A stretch of 44,173 bases of DNA from Anaerolineaceae bacterium (GTDB lineage: Bacteria > Chloroflexota > Anaerolineae > Anaerolineales > Villigracilaceae), in the NCBI GenBank assembly GCA_009885525.1, contig VFKN01000033.1, positions 1-44,173 on the forward strand, in the 5' to 3' direction. Made by a program: the position numbers and the translations under genes. Positions 1 to 44,173 of the stretch are shown piece after piece. Position 1 is the first letter of the stretch. Every line of letters starts with the position of its first letter. Under the pieces are notes generated by a model. That model saw nothing but the letters and a program-made list of their open reading frames with translations, did not search any database and was not told the DNA's origin.

Positions 1-240
1 AAAACAGATCCCACCCATGTCCCTTTTGGTGACAAAGCGCGCTCGTGAACTCAACCTCAGTTGCTCGTGGGGCTGAGTGACTCTCCCCTAATTTTTGAGA
101 TGATACGTTCTCTGTGGTAAATATTCTTTTCCGCGCACTATGCGGGCTATTAAGAAACAGTCTCTAAGGCCGTATACTTCGTAACGTATAAGAGTAAGAA
201 CTTATCGTTGCGTGTTGACTAAATTTCGGAGGAAGTGTAA

Positions 241-1503
241 ATGAAAAAGTTCTTTGAAAGATTTTCACGCAGGACATGGATCATTATCGGCGCAGTCGCT
301 GTAATCCTGCTGGTAGCGCTGATCATCGCCGTTAGATCGGGGAGTGGAACACAAACCACTTACGAAACCACCCCCGTGGCGCGCGGCAATTTGATCGCCA
401 CAGTCGGCGCTACGGGCAGTGTGCGCGCGCTGCAAAGTGCAACCCTCGTTTGGCAGACAACTGGATCGGTGAAAGAAATTAGTGTGAATGTTGGTGATCT
501 GGTCAAACACGATGATGTGCTCGCCAGTCTCGATAAAAGCTCACTTAACCAAAGCATCATCCTTGCAGAAGCCGATCTTGCCAGCGCAAAAAAAACGCTG
601 GATGACCTGCTTAATTCAGATACTGCACGCGCACAAGCCCTGCGCACATTGGATACAGGCGAAACAAATTACCAAAAAGCCTATGACTACCGTAAAGGCT
701 TGAATGGCAAGATCGATATTGTCGAAACCTACTGGAAGTTCGGAAAACTGCGGTCACGCACCTACAAAGGATACGCCGATGCAGAAACCATTAGAGATGC
801 AGATGAAAAACTCGCGCTCGCGGAAGCACAGTTAAATGATGCGCGCCGCAATGCAGAACGATTAAAGAACGGCGTTGACCCTGTTGATATTGCCTCTGCA
901 GAAGCGCATGTCGCTGCCGCGCAATCCACTTTGAATATGACACACGTTGTGGCGCCATTTGATGGCACAGTCACACAAGCTACGCCCGCAATAGGTGATC
1001 AGGTTTCCGCAGGAAGCATCGCTTTCCGTATAGATGATCTCTCGCATTTGCAGGTTGATCTGCAAGTTTCGGAAGTGGACATTAATAATATCGTCGTTGG
1101 CCAGGATGCTACGTTGACCTTTGACGCAATCCTAAACAAGGAATATCACGGCCAAGTCGTAAAAGTAGGACGGGCCGGCGATACGGTGCAAGGCGTGGTT
1201 AATTTCGTGGTCACGGTTGAATTGACTGACGCGGATGAATTTGTCAAACCAGGCATGACCGCTGCAGTGAACGTAGTGATAAAAGAACAAAACGATGTGG
1301 TCCTGATCCTCAATCGCGCAGTTCGTCTGGTGGATAAGGAACGCGTAGTGTATGTGCTGGTCAACGGTCAAGCGGAGTCGATCAAAGTACAGCTCGGCAC
1401 AACAGATGGAGTGAACAGCGTACTTGTCGGCGGCGATATTAAAGAAGGTGACGCGATCATTCTGAATCCGCCTTCAAGTAACCGCGGTCCGTTTGGAGGT
1501 TAA
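241..1503 (+). CDS. MacA-like periplasmic adaptor (HlyD/RND-type membrane fusion protein)
   Basis: Adaptor subunit of an ABC export system, expected to connect the inner-membrane MacB-like transporter to the outside. The 420-residue product has a short basic N-terminus, one membrane anchor at about residues 12-34, a biotinyl/lipoyl-like half domain, an Ala/Leu-rich helical hairpin at about 95-230, the second lipoyl half with the typical VVAPFDGTV motif near 236, and beta-barrel and C-terminal membrane-proximal domains. The ATG follows a good ribosome site (GGAGG) 8 nt upstream. The TAA is one base before the next ATG, so it is co-transcribed with the ATPase and permease. Substrate is unknown; the family handles antibiotics, peptides, lipids or lipoproteins. 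The family assignment is firm, the specific role is not. Confidence 0.9.
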
Positions 1504-1504
1504 T

Positions 1505-2203
1505 ATGGATTGGGTGATCGAGGCCCGCAACCTGACAAAAACCTATAAGATGGGCGAATTTGACGTGCAAGCTTTACGCGACGTCTCATTCAGCATCGAA
1601 CGCGGCGAAATGGTATCCATCATGGGACCTTCCGGCTCGGGTAAATCCACAATGATGAATACGCTCGGCTGTTTAGATAGACCCACCTCCGGTGAATATA
1701 TTTTGGATGGCGAATCTGTCGCAGACATGAGTGACGACCAGCTCGCCAGCGTCCGCAACCGCAAAGTTGGATTTGTCTTTCAGAGTTTTAATCTACTCTC
1801 GCGCTTAACCGCACTGGGCAATGTCGAATTGCCATTGCGGTATGCAGGGCTTGCTGAAGGGCGAAAAGAACGCGCGCGCGCCGCCCTGGAGGCAGTCGGC
1901 TTGGGTGACCGCATGACTCACCGCCCGTATGAACTCTCCGGCGGACAGCAGCAGCGCGTGGCGGTTGCGCGCGCATTGGTCAATGATCCCGCCATTATCA
2001 TGGCAGACGAACCGACCGGGAATCTGGATTCAAAAGTCGGCAAAGAGATTATGAACCTGCTGCTGAAACTTAATAAAGATCGCGGCACAACATTGATCAT
2101 CGTCACACATGATCCAAACATCGCCGAGCAAACCCAGCGCGTAATCCGCTTGCGCGACGGCGAGCTCGACCCGGCTTACGATGAAAAAGGAAACAAAAAA
2201 TGA
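1505..2203 (+). CDS. MacB/LolD-type ABC transporter ATP-binding protein
   Basis: ATPase of the MacAB-like export complex, in the cytoplasm at the membrane. The 232-residue protein carries Walker [10 protein letters not shown] near residue 40, a Q-loop (FVFQSFNLL), the signature [15 protein letters not shown] near 144, Walker [12 protein letters not shown] near 163 and the H-loop VTHD near 200. The ORF track starts at 1493, inside the macA end; I chose the ATG at 1505 because a GGAGG lies just before it and the protein then begins at the normal family position. The gene overlaps the permease by 4 nt (ATGA), a sign of translational coupling. The family also includes LolD and FtsE, but the adaptor and permease neighbours favour MacB-type export. 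Confidence 0.93.
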
Positions 2204-3456
2204 GCTTCTTACAAGCGCTCCTTGAAGCATTAGAAAGTTTGAACGGAAATAAACTACGCTCCGGTCTGACTGTGCTTGGCATTGTCATCGGCGTTGCAGC
2301 CGTGATCGCCATGCTTGCGCTCGGCAACGGCGCGCAAGCCGCCATCACCGGTTCGATTAGCAGCATCGGGACAAATCTGCTCTTCGTATTTAAGGGTACC
2401 CGCGATGGTCCGCCTGGCCCCGGGGGCGATCGCAGGAGCGGAAATAATGACCGCCCATTAACTCTCTCCGACGCAGATGCGATTGCAGATCCGTTCGCCG
2501 CGCCGTCGGTGGCATCCGTCGCGCCGGCTATTCAAACAAATGGAACAATCGCTTTTGGCGGCGAAAATACCACCACGCAAATTTCCGGTGTCACGACGGC
2601 GTATGCATCCGTGCGTAATATGGAATTGAGCGAAGGCGAGTTTATCAATGAAGAGCATTTACTTGGACGCATGTCTGTCGTTGTACTCGGACCTGAAACA
2701 GCGGATACGCTTTTCGGACATCATGATGGCGTGGTTGGCGAGGTCATCCGCATTGAAGGTCAGCCGTTCCGTGTGATCGGTGTGCTGGTTGCCAAAGGCG
2801 GCGGCACATTCGGAAGCGAAGATAACGCCGCTTATATTCCTTTCACCACCGCGCAAGCGCGCCTGATCAAAAACAACTCACGCGACGAGGTGGATGTTCT
2901 GTTAATACAAGCCACCAGTTCCGAAACTGTGGATCTAGCGGTGGATGAAATTTCAAATATTTTACGGCAGCGCCATCGCACACCCATTGGCGCAGACGAT
3001 TTTACTGTCCTCACACAGCAGGATTTTTTGAAAACTTTTGAAACGATCACAGGCGTTTTGACTGTTTTCCTCGGCGGCATCGCGGCAATCTCTCTGCTTG
3101 TGGGCGGCATCGGCATCATGAACATCATGCTTGTCTCGGTCACCGAGCGGACGCGCGAGATCGGTTTGCGTAAGGCTTTGGGTGCGCGCAAAAAAGATAT
3201 TTTGATGCAATTCCTAACGGAATCCTCCCTGCTCAGTTTGATCGGCGGCATTATCGGGATTACCTTTGGCTGGTTAATCGCATTCACTGCAGGGACAGTC
3301 GCCGAGGCGTTAGGCTATGATTTCACCCCCATCGTCGGCACAGACGCGGTCATCCTTTCGACCAGTTTCTCGGCAGCCATTGGTTTGTTCTTTGGGATCT
3401 ATCCCGCGAGCCGCGCCGCGAACCTTGAACCCGTGGAAGCCCTGCGCTACGAGTAA
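2200..3456 (+). CDS. MacB-like ABC transporter permease (FtsX family)
   Basis: Membrane subunit of the export complex. The 418-residue protein has the MacB layout: an N-terminal membrane helix (about residues 18-45, motif [20 protein letters not shown]), a large extracytoplasmic domain (about 50-285), and three C-terminal helices of the FtsX domain with the conserved [15 protein letters not shown] loop. It lacks a fused ATPase domain because the ATPase is the separate preceding gene, an arrangement usual outside Proteobacteria. The ATG overlaps the stop of the ATPase gene by 4 nt. Together with the two upstream genes it forms a complete adaptor-ATPase-permease set. The substrate cannot be read from the sequence. 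Confidence 0.92.
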
Positions 3457-3462
3457 GCATCC

Positions 3463-4164
3463 ATGATCAAGCAAAAACATAAAAGCCTGTATATATTCCT
3501 CTTGCTTGTTCTTTTAACTCAGGCTTGTATGCAGGTAAAATCAGACGCAACTGTTTCACCAACCGCGCAAAACACCTCGCTGCCAATACAAACCAAAGCC
3601 AGATCAACTGCAACTACGCAGGCGATTTCTACCGCGACGCCGGTCACTATTCCAACCGCGACAGAAACATCCGCGCCCAAGATAACGATTAGCGCGGTAA
3701 GAGGGAATTTATTCATCCGCCGCGGACCAGACACAGCGTACAATCAGGTCGGCGTGCTTTACAAAGGCACAACTGCCAACGTCATTGCGCGGGATGTACT
3801 TGCCAAATGGGTGCAGATTAACATTCCACACTCCGCGGAGAAAGGCTGGGTTTCGGTGTTGACCGAATATTCAAAAGTGGAAGGCGATCTGGACACCCTG
3901 CCGCAATTCACTCCCACCGATTGGCCCCTGCCCGCGTATTTGCGCAACTGCACACATCACCAAATGTTCATCGAGCCTGGAAAAATATTTCTGGATTCGT
4001 CCTATACACTAGAAAATGAAGTCTGGTTATATCCGGGACATTACACCGTTTACGACATCAGCATGCCCGATGAACCCGCCTTCCTTGAAGTGGATATGCG
4101 CGAAGGCGCGACCGTAGAGATCAACGAAGATGGCGCGGGTGAGTATCGTAAATGCCCGCAGTAG
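3463..4164 (+). CDS. lipoprotein with bacterial SH3 domain
   Basis: Predicted surface lipoprotein of 233 residues. A signal peptide ends in a lipobox (LTQAC, lipidated Cys at 22). A Thr/Pro/Ala-rich linker follows to about residue 75, then an SH3_3-type domain (motifs LFIRRGPDTAYNQVGVLYKG and GWVSV), then about 80 residues with no clear family. SH3_3 domains usually bind peptidoglycan or surface glycans, so a cell-envelope role is likely. The gene begins only 6 nt after the permease stop and is probably in the same transcript, which may mean it works with the exporter, but there is no direct evidence for that. Confidence 0.8.
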   Translation: MIKQKHKSLYIFLLLVLLTQACMQVKSDATVSPTAQNTSLPIQTKARSTATTQAISTATPVTIPTATETSAPKITISAVRGNLFIRRGPDTAYNQVGVLYKGTTANVIARDVLAKWVQINIPHSAEKGWVSVLTEYSKVEGDLDTLPQFTPTDWPLPAYLRNCTHHQMFIEPGKIFLDSSYTLENEVWLYPGHYTVYDISMPDEPAFLEVDMREGATVEINEDGAGEYRKCPQ

Positions 4165-4207
4165 ATAATTGGTAATTAGAAAAAAACAAACTCAGGAGAA
4201 TCGTTTC

Positions 4208-5701
4208 ATGTCCGAAAAGTTTAATCAGTTAAAAGAAGTTCTCGGAGAGGTCTCAGATTTACATCACGTTACTGCGATGTTGGAATGGGATCAGCAGGTG
4301 AACATGCCGCCCGGAGGCGCCGAGGCACGCGGGCAACAAATCTCGACCATCAGCACGATCGCGCACAAAAAAGCCACCTCTCAAGAAGTGGGCAATCTGC
4401 TTGACGATTTGGAGGGCCAATTCGCAGAGGGCTCGGATGAAGCCGCGCTGGTGCGCGTCACTTCGCGCGAGTACGGCAAAGCCATCCGCGTACCGTCTGA
4501 ATTCGTGGCGGAACAGGCGATTGTCACCACCAAGGCATTCGAGGCGTGGATCGAAGCGCGCAAGAAATCAGACTTTTCCATCTTCCGCCCGCATCTCGAA
4601 AAGATGGTGGAGATGAAGCAAAAATATATTCAATATTTTCCGCCCACTGAGCATCCTTACGATGTGCTGCTGGATGATTACGAACCGGGCATGAAGACTT
4701 CCGAGGTGAAGGAAATTTTCAACAACCTGCGCCCTAGACAAGTGGACTTGATCAAGAAAATTAAATCCGCCAAACAGGTGAAGGATGATTTCCTGCATAA
4801 AGCCTATAACGAAAAAAAAGTTTGGGATTTTAGCGAGACGATCATCTCGCAATTTGGATATAATTTTAATCGCGGCAGACAGGACAAAGCCGCGCATCCT
4901 TTCCAAACCACATTCAGCGTGAACGATACGCGCATCACGAATCGCTTTGAAGAGGGAAGTCCGCTCTCGACGCTTTTCAGCGCGATGCACGAAGCGGGTC
5001 ACGCGATGTACGAGCAGGGCAGCAACCCGGCGTATGAACGCACCCCACTCGCGGGCGGCACGTCGCTCGCGGTGCATGAGTCGCAATCGCGCATGTGGGA
5101 AAATTTGGTGGGCCGCTCACTCCCGTTCTGGGAACATTTTCTGCCTAAGTTAAAAAAATCATTCCCTTCGCAGCTCGATGGGTTGAGTGTCAAGTCGTTC
5201 TATAACGCGATCAATAAAGTTGAGCCGTCGCTGATCCGCGTCAATGCGGACGAAGCGACTTATAACCTGCATGTGATGCTGCGCCTCGAAATGGAAATTG
5301 GTATGATCGAAGGTAAGTTTGCGATCAAAGATTTGCCCCAAATTTGGAACGAGAAGATGAACGATTATCTTGGCATCGTCCCGCCGAACGACGCGCAGGG
5401 TGTGCTGCAGGATATTCACTGGTCGAGTGGCTTGATGGGATATTTTTCGACGTACGCGCTCGGGAATTTGGTTTCGGCGCAGTTGTGGGAGAAGATCAAC
5501 GCGGATATCACTGACCTCGATGAACAGATCCGCGCGGGCAAATTTGACGCGCTGCTCGGCTGGCTGCGCGAAAAGATTCACGTCTTCGGTCATAAGTATG
5601 ACCCGCAAGACCTTGTGCAAAAAGTGACCGGCTCGAAGATCGACGCTGCGGCGTATGTGCGCTATTTGACCAGGAAATACAGCGCTATTTACGAGCTGTA
5701 G
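4208..5701 (+). CDS. M32 family metallocarboxypeptidase (Taq type)
   Basis: Zinc-dependent carboxypeptidase that removes C-terminal residues from peptides in the cytoplasm. The 497-residue length matches the family (about 500). The zinc-site motif HEAGH is at residues 261-265 and the downstream HESQSRMWEN motif, which supplies the third ligand (Glu about 291), is present, as is the family's C-terminal IHWSSGLMGYFSTYALGN block. The ORF track begins at a TTG at 4169; the ATG at 4208 is preferred because AGGAG sits 10 nt upstream and the extra 13 residues are not family-like. It stands 43 nt after the SH3 lipoprotein and may be transcribed with it or alone. Confidence 0.93.
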   Translation: MSEKFNQLKEVLGEVSDLHHVTAMLEWDQQVNMPPGGAEARGQQISTISTIAHKKATSQEVGNLLDDLEGQFAEGSDEAALVRVTSREYGKAIRVPSEFVAEQAIVTTKAFEAWIEARKKSDFSIFRPHLEKMVEMKQKYIQYFPPTEHPYDVLLDDYEPGMKTSEVKEIFNNLRPRQVDLIKKIKSAKQVKDDFLHKAYNEKKVWDFSETIISQFGYNFNRGRQDKAAHPFQTTFSVNDTRITNRFEEGSPLSTLFSAMHEAGHAMYEQGSNPAYERTPLAGGTSLAVHESQSRMWENLVGRSLPFWEHFLPKLKKSFPSQLDGLSVKSFYNAINKVEPSLIRVNADEATYNLHVMLRLEMEIGMIEGKFAIKDLPQIWNEKMNDYLGIVPPNDAQGVLQDIHWSSGLMGYFSTYALGNLVSAQLWEKINADITDLDEQIRAGKFDALLGWLREKIHVFGHKYDPQDLVQKVTGSKIDAAAYVRYLTRKYSAIYEL

Positions 5702-5718
5702 TTTATAGCCTTAAACAT

Positions 5719-5785
5719 ATTTCACCACAGAGATCACGGAGCGCACAGAGGTTTTTCTGTGAATCTCGGTTCTCTGTGGTGAAAT
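5719..5785. repeat. intergenic inverted repeat (CACCACAGAG family)
   Basis: Perfect 14-bp arms ATTTCACCACAGAG (5719-5732) and CTCTGTGGTGAAAT (5772-5785) enclose about 39 nt that are themselves partly repetitive. It follows the M32 stop by 17 nt. A run of T on the plus strand after the right arm (GCTTTTTAGG) is compatible with transcription termination. A short related stretch, TTCTCTGTGGTAAAT, occurs near position 110, so this looks like a dispersed element rather than a dedicated terminator. Confidence 0.75.
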
Positions 5786-5800
5786 GCTTTTTAGGAATTT

Positions 5801-5826
5801 GTAACGCGACATAAATGTCGCGTTAC
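5801..5826. repeat. 26-bp perfect palindrome (GTAACGCGACAT arms)
   Basis: Arms GTAACGCGACAT and ATGTCGCGTTAC are perfectly complementary around a 2-nt AA centre. The palindrome lies 14 nt before the next lipoprotein ATG, so in RNA it would form a hairpin immediately ahead of, and partly hiding, that gene's translation start. A decayed relative with the same arm-TT-arm design (GCGATAT/ATATCGC) lies at 16335-16350, which suggests a dispersed family. Confidence 0.75.
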
Positions 5827-5839
5827 GGTATTACTCACT

Positions 5840-6778
5840 ATGAAAAAAATTATCCTCTTCGCCACCCTACTTGGACTTTTATCTGCCTGCGCCCAGCAAA
5901 TTGGAACTGCCGCGCCGACGGCTTTGCCGCCCAATTATCTCTCGACTGTCGTGGGGTTGACCGGCGAAGCCGCCTTCGCAACTGCGGATGCGTTGACGCC
6001 GACTGCCACAGCCGAGGTGACATCTGCGCCTACACAAACACAAACGCCCGCGCCGACTTCCTCGCTGCCGAGTCCAACTCCCACGTATGAAGCGGGCTTC
6101 ACCAAATTCGCGGACTTGCGTTTCGTCTCACCGGGTCCCATGTCCAGCCTTGTTTCGCCAATCAACCTGAAATTATTACTGACTTCCGGTAAAAGCGATC
6201 TCGTGAAAGTAGACCTGCTCGGCGAAGATGGGCGCATGTTATATACCGACCTGCTGCGCGTGGATCACGGCAACGCTGGCAGTTACCGGGTTTTCGATGT
6301 GGAATATGAAACTCGCGCGGTTTCTGAAAAAGGTTACTTCCGCTTAAGCACCAAGGACGAGCACGGCAATCTGCAAGCGCTCAACAGCATGCCTGTGCTT
6401 TTATATTCGCTTGGCGATGCGCAACTTAACTTACCCGGTAACATGATCTATGAACGCGTTTCGTTTAAAGATTTGAAGAACGGGTCAGTGATCATCGGCA
6501 GCGAACTTAAACTCAAAGGCCGCTACTGGCCCTTCAATAACCAGCCCACTTTTTTGGATATGATCACGTCGGACGGCGGCAAGGTGATTGCCTCGCGCGT
6601 ATTGAATTTCAAAGGCATTGACCCCGAAGATTTCGAGACAACCCTGCCCTACAAAGTGACCGAACCCACCAAGGCCCGCCTCACCATTCACCAGGAAAAC
6701 CCGGTTTTGAGCGTGGATGATCCACTGTTGAAGAAATATATTTATTATTATTCGATCGAGGTTTTGTTGAATCCATAG
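5840..6778 (+). CDS. predicted lipoprotein of unknown function
   Basis: A 312-residue lipoprotein with signal peptide and lipobox LLSAC (Cys 17), a Thr/Pro/Ser-rich linker to about residue 90 (TSSLPSPTPTYE and similar), and a globular part of about 220 residues rich in predicted beta strands, starting with FADLRFVSPGPMSSLVSPI. That opening resembles immunoglobulin-like or Gmad2-like surface domains, but I do not recognise a family with certainty. It sits between two peptidase genes on the same strand, behind a palindrome at 5801-5826. No catalytic motif is visible. A role in envelope structure or solute capture is possible but unproven. Confidence 0.75.
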   Translation: MKKIILFATLLGLLSACAQQIGTAAPTALPPNYLSTVVGLTGEAAFATADALTPTATAEVTSAPTQTQTPAPTSSLPSPTPTYEAGFTKFADLRFVSPGPMSSLVSPINLKLLLTSGKSDLVKVDLLGEDGRMLYTDLLRVDHGNAGSYRVFDVEYETRAVSEKGYFRLSTKDEHGNLQALNSMPVLLYSLGDAQLNLPGNMIYERVSFKDLKNGSVIIGSELKLKGRYWPFNNQPTFLDMITSDGGKVIASRVLNFKGIDPEDFETTLPYKVTEPTKARLTIHQENPVLSVDDPLLKKYIYYYSIEVLLNP

Positions 6779-6819
6779 AAAGAACTCGCCCCACGGCTTA
6801 TTCACAGGATGCTTCGCAT

Positions 6820-7911
6820 ATGGAACTCAAATCTCTGCTTAAACTTCTCGTTGAAACTGAATCCCCTTCCCATGATAAAGCCGCCGTGGATCGTGTCGGC
6901 ACGCTCGTGGCGGATGAAGCGCGTAAACTTGGCGCTGAAATTGAAATTATCAAGAACGCCAAAACCGGCGACCATGTCATCTCAAGATGGGGGCGCGGCA
7001 GCGGCGGCATCTTATTGATGTGTCACATGGATACAGTCTTCCCGCTCGGCACGCTCAAAAAAATGCCATACCGCGAAGCCGATGGAAAAATATTCGGTCC
7101 CGGCACGCTGGATATGAAAGCGGGCATTGTCATCTCGCTGGGAGCAATCGCGCGCTTACAGGAATCCGGTAAAGATTTTACGCGGCCCGTAACTCTGCTT
7201 TGCACATCCGATGAAGAGATCGGCAGTAGCACTTCGCGCGAACATATCGAGCGTCTCGCAAAAGAATCGGAGATGGTCTTTGTACTCGAGTCCGCACTGC
7301 TGGATGGCTCGCTCAAAACATGGCGCAAAGGCGGCGGCACAATGTACGTCAAAACAAAAGGACGCGCTGCGCACGCGGGTGGCGACCATGAAAAGGGGCG
7401 CAACGCCATCGAAGAAATGGCGCATCAGGTGCTTGCCATTCAAAAATTAACCGATTACGAAAAAGGCACGACGCTCAGTGTTGGGACGATTCAAGGCGGG
7501 ACAGTTTCGAATGTTGTGCCCGAAGAATGTTCGGTGAAAGTGGATATCCGCGTGCTTCATCCCGAAGAGTGGACGCGCATCGAATCCGCGTTTGCAAACC
7601 TTAAGCCGATTCTCGACGGGACTTCGATCAAAGTCGGCGGCGGGATGAATCGTCCGCCGATGCCCTTCGACGATAAGATCAAATCCGCGTTTGATAAAGT
7701 CAAATCAATTGGCGAGAAACTTGGGATGGAAATCAAAGCCGGCGGCAGCGGCGGAATGTCCGACGCGAATTTTGTCGCGCCGCTCGGCATCCCGGTCATC
7801 GACGGCATGGGCGCAATCGGTGAAGGTTATCATTCGGAACGCGAGTTCATATTCGCAGATTGTCTCGAAGATCGCACAAAATTATTGGCGGCGCTGCTGG
7901 CAGAATGGTAA
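6820..7911 (+). CDS. M20 family metallopeptidase (carboxypeptidase G2-like)
   Basis: Zinc-dependent amidohydrolase/peptidase of 363 residues. It has the metal and catalytic motifs of the M20 family: CHMDTVFPLG (His and Asp), GPGTLDMKAG (bridging Asp), TSDEEIGS (catalytic Glu plus ligand Glu), and a C-terminal metal His in GEGYHSEREF. The middle contains the lid/dimerisation domain (about residues 170-280). Carboxypeptidase G2-type members remove C-terminal Glu, but M20 members also include ArgE and DapE, so the substrate remains open. No signal peptide is seen, so it is probably cytoplasmic. The start has only a weak AGGA 11 nt upstream. It is 41 nt downstream of the lipoprotein gene. Confidence 0.9.
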   Translation: MELKSLLKLLVETESPSHDKAAVDRVGTLVADEARKLGAEIEIIKNAKTGDHVISRWGRGSGGILLMCHMDTVFPLGTLKKMPYREADGKIFGPGTLDMKAGIVISLGAIARLQESGKDFTRPVTLLCTSDEEIGSSTSREHIERLAKESEMVFVLESALLDGSLKTWRKGGGTMYVKTKGRAAHAGGDHEKGRNAIEEMAHQVLAIQKLTDYEKGTTLSVGTIQGGTVSNVVPEECSVKVDIRVLHPEEWTRIESAFANLKPILDGTSIKVGGGMNRPPMPFDDKIKSAFDKVKSIGEKLGMEIKAGGSGGMSDANFVAPLGIPVIDGMGAIGEGYHSEREFIFADCLEDRTKLLAALLAEW

Positions 7912-7959
7912 AAAATCAGTGACTCCGCATACAGATTTTCATCTCCATAAGGAGGTTCG

Positions 7960-8049
7960 TTGAAATTCTTTAGGCAGCATAGTGACATTTTATTACAGCA
8001 TCTCTTGCGCCGCGGCAACGCCCGAAAGATATGCCCCATGCACCGTTGA
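7960..8049 (+). other. tiny ORF behind a very strong ribosome binding site
   Basis: A near-perfect Shine-Dalgarno (ATAAGGAGG) at 7948-7955 is followed 4 nt later by TTG and an open frame of 29 codons starting MKFFRQHSDILLQ. Most of the frame lies antisense to the 3' end of the amine oxidase gene. It could be the 5' remnant of a lost gene, a tiny peptide gene, or chance. I do not recognise the peptide. Confidence 0.2.
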
Positions 8050-9456
8050 CGGGTATTCGCGGTTGGTCGCTTCACCCGCAAAATATAAAACATCGCCCAC
8101 AGGCTCGGCCAGCGTATCGTAATCCTTTCCACTCGCAAACGGCGAAATGTGCGAATACGAACCAAACGCAAACGGATCTTTGCCCCAGCGCGTAATCACG
8201 TATCCAACCGGCTCAGGAATCGCATCACCATAGATCACGCGCAGGGTTTTCATCGCACCCGCGATAATTTCTGCATCCGAAAGTTCCTCGATCGCAAAGC
8301 CCTTCGCGCCGCCGTGAAACGCCATCAACACCGGCTTATTGATATACGGCACAAAATTCAACCAGTCACACCATTCACCCGCGCGCTCACCCACATACGA
8401 GATCGCCTCCTCTTCCTCATCCCAAAACACCGCGGGGAATTTCAAATAAACTTTATTCAACACGCCCATCTCAAGACGGTCAATTGCCTTTTGCTTTTTT
8501 GGAGGAAGCAGCGGGTCGAATCGCACCACATTGTTTTTCAACACCCCCAATGGGAACGTAACCACGCTTTTGCTTGCGCTAAACCCGCCCGCGGATGTTT
8601 CCACCTTAACCCCATTCTGGTCATACGAAACGGAGTTGACCATCACCCCCAGTCGAATATCCAAGCCTTGCGCGAGTCCGTCCGTGATCTGGTTGTAGCC
8701 GTTGGGCATCACAACCTCCACGCCGCCGAACTCTTCATCCTGATCCCATTCCCATAAAGAAAGATGGTCGGGGTCTGCGCCATACTCTAAAGCGAAATTG
8801 CCTTGGATAACAAATTGCAATTTGCGCAACTGATCCGCCGAAAGAGTCCAACGCTTGAGCACCCTGTCAAAGGCTTGCTGCAAAGGCATATCGTTATCTT
8901 CATCTTCCTGCATAAATTCAATCTCGCTGTAAATAGAATCAAACATATTTTCCATTTCTGCGTATTCTTTATCAGACATCTTACGTCCGTCAAAATCATA
9001 AACCACGCCATTGGTATCGTCTGACACGACCGTTTCAACGCCGAATTGCGCGGCAAGTTTTGCAATCGGATTTCCCTTCACGCCCTCGATCCACGACGCG
9101 CCGAGATCGAGCGGCAAGCCAAGCGAATGATCCGTCCACATGCGCCCGCCGACTCTCTCCCGCGCTTCGAGGACGATCACACTCAAGCCGTTATCCACCA
9201 ATGTGCGCGCCGCTGCCAAACCAGAAATTCCGGCGCCCAGCACCAGCACATCCGCTTCGCGCGGACGCATGTCTTCAGTTGGGGCTGGGGAAATATCCGC
9301 TGTGGCCGTGACAGGATCGGTGGGAGTCGGGCTGCGCGAGGGTTCAGTCAACGTGGGCAACGTATTTTCAATCGCGCCGCAAGACATCGCAATCGCAGAA
9401 GCCGTCGCAAGCGAAGCGGCTTTCAAAAAATCGCGTCGTGTGAATCTATTTTTCAT
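7993..9456 (-). CDS. flavin-containing amine oxidase, Tat-exported lipoprotein
   Basis: FAD-dependent amine oxidase (monoamine oxidase/polyamine oxidase superfamily), 487 residues. The N-terminus has a twin-arginine motif (RRDFLK) and a lipobox-like AMSC, so it is predicted to fold in the cytoplasm with FAD, pass through Tat, and be anchored outside. The FAD dinucleotide fold VLVLGAGISGLAAARTL and the RVGGRMW motif follow a Thr/Pro linker, and the C-terminal FAD motif GDVLYFAGEATNREYPSTVH is intact. The likely reaction is oxidation of an amine with release of H2O2. The start at 9456 is preferred over the track start at 9504 because CGGAGG precedes it and the Tat signal then begins the protein. 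It overlaps the VanZ gene by 11 nt, indicating an operon. Confidence 0.92.
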   Translation of the reverse strand: MKNRFTRRDFLKAASLATASAIAMSCGAIENTLPTLTEPSRSPTPTDPVTATADISPAPTEDMRPREADVLVLGAGISGLAAARTLVDNGLSVIVLEARERVGGRMWTDHSLGLPLDLGASWIEGVKGNPIAKLAAQFGVETVVSDDTNGVVYDFDGRKMSDKEYAEMENMFDSIYSEIEFMQEDEDNDMPLQQAFDRVLKRWTLSADQLRKLQFVIQGNFALEYGADPDHLSLWEWDQDEEFGGVEVVMPNGYNQITDGLAQGLDIRLGVMVNSVSYDQNGVKVETSAGGFSASKSVVTFPLGVLKNNVVRFDPLLPPKKQKAIDRLEMGVLNKVYLKFPAVFWDEEEEAISYVGERAGEWCDWLNFVPYINKPVLMAFHGGAKGFAIEELSDAEIIAGAMKTLRVIYGDAIPEPVGYVITRWGKDPFAFGSYSHISPFASGKDYDTLAEPVGDVLYFAGEATNREYPSTVHGAYLSGVAAAQEML

Positions 9457-9820
9457 ACTTCCTCCGAAAAATAAAATATACCAAAAGCCCAAACAGCGCG
9501 CCAAAGTTATCGAATACCATCACGTCAAACATGGATGCATTTCTGCTTGAAACAAAGGATTGATGGAATTCATCTGTTACGGCATACAGCACAGCCAGCA
9601 GCCACGCCAGCCAGTAATATTTTTTGTTGTATCGCAGCCAATGGAAATACGATAACGCCAGCAAGCCATAGCCCAGCATGTGACCGGACTTTTTGAACAC
9701 ATGATCCCAACTGGCTAAATTGGGGAGCTTATCGCCGGGCTGCGACGAGAAGTAAAAGATCACCGCCATTATCAAAAACGGAGGAAACCAACGCGGTAAA
9801 ATTGTAAGGAATTTTTTCAT
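9446..9820 (-). CDS. VanZ-like membrane protein
   Basis: A 124-residue membrane protein with about four helices and the VanZ-family features: an FSSQPGDKLP segment after the first helix, HMLGYGLLALSY in the second, and the acidic DEFHQSFVSSRNASMFDVMVFDNFGALFG region. VanZ in enterococci gives low-level teicoplanin resistance, but most family members have no known function, so resistance should not be inferred here. It ends inside the start of the amine oxidase gene and is probably co-transcribed. Its start is only 11 nt from that of the divergent pabBC gene, so each gene's promoter must lie within the other's 5' coding region, or the two share a promoter zone. Confidence 0.85.
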   Translation of the reverse strand: MKKFLTILPRWFPPFLIMAVIFYFSSQPGDKLPNLASWDHVFKKSGHMLGYGLLALSYFHWLRYNKKYYWLAWLLAVLYAVTDEFHQSFVSSRNASMFDVMVFDNFGALFGLLVYFIFRRKYEK

Positions 9821-9831
9821 GATGAGGAACC

Positions 9832-11571
9832 TTGATCCAAAAAAATGAAGTTTTATTGAAGCATAACAACGAGTGGCTTTATTTCACAAACCCGCACCAT
9901 ATTATAAGCGCAGCAAAGGTGGAAGATGTACGCGGCGCGTTGCAGGCAGTGGAGAATCTCGTCAACGAAAAAAACTGGCACGCGGCAGGATTTGTCAGCT
10001 ATGAAGCCGCGCCTGCATTTGACAAGGCGCTGCGCGTCATTGAGGCAGAGAATTTTCCGCTGTTATGGTTTGGGTTGTATTCCGCGCCAAAGACCTCCGA
10101 GGTTTTTAAAAACCTCGGAGGTCTGCCGACATTAACCTGGCAGCCAGGCGTTGAGCGTGATGTGTACAACGCCGCAATTGAAAAAGTAAAAGAAAATATC
10201 GCGCTGGGAAAAACATATCAGGTCAATTACACCATGCGTTTGAATTCGGCATTTGAGATGGAGGCATGGGATTTATTCACTCACCTCGCGCAAGGCCAAA
10301 ACAAATATGCGGCATATCTCGACACAGGTCAATATGCAATCTGCTCCGCGTCGCCTGAATTATTTTTTTCATTGGACGGGGAAACAATCACAAGCCGCCC
10401 GATGAAGGGCACAGTCAAGCGCGGACGCACGACGCTGGAAGATAAAGAAAAAGCGGAATGGCTGCATCGCTCGATCAAAAACCGCGCCGAGAATGTGATG
10501 ATCGTGGATATGGTTCGCAACGATATTGGGCGCATCGCCGAGATCGGCAGCGTGCACGTACCTGAATTGTTTACCGTTGAAAAATATCCCACGCTTTTCC
10601 AAATGACATCCAGCGTGCAGGCGAAGACAAAAACCGGTATCACAGAAATATTCGACGCGCTGTTTCCGTGCGCATCCATTACGGGCGCGCCAAAAGTCAG
10701 CACCATGAAGATCATCGCAGAGTTGGAAACGACGCCGCGCAAAATTTACACGGGCAGTATCGGATACATCGCACCGAATCGTCAGGCGCAATTTAATGTG
10801 GCCATTCGCACCGCGATCATTGACCGGGAAAATAAAACCGCCGAATACGGAGTTGGCGGCGGCATCGTCTGGGACTCGACCAGCGCGGATGAATACAGCG
10901 AAGCCCTGCTCAAAGCGCGTGTGCTGACAGAATTTCCGCAAGAGTTTTCACTAATCGAAACTTTATTATGGACTACCAAAGATAAATATTTTCTGCGCGA
11001 GAAACACATTGCCCGAATGCAGGATTCCGCTGATTATTTTAATTTTCCATTTTCAAGGGAAAGATTTGAAACTCACCTCGAACAGCTGGCAAAAGATTTT
11101 AATTGCCCGCAAAGAGTGAGAGTTACGCTGGATAAATTTGGTGAGTTCAAAGCGCAAGTGACAGTCTACTCACAAGTGACTATCACCTCGTTAAAAGTTT
11201 GCCTTGCAGAAAAACCAGTCAACTCAAATAATGTATTTCTCTTTCACAAAACCACACAGCGCGGAATGTATCCATCCATCCAAGGCTATGATGATGTGCT
11301 TTTGTATAACGAAAATGACGAAATAACCGAATTCACTATTGGAAATGTGGTTGTTGAAATGGATGGCGCATTGTTTACTCCGCCCGTTTCATGCGGACTT
11401 TTGGCAGGCACATTCAGATCGCATTTATTGGAAACAGGCCAAATCAAAGAACGCATTATTTATAAAAACGAACTGGAACAATGCACAAAAATATTTTTGA
11501 TCAACTCGGTGCGAAAATGGGTGGATGTAAAGTTAAATACTTACCTTACGCACCCAAGCGTGATTCCCTGA
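9832..11571 (+). CDS. pabB-pabC: aminodeoxychorismate synthase component I fused to aminodeoxychorismate lyase
   Basis: Bifunctional enzyme for p-aminobenzoate, the folate precursor. The 579-residue protein has a PabB chorismate-binding domain (about 1-375), with the QVNYT motif, RPMKGT (Lys in the position typical of PabB rather than TrpE), MIVDMVRNDIGR and PCASITGAPK, then a PabC/class IV aminotransferase domain (about 380-570) with the PLP-lysine candidate in FLFHKTT and the EFTIGNVV segment. The start is a TTG behind GAGGAA; nearby ATG codons are out of frame. Two oddities: a 34-bp perfect palindrome is embedded in frame at residues 87-98, and the last residues run into a dispersed repeat, so the C-terminus (THPSVIP) is probably repeat-derived. 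Confidence 0.92.
   Translation: MIQKNEVLLKHNNEWLYFTNPHHIISAAKVEDVRGALQAVENLVNEKNWHAAGFVSYEAAPAFDKALRVIEAENFPLLWFGLYSAPKTSEVFKNLGGLPTLTWQPGVERDVYNAAIEKVKENIALGKTYQVNYTMRLNSAFEMEAWDLFTHLAQGQNKYAAYLDTGQYAICSASPELFFSLDGETITSRPMKGTVKRGRTTLEDKEKAEWLHRSIKNRAENVMIVDMVRNDIGRIAEIGSVHVPELFTVEKYPTLFQMTSSVQAKTKTGITEIFDALFPCASITGAPKVSTMKIIAELETTPRKIYTGSIGYIAPNRQAQFNVAIRTAIIDRENKTAEYGVGGGIVWDSTSADEYSEALLKARVLTEFPQEFSLIETLLWTTKDKYFLREKHIARMQDSADYFNFPFSRERFETHLEQLAKDFNCPQRVRVTLDKFGEFKAQVTVYSQVTITSLKVCLAEKPVNSNNVFLFHKTTQRGMYPSIQGYDDVLLYNENDEITEFTIGNVVVEMDGALFTPPVSCGLLAGTFRSHLLETGQIKERIIYKNELEQCTKIFLINSVRKWVDVKLNTYLTHPSVIP
10091..10124. repeat. 34-bp perfect palindrome inside pabBC
   Basis: The two 17-nt halves, beginning AGACCTCCGAGG and ending CCTCGGAGGTCT, are exact reverse complements with no spacer. 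It is read in frame as KTSEVFKNLGGL in a surface-linker part of PabB. The same core (CTCGGAGGTCT) forms the hairpin at 42007-42035. Confidence 0.85.
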
Positions 11572-11650
11572 GCGTTAGCGAAGGGTCTCTGAGATAAACG
11601 TAGAGACTCTTCGCTCCGCTCAGAGCGACACTGCGTAAGGTGAGTTAAAT
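11533..11650. repeat. nested inverted repeat overlapping the 3' end of pabBC
   Basis: Outer arms TTAAATACTTACCTTACGCA (left) and TGCGTAAGGTGAGTTAAAT (right) are near-complementary. Inside is a second imperfect pair: CCTGAGCG...GAAGGGTCTCT against AGAGACTCTTCGCTCCGCTCAG. The left outer arm supplies the last codons and stop of pabBC. This has the look of a mobile or dispersed palindromic element. Confidence 0.75.
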
Positions 11651-11655
11651 AAATA

Positions 11656-11681
11656 GCCGCCGCTTGATCTCAAGCGGCGGC
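11656..11681. terminator. GC-rich hairpin between convergent genes
   Basis: A perfect 12-bp stem (GCCGCCGCTTGA / TCAAGCGGCGGC) with a 2-nt centre lies between the ends of pabBC (+) and the lipoprotein gene (-). T-rich tracts follow only loosely on both sides (TATTTATT on the minus strand), so it is probably a bidirectional terminator serving mainly the minus-strand gene 15 nt away. Confidence 0.65.
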
Positions 11682-11696
11682 AGGAAAAATTTAGCG

Positions 11697-12188
11697 TTAG
11701 ATGTCAGCCAGTGTGATGGAAATATTGATGGTGCCGTCACCCAAATCCACACCTTGAACTGTAATGGCTTTGCCACTCTTATGACCATCAAAGACCATAC
11801 TAAATGTAGTGCCTGCGGTAAATGTCAATTCGGTACGTTCGGTGTAGCCGAGTTTTCCAAACTGGTCACGGTAAAACTTCATGCCTTCATCGAGACTCAA
11901 TTTGGTTTGAAAATTAACAATATCATTGCCCATACTGACCACATTCGCCGCATCATCAGGCAAGGGGAAATCGGTCTTGTCACCGAAGGTGAAGCTGCCA
12001 TCATCAGTTGCCACAGCGGGCATTGTAGGCAGGTCAGTTGCGACAGGCGGCACGGTGGGAATACCACTGCTATCGTCCGATGGAATTAAAGTGGGCGCGC
12101 CGTTATTTCCGCCGCCCATCACTGCCTGACAGGCAAGTGAAGCAAATGCAAGGGCAAGAATCGCAAACAAAATATTATATTTTTTCAT
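11697..12188 (-). CDS. small predicted lipoprotein, unknown function
   Basis: A 163-residue lipoprotein with signal peptide and lipobox FASLAC (Cys 20), a Gly/Asn/Thr/Pro-rich linker to about residue 65, and a domain of about 95 residues containing NVVSMGNDIVNFQTKLSLDEGMKF and alternating beta-strand segments near the end (KAITVQGVDLGDGTINISITL). The second half resembles small alpha/beta domains seen in other predicted lipoproteins, but I recognise no named family. The start has a strong AAGGAG 7 nt upstream. It is flanked by a hairpin terminator downstream and stands alone. Confidence 0.8.
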   Translation of the reverse strand: MKKYNILFAILALAFASLACQAVMGGGNNGAPTLIPSDDSSGIPTVPPVATDLPTMPAVATDDGSFTFGDKTDFPLPDDAANVVSMGNDIVNFQTKLSLDEGMKFYRDQFGKLGYTERTELTFTAGTTFSMVFDGHKSGKAITVQGVDLGDGTINISITLADI

Positions 12189-12315
12189 ATCAGCATCTCC
12201 TTTGGAAAGTTATTGGCAAAATTATACGCCCTTCCGCGCAGGCAAATGATGGTACAAAAGTAAGCGCGGAGAGTCTGCCGGCTGCCCGGACAGATTCACA
12301 CCTTTGACAACTTCT

Positions 12316-12897
12316 CTATACCGGCTGCCCGCGGCCATCCAAAAAAGATTGCGATATCCTGTGAACTTCGCTCACGCTTTCAGCATCCAATATCTGCTTC
12401 GCGAGCAAACGAACTTCCTTTGTATCCATTGCGCGGACAATTGATTTTGTGAGCGGAATACCGCCCGGATTCAGGCTCAGCTCATCCACGCCCAAGCCGA
12501 TCAGGACCGGGACAGCCAGCGGATTGCCCGCCAATTCACCGCATACGCCGACCCATTTACCGGCAGCATGGGCGGCTTCGACCACTTCAGCGATCAGCCG
12601 CAAGACGGCGGGGTGAAGCGCGTCTGCCATATCCGACAGCAGGGGGTTGCCGCGTTCCGCCGCCAGCGTATATTGCGTAAGGTCGTTCGTGCCGATGCTG
12701 AAGAAGTCCACTTCCTGCGCGAGGACGCGGGACAACAACGCCGCAGACGGGATTTCAACCATAATGCCTGTTTCAATGGGCCAGGCGTGCGGTAGGTTTT
12801 CATCCACCAGTTGTTGATGCGCTTTCTCAAGCCAGGCGCGCGCCTGCTTGATAAGTTGGGAGGTCATACGGAGCCCACCGAAGTTCCCAATCATCAT
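12316..12897 (-). pseudogene. C-terminal fragment of PEP-protein phosphotransferase (PtsI / EI or DhaM EI domain)
   Basis: About 190 residues that match only the C-terminal third of the PEP-binding domain of PTS enzyme I: IETGIMVEIPSAALL, FFSIGTNDLTQYTLAAERGN, HPAVLRLI and VGVCGELAGNP. A full enzyme I is about 570 residues; the His-bearing and HPr-binding domains are absent, and the frame is closed by a stop codon shortly upstream (TGACTC, about 12910). It sits behind the glpK terminator and has no ribosome site of its own. In related loci an enzyme I or DhaM supplies phosphate to DhaK-DhaL, so this is most likely the remnant of that partner. It cannot work as a phosphotransferase alone. Confidence 0.8.
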
Positions 12898-12966
12898 GAA
12901 CGCTGGAAAAACTATCGTAAGAAAGAGTCATTCATTACTCATCCTGCCCGGAGGATCAGCGTTTTA

Positions 12967-12999
12967 AAAAGGAGGAGCGGATGATCCACCCCTCCTTTT
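12967..12999 (-). terminator. intrinsic terminator of glpK
   Basis: On the minus strand, 12 nt after the glpK stop, AAAAGGAGGGGTGGAT pairs with ATCCGCTCCTCCTTTT (16 bp with two G-T pairs) and ends in a T run. It separates glpK from the downstream ptsI fragment. Confidence 0.8.
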
Positions 13000-13011
13000 G
13001 TAAGTAAAAGA

Positions 13012-14508
13012 CTATTCGATCCAGTCGAAGGTGCGGGTAACGGCTTTCTTCCAGCCTTTATATTCCTTGTCGCGCAAAGTGGCATCCATTTGCGGCTTCC
13101 ATTCTTTATCCTTCGCCCAGTTGGCGCGCAGGTCTTCCACGTTCTTCCAGAAGCCGACAGCCAAACCGGCGGCGTAAGCGGCGCCAAGCGCGGTGGTCTC
13201 AGCCACCTGCGGGCGGACAACGGGCACGCCGAGAATATCGGATTGGAACTGCATGAGCAATTCGTTATAGACCATGCCGCCGTCAACTTTCAGGGCGGTC
13301 AGATCCACGCCGGAGTCCTTGTTCATTGCGTCCAAGACTTCGCGAGTCTGGAAAGCGGTCGCTTCGAGGGCGGCGCGGGCGATGTGTCCACGGGTGATGT
13401 AACGGGTCATGCCGACGACAGCGCCACGGGCATCGCTCTTCCAGTAAGGAGCGAACAGGCCGGAGAAGGCCGGCACGAAATAGATACCGCCGTTATCTTC
13501 GACGGTGCGGGCAAGCGGTTCAATATCGGCGGATTTCTCGATCATCTGCAAATTATCGCGCAGCCATTGAACCAGAGCGCCGGTGATGGCGATGGAGCCT
13601 TCGAGGCAGTATACGGCGGCTTCGCTGCCGATCTTATAGCCAAGTGTGGTCAGCAGACCGTTCTTGGATTGTACGGGCTTGGTGCCGGTGTTAAGCAACA
13701 TGAAGCAGCCGGTGCCATAAGTGTTCTTTGCTTCGCCAGCGCTGAAGCATGTCTGACCGAAGAGAGCAGCCTGTTGATCGCCCAGATCGCCGGCAACGGC
13801 GATGCCTTCGAGGGAGCCGACGGCATAACCGTAGACTTCGGAGGAAGCCTTGATGGCGGGGAGCATGGCGTGCGGGATGCCCATGACCTTGAGCATGTCC
13901 GGATCCCAATCCAGGGTTTCAAGGTTCATCAACATGGTGCGGGACGCGTTGGAAACATCTGTGACATGTACGCCGCCCTTGGGTCCGCCGGTCAGGTTCC
14001 AGATGACCCAGCTGTCGATATTGCCGAAGAGCACTTCGCCTTTTTCGGCTTTTGCACGTACACCTTCAACATTGTCCAGAATCCACTTGACCTTGGGTCC
14101 AGAGAAATATGTCGCCAGCGGCAGGCCGACTTTCTCGCGGAAGCGATCCTGGCCGCCGTCTTTAGCGAGTTCATTGCAAATCGTGTCGGTGCGGGTGTCC
14201 TGCCAAACGATGGCGTTGTAAACGGGTTTGCCGGTCGCTTTTTCCCAAACAACCGTGGTTTCGCGTTGATTGGTAATACCGCAGGCAGCGATATCTTTCG
14301 TGGAAATATTGCCCTTCTTCAAAGCGCCTGCAATGACTTCCTGCGTGCGCGTCCAGATTTCGGTCGCATCATGTTCGACCCAGCCGGGCTTGGGGAAAAT
14401 CTGTTCGTGTTCTTTTTGATCGATACCGACTACCTGACCCGCATGGTCGAAGATCATGAAACGGGTGCTGGTGGTGCCCTGATCTACTGCAACAGAATAT
14501 TTAGCCAT
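13012..14508 (-). CDS. glpK: glycerol kinase
   Basis: Phosphorylates glycerol with ATP to glycerol 3-phosphate. The 498-residue, full-length FGGY kinase has the N-terminal phosphate-binding motif [14 protein letters not shown], the ITNQRETT block, [21 protein letters not shown], the ADP-binding [27 protein letters not shown] and the family signature near [18 protein letters not shown] precedes the ATG at 14508. It is preceded by dhaL and followed by its own terminator. The gene shows no damage, unlike its neighbours, so glycerol phosphorylation is probably retained while uptake (GlpF) and the dihydroxyacetone kinase branch are broken here. Confidence 0.97.
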
Positions 14509-14642
14509 TTTAGTACTCCTTATATATGTATGATGAAAATCGTTTTGAAATTGAATTTCACAATATGCAGATGCCTGGTTTGTTAAAGGCGCCTGCTTTT
14601 TTCAGTCAGCTACGATCTGGAAAATTGGGCAGCCTGCATGGA

Positions 14643-15281
14643 TCAAGCGCTTTCTTTCCATACGTCAGCGGCGGCTCTTAGCATCAAATAGGTGGAGGTT
14701 GCTCCCGGATCCTGATGCCCGGCGCTGCGTTCGCCCAAATAACTGGCGCGTCCTTTGCGCGCAACCAACGGAGTGGTTGCCTCCATGCCTTTTTGGGCCG
14801 AATCTGCCGATAGCGCCAGCGCCGCGCTCAGCGGCCGATTTTCTGTAATCGATTGTTTCAACGCGTCAACGGCGGGCGTGAGCGCATCCACCATGGTCTT
14901 ATCGCCCAATTCAGCTTTGCCGCGCATGATAACGCCGCTCAGCGAGGCCTCGAGAGATTCAGTCCAGTCTGCAAGAGTGAGTTCCATCTTACCGGCTGTT
15001 TTCACGCCTGCCTGCAGGAACCAGGTTCCATACAGTGGACCGCCCGCCCCGCCAACGGTGGAAAGTAATGTCATGCCAATGGTTTTAAAAATTGTGCCAA
15101 TATCTTTATCGCTGATTTCGGGCAGCTTGTTAATAACCGCCTTAAATCCGCGTTCCATGTTGGTTCCGTGATCGGCATCTCCTATGGCAGAATCAAGCTC
15201 TGTCAGGTATCGACTGTTTTGAGTAATTATCTCAGCAACAGATTTGATCCAAGCGACAACGTCATCACGATATATGGGCAT
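14643..15281 (-). CDS. dhaL: dihydroxyacetone kinase ADP-binding subunit DhaL
   Basis: Nucleotide-binding subunit of dihydroxyacetone kinase. In PTS-type systems its bound ADP is phosphorylated by DhaM and passes phosphate to the substrate on DhaK. The 212-residue protein has the Mg/ADP-binding motif LDSAIGDADHGTNM, the GTWF and GGAGGPLYG region and the C-terminal RASYLGERSAGHQDPGA motif, so it looks intact. I prefer the start at 15281 (MPIYRDD) over that at 15299. A 12-bp-stem hairpin lies just upstream. Its partner DhaK is truncated and the enzyme I/DhaM gene survives only as a fragment, so it may be non-functional unless partners are encoded elsewhere. Confidence 0.93.
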   Translation of the reverse strand: MPIYRDDVVAWIKSVAEIITQNSRYLTELDSAIGDADHGTNMERGFKAVINKLPEISDKDIGTIFKTIGMTLLSTVGGAGGPLYGTWFLQAGVKTAGKMELTLADWTESLEASLSGVIMRGKAELGDKTMVDALTPAVDALKQSITENRPLSAALALSADSAQKGMEATTPLVARKGRASYLGERSAGHQDPGATSTYLMLRAAADVWKESA

Positions 15282-15299
15282 ATTCGACTCCATTGGCAT

Positions 15300-15331
15300 G
15301 GTCAGGGCGGGCGCTTCCCCCCGCCCTGACC
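15300..15331 (-). terminator. hairpin between dhaK remnant and dhaL
   Basis: Perfect 12-bp stem GGTCAGGGCGGG / CCCGCCCTGACC with an 8-nt loop. It has no clear T tract, so it may be an attenuator or mRNA-stability element rather than a full terminator. It immediately precedes the dhaL start. Confidence 0.5.
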
Positions 15332-15348
15332 ATGAAATTTACAAGAAT

Positions 15349-16110
15349 TTAGGCACCCCAGCGCAGGCCAGGCGTCTTAACCGGCGCATCCCACAACTTG
15401 AGCATGTCCGCATCCATCTTCAATAGCGTAATGGACGTCCCAGCCATTTCTAGGCTTGTCATGTACGAGCCCACCAAGCTGCGAACAACTTTCAGTCCAT
15501 GCTTGGTTGCGATTTCATGCGCCTTGCGATAGACGATGTAAAGTTCGATCGGCGGAGTTCCACCCAGACCATTGACGAACATCAGAACTTCATCACCGGC
15601 CTTGTAAGGGATATCGCTGATGATCGGCTCCATGAGCATTTCAGTGATTTCATCTGCGCTCTTGAGCGGCATGCGAACGCGTCCCGGCTCGCCGTGGATG
15701 CCAATACCGATTTCCATCTGATCTTCGGGCAGGTCAAAGGTGGGCTTGCCGGCATGCGGCACCGTGCAGGATGTAAGCGCCATGCCCATCGAACGGCCCA
15801 GGCTCTTTGCCTTGCGGCATACATCTGCCACATCTTTGAGAGAGCGCTTCTGTTCGGCGGCCGCGCCGCACAATTTTTCGGCAAGAACGGTCACACCAAC
15901 GCCCCGGCGTCCGGCGGTGTAAAGGCTGTCTTTCACCGCCACATCGTCATCGGTCACCACCGCTTCGACATCTATGCCTTCCGCGCGAGCCAGCTCGGCA
16001 AGGATATAAAGCAGAACCTTGCTCCACGGGAAGTCGCGTTTGAATGCAAGGGCAATCGTAACCGCGGGATTCAGGTGAGCGCCTGAAACGCCGGCGGAAT
16101 AAATATTCAC
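15349..16110 (-). pseudogene. in-frame chimera: GlpF (aquaporin) fragment joined to the C-terminal two thirds of DhaK
   Basis: The first 38 or so residues are from a glycerol facilitator: IYSAGVSGAHLNPAVTIALA holds the first NPA pore motif, then KRDFPWSKVLLYILAE. From ARAEGIDVEAVV the frame is dihydroxyacetone kinase Dha[40 protein letters not shown], the substrate-binding histidine in [21 protein letters not shown] and the ending DAPVKTPGLRW. DhaK is normally about 330-355 residues; the N-terminal part with the GGGSGHEP substrate loop is missing. GlpF (about 240-280 residues) is missing both its start and most of its body. The open frame runs from a GTG with no good ribosome site; an in-frame stop lies about 45 nt upstream. 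Most simply this is a deletion joining glpF to dhaK; a mis-assembly is possible. Confidence 0.85.
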
Positions 16111-16444
16111 AGCCTGATCCGGCTGCCGTGGACACGCATATCAGCCTGCTGATCTCCGTCAAGGTTTCGATCGCTTAACCATATCGGGCCGGTTACCAGT
16201 TCTTTGAAGATGCTGGTTGTCCAAACCCTGTTCCTGGTGCGGACTCATCATATGTTTTTGGCTTGCCAACAAAAATTGCTAAAATTTTTCCCGTAGTCAT
16301 ATTCATTTTCCTATTTGTGTCGCACCGTTGTACCGCGATATTTATATCGCATGGCACTGTTCCTTTTTCTTCTAAAATTACCAGGAAGCGGATTTGTTTT
16401 CATTTACACTGGACGCAGGTAAGATTTATATCAGGCGCACAAAC
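16111..16444. other. intergenic stretch without a gene
   Basis: Between the GlpF::DhaK chimera and acr3 I see no convincing coding sequence in either direction. It holds a degraded palindrome (GCGATAT/ATATCGC, 16335-16350) related to the one at 5801-5826, and AT-rich sequence. Part of it may be decayed glpF 5' sequence, but I could not match it to that gene in any frame. Confidence 0.5.
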
Positions 16445-17560
16445 TTACTGCATCCTGGCAAGCATTTCAGGCGTAGAAATAACTGCTTCTTTGAAATATT
16501 TCTTCTGAAAGAAGAACGCGACATTGACCAATCCAATCATCACCGGTACTTCCACCAGCGGACCGATGACCGCCGCGAATGCCGCGCCGCTGTGGATGCC
16601 AAAAACCGCAACGGCAACGGCGATTGCCAGTTCAAAGTTGTTGCTCGCGGCAGTGAAAGAAAGCGTGGTGGTTTGGGAATAATTCGCGCCGAGGCGATGT
16701 CCCATCCAAAAAGAGACGAGGAACATGACCACGAAATAGATCAACAGCGGGATGGCAATCCGCACCACGTCACCGGGGATTTGCACGATCAAGTTACCCT
16801 TGAGCGAGAACATAACCATAATCGTGAACAGCAAGGCGATCAGAGTCAACGGGCTGATCTTGGGCACAAAATTCTTGTGATACCACTCCTTGCCTTTCAT
16901 CCGCACCAACACGAAGCGGGTGAGAAAACCGGCGAGGAACGGAATCCCTAGATAGATGAATACACTGCGTGCAATTTCACCGATCGTGATTTCCACCACT
17001 GCGCCAGTCATCCCAAACAGGGGCGGCAGAACTGTGATGAACACCCACGCATATATGCTGTAAAACAAAACTTGAAACACGCTGTTGAATGCGACAAGCC
17101 CAGCCGCGTATTCAGTATCGCCATGCGCGAGTTCATTCCAGACGATCACCATCGCGATACAACGCGCGAGACCGATCATGATCAGCCCCGCCATGTATTC
17201 AGGATAGCCGCGCAGAAAGATGATGGCGAGCGCAAACATCAACACGGGACCAATGATCCAGTTTTGAATGAGCGAGAGCGTCAACACTTTTTTATTGCGG
17301 AACACATCTCCCAATTCCTCGTACTTGACTTTGGCAAAGGGCGGGTACATCATCAAGATCAACCCAATTGCAATCGGGATGTTGGTCGTCCCCACCGAGA
17401 CTGCCTCGTTGAAATTATTGACTCCCTCTGGAAACAAAAAACCGATCCCCACACCCACTGCCATTGCTAGGAAAATCCACAGCGTCAGGTAGCGGTCAAG
17501 GAAAGAGAGTTGTTTGCTCAGGCTTTTTGCCTGGGCTTGCGTTGCTGCAACTTTAGACAT
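16445..17560 (-). CDS. acr3: arsenite efflux transporter Acr3
   Basis: Arsenite exporter of the ACR3 (BART superfamily) type, 371 residues with about ten membrane helices. The family hallmark [13 protein letters not shown], with its essential cysteine in the fourth helix, is present, as are the opening [21 protein letters not shown] and the [17 protein letters not shown] block of the ninth helix. A strong GGAGG precedes the ATG. It is the last gene of the ars operon, 23 nt after arsC. ArsA upstream may couple ATP hydrolysis to this carrier, as reported for some Acr3 systems, though ArsA is classically paired with ArsB. Confidence 0.96.
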
Positions 17561-17583
17561 ACAGAACCTCCAGATTCAAAATG

Positions 17584-17985
17584 TTATCCAAACTGTTGAA
17601 GCAGTTTGGTGATTTCGATTTCAATACTATCGTGCACTTTACGAAAGTCACCCATGTTATCGGTGATGGCGGGGTCTGGAAAACTATGATGAACGCGCTT
17701 GCCTTTTCCAAGCCAGACGGGGCATTCTTCCGCCGCCGAATCGCAGACTGTAACGACTAGATCAAAATCCGCGCTGCGGAATTCGTCTGCGGGTTTTGAC
17801 CGCCCCGCGTGTTGAATCCCCATTTCAGCGAGAGCGGCAATCGCTTTGAGGTGGACATATCCCGCAGGTTTTGTCCCCGCGCTTACGGCTTCCCAAGTTT
17901 CGCCCAACTTCGCATTGACAATCGCCTCCGCCATTTGCGAGCGACAGGAATTACCCGTACAAAGAAATAAGACTTTGCGTTTCAC
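17584..17985 (-). CDS. arsC: arsenate reductase, thioredoxin-coupled (LMW phosphatase fold)
   Basis: Reduces arsenate to arsenite so that it can be exported. The 133-residue length matches the family. The P-loop CTGNSCRS gives the nucleophile Cys 9 (with Cys 14), and the redox pair Cys 81 and Cys 88 (TVCDSAAEECPVW) identifies the thioredoxin-linked class typified by S. aureus pI258 ArsC. The ending PDPA motif with its catalytic Asp is present (HHSFPDPAI). It overlaps the preceding small gene by 4 nt (ATGA). Confidence 0.95.
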   Translation of the reverse strand: MKRKVLFLCTGNSCRSQMAEAIVNAKLGETWEAVSAGTKPAGYVHLKAIAALAEMGIQHAGRSKPADEFRSADFDLVVTVCDSAAEECPVWLGKGKRVHHSFPDPAITDNMGDFRKVHDSIEIEITKLLQQFG

Positions 17986-18272
17986 ACAGGTTGCTTCTCC
18001 AAAATAGATTCAATTTTTCGCCGAATGGCTGGTACGGAAATTTTTCCACCGCTACTCAACACTTCATGATTGACCAACACCAATGGCAACTGCGCATCAA
18101 TCGGCATGGGCGGACAATCCGCGTCGAACAGGTCGAAATAACAGACTTCAACTGCGTCGTCGAAATACGCTTTCAACTGACTCGCCGCCCATTTAGCAAC
18201 ATCACGCCATGAATCTTTTACGCCATCCTTACATGCAATCGGCGCGCCGATAATTTGAACGAGAATGCTCAT
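17982..18272 (-). CDS. small thioredoxin-fold-like protein embedded in the ars operon
   Basis: A 96-residue soluble protein of unrecognised family. The predicted order of elements, strand (ILVQIIGA), helix (DSWRDVAKWAASQLKAYF), strand (VEVCYFDLFDA), strand pair (LPLVLVNHEVLSSGGKI) and helix (VPAIRRKIESIL), matches a thioredoxin-like fold and recalls YuzD/DUF1462-type disulfide proteins. It lacks a CXXC; cysteines are at 14, 44 and 53. It overlaps arsA and arsC by 4 nt on each side, so it is tightly coupled to arsenic detoxification. Possible roles are reductant relay for ArsC or arsenite binding; both are inference. Confidence 0.8.
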   Translation of the reverse strand: MSILVQIIGAPIACKDGVKDSWRDVAKWAASQLKAYFDDAVEVCYFDLFDADCPPMPIDAQLPLVLVNHEVLSSGGKISVPAIRRKIESILEKQPV

Positions 18273-20110
18273 GCGTTCACCTTCTCTCCATAAGCCAACG
18301 ACCCCAACTCTGCCAGCATTTCAAGTCCCTTCACTTCATACGGCAGGAGCGGAATTTCCAACACGGGCACATTAAACCGTTGACGAATTTCAGCCAAATA
18401 TTTTTCCTGCATAATGCGTCGCGCCTGTGCGAAGGGCGTCACCTGGTTTGGCGGAATAACAAAATTCGCGACCACCAATCCTGGGTGAATACCCACTGTC
18501 TCCAATTCCTTCGCCGTGCGCCATGCTTCCAAGATCGGCGTGGACTCGGGATACATCACAAACGCAAACGTGCTTTGTGCAGGGTCGCGCATCATCTCGA
18601 TCACCTGACCGAAACGCTGCTTGGCAACATCATCTGCGGCGCTGCCATCCACCGAAGCGAAGACCTTCACATCAATCTGCTGACTCCAATCCATGGGTAG
18701 TTCCAACAGGCGCATCGTGTGACCCGTGGGCGCAGTATCGAACACCACGGCTTCCCAGTCCGCTTGCGAGGCGTAATCAATGAACTGGTCAAACGCCGCC
18801 ATCTCTTCGGTACAAGGCGAGTCGAGTTCTTCTTCCATGACCTTGATCGCGGATTCAGGTCGCCCGCGTTGACTCGCATCATCGAGAATACGCGACTTAT
18901 AAGTTTCCGCCGCAGCTTTCGGATCGATCTTGACCGCCCACAACGAGGGTTGTCCGCTGACAGCCGCAACATCATCGCCCACGGGTTGACCCAACACATC
19001 GCCCAAATGCGCGGCGGGATCGGTTGTCAATAATAAAGTTTTATATCCTTGCTGCGCCAACCAAACCGCAGTGATACACGACGCAACCGTTTTTCCAACT
19101 CCGCCTTTGCCTGCAAAAAATATCGTGCGACGTTGACCATTTTTGGGTTGAATGTTGAAATGTTGGAAAGTTGAAGGTTGACTTTCAGCCTTCAATCCTG
19201 CAACCTGCAACCTTTCAATCTGTAACTCTTCCCCGCCATCAAAGAAAATTTTTGCCACTTGACGTAACCGCGCCGCGCCTTGAATCTCACCCGAAAGCAG
19301 AGTCATGCGCTGGGATGGATACGGCAACTCGATTTCAATCTGCTCCAGATAGCGCGCCTGCATTTCGGAGCGCGCGGCAAATAACGGATTAACTTTTTCA
19401 GAAGCGGGAATAATTCCGTTGATAATTAATCGGTGCGTGTGAATCCCCAGTTTACCCAATTCACCGATGGCGCGTTTCGTTTCGCGGATGGCAATCGCTT
19501 CGGGGTGCAGGACAAAAATAAAAGTGGAAAGTGATTCATCGCGCAGAGTGGCTAACGCGTTTTCGTATTTGTGTTTCGCGTCCTGAATAGCGGCGGCAGG
19601 ACCGATACAAGTCTGTCCGCTGCCGGCGCTGGCCGCGTCAATGGATTGACTCCACTCAGCGGGCAATTCCAGCAAGCGGATCGTGTGCCCCGTGGGCGCA
19701 GTATCAAAGATGATGATGTCAAATTGAGGCGCGGATTCGTCGCGCACGATGAAATCGGTGAAGCGATCAAAAGCGGCGACTTCCGCTGTGCATGGACCGC
19801 TCATCTGCTCTTCCATCACCTGCACCATTTGCGCGGGGAAGGCAGCGCGCAGGGGCGACATGGCGTGGTCAATATATTCTTGCGTGGCAATGTCAGGGTC
19901 GATCTCCATCGCCGATAAATTTGGCACACCAGTAATCGATGTGATTTGATGTCCGATTATCTGTTCAAAAACATCCGCTAAATTTGAAGCAGGGTCAGTG
20001 GTAACGATGAGCGTGCGCTTGCCTTCATCCGCGTAACGGACAGCGTGGGTGCAAGCCATTGATGTTTTGCCTACGCCACCTTTGCCGGAAAAGAAAATAA
20101 ATTGGGTCAT
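18269..20110 (-). CDS. arsA: arsenite-stimulated ATPase ArsA (two-domain)
   Basis: ATPase that energises arsenite efflux and receives arsenite from ArsD. The 613-residue protein is a duplicated ArsA: domain A1 (about 1-295) with P-loop SGKGGVGKTS, and domain A2 (about 327-613) with AGKGGVGKTV. Both have the DTAPTGHT signature. The three metalloid-binding cysteines known from R773 ArsA are matched by Cys 107 (SGPCTAEVAAF), Cys 168 (GQTCIGP) and Cys 433 (SPCTEEMAAF). The linker (about residues 297-325) is unusual at DNA level: it is built from imperfect TTGAA/TTCAA repeats with an overall inverted-repeat layout, so it seems to be repeat-derived. The gene overlaps arsD and the small downstream gene by 4 nt each. 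Confidence 0.97.
   Translation of the reverse strand: MTQFIFFSGKGGVGKTSMACTHAVRYADEGKRTLIVTTDPASNLADVFEQIIGHQITSITGVPNLSAMEIDPDIATQEYIDHAMSPLRAAFPAQMVQVMEEQMSGPCTAEVAAFDRFTDFIVRDESAPQFDIIIFDTAPTGHTIRLLELPAEWSQSIDAASAGSGQTCIGPAAAIQDAKHKYENALATLRDESLSTFIFVLHPEAIAIRETKRAIGELGKLGIHTHRLIINGIIPASEKVNPLFAARSEMQARYLEQIEIELPYPSQRMTLLSGEIQGAARLRQVAKIFFDGGEELQIERLQVAGLKAESQPSTFQHFNIQPKNGQRRTIFFAGKGGVGKTVASCITAVWLAQQGYKTLLLTTDPAAHLGDVLGQPVGDDVAAVSGQPSLWAVKIDPKAAAETYKSRILDDASQRGRPESAIKVMEEELDSPCTEEMAAFDQFIDYASQADWEAVVFDTAPTGHTMRLLELPMDWSQQIDVKVFASVDGSAADDVAKQRFGQVIEMMRDPAQSTFAFVMYPESTPILEAWRTAKELETVGIHPGLVVANFVIPPNQVTPFAQARRIMQEKYLAEIRQRFNVPVLEIPLLPYEVKGLEMLAELGSLAYGEKVNA
19140..19225. repeat. TTGAA-type quasi-palindromic repeat inside arsA linker
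   Basis: The left half is made of GTTGAA-like units (GGTTGAATGTTGAAATG, AAAGTTGAAGGTTG) and the right half of their complements (CCTTCAATCC, AACCTTTCAATC), giving an imperfect inverted repeat of about 86 bp. It is translated without interruption as the flexible linker between the ArsA halves. Confidence 0.65.
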
Positions 20111-20466
20111 GCCGTTACCCCATTCAACGCGGCGCGGATTTCATCCGCGCTCGGATATGCGCCCACCTTGATTACCTTGCCACGCACAACTGCAATAGGC
20201 AGGGCAGCCATTTCTTTTTCACGCACCAGTTTCATCACTTCAGCGTTGCTCAAAAAAGCGTTGGGATTGCTGGTCATTTGATAACGTTCCACGCGTAGAT
20301 TTTCACGCTGGAGCGACATGACCATCTCGTTTACATCCAGCAAAGTTTGGTCGAGCGCGGGGCCGCACAATCCGCTGGGACAACACATCGGCGGGTCGAA
20401 TAATTCCACGTCCGCTGGGACAATGGAAGTCGGCAGGGTATTCAATATAGGGATAAGATTGTTCAT
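20107..20466 (-). CDS. arsD: arsenite chaperone / trans-acting repressor ArsD
   Basis: Metallochaperone that passes arsenite to ArsA. The 119-residue product has the ArsD core ELFDPPMCCPSGLCGPALD with the essential cysteines at 28, 29 and 34, and the thioredoxin-like remainder ending VVRGKVIKVGAYPSADEI. It has about 19 extra N-terminal residues before the usual VELFDPPMCC start, and lacks the C-terminal cysteine pairs of R773 ArsD, which are not essential. AAGGAA precedes the ATG; the gene begins 9 nt after the arsR stop and overlaps arsA by 4 nt. Confidence 0.94.
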   Translation of the reverse strand: MNNLIPILNTLPTSIVPADVELFDPPMCCPSGLCGPALDQTLLDVNEMVMSLQRENLRVERYQMTSNPNAFLSNAEVMKLVREKEMAALPIAVVRGKVIKVGAYPSADEIRAALNGVTA

Positions 20467-20475
20467 GATATTTCC

Positions 20476-20859
20476 TTATGGAGTAGATGCGGGTGAACAT
20501 TGTGGACATTCACATGATGGATTGACCTGAGCATTGATAAGCGCGGAAACAGATTCGGGGGAGAGACCACTCAGGCGGGCGGAAGTAGTTATCAGGTCTA
20601 GCAGAGATACATCTTTAAGTCGATAGAAAATATAGCGGCCTTCACGCCGATCCTGCAAAATATCCGCTTTACGCAATGCCATGAGGTGCTGAGAGATATA
20701 GGCTTGCCGCCAGCCAAGTGCGGTCTCAAGGTGGCATACGCAGGCTTCGCCGGTGCCAATGGCAAGCAGAATGGCAATGCGCTGCGGAGCAGCAATAGCG
20801 GTCAGGGGCGCGGAAATTTGTTCGGAAATTTTAACGAAGGGTTGTTTTTTCACATTCAT
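20476..20859 (-). CDS. arsR: ArsR family metalloregulator
   Basis: Arsenite-responsive repressor expected to control this operon. The 127-residue protein has a winged-helix domain with the metal-binding motif ACVCHLE (Cys 40, Cys 42) in the alpha-3 region, followed by the DNA-recognition stretch WRQAYISQHLMALRKADIL and wing REGRYIFYRL. A second cysteine cluster CECPQC at the C-terminus could add metal ligands and is not general for the family. It is the first gene of the operon; the promoter and a matching inverted repeat lie immediately upstream. The -10 box is only 12 nt from the ATG, so the mRNA leader would be very short. Confidence 0.94.
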   Translation of the reverse strand: MNVKKQPFVKISEQISAPLTAIAAPQRIAILLAIGTGEACVCHLETALGWRQAYISQHLMALRKADILQDRREGRYIFYRLKDVSLLDLITTSARLSGLSPESVSALINAQVNPSCECPQCSPASTP

Positions 20860-20871
20860 GATCCTGAATAT

Positions 20872-20903
20872 ATTATAGCAACATATTCAAAAATTGGAAT
20901 ATG
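20872..20903 (-). promoter_or_regulatory. ars promoter (extended -10) with candidate ArsR operator
   Basis: On the minus strand TGCTATAAT forms an extended -10 (TATAAT at 20877-20872). Directly upstream lies the inverted repeat CATATTC-N8-GAATATG (20882-20903), and a further GAATAT half-site overlaps the -10 region. A repressor bound there would sit between the -10 and -35 regions. This is the expected geometry for ArsR control; binding itself is inference. Confidence 0.65.
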
Positions 20904-20936
20904 ATATTTGTCATGACTTTATTAGGAATTTACAAG

Positions 20937-21224
20937 TTATTTGCTGTGACCAAGTTTTGTGTAAGAAGCGATAATGTGGCTTTTTTTAGTTCGAACTTCG
21001 CCCAGGCTGCTTAATCCTGTTTCGTCTTTTACGTATTGACCGATCGCGGTGTTGACCACGGCATCACGCAGGTTGTCACATAATTCATCGTAACGCCTGC
21101 GCCATTCGGGATTATGCTCAATCGCCATACATACGTCCAACATAATGTCCTCGCCATAGGGCTTGGGAAATATTGCAAGCACATCGTGGACAAGAGTTTT
21201 AACGCCTTTCGTTCTATTGTTCAT
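20937..21224 (-). CDS. small conserved-looking protein of unknown function
   Basis: A 95-residue, mostly helical soluble protein. Features are PKPYGEDIMLDVCMAIEHNPEWRRRYDELCDNLRD and a C-terminal basic segment. There is no signal peptide or membrane helix, and I do not recognise the family. It is likely a real gene because the ATG follows AAGGAG at good spacing. It stands 77 nt upstream of arsR on the same strand, behind the ars promoter region, so it is probably transcribed separately. A 5' repeat element lies upstream (21241-21366). Confidence 0.65.
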   Translation of the reverse strand: MNNRTKGVKTLVHDVLAIFPKPYGEDIMLDVCMAIEHNPEWRRRYDELCDNLRDAVVNTAIGQYVKDETGLSSLGEVRTKKSHIIASYTKLGHSK

Positions 21225-21240
21225 GGTAATTTTCTCCTTT

Positions 21241-21366
21241 GATCTTCTCTACTGTATATTTTTAAAATGGGACGCTGATGAACGCAGAAAAACGCGGATT
21301 TTTTCTTTTCATCAGCGAAATCAGCATTTTTCTGCGTCCAAAAAAGATTTTGTACGGTAGAGAACT
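21241..21366. repeat. nested inverted repeat between genes
   Basis: Outer arms CTCTACTGTA and TACGGTAGAG are nearly complementary and enclose a second pair: GGACGC...GAACGCAGAAAAACGC against GCATTTTTCTGCGTCC. The internal words (GATGAACGCAGAAAAACGCGG) are typical of a dispersed element. It lies just upstream of the 95-residue gene and may carry or displace its promoter. Confidence 0.6.
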
Positions 21367-21391
21367 TTGATCTAATACTTCTTGTTCTTCG

Positions 21392-21670
21392 TTAACTTTT
21401 TCCGGCCACGTTCATCTCGGGGATGAGAATATAAGGGGCGTAGAAGGTATTGTAGACCCAGTGCGCTTCCTTGCTGACTGCGCCTACGTCTTTAAGTAGA
21501 TCATAGATATTTCCCGCAATAGACATATCTTTGACGCGCCCAACGATCTCACCTTTCTCGATCTTGAAAGCCAGCGCCAGCGGATTCGAGAATGCACCAG
21601 AGATGATGTTGCCTTGCCCTAAACCGAGCAAGTCTTCGACCAAAATGCCTCCGTCAATGCTAGCGAGCAT
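21392..21670 (-). pseudogene. C-terminal fragment of TldD/PmbA-type metalloprotease
   Basis: Ninety-two codons matching the end of TldD/PmbA proteins: LLGLGQGNIISGAFSNPLALAFKIEKGEIVGRVKDMSIAGNIYDLL, then a typical YAPYILIPEMNVAGKS ending. Full proteins are about 430-480 residues, and the HEXXXH metal site is not in this fragment. The 5' truncation point is adjacent to the palindromic repeat at 21685-21774, suggesting that insertion or recombination at the repeat removed the rest of the gene. No ribosome site precedes the first ATG. It is probably dead. Confidence 0.85.
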
Positions 21671-21684
21671 ATCTTTATTTATAC

Positions 21685-21774
21685 TCAGTAGATCACGAAA
21701 ACGTAGTAACGACTTCAGTCGTTCGGCTAAAAAGCGACTAAAGTCGCAACTACGAAGTCTTTTCGTGAAGTACT
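21685..21774. repeat. 90-bp palindromic repeat at the truncation point of tldD
   Basis: Nested inverted repeats: outer arms CAGTAGATCACGAAAA / TTTTCGTGAAGTACTG, then CGTAGT / ACTACG, and two inner hairpins, ACGACTTCAGTCGT and GCGACTAAAGTCGC. The cloverleaf-like layout resembles REP/MITE elements. It has no coding capacity. Confidence 0.8.
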
Positions 21775-21963
21775 GATACTACCAATTTTATTAATTGTCT
21801 TGTTACTATCGACTCATGCATACATAAAATATTTCAAATGTGACGCGGCACTTCTCCCTTATTCCCAGCCCTTTCCTCGAAGGCGAATGAAGCGTGTATA
21901 TCGGATCGCAGACAATCTTTGCGTCTGAAATATATGGGTTTAATTTAAATTTTTATAGTAGGC

Positions 21964-21969
21964 TATAAT
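21964..21969 (+). promoter_or_regulatory. possible -10 box for the YyaL-like gene
   Basis: TATAAT at 21964-21969, 26 nt before the ATG, within an AT-rich stretch. The -35 region (TTAATT near 21940) is weak. Between the repeat at 21685-21774 and this point (21775-21963) I see no gene. Confidence 0.4.
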
Positions 21970-21995
21970 CCCAAAACATCCTTTATAGGTTCTCC

Positions 21996-24098
21996 ATGCC
22001 AAATCATCTTGTAAATCAAAGTTCTCCCTACCTATTACAACACATCAACAACCCTGTGGATTGGTTTCCCTGGGGTGAAGAAGCATTGACAAAAGCCAAA
22101 GCCGAAGACAAGCCAATCTTTCTCAGCATCGGATATTCCGCGTGCCATTGGTGTCATGTCATGGCGCACGAGTCTTTTGAAGACGCCGAAACCGCCGCAT
22201 TCATGAACGAGCATTTCGTCAACATCAAAGTGGATCGCGAAGAACGCCCCGACCTCGACGCCATCTATATGCAAGTCACCGTCGCCATGACAGGTTCAGG
22301 CGGCTGGCCCATGTCTGTTTTTCTCGCGCCCGATCTCAAACCTTTTTACGCTGGCACATACTTCCCGCCCACGCGCAAATACAACATGCCCGCTTTCAAA
22401 GAAATTCTTTCAGGTCTTGCCAACGCGTGGCAAAGCGATAGAAACGAAGTTCTAAAAGTTGGGCAGCAAGTTATCACGCATTTGCTGAGTCAAAACTCCA
22501 CGCAAAAAAGCGACCTGCTTGTGCGCGAACATTACGACGCCATCGCAAAATCAATTACAAATTCTTATGACTGGGGTTATGGCGGCTGGGGCGCTGCGCC
22601 CAAATTTCCACAGGCGATGACCATTGAATTCATGCTCGCGCATGCGGTCACCAACAACCAACCCGAACATCTCAAACTCATCAAGCATTGTCTTGATGCA
22701 ATGTCACGCGGCGGCATGTATGATGTCGTCGGGGGCGGCTTCTCGCGTTACAGCACCGATAATTTTTGGCGTGTGCCGCACTTTGAAAAAATGCTTTACG
22801 ACAACGCCCTGCTTATCCGCGCTTATTTGCACGCGTGGCAAGTCACCAAAGAGCCCGCCTTCAAACGCATTGTCGAAGAAACACTCGAATTCGTCATGCG
22901 CGAAATGAGTCATCCACAAGGCGGATTTTATTCCTCGCTCGATGCCGACTCCGAACACGTTGAGGGCAAATTCTATGTATGGACTTTGGAAGAGATCAGA
23001 GAACATTTAAAAGAGAACAGTGAATTATTTGAAACGGCTTATGGAATCACCGCTGCTGGAAATTGGGAAGGCCGAGTAGTTCTCCAACGCTCGATAGATG
23101 ACTCCTCCCTCGCCGCGCGCTTCAAACTAGACGCGGAGTCAGTGCCTGCAAAGCTGAAAGAATCTCATCTCAAATTATTATCCGCCCGCGGCTCAAGAAT
23201 TCGCCCCGGCACCGATGACAAGATACTCACCGCGTGGAACGGTCTCATGCTCGCCGCCTTCGCCGAAGCCGCGCGCGCTAATGTCATTGCGAGCGATAGT
23301 GAAGCAATCTCCACGCCATCAGGGAGATTGCTTCGTCGGGAAGATCACCCTCCTCGCAATGACATATATCTCCAAGTAGCTACGCGCTCGGCAGAGTTTT
23401 TGCTGAGCGAGATGCGCCCCAACGGTCAACTGCGCCGCTCGTGGCGTGAAGGCAAAGCAACGAGTGAAGTTTTCCTAGAGGATTATGCCGCATTAATTCT
23501 CGGCTTGCTTGAACTGTACCAAACTGATTTCAACGTTAAATGGTTCAAATCCGCGCGTGAATTGGCGGATGAGATGATTCAAAAGTTCAGCGACCCGCAA
23601 GGTGGATTTTTTGACACACCCAATGACGGCGAAACATTACTGATCCGCCCGAAAGATGTTTCTGATAATGCCACGCCATCAGGCAATGCGCTGGCGTGTG
23701 AAGCATTGTTGAAATTAGCAGCGTTCACTGGTGATGAAAAATATCGCAGTCTCGCCGAAGAATCTTTAACACTGGTCAGTGAGTATGCACTCCGCGCGCC
23801 AACTGGATTTGCACGCTGGTTATCGGCGGGAGAGAATGCTTTGGGTCACATGAAACAAATCGTGGTTATGGGTGAGGCGGGCGAGGAAAACTTCGAGCGG
23901 TTGATTCAAATTGTCCGTGCAGAATATAAACCGGGCATGATCATATCCGCATCCCCTTATCCCGCACAAAAAGATGCGCCGGAATTATTGAACGAACGTG
24001 TGTTGTTAAACGGCAAGGCGACGGCCTATGTGTGCGAAGGGTTTGTATGCAAGCAACCTACCACCGACCCGAATGTGTTGATAGAACAGTTACAATAA
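21996..24098 (+). CDS. thioredoxin-domain protein, YyaL/DUF255 family
   Basis: A 700-residue two-part protein: an N-terminal thioredoxin-like domain (about 1-165) with CHWC at residues 50-53 in the invariant block [19 protein letters not shown], and a C-terminal (alpha/alpha)6 glycosidase-like domain. Conserved markers include [75 protein letters not shown] and TPSGNALA. The family (bacterial YyaL, human SPATA20) is widespread but its biochemical role is not settled. It is oddly enlarged by an in-frame palindromic repeat at 23281-23365 (about residues 429-457), in a loop between two helices. It is monocistronic, with a candidate TATAAT at 21964. Confidence 0.93.
23281..23365. repeat. 85-bp palindromic repeat inserted in frame in the YyaL-like gene
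   Basis: Outer arms ATGTCATTGCGAG (23281-23293) and CTCGCAATGACAT (23353-23365) are perfect complements, as are inner arms GAAGCAATCTCC (23301-23312) and GGAGATTGCTTC (23323-23334). A second copy of the right half occurs at about 41411-41455. It is translated as roughly [12 protein letters not shown]...EDHPPRND. Confidence 0.9.
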
Positions 24099-24233
24099 TT
24101 CTATGAACGCCATCAGGCTAAATCAGCAACAGCGATCATAGTATATGGAAGATAGCCAGCACATCGCAGAATGGGGAATTTTTTTACAACTCATGATGAA
24201 GGATAAAAGCATCAAAGAGCTGGGTTATTAAAA

Positions 24234-24266
24234 ACACAAAGGCTCTCTATGTGAGAGCCTTTGTGT
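24234..24266. terminator. bidirectional intrinsic terminator
   Basis: Perfect 14-bp stem ACACAAAGGCTCTC / GAGAGCCTTTGTGT with a 5-nt loop. T runs follow on both strands (TTTTTTTT on plus, TTTTT on minus). It ends tatA, whose stop is 3 nt away, and can stop readthrough from the YyaL-like gene. Confidence 0.9.
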
Positions 24267-24268
24267 AA

Positions 24269-24454
24269 TTATTTTTTTTCTTCTTCTTTTGTTTCAGATT
24301 TTTCAGCCTGCTCGGCGCTACCACCCAACCCATCACGGAAAGATTTGATGCTGTTTCCGATTTCTCCGGCAATCTTGCCAATGCGACCTGGCCCAAACAA
24401 CAGAACGACTATAATAAGAATGATGATCCATTCCGGACCGCCTAAATGAAACAT
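24269..24454 (-). CDS. tatA: Sec-independent translocase subunit TatA
   Basis: A 61-residue TatA/E: short N-terminus FHLGGPEW, one membrane helix, the LFGPGRIGKIAGEIG hinge and amphipathic helix, and a charged, Lys/Glu-rich tail. It forms the pore of the twin-arginine export system, relevant here for the Tat-signal amine oxidase at 7993-9456. AAGGAG precedes the ATG. TatC is not in the window. The gene is alone between two non-coding stretches and has its own strong terminator. Confidence 0.93.
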   Translation of the reverse strand: MFHLGGPEWIIILIIVVLLFGPGRIGKIAGEIGNSIKSFRDGLGGSAEQAEKSETKEEEKK

Positions 24455-24520
24455 TTGTAACTCCTTTTGTTAATATTAAAATGTATAGTACCACAATTAA
24501 ATGAAAAAATGGCTAGAACA

Positions 24521-24650
24521 GGGCTTACGCCAGCAATTCTCAGCACGGCTTTTTTCATCCGCAGATTTCGCAGATTGAAAGGAAAAAATCTACTAAGTCT
24601 GTGCAATCTGTGGATATAGATTTTTCATAATGAGAATTGCTGGGCTTACG
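24521..24650. repeat. inverted repeat with flanking direct repeats (CCAGCAATTCTCA)
   Basis: Arms CCAGCAATTCTCA (24530-24542) and TGAGAATTGCTGG (24631-24643) are perfect complements; the word GGGCTTACGC occurs in the same orientation at 24521-24530 and 24642-24651. The interior contains CGCAGATTTCGCAGATT and GTGCAATCTGTGGAT, words common to dispersed repeats. It lies in the 400-bp gene-free stretch between tatA and the glycosyltransferase. Confidence 0.75.
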
Positions 24651-24654
24651 CAAG

Positions 24655-24770
24655 ACGCTCCCTCATCCCCAATCCCTTCGACAGGCTCGGGACACCACCC
24701 TTCCCTTTCGGGGGAAGGGAGTCCCTTCTTCAACGGGAGAGAGGTTAGGGTTAGGGTGAGGGTGCATCGC
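24655..24770. repeat. low-complexity dispersed repeat (CTTCCCTTTCGGGGGAAGG hairpin)
   Basis: Contains the hairpin CCTTCCCTTTCGGGGGAAGGG and a tract GGTTAGGGTTAGGGTGAGGG. It overlaps short spurious ORFs on both strands. This is probably one or more dispersed repeats abutting the element at 24521-24650; I see no gene in it. Confidence 0.65.
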
Positions 24771-24855
24771 GCGGCAGACATATATACGGTATGGAATACA
24801 TTGCGACTGCTCGAAGAAATCACCCAACACAAAAATTGGTTCAAAGGCAAAAGAA

Positions 24856-26886
24856 ATGACAAGAACCGCATCGCTGCCAGACAACGAAAATTCTAAAAAA
24901 GAGAAAAAGCAGTGGCAGCTAAATTATATAATCTGGCTGGTTTGGATCAGCACATTAGCGGCACACTTGCTACAATTACCCTCAAAAACCGACTTGAACG
25001 CAAAAGGTCCGACAGTTTGGGTAAATATATTCTTTTTAATTCTTCTATATGGATATATCATTTTTGTAGTGTTTGGGACAGGGCGCATTATTTTACGATA
25101 TCTCGACTTGAATCTAAGAAGCCTTGAATTCAATGTGCTTGCTTTTATGTTCGGTTTGGCAGTCTTTTCATGCGCCATATTGGTCATTGGTCTAGCTGGC
25201 TGGCTGAACAACATCGCCATTCTATGCGTTCTTGGCATCGCGGGAATTATTTCCTGCCCGGAATGGGACAAAATCCGACAGGGAGTCCGGCAAAGAATAA
25301 AAAATATCCGCTTTTCACCCGCAAAAAATCTGGATGAAATCATACTGGTAATTGTTCTAGCTTTTCTGTTGCCTGTGCTCTTCCTGAATGCGCTTTCCCC
25401 AGCCTGGGATTACGATGCGCTGCTGTATCACCTGAAAATTCCATCCTTGTTTTTATCGCAGGGAAAGATTTATTTCGACCCCGACGTTTTTCGTTCGACT
25501 TATCCTTTTTTGGGAGAAATGCCATTTCTCGTCGGACTTGTTTTTGGGGTTGCTTCCCTGTCGAAATTGATCAACCTGACTTACGCAATCCTGCTTGCGT
25601 TAAGTGTGTATGCCTTCGGCAAGCGTTTCTTTGGACGTGAAACAGCCGTCATTGCCGTAATGATGTTGGTAGGCGCTCCGTCTATTACCAATTGGGCGAC
25701 CTGGGTCAGCATAGATTTTGCATGGGCAGTCTATGAATTTTGGAGCGTCTACGTTGTGATGTTGTGGCTGGAAAACGGGGGAAAAAATACCAACCAATGG
25801 CTGGCGCTGGCAGGCATCCTCTCTGGGCTGGCAGCCAGTACAAAATATCTTTCACTGGCAGCGATGGGAATCGTCGGCATAATCATTGCCTGGCAATTGC
25901 AGAGTCGCCCGCGTCATTCCGTGGTTGATACAATAAAAAGCCTGGTGGTTTTCGGTTTATCAGCGGGGCTTGTCATGTCGCCGTGGTATATCAAAAATTG
26001 GCTTTGGACTGGCAATCCAATTTATCCTTTGGTCTGGGGGGGTGTGGGCTGGGGGCCGTTAAAGGAACAGGTAATGAGCGATTATCTGCACAGTTTCGGG
26101 GTCGGCAATAACTGGCTGAATTATCTTCTTCTCCCATATAATGTCTACGCCAAACAGAATCGATTTTCAACCAATTTCCTGGAAATAATCCACCCGGCGC
26201 TCTGGCTTGCCTTTGCATATCCTTTTTTGAAGCAATCGAAAAAACAAACTGTTCCGTTGATATATTCAGCATTGTACTGTGCCATCTGGGCGGTCAACTC
26301 ACAAGTAATACGCTTCCTACTTCCAGCATCGGCGTTTCTGGCTTTACTCGCAGGGGATGTGATCCAAAAGTCATTGCCTGTGATAAGAAAAACCATAACA
26401 TACGGACTATTAAGCAGCCTGCTGCTTGCAAGTTTGGTATATCAGATTTTACTTTTTCTAAGTTATGTTCCATATTTTATCGGTCAAAAATCCGCAGCGG
26501 ATATATTGAGATTATCAGTTGATAATTTTCAAATCACCCAGTACATTCAAGAGAATCTCAAACCCGATGAACGCGCCCAATTCCTATGGGACGGGCGCGG
26601 GTATTACTGCGACGCGCGCTGCATCCCCGATGATGAACAATCCACGGCTGTTTTGCTGGCAATAAATTCACCGTCCCCGGAAACACTGGCACACGAGTTA
26701 CACGCGAAAGGAATCACGCATCTGATGATAAGCAGTACCGATGCCCTCTGGTTCATTAATTACCATGATCCCCATCACCTGCATCAACAGGCGTTGGGTT
26801 ATTTCAAAAATATTTTCCTCCCTGCCTGCGGAAATTCCGTTTACAAAGACAGACAAATGGAATTATTCCAAATCACCTGCCCATAA
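24856..26886 (+). CDS. multipass membrane glycosyltransferase (PMT/ArnT-like superfamily)
   Basis: A 676-residue integral membrane protein with a basic N-terminus and about a dozen predicted helices. After the third or fourth helix comes an acidic loop, WDYDALLYHLKIP, resembling the catalytic Asp-containing first loop of GT-C fold enzymes that use polyprenyl-phosphate sugars. The C-terminal 100 residues (DNFQITQYIQENLKPDERAQFLWDG...) form a soluble extracytoplasmic domain. It is a paralog of the gene at 28104-30086, which shares the loop (EDFDALLYHLAVP) and the same layout. It likely glycosylates lipid, protein or exopolysaccharide. The start is weakly supported (AAAGAA before ATG). Confidence 0.8.
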   Translation: MTRTASLPDNENSKKEKKQWQLNYIIWLVWISTLAAHLLQLPSKTDLNAKGPTVWVNIFFLILLYGYIIFVVFGTGRIILRYLDLNLRSLEFNVLAFMFGLAVFSCAILVIGLAGWLNNIAILCVLGIAGIISCPEWDKIRQGVRQRIKNIRFSPAKNLDEIILVIVLAFLLPVLFLNALSPAWDYDALLYHLKIPSLFLSQGKIYFDPDVFRSTYPFLGEMPFLVGLVFGVASLSKLINLTYAILLALSVYAFGKRFFGRETAVIAVMMLVGAPSITNWATWVSIDFAWAVYEFWSVYVVMLWLENGGKNTNQWLALAGILSGLAASTKYLSLAAMGIVGIIIAWQLQSRPRHSVVDTIKSLVVFGLSAGLVMSPWYIKNWLWTGNPIYPLVWGGVGWGPLKEQVMSDYLHSFGVGNNWLNYLLLPYNVYAKQNRFSTNFLEIIHPALWLAFAYPFLKQSKKQTVPLIYSALYCAIWAVNSQVIRFLLPASAFLALLAGDVIQKSLPVIRKTITYGLLSSLLLASLVYQILLFLSYVPYFIGQKSAADILRLSVDNFQITQYIQENLKPDERAQFLWDGRGYYCDARCIPDDEQSTAVLLAINSPSPETLAHELHAKGITHLMISSTDALWFINYHDPHHLHQQALGYFKNIFLPACGNSVYKDRQMELFQITCP

Positions 26887-26902
26887 AGAAGAAGAAATCA
26901 AT

Positions 26903-28093
26903 ATGAAATCCATGGACAAAAATTGGACAAAGCACCTTGACTTTTTCTTTCTAAGTGCCTGGCTGATGATAAGCCTGGGGGCGGCGATTATCTCTCTGAT
27001 CTGGTTTGGGGTGGATTTCCGCGGATATTATGCAGCTGCGCAAGTATTACTCGCGGGCGGGAATCCTTATGACTATCATCAGGTTGCGGAGGTATTACAA
27101 AAAGTCACCGGTGAAATGGGCAATAATCCCTATTATTATCCGCCCTGGTTCGCGTGGTTGTTTATCCCTGTTGCAAAACTTCCTTTTCAGATTGCGCGCT
27201 CGATCTGGATGGCATTTAATTTAATCCTTTGGAATGTCAGTCTTTGGCAATTAGGGAATTCAGTCAACTGGCCCGCTAAAGGCTGGAAGCGTTATGCTTT
27301 TTTTATCCTTGCTACAATATCTTTTGCATGGATAACCTTCAGGTATGAGCAGGCGGGCATCCTTGTTTTTGCCATGCTCGTCGCCGCGCTGCTTTCTCTG
27401 CAAGACCAAAAATGGTTTGCGTCAGGGATATGGCTGGCTCTTTTACTGATTAAGCCGAATATTACACTGGTTGTCGTGCTGGGAATCTGTTTATGGTTGA
27501 TTCGCAAAGGTCAATGGCGCCCTGTTTTGGTAATGGCGGGCACTATTCTGGTTCTGCTGGCAGTCTCCACACTTATTACGCCTGACTGGTTCAGGCCATT
27601 CTCTGAATCCGGATTTGGACGCGGGTTAACCATGGTAATGGACGGGCCGGGGAAAATTGTAGCGGTTAGAATGAACACGACCATGCTGGACTGGATGGCA
27701 AATATGAATGTTCCAGCAAATCTACGTATTATCGTTTATGGAATATCCATTCTCATTGCCGCCGCGGTTTTTTTCCTAATTAGCCTGCGTTCGCAATCGC
27801 TGCTGGAAATAATCAGCCTGTCTTTACTGATCTCCTATGCCATCACCCCTTATGCCTTGCAATATGATTACCCGCCGCTTGTCATCACACTTTTTTGGGC
27901 GCTTTCCCTGCCCATGTCAACGCGGTTAGCAGGGCAAATCAATGTTCTACTTACCGCGTTCATCTTTTTTGCAAGTATGTGGCAGCCATCGATTGCTTTT
28001 AGATACTGGATGGTTGTTGGTTTAATTGCGCTGGTCATCAACACGCTTTATTATTCAAAAATAAGAACAAATTCATTCGCTCCAACAGTATGA
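26903..28093 (+). CDS. GT87/DUF2029-type mannosyltransferase-like membrane protein
   Basis: A 396-residue protein with about nine to ten helices and the DUF2029/GT87 features: VDFRGYYAAAQVLLAGGNPYDYHQ in the first loop (acidic catalytic position), NPYYYPPWFAWLFIPVAKLPF and FRYEQAGILVFAMLV. This family includes mycobacterial polyprenyl-phosphate-mannose-dependent alpha-mannosyltransferases, so a sugar transfer on the outer membrane face is likely. The track starts at 26741 inside the previous gene; the ATG at 26903, after AAGAAGAAG, gives the normal start. It begins 16 nt after the previous stop and ends 10 nt before the next gene, so the three plus-strand genes are one unit. Confidence 0.83.
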   Translation: MKSMDKNWTKHLDFFFLSAWLMISLGAAIISLIWFGVDFRGYYAAAQVLLAGGNPYDYHQVAEVLQKVTGEMGNNPYYYPPWFAWLFIPVAKLPFQIARSIWMAFNLILWNVSLWQLGNSVNWPAKGWKRYAFFILATISFAWITFRYEQAGILVFAMLVAALLSLQDQKWFASGIWLALLLIKPNITLVVVLGICLWLIRKGQWRPVLVMAGTILVLLAVSTLITPDWFRPFSESGFGRGLTMVMDGPGKIVAVRMNTTMLDWMANMNVPANLRIIVYGISILIAAAVFFLISLRSQSLLEIISLSLLISYAITPYALQYDYPPLVITLFWALSLPMSTRLAGQINVLLTAFIFFASMWQPSIAFRYWMVVGLIALVINTLYYSKIRTNSFAPTV

Positions 28094-28103
28094 TCATACA
28101 ACA

Positions 28104-30086
28104 ATGGAAAACGCACTGATGAAAAAAAAATTTCTCTCACTGATACTTACGCTCTGGCTGGCAGCTATCCTGACCATATTTTTTGTCGTCCAAAAGCCGG
28201 ATTTTCTAAATATCCTGGCGGGATTAAAAGATTTCCTTCTCATTATATTTATACCCATTTGGATGGCCTCTTTATCAGCATGTATTGGGGCATATGTATT
28301 ACCAAATGTTGAGCCAGAAGAAAGGTTGATCCTAGGCATTGCATTGGGTTTAGGATTTTTTGGACTGGCAGGTTTTGGGTTTGCAGTTTCGGGCTGGGCA
28401 AACCCGATTATTTTATGTGCCGCTTTATTTGCTCTGACGGGATATTTTATATACACAGGGAAATTAATGCAGGCATGGCAAGATACCGTATGGATTACCA
28501 AAGAAATAAGTGCCAGCACAAACAACGTGGCGTACTGGATACCCGCAAGCGCGGGTATGGCCTTTGCACTCGCCCTTATCATGGGGCTCGCTCCGCCCGT
28601 GGAAGATTTCGATGCGCTTTTATATCATCTTGCCGTCCCGGAGTGGTGGCTGCGGGACGGCGGTTTAATTCCCAGCCAGGCGCTGACCTATTGGTATCCG
28701 CACATTGTTGAAGGAAGTTTTATCATACCCATGGTATTCGGCGTGGATACGGCGGCGCACTTGATCCACTTTCTTTGGTTCGCATTAACCGCGCTCATCG
28801 TATGGCATTGGGCGCGTCAGGCATGGAACGACTCCATCGCATGGGATGCAGTTGCCATTTTATTAACCATGCCGTCGCTGCTGTGGCTGGCGAGTTGGGC
28901 ATACACAGATTACGCATTAACTTTTTCAGGCATCGCCGCCTTATATTCAATATGGAAATGGCGCGGCACAGAAAATAAAAAATGGATCATGATTGGCGGC
29001 ATCATGGCTGGTCTGGCAATGGGCATGAAATACACCAGCTTTGTCATCCCATTGGCTGGCATGGCGCTGCTCGCAATTTGGGAAAAGGGAAATTTGCAGC
29101 GGATTAAGAATGTGATTCTTTTTTCACTCGCGGCGGCTTGGGTCGCATCTCCGTGGTACATCCGCAACTGGGCGTGGATGGGAAATCCCGTTTATCCCTT
29201 TATATTCGGCGGGCGTTTTTGGGACTCGTTTCTCGCTCAGAAATTTTCGGGAGTGGGTTCAGGAATCGGCTTCGATATCGGCGCGCTGCTGCTGCTCCCG
29301 TTGACTGCCACTCTCGGCACGCAGGACGCAAATTTTTTCGATGGGCGCTTTGGCCCGTTCTTTCTAATCCTTTTTCCGATAGCATTATGGGCGCATTGGC
29401 AAAATGATCAAAAAAAAGACGGGCAGCAACAGGCGCTGTTGGCAATTTATTTACTAAGCCTGGCTGGGGTCGTTATTTGGACATTTGGAGTAATGAACAG
29501 TAATAAGTTATTTCAAACCCGCTACCTTTTCCCCGCGCTTATCCCCTTCACAATTCCCCTTGCCATTGGGCTGAACGCGCTGCACAAATTGGACACCCCT
29601 TACCTGAAAATCAGTTTTATATTTCGAACGATGCTGGCGCTTGTCGTATTTGTAAACCTATTTAATTTCAGTTTATTCACCCTCGTCCGCAACCCAATCA
29701 GCGCGGCAATTGGAACGACCCCGCAGAAAATCTATATGGAAAAACAACAGCCGGGTTACGCAAATGCATTGGAGTTAGTAAAAAAAGTTCCGAACAATGC
29801 AAGGATTTATTTTCTGTTTGAACCGCGCAGTTATGGCATGAAAGCATACGCCGAACCTGACATCATAAACGCCCACTTTCTGCACGATCTGTGGCTTTAT
29901 GGAACTCCAGAAAAAACCGTTGCAGCCTGGAAAGAACAGGGCTACACCCACGTCCTGATCTCAAGGAGAGGAGCAAAATTCATACTTAAAAATAATGAAA
30001 ACATACTGCTCACACAAATGGAAAGATTGTTAATAAAAATGGGTACAACAGAACATCAAGATTACGATCTATACAAGATCCCTTGA
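28104..30086 (+). CDS. second multipass membrane glycosyltransferase (paralog of 24856-26886)
   Basis: A 660-residue GT-C-fold-like protein with the catalytic-loop motif EDFDALLYHLAVP after the early helices and a C-terminal soluble domain starting KQQPGYANALELVKKVPNN. The order of helices, the DALLYH motif, and a matched SPWYIRNWAWMGNPVYPF segment (compare MSPWYIKNWLWTGNPIYPL upstream) show it is a paralog of the first gene. An alternative ATG lies 15 nt downstream (MKKKFLS). A short IR (ATACCCGC/GCGGGTAT) at 28539-28558 sits in frame and may be repeat-derived. Substrate is unknown. Confidence 0.8.
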   Translation: MENALMKKKFLSLILTLWLAAILTIFFVVQKPDFLNILAGLKDFLLIIFIPIWMASLSACIGAYVLPNVEPEERLILGIALGLGFFGLAGFGFAVSGWANPIILCAALFALTGYFIYTGKLMQAWQDTVWITKEISASTNNVAYWIPASAGMAFALALIMGLAPPVEDFDALLYHLAVPEWWLRDGGLIPSQALTYWYPHIVEGSFIIPMVFGVDTAAHLIHFLWFALTALIVWHWARQAWNDSIAWDAVAILLTMPSLLWLASWAYTDYALTFSGIAALYSIWKWRGTENKKWIMIGGIMAGLAMGMKYTSFVIPLAGMALLAIWEKGNLQRIKNVILFSLAAAWVASPWYIRNWAWMGNPVYPFIFGGRFWDSFLAQKFSGVGSGIGFDIGALLLLPLTATLGTQDANFFDGRFGPFFLILFPIALWAHWQNDQKKDGQQQALLAIYLLSLAGVVIWTFGVMNSNKLFQTRYLFPALIPFTIPLAIGLNALHKLDTPYLKISFIFRTMLALVVFVNLFNFSLFTLVRNPISAAIGTTPQKIYMEKQQPGYANALELVKKVPNNARIYFLFEPRSYGMKAYAEPDIINAHFLHDLWLYGTPEKTVAAWKEQGYTHVLISRRGAKFILKNNENILLTQMERLLIKMGTTEHQDYDLYKIP

Positions 30087-30091
30087 TAAAA

Positions 30092-30300
30092 CTTACGCCA
30101 CCACCGCATCGATCACGATCGCGAGGAAGATGAACATCAAATACATGCTCGACCACTTGTACATCACTCACGCGCCACGCGGCGTAAAGTAAAAGCCCGC
30201 CCAACACCAGCACAAAAAACCGGGTAAATTACGCCAGCCTTTTCGTAATCCTTCATGCGGGCAATTGCCAACGCTCCGAAGCGCTGATGTTCATCTTGTT
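30092..30300 (-). pseudogene. decayed second copy of the ctaB 3' end
   Basis: DNA and peptide fragments match the 3' part of the intact ctaAB gene at 31499-32815: the 5' part reads FGALAIARMKDYEKAGV (intact: FWALAIVRMKDYEKAGV), and the end matches the stretch CACCACCGCATC...GAGGAAGATGAACAT near the intact stop, with an internal deletion (30170-30175) and a larger one around 30226. Frame shifts and stops break it. It is in the same orientation as the intact gene, with the glycosyltransferase gene 30253-31476 between the two copies and overlapping this one by about 48 nt. Confidence 0.85.
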
Positions 30301-31476
30301 TGCGCGCAGGTATAAAACACACCCGATCACAACTGTGACAATGATCAATGAAATATTCCCGGATCGCCCATACATCGCAATCGCTACAGTTGGAGTAAGA
30401 TAACAAACTGTAATAAGAATCCTCCCTGCCATGCCTTCAGTTCTTACAAGAACTGAAAATGGGATCAGCAGCAAGATAAAATCATAGTTATACAAATACG
30501 GACTAGATAACAAAACAGCCAGTAAGCCCACACTTAACAAGAAATCCGGGCGGAGTATAAAAACTTTACGAACAGAAATAAACACAATACCGATGACCAT
30601 AAATATCGGGATCGCGACCCACGCTGCCTGCAAAAGAGAAGGGGCGTTAAATAGCCAACGCGCTAAAAAAACGGGCAGGCTTGAGCATTGCAAGCAGGAT
30701 ACGATATGATTTTGTGTATGATATGCGAACAATGATCGCGGGTAATTGACCAGCCAGAAAGAATCCGCGGCAAAACTTATCAAAAACAGAACCGCGCCGG
30801 AGATAAAGATCGCTCGCAGCATCCGTTTTGCAAAATCAGTTTTAATGTAAATTAAATAAGCCAGCATCAAAAGGAAGATTAACGCACCTACATGCGGTTT
30901 GATCATAACGAGCCATGCACCTGCTGCGCCCAGCGAAATAACCTCCTGCTTACGGAGTGAATATATAAGCATACTAACACCAAGCAGAATTGGAAAATCA
31001 TATTGTCCGACGGCAAGTGTCCCCAAAACAGGAAGAAAAAGTAAGACAAGGGGGAAAGACCAAAGTCTGGCTCGCGGCGGCCATTCATCCGTCAGCAGCC
31101 AGATTGACGCGAAAAGCATCATAATGTTCAACTCCAACCAGAAGGTCATGGATACATTCATGGGGAGGAGACCAAGATAAAGCGTGCCCAGCGCCAGCCA
31201 AGGCATATATGGGAAAGGAATAACGAAAGAAATTTCCACAGGCATGTTCATAAAATTCGAGATCATGCGCACCTGGCTGGAGTAGTCATAAAGCGCAACA
31301 CCATTCAAGATACCTTTATTTGCAAAATACAATACTCTAAAATCCAAATACGGCGAAATTGGAAGGCGCACAAAGAATGCGACAACAAGCATGACACCTA
31401 TAACAACGAAAAAATATAATATTTTTTGAAAGAGATGGAAAAGAATGTTTTTTTTCATCAAAGAATTGAATATCAC
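30253..31476 (-). CDS. GT87/DUF2029-like membrane glycosyltransferase
   Basis: A 407-residue membrane protein with about ten helices. Family features are YLDFRVLYFANKGILNGVALYDYSSQ (acidic first loop), FPYMPWLALGTLYLG, VGQYDFPILLGVSMLIYSLRKQE and MIKPHVGAL, the last resembling the conserved KPH of DUF2029 enzymes. The start could be GTG at 31476 or ATG at 31458 (MKKNILFHLF); neither has a strong ribosome site. Its last ten residues (ISASERWQLPA) are read from decayed ctaB DNA in another frame, so the natural C-terminus may have been replaced on joining. It is oriented opposite to the three glycosyltransferases to its left. Confidence 0.78.
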   Translation of the reverse strand: MIFNSLMKKNILFHLFQKILYFFVVIGVMLVVAFFVRLPISPYLDFRVLYFANKGILNGVALYDYSSQVRMISNFMNMPVEISFVIPFPYMPWLALGTLYLGLLPMNVSMTFWLELNIMMLFASIWLLTDEWPPRARLWSFPLVLLFLPVLGTLAVGQYDFPILLGVSMLIYSLRKQEVISLGAAGAWLVMIKPHVGALIFLLMLAYLIYIKTDFAKRMLRAIFISGAVLFLISFAADSFWLVNYPRSLFAYHTQNHIVSCLQCSSLPVFLARWLFNAPSLLQAAWVAIPIFMVIGIVFISVRKVFILRPDFLLSVGLLAVLLSSPYLYNYDFILLLIPFSVLVRTEGMAGRILITVCYLTPTVAIAMYGRSGNISLIIVTVVIGCVLYLRANKMNISASERWQLPA

Positions 31477-31498
31477 TTTCTAATAACAGACGATCTTC

Positions 31499-32815
31499 CT
31501 ATGTCACCACCGCATCAATTACAATCGCGAGGAAGATGAACATTAGATACATGCTCGACCATTTGTACATCATCCACGCAGGTTTATTGCCGCCAATTGT
31601 AAAGACGCGCCACGCGGCATAAAGCAAAAGTCCGCCCAAAACAATTGATGAGATCAGATACACCATCCCTGTCAAATTGAACAGCGGGAGCAGCAACGTG
31701 ACTGCGATCAGCGCAATCGTGTAGATCAAAATCTGCTTGCGCGTCTCTTGCTCGCCGCGCACAACGGGCAGCATCGGCACACCCGCCTTTTCGTAATCTT
31801 TCATGCGCACAATCGCCAGCGCCCAGAAATGCGGGGGTGTCCACATAAACACGATTGCAAAGAGAATCCACGCGGTGAGACCGAGGTTATTTGTCGCGGC
31901 CGCCCAGCCCACCATCGGAGGAATCGCGCCTGCGCCGCCGCCGATCACAATATTTTGCACAGTCGCTTTCTTTAACCATACGCTGTAAAAGAACACGTAA
32001 TAAAAAATTCCCGCAAGCGAGAGAAGCGCAGCCAAAAGGTTAACCATTCCAGCCATTACATAATAACTGGTCAAACACAACGCCAGCCCAAACGACAAAC
32101 CTTCAGCAGCGGTTAATCTTCCATCTGCGAGAGGACGTTTCGCTGTGCGCACCATATTCTTATCCAGTTCGCGGTCAATGTATTGATTCAACGCGCTTGA
32201 GCCGCCCGCTGCCAACGCGCCGCCGAGTAAAGTCCACATGGTTAATACCGGGGCTGGCCACGCCTTACTTCCGATCACCAACCCGCCGTATGTAGTAATG
32301 AGCAGCAACACAACGATCAAAGGTTTGGAAAGCGCAAAGAAATCCTTGAAGCGCTGGCGCGTGCTGAAAACTTCGGGCGCGTTATCTACTTTAATCAAAG
32401 CACCGGATGTAAAAGTTAACATTGCAAGCGCAATCCATAAAGAGAACGCGGTTAGCAAATGCAAAACAGTAATATGCGGCTGCGGATTGGCCACACGCAG
32501 CGCGCCGATAAATGCCTGCCCCAAAAATAAAACAGTCATCACAGTCGTTAAAGGCAAGATCACGCTGCTCTCACGTTGTTCCCGCCATGCCTTACGAAAT
32601 ATCCATAAGACCAACAACATCGCAATCCCTACCAGCAATTGATGACTCAATTGCAGCCAGCCCAAGGGCGCGCTTGGCATACACACGGGCCAGCCCACGC
32701 ACAAAGCGGATGCGCCTGTCAGCGTTGCGTAACGTCCAACAACCGTTAAAATAAACATCACAACGAACAAAGCCAGCATTAAACGCGCAAACGATGACTT
32801 GAGCGAATATTTCAT
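31499..32815 (-). CDS. ctaA-ctaB: heme A synthase (half)-protoheme IX farnesyltransferase fusion
   Basis: A 438-residue fusion for heme O/heme A production. Residues 1-145 resemble one four-helix half of CtaA/COX15 with two cysteines (Cys 39 and 45 in LCVGWPVC) and heme-ligand-type histidines in LSHQLLVG (His 58) and VLHLLTAF (His 119). Residues 157-438 are CtaB, the UbiA-type farnesyltransferase, with NQYIDRELDKNMVRTAKRPLADGR and MKDYEKAGVPMLP. CtaA proper is an eight-helix duplicated enzyme, so the N-terminal part is only half. The gene overlaps surf1 by 4 nt (ATGA). It is the last of the assembly operon. Confidence 0.9.
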   Translation of the reverse strand: MKYSLKSSFARLMLALFVVMFILTVVGRYATLTGASALCVGWPVCMPSAPLGWLQLSHQLLVGIAMLLVLWIFRKAWREQRESSVILPLTTVMTVLFLGQAFIGALRVANPQPHITVLHLLTAFSLWIALAMLTFTSGALIKVDNAPEVFSTRQRFKDFFALSKPLIVVLLLITTYGGLVIGSKAWPAPVLTMWTLLGGALAAGGSSALNQYIDRELDKNMVRTAKRPLADGRLTAAEGLSFGLALCLTSYYVMAGMVNLLAALLSLAGIFYYVFFYSVWLKKATVQNIVIGGGAGAIPPMVGWAAATNNLGLTAWILFAIVFMWTPPHFWALAIVRMKDYEKAGVPMLPVVRGEQETRKQILIYTIALIAVTLLLPLFNLTGMVYLISSIVLGGLLLYAAWRVFTIGGNKPAWMMYKWSSMYLMFIFLAIVIDAVVT

Positions 32816-33567
32816 TCTTTATTCTCCACAAATTGATTTCTAAGTTGCTTTCTTAAATAGAACGGGTATCCAAAAAACAGGATCGCCGCAAAAGTAAACC
32901 ATTGTAACGCATACCCAAAATGAGAACCTTCGGTCAGATCTACTTCGGGCTGGTATGGGATGGGCGGCGCGACATCCAGTGCATCCATGTTCGGTTGAAT
33001 AAAAACCGGTAAAACGGGATAAGATAATTGAGCCGCGATTCCTTCCACGCGAATAGAATTCCAAAACTCGAGTCGCGTCTGCCCAGGAGCAAGCGCATCT
33101 GGATTCCCACCGATCTCAACGTCATTGCCGAGTCTAATCTGCCCCGTGATTTTTACCGCACCTGCCACATCGTATTGATGCCAATCGGCAGGCGATTTAT
33201 TTCCAGCAGCGGGGATAAATCCGCGGTCAACAAGAATCGCTCCGTGGTCGAATCGCAGCGGCGTTACGAGATGAAATCCATATTCGCTGTTGAGGTATTG
33301 ATTCCGCAGGGCAACTTGATTCGCGAAGTCGTATTCTCCAACAACTTGAACCATATGCCACTCCATTTTGGAAATGTCTTTCGGCTGTTCAAGATTCAAA
33401 TCAAAAGCAGGCATGGCGCGCATGGTAATCACCTGCGTATTTGCAATACGGCGCTGGGCTAATCGATCGAGCTGCCAGATGCCAAGTCGAATACAAAACG
33501 CGCTGCCGGCAAGGACAAGCAGGGTCGTCAAGATCCATGCGCGGCTGAACATTTTAAGCAGGAGCAT
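32812..33567 (-). CDS. SURF1-family cytochrome oxidase assembly factor
   Basis: Membrane protein of about 251 residues with the SURF1 pattern: one N-terminal helix (LGIWQLDRLAQRR just after), a periplasmic domain with VVGEYDFANQVALRNQY, VTPLRFDHGAILVDRGFIPA and HFGYALQWFTFAAIL at the second helix. SURF1 helps insert or deliver heme a during oxidase assembly. The track start at 33651 is too far upstream; starts at 33567 (MLLLKMF) or 33552 (MFSRAW) are plausible, and I use 33567. It overlaps the preceding gene by 14 nt and ctaAB by 4 nt. Confidence 0.9.
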   Translation of the reverse strand: MLLLKMFSRAWILTTLLVLAGSAFCIRLGIWQLDRLAQRRIANTQVITMRAMPAFDLNLEQPKDISKMEWHMVQVVGEYDFANQVALRNQYLNSEYGFHLVTPLRFDHGAILVDRGFIPAAGNKSPADWHQYDVAGAVKITGQIRLGNDVEIGGNPDALAPGQTRLEFWNSIRVEGIAAQLSYPVLPVFIQPNMDALDVAPPIPYQPEVDLTEGSHFGYALQWFTFAAILFFGYPFYLRKQLRNQFVENKE

Positions 33568-34057
33568 TTTTCTTCTTCTCTTTGGATGGAATGACAACGC
33601 TATAAATAGCCAGCAATATCCCCATCGGCATGCCTGAATATAAAATGCCATACAAACGCGTGCTTAAAGTAAGCGGCTCATGCACATCAAGGCCAAAGTA
33701 TTTTCCCGTCTGAAAGGAACACTCATACGCATATGATTGTTCAGAATCAAGATTCAGGCTTGCAGATGCCCCGGCAGGAATCCACAGCGGACCAAGTTGG
33801 TGGTCTTGCATGTCTTGATTAATGACAAGCAATTTATCACCAACCACAAAGGTCATGTTATCAGGCAGGGACGGAGGCTGTTCGCCGCGCGCGATACGTT
33901 TTGCTGTACCGGCGGGAATAACCAATTCAACAATCTTAGGTGCGCGCGCAGTTTCACGCAAAAAATAAAATGTGGCTTCATTGAGAATAACGCCAAGTAC
34001 AAGACCGATAGCCAATGAAATCAGAATTCTTTTTACAACAAACGAGGAAGTGAGCAT
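33554..34057 (-). CDS. membrane-anchored cupredoxin-like protein in the oxidase assembly operon
   Basis: A 167-residue protein with an N-terminal helix (about 8-30), an extracytoplasmic domain of about 100 residues and a C-terminal helix (about 133-152). The domain reads like a cupredoxin: GDKLLVINQDMQDHQLGPLW with a His (86) in the expected copper-site strand, then YAYECSFQTGKYFGLDV, a Cys (113) in the CXXXX...G pattern, but without the usual downstream His and Met in their normal positions. It could bind copper with altered ligands or act as a structural partner. It lies between sco and surf1, gap 12 nt from sco. No family name is certain. Confidence 0.7.
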   Translation of the reverse strand: MLTSSFVVKRILISLAIGLVLGVILNEATFYFLRETARAPKIVELVIPAGTAKRIARGEQPPSLPDNMTFVVGDKLLVINQDMQDHQLGPLWIPAGASASLNLDSEQSYAYECSFQTGKYFGLDVHEPLTLSTRLYGILYSGMPMGILLAIYSVVIPSKEKKKNAPA

Positions 34058-34069
34058 GGGAGTTTCTTT

Positions 34070-34675
34070 CTATTTGAGCAGCAATTTAATATCGTGGACA
34101 ATATCGTCGACGGGTGTTTGAAACCCATACGAGAGGCGCAGGTTGCCATCGATATCAATAAGCGTGATGCGCACTGTATGATCAACACTGTAACTTGATT
34201 CAGAATTCGCAGCAGGGACGATTTGACGAAATACTCCGTAATCGCTCCAAACCTTTTCCAAATTGTCGATGGAACCGCTCAAGCCGATAAAGTTTGAATT
34301 GAAGTGATTAACGTATGCTTGAACTTTTTCGGGCGTATCACGTTCGGGGTCAACGGTGATAAAAACAACTTTAACGGAGTCAGCAGCACTACCAAGATCA
34401 TCCGTGACAAGTTTTAGTTCCGCCATCGTGGTGGGGCAAACATCAGGACAGGCCGTGTAACCAAAAAAGAGCAAAACAATTTTTCCTTTTTGATCTGCAA
34501 GATGAAAATCTTTTCCATCGGATTGCGTCAATTGAATTGGGGACGCAGACGGATAAGGTTCACCGTAAGCTGTGCCGCGAAACGAAACGGGCTGAGACAA
34601 GAAAAAGGTCACCGCCGCAATAATGGCAATGACCAAAAGCGCGCTGATACCAACTTGAAAAGTCTTTTTATTCAT
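34070..34675 (-). CDS. sco: SCO1/SenC-type copper chaperone
   Basis: Thioredoxin-fold protein of about 201 residues, membrane-anchored by an N-terminal helix, that delivers copper to the CuA site of cytochrome oxidase. The copper motif CPDVCPTT and the distal histidine in YSVDHTVR are present, as are FITVDPERDTPE and LLFFGYTACPDVCP. The start at 34675 (MNKKTF) is preferred because AAAGGA precedes it; the track start at 34705 lies in a terminator region. First gene of the assembly operon sco-cupredoxin-like-surf1-ctaAB. Confidence 0.95.
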   Translation of the reverse strand: MNKKTFQVGISALLVIAIIAAVTFFLSQPVSFRGTAYGEPYPSASPIQLTQSDGKDFHLADQKGKIVLLFFGYTACPDVCPTTMAELKLVTDDLGSAADSVKVVFITVDPERDTPEKVQAYVNHFNSNFIGLSGSIDNLEKVWSDYGVFRQIVPAANSESSYSVDHTVRITLIDIDGNLRLSYGFQTPVDDIVHDIKLLLK

Positions 34676-34703
34676 ATTTCCTTTACATGTAATTTTGCTG
34701 CAC

Positions 34704-34744
34704 AAAAAATCGAGGCGACCCTATATAAGAGCCGCCTCGATTTT
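34704..34744 (-). terminator. intrinsic terminator of the cta structural operon
   Basis: Stem AAAATCGAGGCG / CGCCTCGATTTT with a loop of about 16 nt and a T run on the minus strand. It lies 30 nt after the ctaF/E stop and directly before sco, so the assembly operon probably has its own start. Confidence 0.85.
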
Positions 34745-34774
34745 ACTACTCATTTTATATCTGAACTTGCAAAA

Positions 34775-35542
34775 TCAGGAGGACAATACGCCGATAAGAT
34801 ACAGCGCGGGGTAGAAGAAGATCCAAACTAAGTCCACGAAGTGCCAGTAGACGGCAACGGCCTCAACGGGATAATGCTTTTCATCATACAAACCGCGTGA
34901 ACCGTTACGCAGGACGATCAGCAGGAAGATTATACCCGTCAACACGTGGAAGGCGTGCATACCCGTCATCATAAAGAAGACTGCGCCATAAGTATTCTTG
35001 GAAGCCCAAACACCTTCAGCGATCGCATTGGGCCATTCCACGCCAACCACACCGAGTAGGAAGCCAATTCCCATCACCAGGGTGATGATGATATTGGTCT
35101 TGAAGCCTTTACGGTCGCCATTTTCGATGGCAACCTCAGCGCGGTTCATAAAGAACGAAGAGATGAGCAGGACGGCGGTGACGATCAAACCGAGCGTCTG
35201 GCTAAGCGGCGGGCGGGTCATTCCAAGCAAATTGAAGCGTACGACGAGCAAAGCGCCAAAGACAAATGAATCGGAGAGCAGGAATAACCATAAACCGAGC
35301 CGATTTGTGCCAGTCTTGTATTCGTATGAATTTTCTTCGCCTTCATTATCGTTGTTGAGTTTATAGATGTGCATGTAATAATACATGACCAAAGCAGCCT
35401 TAACAACTGCAACAGCAACCATGATCTGCACAAATCCGATCGTAACGGCGACAAAAAACTCAAGCGCGGTCAATACCGCAAGATACACGAAGATCGTGAT
35501 TCCCTGACTATACGCGGAAGATTTATCTGATGTGTGTGTCAT
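34775..35542 (-). CDS. ctaF-ctaE: cytochrome c oxidase subunit IV-subunit III fusion
   Basis: A 255-residue membrane protein of two parts. Residues 10-60 match bacterial subunit IV (FVYLAVLTALEFFVAV, VAVVKAALVMYYYMHIYKL; two helices instead of the usual three). From about 78 the protein is subunit III: NRLGLWLFLLSDSFVFGALL, VEWPNAIAEG, FFMMTGMHAFHVLTGIIF and YWHFVDLVWIFFYPALYL. It starts 2 nt after the ctaD stop, within a ribosome site provided by the ctaD end (GAGAAG), so it is translationally coupled. Fusion of these two subunits is unusual and likely fixes their stoichiometry. Confidence 0.9.
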   Translation of the reverse strand: MTHTSDKSSAYSQGITIFVYLAVLTALEFFVAVTIGFVQIMVAVAVVKAALVMYYYMHIYKLNNDNEGEENSYEYKTGTNRLGLWLFLLSDSFVFGALLVVRFNLLGMTRPPLSQTLGLIVTAVLLISSFFMNRAEVAIENGDRKGFKTNIIITLVMGIGFLLGVVGVEWPNAIAEGVWASKNTYGAVFFMMTGMHAFHVLTGIIFLLIVLRNGSRGLYDEKHYPVEAVAVYWHFVDLVWIFFYPALYLIGVLSS

Positions 35543-35544
35543 AT

Positions 35545-37599
35545 TTATTTCTTCTTCTCAATGAATTGGACATACTTCGAGCCTGCCAGCCCGTAATCAT
35601 ACGGCTCGCCTACAACCTCAAACGGCTGATCATAGTTGTGCGTGGGCATGGGTGAAGGGACCTGCCACTCAGGTGAGCGTGAGTTCCATATATTGCCTTC
35701 AGCCTTTTCACCGTTATTGATGCTGTTGAAGAAGTTATAGATAAAGATCAACACCGAGAGAGCGATAAGGTAACCCATTACGGTCAGCATCAGATGATAA
35801 GTATCAAATCCCATCGTGGGATCGTAATCCACGATACGGCGGCGCATACCGAGCAAACCGATGCGCATCATGCCCAAGGTTAGGGCGAAAAAGGCAGGTG
35901 TCATCAACCAAAAATGGATCTTGCCAAGCGTTTCGTTCATGCGGCGACCAGTCGCTTTGGGGAACCAGTAATACAGCGCAGCAAAGAACGGGAAAACGAA
36001 TCCACCAAAAATTGTGTCGTGGAAATGGCCAACGATGAAGTAGGTATCATGTAAGTGCAAATCTACAGAAACCGTTGCGTTGGGCGGGCCTGTCAGACCT
36101 CCCAGCAAAAACACAACGATACCGCCAAGCACGAACAGCATCGGCGTAGGTGTCTCGATTTTCCCCTTCCACAATGTGGCAACCCACGAGAAGAATTTCA
36201 CGCCCGTAGGGATCGCAACCAACAAGGTGCTATACATGAACGGTACGCGCAGATATTCGTTCATGCCGGAGGTAAACATGTGATGCGCCCACACAAGGAA
36301 ACCGACGAGCGCAATACCAAGCGAAGACATCGCGATCCATTTATATCCAAACAACGGCTTGCGAGAGAACACAGGCAGAAGTTCAGAGATCACACCGAGA
36401 CCGGGCAGCACAAACACATACACGGCTGGGTGTGAATAGAACCAGAAAAGATGCTGGAAGAGAACGGGGTTTCCGCCTTTGGCTGGATCAAAGAAGCCCA
36501 TGCCAAACAAGCGCTGAAACATCACCAACTGGAAGGAGAGACCGATCAACTGTGTGGCGGTCAGCGAAATGATGGATGTGGCAATCGAAGCCCACACGAG
36601 GATCGGCATACGGAACGCGGTCATACCTTTTGCACGCATACGCAACACAGTGGCGACGATATTCAAACCACCCAGGATGGATGACCACCCCGCAACAAAT
36701 ACGCCGAGAAAGAACATCTGCATACCGACAGGCGCACGAGCGGAAAGCGGAGGATAAGCAGTCCAGCCTGTATCGAAGCCTCCGAGCACAAGGCTCATCA
36801 ATAATAAAACGGAAGCAGGAACTGCCACCCAGAATGAAAATGCATTCAAGCGAGGAAACGCCATATCCTGCGCGCCGAGCAAAAGCGGAACGACATAGTT
36901 CATAATACCCGCAACGCCCAATAGAATCGACACGATCATAATCATGCCGTGCAGGGACATCAGCGTGTTATACAACTGCGGGCCGTTCTGCCCAAACAGT
37001 TTCATATCCAATGTCAGGAACTGCAAGGAAGACTGCGCCAACTCCGTGCGGAAGATCAACGCGAACAAACCGCCGATACTGATCAACAAAAGCGCAGTAA
37101 CTGTATATTGAATACCAATCACCTTATGATCCAAAGAGACGGCAAAGTATTTTTCCCAGCCATGATAATGTTCTTCATGTTCTTCGGGAGTATCAATGCC
37201 GCGCGCCCACTTCACCCAATCATCCACAGCGCCAACGCCGAAGATAAAAGAGATGGCACCAACAAATGCGCCAAATACCCATGACGGTTCGGTAAAGAAG
37301 AAATCACCAAAAGCCGACAGCCCCATAATCGCGCGAATACCCGCAACAAAAAAACCGCCCAGCAACGTGCCGACAACCTGCCAGACCAAGCCGCGCGTAA
37401 TTCCGCGATATCCAAATAGGCCGAAGAAAAAAGCGGTGAAGCCGAGAAGCAAAGTAAACAAAGACGGCACAGAACCTGAGAAGCGCAATGAACGCACTAC
37501 CAGAAAATCTACGCCAAGCCCAAGCGCGTATCCTACAAGTCCGAAGAGGACTAAAAACAATAAGCCGCGCCAAACGGGATTCATATTTTTCATCATCAT
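35545..37599 (-). CDS. ctaD: cytochrome c oxidase subunit I (A2-type heme-copper oxidase)
   Basis: Catalytic subunit that reduces O2 to water and pumps protons. The 684-residue chain has all ligands: SLHGMIMI (heme a His), HPAVYV (CuB His), WAHHMFTSG (CuB His pair) and VGHFHDTIFGG (heme a3 and heme a His). The motif FWFYSHPAV in place of GHPEV marks the A2 subfamily. About 160 residues precede the usual start (EKYFAVSLDHKVIGIQY); they contain some four helices and Gly/Phe-rich stretches of unknown use. The start at 37599 (ATGATGATG) follows AGAGGAA; the upstream TTG at 37620 is less likely. It begins 21 nt after the ctaC stop. Confidence 0.95.
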   Translation of the reverse strand: MMMKNMNPVWRGLLFLVLFGLVGYALGLGVDFLVVRSLRFSGSVPSLFTLLLGFTAFFFGLFGYRGITRGLVWQVVGTLLGGFFVAGIRAIMGLSAFGDFFFTEPSWVFGAFVGAISFIFGVGAVDDWVKWARGIDTPEEHEEHYHGWEKYFAVSLDHKVIGIQYTVTALLLISIGGLFALIFRTELAQSSLQFLTLDMKLFGQNGPQLYNTLMSLHGMIMIVSILLGVAGIMNYVVPLLLGAQDMAFPRLNAFSFWVAVPASVLLLMSLVLGGFDTGWTAYPPLSARAPVGMQMFFLGVFVAGWSSILGGLNIVATVLRMRAKGMTAFRMPILVWASIATSIISLTATQLIGLSFQLVMFQRLFGMGFFDPAKGGNPVLFQHLFWFYSHPAVYVFVLPGLGVISELLPVFSRKPLFGYKWIAMSSLGIALVGFLVWAHHMFTSGMNEYLRVPFMYSTLLVAIPTGVKFFSWVATLWKGKIETPTPMLFVLGGIVVFLLGGLTGPPNATVSVDLHLHDTYFIVGHFHDTIFGGFVFPFFAALYYWFPKATGRRMNETLGKIHFWLMTPAFFALTLGMMRIGLLGMRRRIVDYDPTMGFDTYHLMLTVMGYLIALSVLIFIYNFFNSINNGEKAEGNIWNSRSPEWQVPSPMPTHNYDQPFEVVGEPYDYGLAGSKYVQFIEKKK

Positions 37600-37620
37600 A
37601 TTTCCTCTTTCCTCCGCCAA

Positions 37621-38643
37621 TTATTTTAATGTCTGGATGTACGCGACAAGGTTGGCAATTTCTTCAGGTGTGAAGGGATACTGAGGCATGGCAGGCTGGA
37701 AGCCTTCCACAACCTTGGCATTTGGAGCCGCAATCGACTCGGTTAAATAGGCTTCATCTGCAGTCACAGTTGAGCCATCAGCCAGTTTCACTTGAGAATT
37801 GAACAAATCCTGCCATGTAGGGCCAACGCCGGCTTTACCATCAAGCGAATGACAGCCTGTGCAGCCATTCGCTGCCACAAGCAACTGCCCCGCTCCTTCA
37901 GGAGTCTTGGCGGCTTGGGCTTCGACTTGGCGCGCATTCAGCCATGCATCGAAGTTTTTCTGCGACACAACATTAACCGGGCTTTCCATATTATAGTGCG
38001 AGGTACCGCATAACTCCGCGCAGCGCACTTTATACGAACCTTCCAATGTCGGCGTGACGCGATACTCAGTCACGCGGCCCGGCACTACATCCTGCTTCAT
38101 GCGAAACTCGGGGACAAAAAATGAATGGAGAACACCATCCAAAGGAGATTCCATTTTCAATAACACCTGTTTCCCTACTGGCAGGTACAACTCATTGGAA
38201 ATCACGCCGGCTTGAGGATATTCAAAACTCCATGACCATTGTCTGGCCATCACCTTGATAACCATTGCATTCGGGTCTGCGCGCAGCGTTTCACTCAATG
38301 AGTACGCACCAAAATAGGCAAACGCCACCACTATAAACAATGGAACAACCGTCCATGTAATTTCCAACGCGGTATTGCCCTCAATATGTTCCGCATCGGT
38401 TGTGTCGCCCTTTTTGCGCCGGAACATAATCAGGCTATACCCAATCGGCACAGCGATCAACGCAAAAAGGAAGGACATGGCAATCATTTGCAGATTCCAC
38501 ATCCAATCAATTGAGCCAGCCTGGCTGATCGACCCTGCCTGCGCGCTTGCCGCAACGGGCATCAATCCAAGGGAGGTCAGACCAAAGTATGTGGCAAAAG
38601 CCATTACAATGATCAACACCCCAACAACAATGAAATGTCGCAT
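37621..38643 (-). CDS. ctaC: cytochrome c oxidase subunit II with fused cytochrome c (caa3 type)
   Basis: A 340-residue subunit II, the entry point for electrons. After a signal-like N-terminus and two helices come the QWSWSFEYPQ aromatic motif and the CuA site CAELCGTSHYNM, then a cytochrome c domain with heme motif CTGCH and a Met ligand in QPAMPQYPF. This makes the enzyme a caa3 oxidase. The start at 38643 follows GAGGAGAG; the track start at 38682 is too early. It heads the operon ctaC-ctaD-ctaF/E. Confidence 0.96.
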   Translation of the reverse strand: MRHFIVVGVLIIVMAFATYFGLTSLGLMPVAASAQAGSISQAGSIDWMWNLQMIAMSFLFALIAVPIGYSLIMFRRKKGDTTDAEHIEGNTALEITWTVVPLFIVVAFAYFGAYSLSETLRADPNAMVIKVMARQWSWSFEYPQAGVISNELYLPVGKQVLLKMESPLDGVLHSFFVPEFRMKQDVVPGRVTEYRVTPTLEGSYKVRCAELCGTSHYNMESPVNVVSQKNFDAWLNARQVEAQAAKTPEGAGQLLVAANGCTGCHSLDGKAGVGPTWQDLFNSQVKLADGSTVTADEAYLTESIAAPNAKVVEGFQPAMPQYPFTPEEIANLVAYIQTLK

Positions 38644-38698
38644 ACACTCTCTCCTCAAAACAGACATAAAGGGGAAAACCACCCCGAATTACAAACGC

Positions 38699-38757
38699 TT
38701 TAATTTACCAAAGTTTCTTATATTTGTCACTAATTTTAAGGGTGATTGTCACAAATA
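38699..38757 (-). promoter_or_regulatory. possible promoter of the cta operon with nearby palindrome
   Basis: On the minus strand GTGACA and TAAATT are spaced by 17 nt, a weak -35/-10 pair, about 60-85 nt before the ctaC start. Just upstream the plus strand reads GTGATTGTCAC, a short palindrome that could bind a regulator of the Crp/Fnr kind; this is only a suggestion. Confidence 0.3.
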
Positions 38758-38836
38758 CTACAAACAGACGAATCCCGCGCAGACATACTCAACTCGGGTT
38801 TAATCCTGATTTCAAAATAGATTCGCGTCCTGAGTA

Positions 38837-39304
38837 TTATTCGGTAACCCTTAAAGCAGACAGCAGTTCCGCGCTATGCTCCGCCGGACGGACATTCTCA
38901 AACATCTTCTTGATATTTCCTTCCCCGTCAATCAAAAACGTAGTTCGTAATACACCTTCATATTCCTTGCCCATAAATTTCTTGGGCCCCCATACCCCAT
39001 ATGCATCACACACTTTATGTTCTTCATCCACCAACAGTGGAAAGGGCAGCGAAAACTTTTTCTTAAACTTCACATGCGACTCAACCGAATCAGGGCTGAC
39101 TCCCAAAACGACCACGCCCGCCTTTTCATACGCGGAGTAATCATCGCGAAAATTACACGCCTCTTTTGTGCAGCCCGGCGTATCATCCTTGGGATAAAAA
39201 TATAGCACCACATTCCTTCCGCGAAAATCAGATAATTTTCGGAGGACACCCGTATCGTCAATCATTTCAAATTCAGGAGCAGGTATTCCAGATTGAATTG
39301 GCAT
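38837..39304 (-). CDS. bcp: peroxiredoxin, PrxQ/BCP type
   Basis: Thiol peroxidase of 155 residues that reduces peroxides using thioredoxin. The peroxidatic cysteine is Cys 45 in DTPGCTKEACNFRD, with a resolving cysteine at 50 as in typical BCP proteins. The conserved YFYPKDDTPGC and KKFMGKEYEGVLRTTFLID blocks are present. It stands alone on the minus strand; a ribosome site AAAGGA lies about 10 nt upstream. It may protect the respiratory zone from peroxide. Confidence 0.95.
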   Translation of the reverse strand: MPIQSGIPAPEFEMIDDTGVLRKLSDFRGRNVVLYFYPKDDTPGCTKEACNFRDDYSAYEKAGVVVLGVSPDSVESHVKFKKKFSLPFPLLVDEEHKVCDAYGVWGPKKFMGKEYEGVLRTTFLIDGEGNIKKMFENVRPAEHSAELLSALRVTE

Positions 39305-39351
39305 TTTAAAAATATCCTTTATTTAAGTAATCGATCCGATTTGCGACGAAT

Positions 39352-39385
39352 AAAAAAACGACGCATCATAATAGATGCGTCGTTT
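39352..39385 (-). terminator. intrinsic terminator of the cytochrome c gene
   Basis: Perfect 12-bp stem AAACGACGCATC / GATGCGTCGTTT with loop ATAATA, followed on the minus strand by seven T. It lies 18 nt after the cytochrome c stop. Confidence 0.9.
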
Positions 39386-39403
39386 ATAAATCAAACTTAC
39401 CTG

Positions 39404-39808
39404 TTATGGCTTAAGTGTGCGGACAAAAGCAACAGCCTGCCAGATCTGCTCATCGGTAAGCACGCCCTTCCACGCAACCATGGAAGTGCCTTCCTTGCCG
39501 GTGTTAATGCGCCAATACAGGAAGTCATCACCAACGGTGGGAGCAAGTATCGCGAGGTTCTTCGGAGCAGGATCAAGCGCTGCGCCGGCAGGGCCATCGC
39601 CATGACCCTGAGGGCCATGGCAGGATACGCAATTTGTCTTAAAAACTTCCGCGCCAGCAGTGGCAGCATCCGCACCAAGAGGGCTGGTCTTGCCCGCATA
39701 TTCAGCAGGAACTGGAACCGGAGTAGCCACAGCAGCCGAGCTGCCCCCGCCACAAGCGGTCAGCACAACCGCGATCAAAACCAATACGACAAACAAAACT
39801 TTCTTCAT
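39404..39808 (-). CDS. monoheme cytochrome c lipoprotein
   Basis: A 134-residue class I cytochrome c. It has a signal peptide with lipobox LTAC (Cys about 19), so it is probably anchored on the outside of the membrane, a short Ala/Pro linker, the heme motif CVSCH in TNCVSCHGPQGHGDG, and a Met ligand in GTSMVAWKG. The start at 39808 (MKKVLF) is preferred over 39847. Being close to the oxidase operon, it may donate electrons to CtaC, but that is inference. Confidence 0.9.
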   Translation of the reverse strand: MKKVLFVVLVLIAVVLTACGGGSSAAVATPVPVPAEYAGKTSPLGADAATAGAEVFKTNCVSCHGPQGHGDGPAGAALDPAPKNLAILAPTVGDDFLYWRINTGKEGTSMVAWKGVLTDEQIWQAVAFVRTLKP

Positions 39809-39915
39809 TCTGCACTTCTCCATTTGTGAAAATATTTGCAATAGCAAGATGCAATTATATACACATTCTGGAATTATGTACAGAATTCGACTGGTCTTTG
39901 TTATTTGTACTAAGT

Positions 39916-41148
39916 TTACGCTCCAATTGTCACAGCCAGAACATCATAATATGTTCCAGCGCCAAAACCATCAAAGAGGATATTGTCATTGGGTCTCATT
40001 TTTGGCAGTTGCCGCAGAAAAGCGACCATGTTGCTTGCCGCGCTCACATTCCCAAAGTCACTCACCAGCCATGGCATGGGGAAATCAATGCCAATATTCT
40101 GCAGTTGCTTCGCCTTTAATAAATTGATCTTGTAATTGGCATGGTGAACAATACCAACTGAAATTTTCTTATCAGGCGTGCCCACCTTGTTCATTAATTC
40201 GGCATATTCATTGAAGACTTCAGTCACAACCTGTACGCCCGTGCGGACAAATAGTTTGACCATGCCCATCGGTCCTGACATGGCAATTGGAGAGCCGTCT
40301 TCGGGTTCATGCATCAAACCCGCCACGCGGATGTGGGATGGGGCTTCCTGCGTAAACTCAATCAGTGACTCTTTTCCCTTTTCGCGTGAATGCGGATAAT
40401 ACATGCGGATCGCCAATACACCCTCCCCATCAAAGGCTTCGCGGTCTTTTCCTACTAAAAACTTAAAAGTTTCACCGGGGATCACGCCAATAACCCCAGC
40501 CGCGTTTGCAAATAACTGTAACGCATTCTTATCGCGTGCGTGATATGTAAATCTGCTCAAGCCTTCGATCCCGCCCACCAAAACTTTTTTACCTTTCAAT
40601 TCCTCGGCGATGTTCATCTGGCCTTTACGTGTGAGAGCAGGATTGAGCGCCAAATGCAGACTCGCAACAGAACTATCGCACGCTTTATGTACGCTGACCT
40701 TTAACGCACTTTCAGGAATTCCAGCAAGATTTGATATCCGGCTGACATAATCAGGCACAACCGGTCCACCCGCGCCAATCAAGACAGCCTGAACATCTTC
40801 GGGCTGCCAGCCATTGGCAAGCGCAGCTTCACGCAGTAAACGCGCGCCGATGGTTAACTCAAGCTCGGTGTGTTCAGCATCACTTAAGTTGGGTGTATGG
40901 TGACGGCTAAGAAAACCCAATTCCGCAAGGTTAATGGCCTCTGAATCTTTAAGGATTTCCCCTGAACGTTGCGCAACCAGATCAGGCATATGCGTATTAT
41001 CATAACTTTCACCCCATGAACCATACACGCCGCCAACCCCTACCGCGGAATTGGTTACGCTTTCAAATCCGAATGGAATTCCACCTGCAACGGGGATAAT
41101 TTCCTTTACAACATTCGGACGGTCAAAAAAAGAATTACTTTTCGTCAT
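39916..41148 (-). CDS. KAS III/thiolase-superfamily enzyme (FabH-like)
   Basis: A 410-residue condensing-enzyme-like protein. It carries the Cys-His-Asn triad of KAS III: Cys 157 in VHKACDSSVASLH, His in GIVHHANYKIN, and Asn in DFGNVSAASNMVAF. It is about 90 residues longer than FabH (about 320), with an N-terminal extension of about 25 residues and internal additions around residues 190-240. Neighbouring genes include no other fatty-acid or polyketide genes, so its substrate is open: an atypical FabH, a HMG-CoA synthase-like enzyme, or an OleA/polyketide starter enzyme. Start: GGAG about 11 nt upstream of the ATG. Confidence 0.8.
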   Translation of the reverse strand: MTKSNSFFDRPNVVKEIIPVAGGIPFGFESVTNSAVGVGGVYGSWGESYDNTHMPDLVAQRSGEILKDSEAINLAELGFLSRHHTPNLSDAEHTELELTIGARLLREAALANGWQPEDVQAVLIGAGGPVVPDYVSRISNLAGIPESALKVSVHKACDSSVASLHLALNPALTRKGQMNIAEELKGKKVLVGGIEGLSRFTYHARDKNALQLFANAAGVIGVIPGETFKFLVGKDREAFDGEGVLAIRMYYPHSREKGKESLIEFTQEAPSHIRVAGLMHEPEDGSPIAMSGPMGMVKLFVRTGVQVVTEVFNEYAELMNKVGTPDKKISVGIVHHANYKINLLKAKQLQNIGIDFPMPWLVSDFGNVSAASNMVAFLRQLPKMRPNDNILFDGFGAGTYYDVLAVTIGA

Positions 41149-41337
41149 GTTCGTTTACTCCAATTTTTAAATAAAACATCAAGTTCATTACCATAACACC
41201 AATCTTCACATTTCGCTACTATTCTTTCAATCTAAATTAAAAATAATTATATATTATTTCAACCTTAAAATATTTCAAAACACATCCAAATATCTTGTAA
41301 TTAACTCAAATACCAATATACTAAAGAAATAAATTTT
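41149..41337. other. AT-rich intergenic stretch
   Basis: About 190 nt of very AT-rich DNA with no ORF of note; it probably contains the promoter of the KAS III-like gene. A repeat follows (41338-41470). Confidence 0.5.
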
Positions 41338-41470
41338 GTAACTACTCGGCCCCCGTAAGCATGTCGCTGCGAGGCGCTCTTGTTCTTGCCGAAGCAGTCA
41401 CCTCATCAAGAAGATTGCTTCGTCGGAAAGAGCAACAGCCCTCCTCGCAATGACATGGCTGAGTAGTTAC
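41338..41470. repeat. 133-bp nested palindromic repeat upstream of the SET gene
   Basis: Outer arms GTAACTACTC (41338-41347) and GAGTAGTTAC (41461-41470) are perfect complements. Inside is a second copy of the family found in the YyaL-like gene: AGATTGCTTCGTCGG followed by CCCTCCTCGCAATGACAT on the right, and CATGTCGCTGCGAGG on the left. It sits 42 nt before the SET gene start and may carry or disrupt its promoter. Confidence 0.85.
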
Positions 41471-41511
41471 TAAATTTTCAACGCGTTTTATTATACAAGG
41501 AGATGACAAAC

Positions 41512-42000
41512 ATGGTATCAGTAATGGAAAGACTTGCAATACGAACGGAAAATAAATTTAGAAGTCTTATTACAAAACAGGCTTACAAAAAAGGCGAAGT
41601 AATGTGCATCATCCCCAGCGAGAACATCATGGACAAACCCAATCGCTTCACGGTGCAAATCGCAAAAGACAAGCACACACACGTCGGCAAGCTGGCTGCG
41701 CTCAATCACTCCTGCAACCCGAATGTAATTCTTGACACAGAACACATGGTGATGATCGCATGCCGCGACATCGAAAAAGGCGAGGAACTTTCCTTCTTCT
41801 ACCCAGCCACGGAATGGGAGATGCAAGCGCCGTTCATTTGCTTATGCGGCTCCGCGAACTGCATCCACGTTGTAGCGGGCGCGCGCTTTCTGCCGCTCTC
41901 CACACTGGAAAATCATTACCTGAGTAAACACATCCGCGAGGAAATGATCGAACTGCTCAACGGCACAAAATCGCATTTAGAAAAGTTACAGGGAAATTAA
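41512..42000 (+). CDS. SET-domain protein (predicted lysine methyltransferase)
   Basis: A 162-residue protein with the SET core: ALNHSCNPN, DIEKGEELSFFY and a post-SET-like cysteine set CLCGSANC. In eukaryotes such enzymes methylate lysines using S-adenosylmethionine; bacterial members are less studied and their targets mostly unknown. The start at 41512 (MVSVMERL) follows AAGGAG at 9 nt; the ATG at 41503 overlaps the ribosome site. It ends in a hairpin with T run (42007-42041). Its neighbours give no functional hint. Confidence 0.88.
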   Translation: MVSVMERLAIRTENKFRSLITKQAYKKGEVMCIIPSENIMDKPNRFTVQIAKDKHTHVGKLAALNHSCNPNVILDTEHMVMIACRDIEKGEELSFFYPATEWEMQAPFICLCGSANCIHVVAGARFLPLSTLENHYLSKHIREEMIELLNGTKSHLEKLQGN

Positions 42001-42006
42001 TCCAGA

Positions 42007-42041
42007 AACTCGGAGGTCTTGAAGACCTCCGAGTTTTTTTA
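42007..42041 (+). terminator. intrinsic terminator derived from a dispersed palindrome
   Basis: Perfect 14-bp stem AACTCGGAGGTCTT / AAGACCTCCGAGTT with a single central base, followed by seven T. It ends the SET gene. The stem shares CTCGGAGGTCT with the palindrome in pabBC (10091-10124), so the two are probably related copies. Confidence 0.85.
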
Positions 42042-42055
42042 CCCGGTCAGGCTTT

Positions 42056-42478
42056 TTACAACTTTCGATGCAGCGCCAAAAGCGTATACGCCCCCACCCA
42101 GGGTTTGCCCAAGCGGTGATTGTCTGAAACAATGATCGTGCCAAACTTTGAAGCGATCTGCGGCATGAGCATGGCAATCGCAGCCCAGTCATCGGTCAAC
42201 ACGGCTGCTTTCATCTTCGTTGCGGATTGCCCGGCCCACATCCACTCCATGCGGAACTTATCCGCCTTGACCCAGTAGTCGCGTTTTTCCCACGCAACCA
42301 CAGAAGTATCGATTCCTTCAGAAATAGATTGCAAAGCGAGCGCAATAAACGCCGCTAAATCTTTCGTCTCTGGTGTAACATTTTGCATTCTGGCAAGTTC
42401 ACGAATGCACAGCACAATGGACTTTGTCAAACGGGTTCGTTCTTTTCCAACAGAATCGGGGTTAATCACACGGCTCAA
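42056..42478 (-). CDS. protein of unknown function
   Basis: A 140-residue, helix-rich, cytoplasmic protein. It opens SRVINPDSVGKERTRLTKSIVLCIREL and contains the well-defined stretches WEKRDYWVKADKFRMEWMW and PWVGAYTLLALHRKL. I do not recognise the family. The TTG start is supported by GGAGA 8 nt upstream and no ATG in the same frame nearby. It is divergent from the methylase gene, with 178 nt between them, in which I see only AT-rich promoter-like DNA. Confidence 0.65.
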   Translation of the reverse strand: MSRVINPDSVGKERTRLTKSIVLCIRELARMQNVTPETKDLAAFIALALQSISEGIDTSVVAWEKRDYWVKADKFRMEWMWAGQSATKMKAAVLTDDWAAIAMLMPQIASKFGTIIVSDNHRLGKPWVGAYTLLALHRKL

Positions 42479-42656
42479 CAGAAATTCTCCAAGATTAAAT
42501 TTGAAATTACAAGAGCGGCATTATACCGCCAATCGAAGGTCAAGCGCTGCCACTCGAAATATTTTAAAGATACCTTTTGTTGTATACTTACTCCATTGCG
42601 GACACTAAACAGCAAGCAAAACTTAGGGTCTTTATCAAAATTTCCAAGGTAGATCA

Positions 42657-44168
42657 ATGACCGACAACATTCTCCAATATGAATCGAAAATCTGGGCGAC
42701 CGCCGATCTTTTGCGCGGCTGCGGCATTAAAGAATCTGAATGGCCGTCTTATATGATGCCATTCTTTGCGTTGATTATGATCGAAAGCCGCTTGCTTCGC
42801 CTATTTGAAGAAGAAATCAAGATTGCAGGTGGAGAAAAAGCCTTTGAAGCCATGCGCGAAGATGACAGACTCGCACTCCTTTTGGACAAAAAACAAGGCT
42901 ACAACAAATATCTCTTCGAGCAAAAGAAGTCGCTGGTAGAGATTTGCGCGAATGACAAAACCTTTGAAATTGACTTCGACGCCTACCTGAAAGGCTTTGA
43001 CGAAGAGACCAAAGACCTGCTCGGCGTGGAACCTGGCGATGAAGGCGAAAAATTCCTCAATATCAAAAACTACATCTCCATTTTGAAGAACAAAAAAGTC
43101 CTGCTTGGATATGTCAAAAAGTGGAGCGAGATTGACCTAAAGCCATACAGCAACTCCGACATCACCACATTGGAAGAACACATCAAACGCCGTTGGGCGG
43201 ACATGTCTGCCGAGACAGCAGGCGAGCAATACACGCCCGATGATGTGATCGCGCTCATGGCAGATATTATCGCCTCCAAGATCGAACCGAAAGAAACCCT
43301 GCTCAAAATTTATGACCCTGCCTGTGGTGGCGGAAATTTGCTCTTCGGGGTGGAAGACCGAATCAAGGAATCATTCCCCAATCGGTATACCCAAACCTTT
43401 GGACAGGAATTGAATGACGCCCTCTTCGCGCTTGCCAAGATCGAGAGCCGCTTCCGTGAAGACTCAAAGATCGAAGCAGGCAACACGCTGACAGATGACA
43501 AATTCTACAATGATGAGTTTGACGTTTCCATTGCCAACCCGCCTTTTGGCGTGGACTGGAAAGGCTTCCAAACCGACATTCGCAACGACAAGACGGGACG
43601 CTATAAATATTTCCCCTCCGTTGGCGATGGACAATTGCTCTTTACCCAACACCTGATTTCCAAAATGGCGCATGATGGTGTGGCGGTGATCGTTCACAAC
43701 GGTTCGACCTTGTTCTCAGGTGACGCGGGCAGCAATGAAAGTAACATCCGCAAATGGATGTTGGACGCTGACATCGTAGAAGCCGTAATTCAATTACCCA
43801 CCGATGAATTTTTCAACACGGGTATTTACACCTACCTGTGGGTACTAAACAAAAACAAGAAGCCTCACCAAAAAGGCAGGGTGATGTTGCTCAACGCCAG
43901 CGAGAAATTCAAGCCATTAAGAAAGAATAAAGGCTCGAAGCGCAAGGAAGTGGACGCAGGTAGTCGCCTCGACATTGTGACCACGCTCGGCAAATTTGAA
44001 GATAACGATTATGCCCGCGTCTTCGATAAGGAGTATTTCTATTTCAACAAACAGGCGATTCTGCTCACGAATGTGGACGAGCAAGGTAAGTTTTTACCCG
44101 ACAGCATAAAACTTTCCCCGATCAAACTGGAAAACGGACAGCGGGAAGCACGACTTCGCCTTCTTTGA
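42657..44168 (+). CDS. hsdM: type I restriction-modification methyltransferase subunit (HsdM/N-6 DNA methylase)
   Basis: Adenine-specific DNA methylase. An N-terminal helical domain (about 1-160) precedes the catalytic domain with the SAM-binding motif DPACGGGNLLFG near residue 223 and the catalytic IANPPFG near 296. Family-typical blocks AGEQYTPDDV, VGDGQLLFTQHLISKM and NTGIYTYLWVLNKNKKP follow. The frame stops at 44166-44168 with REARLRLL, but the +1 frame over the last 40 nt reads DSGKHDFAFFDE, which looks like real continuation, so a frameshift near 44130 is likely and the gene may run beyond the window. The specificity (HsdS) and restriction (HsdR) genes are expected downstream. Confidence 0.9.
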   Translation: MTDNILQYESKIWATADLLRGCGIKESEWPSYMMPFFALIMIESRLLRLFEEEIKIAGGEKAFEAMREDDRLALLLDKKQGYNKYLFEQKKSLVEICANDKTFEIDFDAYLKGFDEETKDLLGVEPGDEGEKFLNIKNYISILKNKKVLLGYVKKWSEIDLKPYSNSDITTLEEHIKRRWADMSAETAGEQYTPDDVIALMADIIASKIEPKETLLKIYDPACGGGNLLFGVEDRIKESFPNRYTQTFGQELNDALFALAKIESRFREDSKIEAGNTLTDDKFYNDEFDVSIANPPFGVDWKGFQTDIRNDKTGRYKYFPSVGDGQLLFTQHLISKMAHDGVAVIVHNGSTLFSGDAGSNESNIRKWMLDADIVEAVIQLPTDEFFNTGIYTYLWVLNKNKKPHQKGRVMLLNASEKFKPLRKNKGSKRKEVDAGSRLDIVTTLGKFEDNDYARVFDKEYFYFNKQAILLTNVDEQGKFLPDSIKLSPIKLENGQREARLRLL

Positions 44169-44173
44169 CGAGG

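Follow-up and report, generated by a model that had tools for sequence, protein, structure and literature searches.

A perfect palindrome translated within PabB as a probable member of a dispersed, REP- and RPE-like repeat family of Anaerolineae

The described systems closest to the palindrome reported here are the REP sequences and the Rickettsia palindromic elements (RPEs). REP sequences of the GTAG and CGTC families are palindromes of 20–40 bp, often present in 20–100 copies, that lie mainly downstream of genes or between convergent genes, with some copies intragenic; GTAG repeats are listed in Chloroflexi (PMC3733652). RPEs are palindromic repeats of ~150 bp that occur in frame in unrelated conserved genes, and those of R. 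conorii are described as CGTC-tagged (PMC10969869, PMC3733652). The SPRITE of Streptococcus pneumoniae is described as a dispersed element resembling a Rho-independent terminator, in a passage that speaks of no in-frame genic copies (PMC10969869). In the account given of Nematomorpha mitochondria, perfect inverted repeats are translated in conserved genes, some with the same midpoint in several species, and repeat conversion is proposed to keep their arms identical (PMC6649704). Literature searches on Chloroflexota palindromes and Anaerolineae terminators returned nothing relevant except PMC3733652.

The window, which is the whole stretch of 44,173 nucleotides analysed, contains at 10091–10124 the sequence AGACCTCCGAGGTTTTTAAAAACCTCGGAGGTCT, with half-arms AGACCTCCGAGGTTTTT and AAAAACCTCGGAGGTCT. 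The sequence is identical to its own reverse complement and, as the initial annotation had described, forms an uninterrupted 34-bp perfect palindrome in frame in PabB, within a 579-aa ORF. The features concerned are the following.

10091–10124, no strand assigned: perfect 34-bp palindromic element in coding sequence (self-complementarity, fold, covariance model R1 score, chance expectation)
9832–11571, plus strand: host gene, a pabB-pabC fusion encoding aminodeoxychorismate synthase component I and an aminotransferase class IV domain (TIGR00553, PF00425, PF01063)
10090–10125, plus strand: linker codons AAG..CTG, residues 87–98 (homolog alignment; predicted loop from residue 90)
42004–42038, no strand assigned: intergenic family member with A-tract and T-tract arm ends (sequence, covariance model, context, T count, fold)

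Perfect palindromes of 34 bp are expected by chance at 2.6e-6 per window and 2.4e-4 per genome. The stable RNA hairpin that had been claimed for the site is borne out by a predicted folding energy of about -27 kcal/mol (z -6 to -8), and covariance model R1 scores the copy at 50.5 bits (E 1.7e-13). The product of the host gene matches the PabB model TIGR00553 with 350 bits against a cut-off of 328, and its two Pfam matches, PF00425 and PF01063, reflect the fusion of PabB to an aminotransferase class IV domain. Together with its neighbouring bases the palindrome reads as KTSEVFKNLGGL (residues 87–98). In the AlphaFold model of the fusion protein, which has a mean pLDDT of 87.8, residues 90–103 carry neither helix nor strand, and residues 91–100 form the lowest-scoring block besides the C-terminal end (mean pLDDT 57); the palindrome-encoded segment is a loop in this model. 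Comparison of PabB homologs agrees with the earlier view that this linker is variable, and PabB of unrelated bacteria does not have the segment.

The palindrome had also been suspected to belong to a genome-wide set, and other copies proved plentiful. In the draft genome that contains the window (4.1 Mb, 206 contigs), a strict inverted-pair pattern occurs at 7 places compared with 0 in a reversed control, and a search with R1, built from 28 aligned copies, gave 90 strand hits corresponding to about 48 places. The strict pattern is present in 38 of 61 relatives, with up to 19 places per genome, and by the same pattern related copies are distributed patchily over 76 of 396 genomes of the class Anaerolineae (up to 31 per genome). 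The element is about 34–53 bp long. Its arms are themselves near-palindromic, and the longer forms contain extra hairpins in the loop. The Rfam search of the window gave no match to a known RNA family. With a palindrome in the 20–40 bp class and many, mostly extragenic copies downstream of genes, the family resembles REP sequences; it differs from them in that the 28 aligned copies have no GTAG or CGTC end tag, starting and finishing instead with AGACC../..GGTCT, AAACC../..GGTTT or AAAAC../..GTTTT, in its near-palindromic arms and in the lack of a clear link to RAYT genes (see below). DNA uptake sequences number in the hundreds to thousands per genome, as short identical copies that frequently pair up as terminators. 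Assignment to this class was rejected because copies are too few: the 11-mer GACCTCCGAGG is found nine times and ACCTCSGAGGT at 15 places in the 4.1 Mb.

Most copies are perfect hairpins with T-rich outer arms positioned directly 3' of stop codons. Among the 48 copies in the genome, 20 lie between convergent genes, 21 between tandem genes and three within genes, and 34 of the 45 non-genic copies are no more than 60 nt from a gene 3' end (gene calls came from ORF length and codon score in place of a full gene finder, and contexts were taken around the hits only; many of the genomes compared are drafts). Behind the 46 gene ends with an intergenic copy, the ten bases made up of the final four of the arm and the six that follow it contain on average 6.8 T. 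The T-rich outer arms with the A-tracts opposite them have the anatomy of bidirectional terminators, and their position behind stop codons suggests that these copies can end transcription from both sides; the SPRITE as described is likewise a dispersed repeat with terminator-like sequence. The initial annotation had placed a relative of the palindrome core at 42007–42035 and described it as acting as a terminator. A related copy does lie there, spanning 42004–42038 (GAGTTTTTTT); it is located 3 nt past a stop codon, ahead of a convergent gene, and consists of a G+C-rich hairpin followed by a U-tract, as expected for an intrinsic terminator, so that its anatomy stands as proposed and termination itself is a prediction. 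A consensus terminator scanner did not list the 42004 copy, probably because the T-tract belongs to the palindrome. At the 10091 copy the same ten positions read TCTGCCGACA, with 2 T of 10, and the hairpin is not followed by the U-tract of an intrinsic terminator.

A minority of copies lies in frame within conserved genes, namely pabB, hemW, smc, metH, aconitase, a D-cysteine-desulfhydrase-like gene and a PD-(D/E)XK nuclease gene. Perfect palindromes are found in hemW of genomes G000, G029 and G032, in the smc hinge of G015, G029 and G032, in metH of G032, in aconitase of G015, in the desulfhydrase-like gene of G033 and in the nuclease gene of G000 and G015; a dihydroorotate-dehydrogenase-like ORF of G032 possibly holds a further in-frame copy. 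These copies are translated as TSEVxKTSEV or DLRGLxDLGGL, and in relatives that do not carry the element the corresponding linkers are shorter or of unrelated sequence. The hemW site carries the full palindrome in 18 of 21 congeners, a half-size form in one (L234) and none in two, and none of ten other genera has the palindrome. For metH, aconitase and the desulfhydrase-like gene, congeners have sites that are cleanly empty. The elements of pabB and smc replace a different linker of similar length with no net addition; an LPAP-type linker is what several congeners, and also some other phyla, have in pabB. In occurring in frame in unrelated conserved genes, with homologs that do not have the insert, and in being tolerated as extra peptide, the family resembles RPEs: filled and empty sites are both seen for hemW, metH, aconitase and the desulfhydrase-like gene, and pabB and smc have replaced linkers. 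Unlike RPEs, which span ~100–150 bp, the element measures 34–53 bp, is untagged and perfectly palindromic, mostly has terminator anatomy and occupies the same sites in different species with arms that covary. We therefore regard the element as a new REP/RPE-like family and a member of neither group, set apart from RPEs by length and description. The Nematomorpha repeats are mitochondrial, reach 284 bp and, in the account cited above, have no dispersed common sequence, whereas here a copied family resides in bacterial chromosomes.

Several host sites carry other repeats. In the smc hinge of some congeners (L259, L265 and L275) the unrelated perfect palindromes CGCAGGATGAAATCCTGCG, GCAAGATGTCATCTTGC and GAGCAAGATGCGATCTTGCTC stand where others have the family element, and aconitase of G016 (L293) has a different palindrome family, GACCCTAAAGGTCTCGGAGACCTTTAGGGTC, in frame at the site used by the present family in G015 and G032; the window's genome has intergenic copies of the GACCCTAAAGGTCTCGGAGACCTTTAGGGTC type as well (L153, L154). 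Direct tandem repeats (AAGTCTTACAAGTCT.. and GTAGACACGTATACAG..) take the place of palindromes in the pabB linker of L085 and L086 and in metH of L312. HemW of the window's genome (L225) has at about residues 250–272 a second extra peptide, KDEGKRMKDEFKNTSSLIPHPSSF, which is absent from HemW of G032 and has the look of a different repeat inserted in frame.

The loop motif GGGYGCTTCGC is shared, together with the family arms, by an smc copy (L258, G005), an intergenic copy (L174, G004) and a pabB copy (L090) that has the opposite orientation and comes from another genome. Unrelated places can have this loop in common only through copying of the element between them. A single origin of the pabB copies was rejected: in a pabB tree from which the linker columns were excluded, the element-bearing genes do not group, and holding them together gave an AU p of 0.0005, or 0.008 without L065 and L066, for a group picked after the data had been seen. 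The scattered distribution in pabB therefore requires repeated entry, exchange by local recombination, or repeated loss of the element. GTAG-type REP sequences flank a RAYT (Y1) transposase gene; within the genome, one of nine Y1 transposase genes has a copy within 1.5 kb, and searches for a transposition event, a target duplication or a mobilising enzyme found none. RAYT mobilisation was not adopted on the strength of this one weak association, in which the copy lies ~110 bp behind the domain match and is possibly just the terminator of that gene. A DUF559 nuclease was considered as mobiliser because metH of one congener, G033 (L313), contains an in-frame insertion of ~150 codons with a DUF559 (Vsr-like) endonuclease domain between CCCTCACCCC/CCCTCTCCC palindromic repeats; it was rejected, having no association with the element family. 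A DUF559 locus of G424 (L325) has two similar palindromes, TCTCCCCCAATTG..CAATTGGGGGAGA and CTCCCCCAAAATC..GATTTTGGGGGAG, ~500 bp apart, and a link between DUF559 and palindromes may exist for other repeat families.

The arms of copies at the same site change in compensated pairs. In hemW, 10 two-sided changes were counted compared with 2.7 in shuffles (0 of 500 reached 10) and at most 1 in slid controls, and fourfold-degenerate sites elsewhere in the gene are only 27–49% identical, which is near saturation. The pabB arms have 18 two-sided changes against 8.6 in shuffles. Two smc copies, L206 and L256, differ in four pairs, all compensated, in proteins that are 96% identical, and the nuclease copy of G000, GACCTGCGAG..CTCGCAGGTC, has a compensated pair relative to G015 that exchanges Gly for Ala. 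When the encoded peptide is recoded synonymously, the natural stem proves better than the recoded ones in 9 of 17 pabB rows (p below 0.02), and this also holds for most copies in hemW and smc. The hemW and smc phase sets third codon positions opposite one another, which allows silent compensation; in the pabB phase they lie opposite first positions and compensation alters residues, as in ACC..GGT to ACT..AGT (Gly to Ser), and these changes are therefore not codon-usage effects. The pabB peptide drifts alongside the palindrome (TSEV..GGL, TSEV..GSL, NFEV..GIL). Because the arm changes come in compensated pairs even with silent sites close to saturated, palindromy is renewed or maintained; this upkeep is not universal, roughly half of the pabB rows being degenerate. 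Selection on an RNA hairpin would give more G-U than A-C mismatches, and over all pabB, hemW and smc rows there are 32 G-U and 43 A-C, which, as a weak test, favours upkeep at the DNA level. In the still-palindromic pabB rows only, G-U exceeds A-C by 9 to 1, which would fit RNA-level selection there. In E. coli, template switching is an established route by which imperfect palindromes become perfect (PMC7202029), and the long-form loops that turn up at old sites count as support for replacement by sister copies.

A role of the pabBC mRNA hairpin in tuning the gene, by pausing or stopping RNA polymerase or ribosomes, as the initial annotation had suggested for transcription, would agree with its high stability, with the terminator-like form of related copies, with the compensated arm changes in pabB and hemW and with the G-U excess just described. 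The missing U-tract at 10091 speaks against such an attenuator, as does the recurrence of the same hairpin at unrelated positions of functionally unrelated housekeeping genes (in the middle of smc, within metH and aconitase, towards the end of hemW), in which a premature stop of transcription would do harm. The hairpin is also missing from pabB of several congeners, and over all genes G-U is not preferred. An effect on pabBC transcription is thus unsupported; we rejected it on the first two of these points and regard attenuation in general, pausing included, as improbable.

An old, vertically inherited element, conserved only as a useful protein linker with the palindrome as a by-product of TSEVxKTSEV, could account for the well-conserved peptide in hemW and smc, for a reading frame that is always kept and for the pairing of third codon positions in these two genes. 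Stems that exceed synonymous recodings, the near-saturated fourfold sites of hemW and a pabB peptide that itself drifts with the palindrome are difficult to reconcile with it and make it very improbable. We give least credence to an origin of the palindromes by local template switching at linkers with no dispersed element. In its favour, some congeners have different palindromes at the smc and aconitase sites, and local switching may apply to these unrelated palindromes, but local events cannot give the recurrence of the GACCTCSGAGGTC arms and of the GGGYGCTTCGC loop in unrelated genes and intergenic places.

The 10091 palindrome is thus probably one copy of a dispersed perfect-palindrome repeat of Anaerolineae that works like REP sequences and RPEs, and is best read as an REP/RPE-like repeat without GTAG or CGTC tags that is tolerated as a linker peptide. 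The family of about 48 copies would end transcription from both sides at its usual place behind stop codons. Its sequence has been copied around the genome, with a minority of copies in frame in conserved proteins, as shown by the empty sites in relatives and by the arms, and even the loop motif, that unrelated genes share. Insertions that kept the frame in exposed linkers would have survived and been translated as one of the two peptides, and in pabB the element would have taken the place of an LPAP-type linker. Palindromy would then be kept at the DNA level, either through correction of one arm by the other (quasipalindrome template switching) or through other copies taking the place of the resident one, with selection for an RNA attenuator the less favoured explanation. 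Points against this reading are the negative search for a transposition event, target duplication or mobilising enzyme, the linkers of similar length that were replaced in pabB and smc, the scattered distribution in pabB, the G-U excess in the palindromic pabB rows and the degenerate pabB rows. More tentatively, it is possible that translated palindromes last genus-long because such a process re-matches their arms, that this upkeep and not selection on the protein drives amino-acid change in linkers of housekeeping proteins, and that different palindrome families re-colonise the same linkers.

Earlier records of in-frame palindromic repeats came mainly from Rickettsia and from a small number of REP-rich genomes, and Chloroflexota can now be added. 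New here are the very small size of the element, its second character as a terminator-like repeat and the filling of the same genic sites in many species. The shared sites are natural replicates, each of which can be followed for insertion, choice of frame, loss and correction of the arms, and they make it testable whether conversion or function keeps translated palindromes in being.

Follow-up and report, generated by a model that had tools for sequence, protein, structure and literature searches.

The window, i.e. the whole stretch of 44,173 nucleotides that was analysed, belongs to an uncultured Chloroflexota bacterium (Anaerolineales), the assembly of which comprises 4.1 Mb in 206 contigs and is 89% complete. 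It contains an intact gene for heme O synthase, ctaB, and a decayed copy of the 3' end of the same gene, the two being separated by a gene for a membrane glycosyltransferase, GT87b. The features of the locus are as follows.

24856-26886, + strand: PMTa, a PMT_2-type glycosyltransferase, beyond PMTb
26741-28093, + strand: GT87a, a GT87-type glycosyltransferase, beyond PMTb
28104-30086, + strand: PMTb, a PMT_2-type glycosyltransferase, tail to tail with the decayed ctaB tail across a 6-bp gap; its orthologue abuts ctaB in the related locus L043
30093-30284, - strand: decayed ctaB 3' end, consisting of three blocks with two deletions and one frameshift; the stop codon is kept at 30093-30095
30253-31476, - strand: GT87b, a GT87-type membrane glycosyltransferase, the inserted gene; its last ~11-12 codons come from the decayed ctaB tail
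30285-30305, - strand: approximate boundary at which GT87b meets the decayed ctaB tail (ctaB codon ~330), as judged from the end of ctaB homology
31499-32815, - strand: ctaB, intact heme O synthase (UbiA/CtaB prenyltransferase family), the N-terminal half of which is CtaA-like; the duplication concerns its 3' ~310 bp
32812-33651, - strand: SURF1 (cytochrome oxidase assembly), the upstream neighbour of ctaB, kept across the genus

Comparison of the decayed copy with intact ctaB by self-blastn of the window yields three collinear matches on the same strand with 82-89% identity, i.e. 31505-31579 with 30099-30173 (89.3%, E 1e-21), 31605-31642 with 30170-30207 (89.5%, E 5e-7) and 31779-31828 with 30231-30280 (82%, E 2e-6). 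Relative to ctaB, the decayed tail has lost ~120 bp, with the joint at a GCTGGCGT-like repeat, and another ~29 bp, with the joint at a GCGT repeat (both exact joints were read from the alignment), and it carries a one-base frameshift. An earlier note on this DNA had described a broken ctaB 3' copy at 30092-30300, in the same orientation as the intact gene at 31499-32815, and had claimed that the C-terminus of the intervening gene comes from this copy. The three collinear matches bear out the former, and the latter holds as well, since the last ~11-12 codons of GT87b are ctaB tail read out of frame; the coordinates given in that note agree with self-blastn and alignment to within a few bases.

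CtaA-CtaB fusion proteins occur in Chloroflexi (PMC8239418), and ctaB of the window is likewise fused to a CtaA-like N-terminal part, which differs from these fusions in that it corresponds to only about half a CtaA (32177-32662). The genome also has a gene for a full-length CtaA at another place (G000:C155), and in some relatives (loci L060, L063, L065 and L070) a separate stretch resembling the CtaA half lies upstream.

Family, composition and relatives of GT87b

GT87b is a member of the GT87 family (PF09594, 38.7 bits at a Pfam gathering cut-off of 25) and, going by the family alone, presumably functions as a polyprenyl-phosphate-sugar-dependent glycosyltransferase. It is essentially full length, because what is missing of its own C-terminal part is a short variable tail; its homologues, too, stop a few residues after the last membrane helix. 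The GC content of GT87b, 0.428, corresponds to the 3rd percentile among 191 genes sampled from the genome; PMTa, GT87a and PMTb lie at the 8th-12th percentile. As a sign of import this shift is only suggestive, and it was dropped as proof.

Relatives of GT87b with 36-48% amino acid identity are present in 34 of the 151 other genomes of the family and, wherever the position of ctaB is also known, they do not lie beside it. The GT87 tree places GT87b outside the clades sampled, at the end of a long branch, and the nearest GT87 homologue is only 48% identical. The arrangement expected of a donor, with ctaB directly before a GT87b-like gene, was found in none of 152 family genomes or 396 class genomes. 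The scanned genes of 24856-34705 gave no match to integrase-, transposase- or phage-type genes, and the window contains no tRNA that could be the target of an integrase-borne island, so that what was scanned offers no sign of an island carried by an integrase or a transposase.

The empty site in a related genome

The closest available relative is represented by L043 (JAQTWR010000179.1, identical with locus G540), the ctaB of which is 88% identical to that of the window at the amino acid level. There, SURF1-ctaB is followed tail to tail by the PMTb orthologue (71% identity at the nucleotide level) with a gap of 4 bp, the ctaB stop lying at 2217 and the end of PMTb at 2222, and this junction holds neither a GT87 gene nor a second ctaB tail. 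Moreover, the intergenic stretch between PMTb and the decayed tail in the window is homologous to the one between PMTb and ctaB in L043, both being short. As L043 shows an empty site at the same position, the decayed tail occupies the ancestral ctaB/PMT junction, and the insert thus consists of GT87b and one ctaB tail.

In another genome, G022, a PMTb orthologue (61% amino acid identity) is found in a glycosyltransferase cluster beside ctaB, 2.7 kb away from it. Since orthologues of PMTb adjoin ctaB in L043 and lie near it in G022, PMTb predates the insertion. A single import of the block 24856-31476, which the earlier note had suggested may have arrived together, was rejected on this ground; the stretch 24856-28093 lies on the far side of the older PMTb gene.

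Divergence of the two ctaB tails

The intact and the decayed tail share 51 codons, 18 of which differ, 15 of these synonymously; a simulation of neutral change predicts ~14 non-synonymous codons, with a minimum of 6 in 20,000 trials. The synonymous codon difference amounts to 0.36 between the intact and the decayed tail; measured against L043, it is 0.33 for the intact and 0.28 for the decayed tail, i.e. the two tails within one genome are as far apart as ctaB genes of different species. The predominance of synonymous changes together with this between-species distance argues that both tails were still coding during their divergence, and therefore for import from a relative and against local duplication followed by decay.

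Three-taxon parsimony assigns 8 synonymous and 7 non-synonymous changes to the decayed branch, and 11 and 0, respectively, to the intact tail. The argument from selection is weaker if these seven changes count as decay, which they need not be, because three or four of them are outgroup states. A maximum likelihood tree of the tails groups the decayed copy with the intact tail of the window and that of L043 (98% support), with the order of the three not settled, and the AU test rejects no branching order. The identity profile between the window and L043 along ctaB has no visible breakpoint, and none of tree, identity profile and GC3 singles out one tail as foreign; its position favours the decayed tail as the native copy.

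Variability behind ctaB

Across the genus, 0-4 variable genes lie between ctaB and a sigma-70 gene. Many of these encode membrane proteins, including PMT and GT87 glycosyltransferases, and some encode unannotated, membrane-like proteins. The sigma gene directly follows ctaB in G001; it was not found in the window. A scan for recurrence covered 84 distinct ctaB loci of the family with 534 kb of downstream sequence and detected ctaB tail remnants in two of them only, the window and L050 (JACPVF010000009.1). The L050 remnants, at 11517-11629 and 11985-12016, lie in series behind the intact ctaB, with a terminator-like hairpin after the first and two similar AT-rich stretches behind the remnants.

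Among 710 control genes in ctaB loci (ctaB copies included), few other repeated 3' ends were seen, namely a tandem paralogue pair in L055/L251 and one match in L241, the repeat in L138 being intergenic. The enrichment at ctaB is thus suggestive only, and so is a recurrence of insertion at the ctaB tail. One might go further and regard the ctaB 3' end as a recurrent port of entry, at which successive single-crossover or one-sided events, with the conserved ctaB tail as their anchor, renew the set of membrane glycosyltransferases between ctaB and the sigma-70 gene in this family without any mobile element, the remnants in the window and in L050 being the scars; we consider this general scheme decidedly doubtful.

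Discussion

Based on these findings we regard the locus as a real and well-supported recombination scar, left when one glycosyltransferase gene was imported at ctaB. The insert probably stems from the DNA of a related species and was acquired by recombination. The earlier note had proposed that a segment carrying the GT87 gene recombined in at ctaB and left a partial duplicate, and both the empty site in L043 and the between-species divergence of the copies speak for this proposal. As to the course of events, it appears likely on balance that a GT87 fragment from a related species entered ctaB as a circle by a single crossover, with the duplicate tail being left behind.

The ancestral order was SURF1-ctaB> <PMTb, as still present in L043. 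A related species of the Anaerolineales would have supplied a fragment in which the 3' part of ctaB was followed by a GT87 gene, and this fragment probably recombined with the recipient ctaB, the most likely route being that the ends of the fragment were joined into a circle and that one crossover took place within the ctaB homology. This would result in a complete hybrid ctaB with GT87b 22 bp behind it, where co-transcription with ctaB is possible, and in a second ctaB 3' end, adjoining PMTb and beginning near codon 330, where the ligation joint would lie. In the redundant tail two segments flanked by short direct repeats were later deleted and a frameshift arose, changes that can be seen in the sequence, and GT87b would have joined a locus already variable in membrane glycosyltransferases. 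The donor, the circle and the crossover point are inferred. A single crossover with such a circle produces the footprint seen here, with one copy of ctaB complete and, on the far side of the insert, a partial direct duplication that starts inside the gene at its joint with the insert, although circular and linear intermediates would look alike in the sequence. The two tails differ in the way of donor and recipient alleles rather than of a gene and a neutrally evolving spare, a distinction that is weaker on three-taxon polarisation.

A similar footprint is known from E. coli, where duplications of 109-950 bp of the lacZ end were attributed to circularised DNA integrating by one crossover (PMC3240628), and the ~0.3 kb partial duplication flanking the insert in the window matches it. 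In this Campbell-type integration of re-circularised linear DNA, as in the window, an incomplete direct repeat of the end of the homologous gene flanks the insert, and a single homologous region is enough; the window differs in that it represents a natural event between diverged species, known from its footprint alone, and in that the duplicate has decayed.

Import of a linear fragment by canonical homology-facilitated illegitimate recombination, i.e. homologous exchange in ctaB combined with illegitimate joining at codon ~330, would require the same starting material and the same anchor as the circle. This process, for which 3-10 bp of microhomology at the illegitimate joint is the criterion, has been described in Acinetobacter, S. 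pneumoniae and P. stutzeri (PMC3240628), has also been invoked for the orphan gene arrays of Vibrio (PMC5361080), and resembles the event in the window in that foreign DNA is anchored by homology on one side, with no mobile element involved. However, the recipient usually loses about as much DNA in this process as is inserted (PMC3240628), whereas the window shows a duplication of recipient DNA and no loss, the PMTb/ctaB junction being retained as compared to L043, which leaves the linear route a slim chance. A chimera of two co-occurring strains in a metagenome bin has to be considered as well, the window being known only from an assembly of 206 contigs at 89% completeness. Yet a simple misjoin is disfavoured because it would leave the second tail intact, while this tail has two internal deletions and a frameshift and connects GT87b with PMTb through the ancestral intergenic stretch; such an artefact is thus very improbable.

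The duplication may, in principle, also have arisen within the genome. A partial tandem duplication of the ctaB 3' end in situ, with GT87b coming separately between the copies and the spare decaying neutrally, finds a parallel in L050, the two remnants of which (spacing 329 and 387 bp) lie in series behind intact ctaB and imply that tail repeats can arise without an obvious glycosyltransferase insert. Nevertheless, a neutral spare should differ mostly at non-synonymous positions, whereas the copies differ mainly synonymously and as much as two species do, and two events would be required where one is enough, so that this course is already disfavoured and we consider it unlikely. The synonymous-dominated divergence and the unsettled three-way tree could also be accounted for by an old full-length paralogue, i.e. 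by two functional ctaB genes that once flanked GT87b, the copy on the PMTb side having recently decayed to its 3' end. But two ctaB genes of this type are found in no family genome examined, second matches being ~30% UbiA relatives elsewhere, the single ctaB of L043 touches both SURF1 and PMTb, and the fragment begins where GT87b ends, all of which makes an old paralogue quite unlikely.

Import at ctaB also invites comparison with the T6SS/Rhs orphan immunity arrays of Vibrio, for which a displacement model with orphan 3' ends was proposed (PMC5361080). In both cases a new gene follows a conserved anchor, and the older 3' end survives as an orphan further downstream, but in the window the orphan is the decaying tail of a conserved housekeeping gene, and nothing points to toxin/immunity selection. 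Events of this kind are already known, and the window is a clean example and no new system. It provides, in an uncultured group, a trace of recombination between species that is unusually easy to read, in which the empty site, the insert, the duplicated anchor and early decay of the spare copy are all visible and in which a synonymous-site test tells import apart from local duplication. It also shows that the region behind ctaB varies in membrane glycosyltransferases within the family, and is otherwise a case of ordinary genome change.

Several repeats were noted elsewhere in the window. A palindromic repeat of ~85 bp (23285-23372) lies in frame inside a gene for a thioredoxin-domain (YyaL-like) protein (21996-24098); it has 45 matches in the genome, with a relative at 41366-41456, and is similar to the protein-coding palindromic elements known, for instance, from Rickettsia. 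An ArsA-like ATPase composed of two tandem halves is encoded at 18269-20110 and contains a 62-bp internal repeat (18681-18742/19647-19708, 82% identity in self-blastn). Finally, self-blastn revealed a perfect self-complementary match of 34 bp at 10091-10124, inside the ORF 9832-11571.
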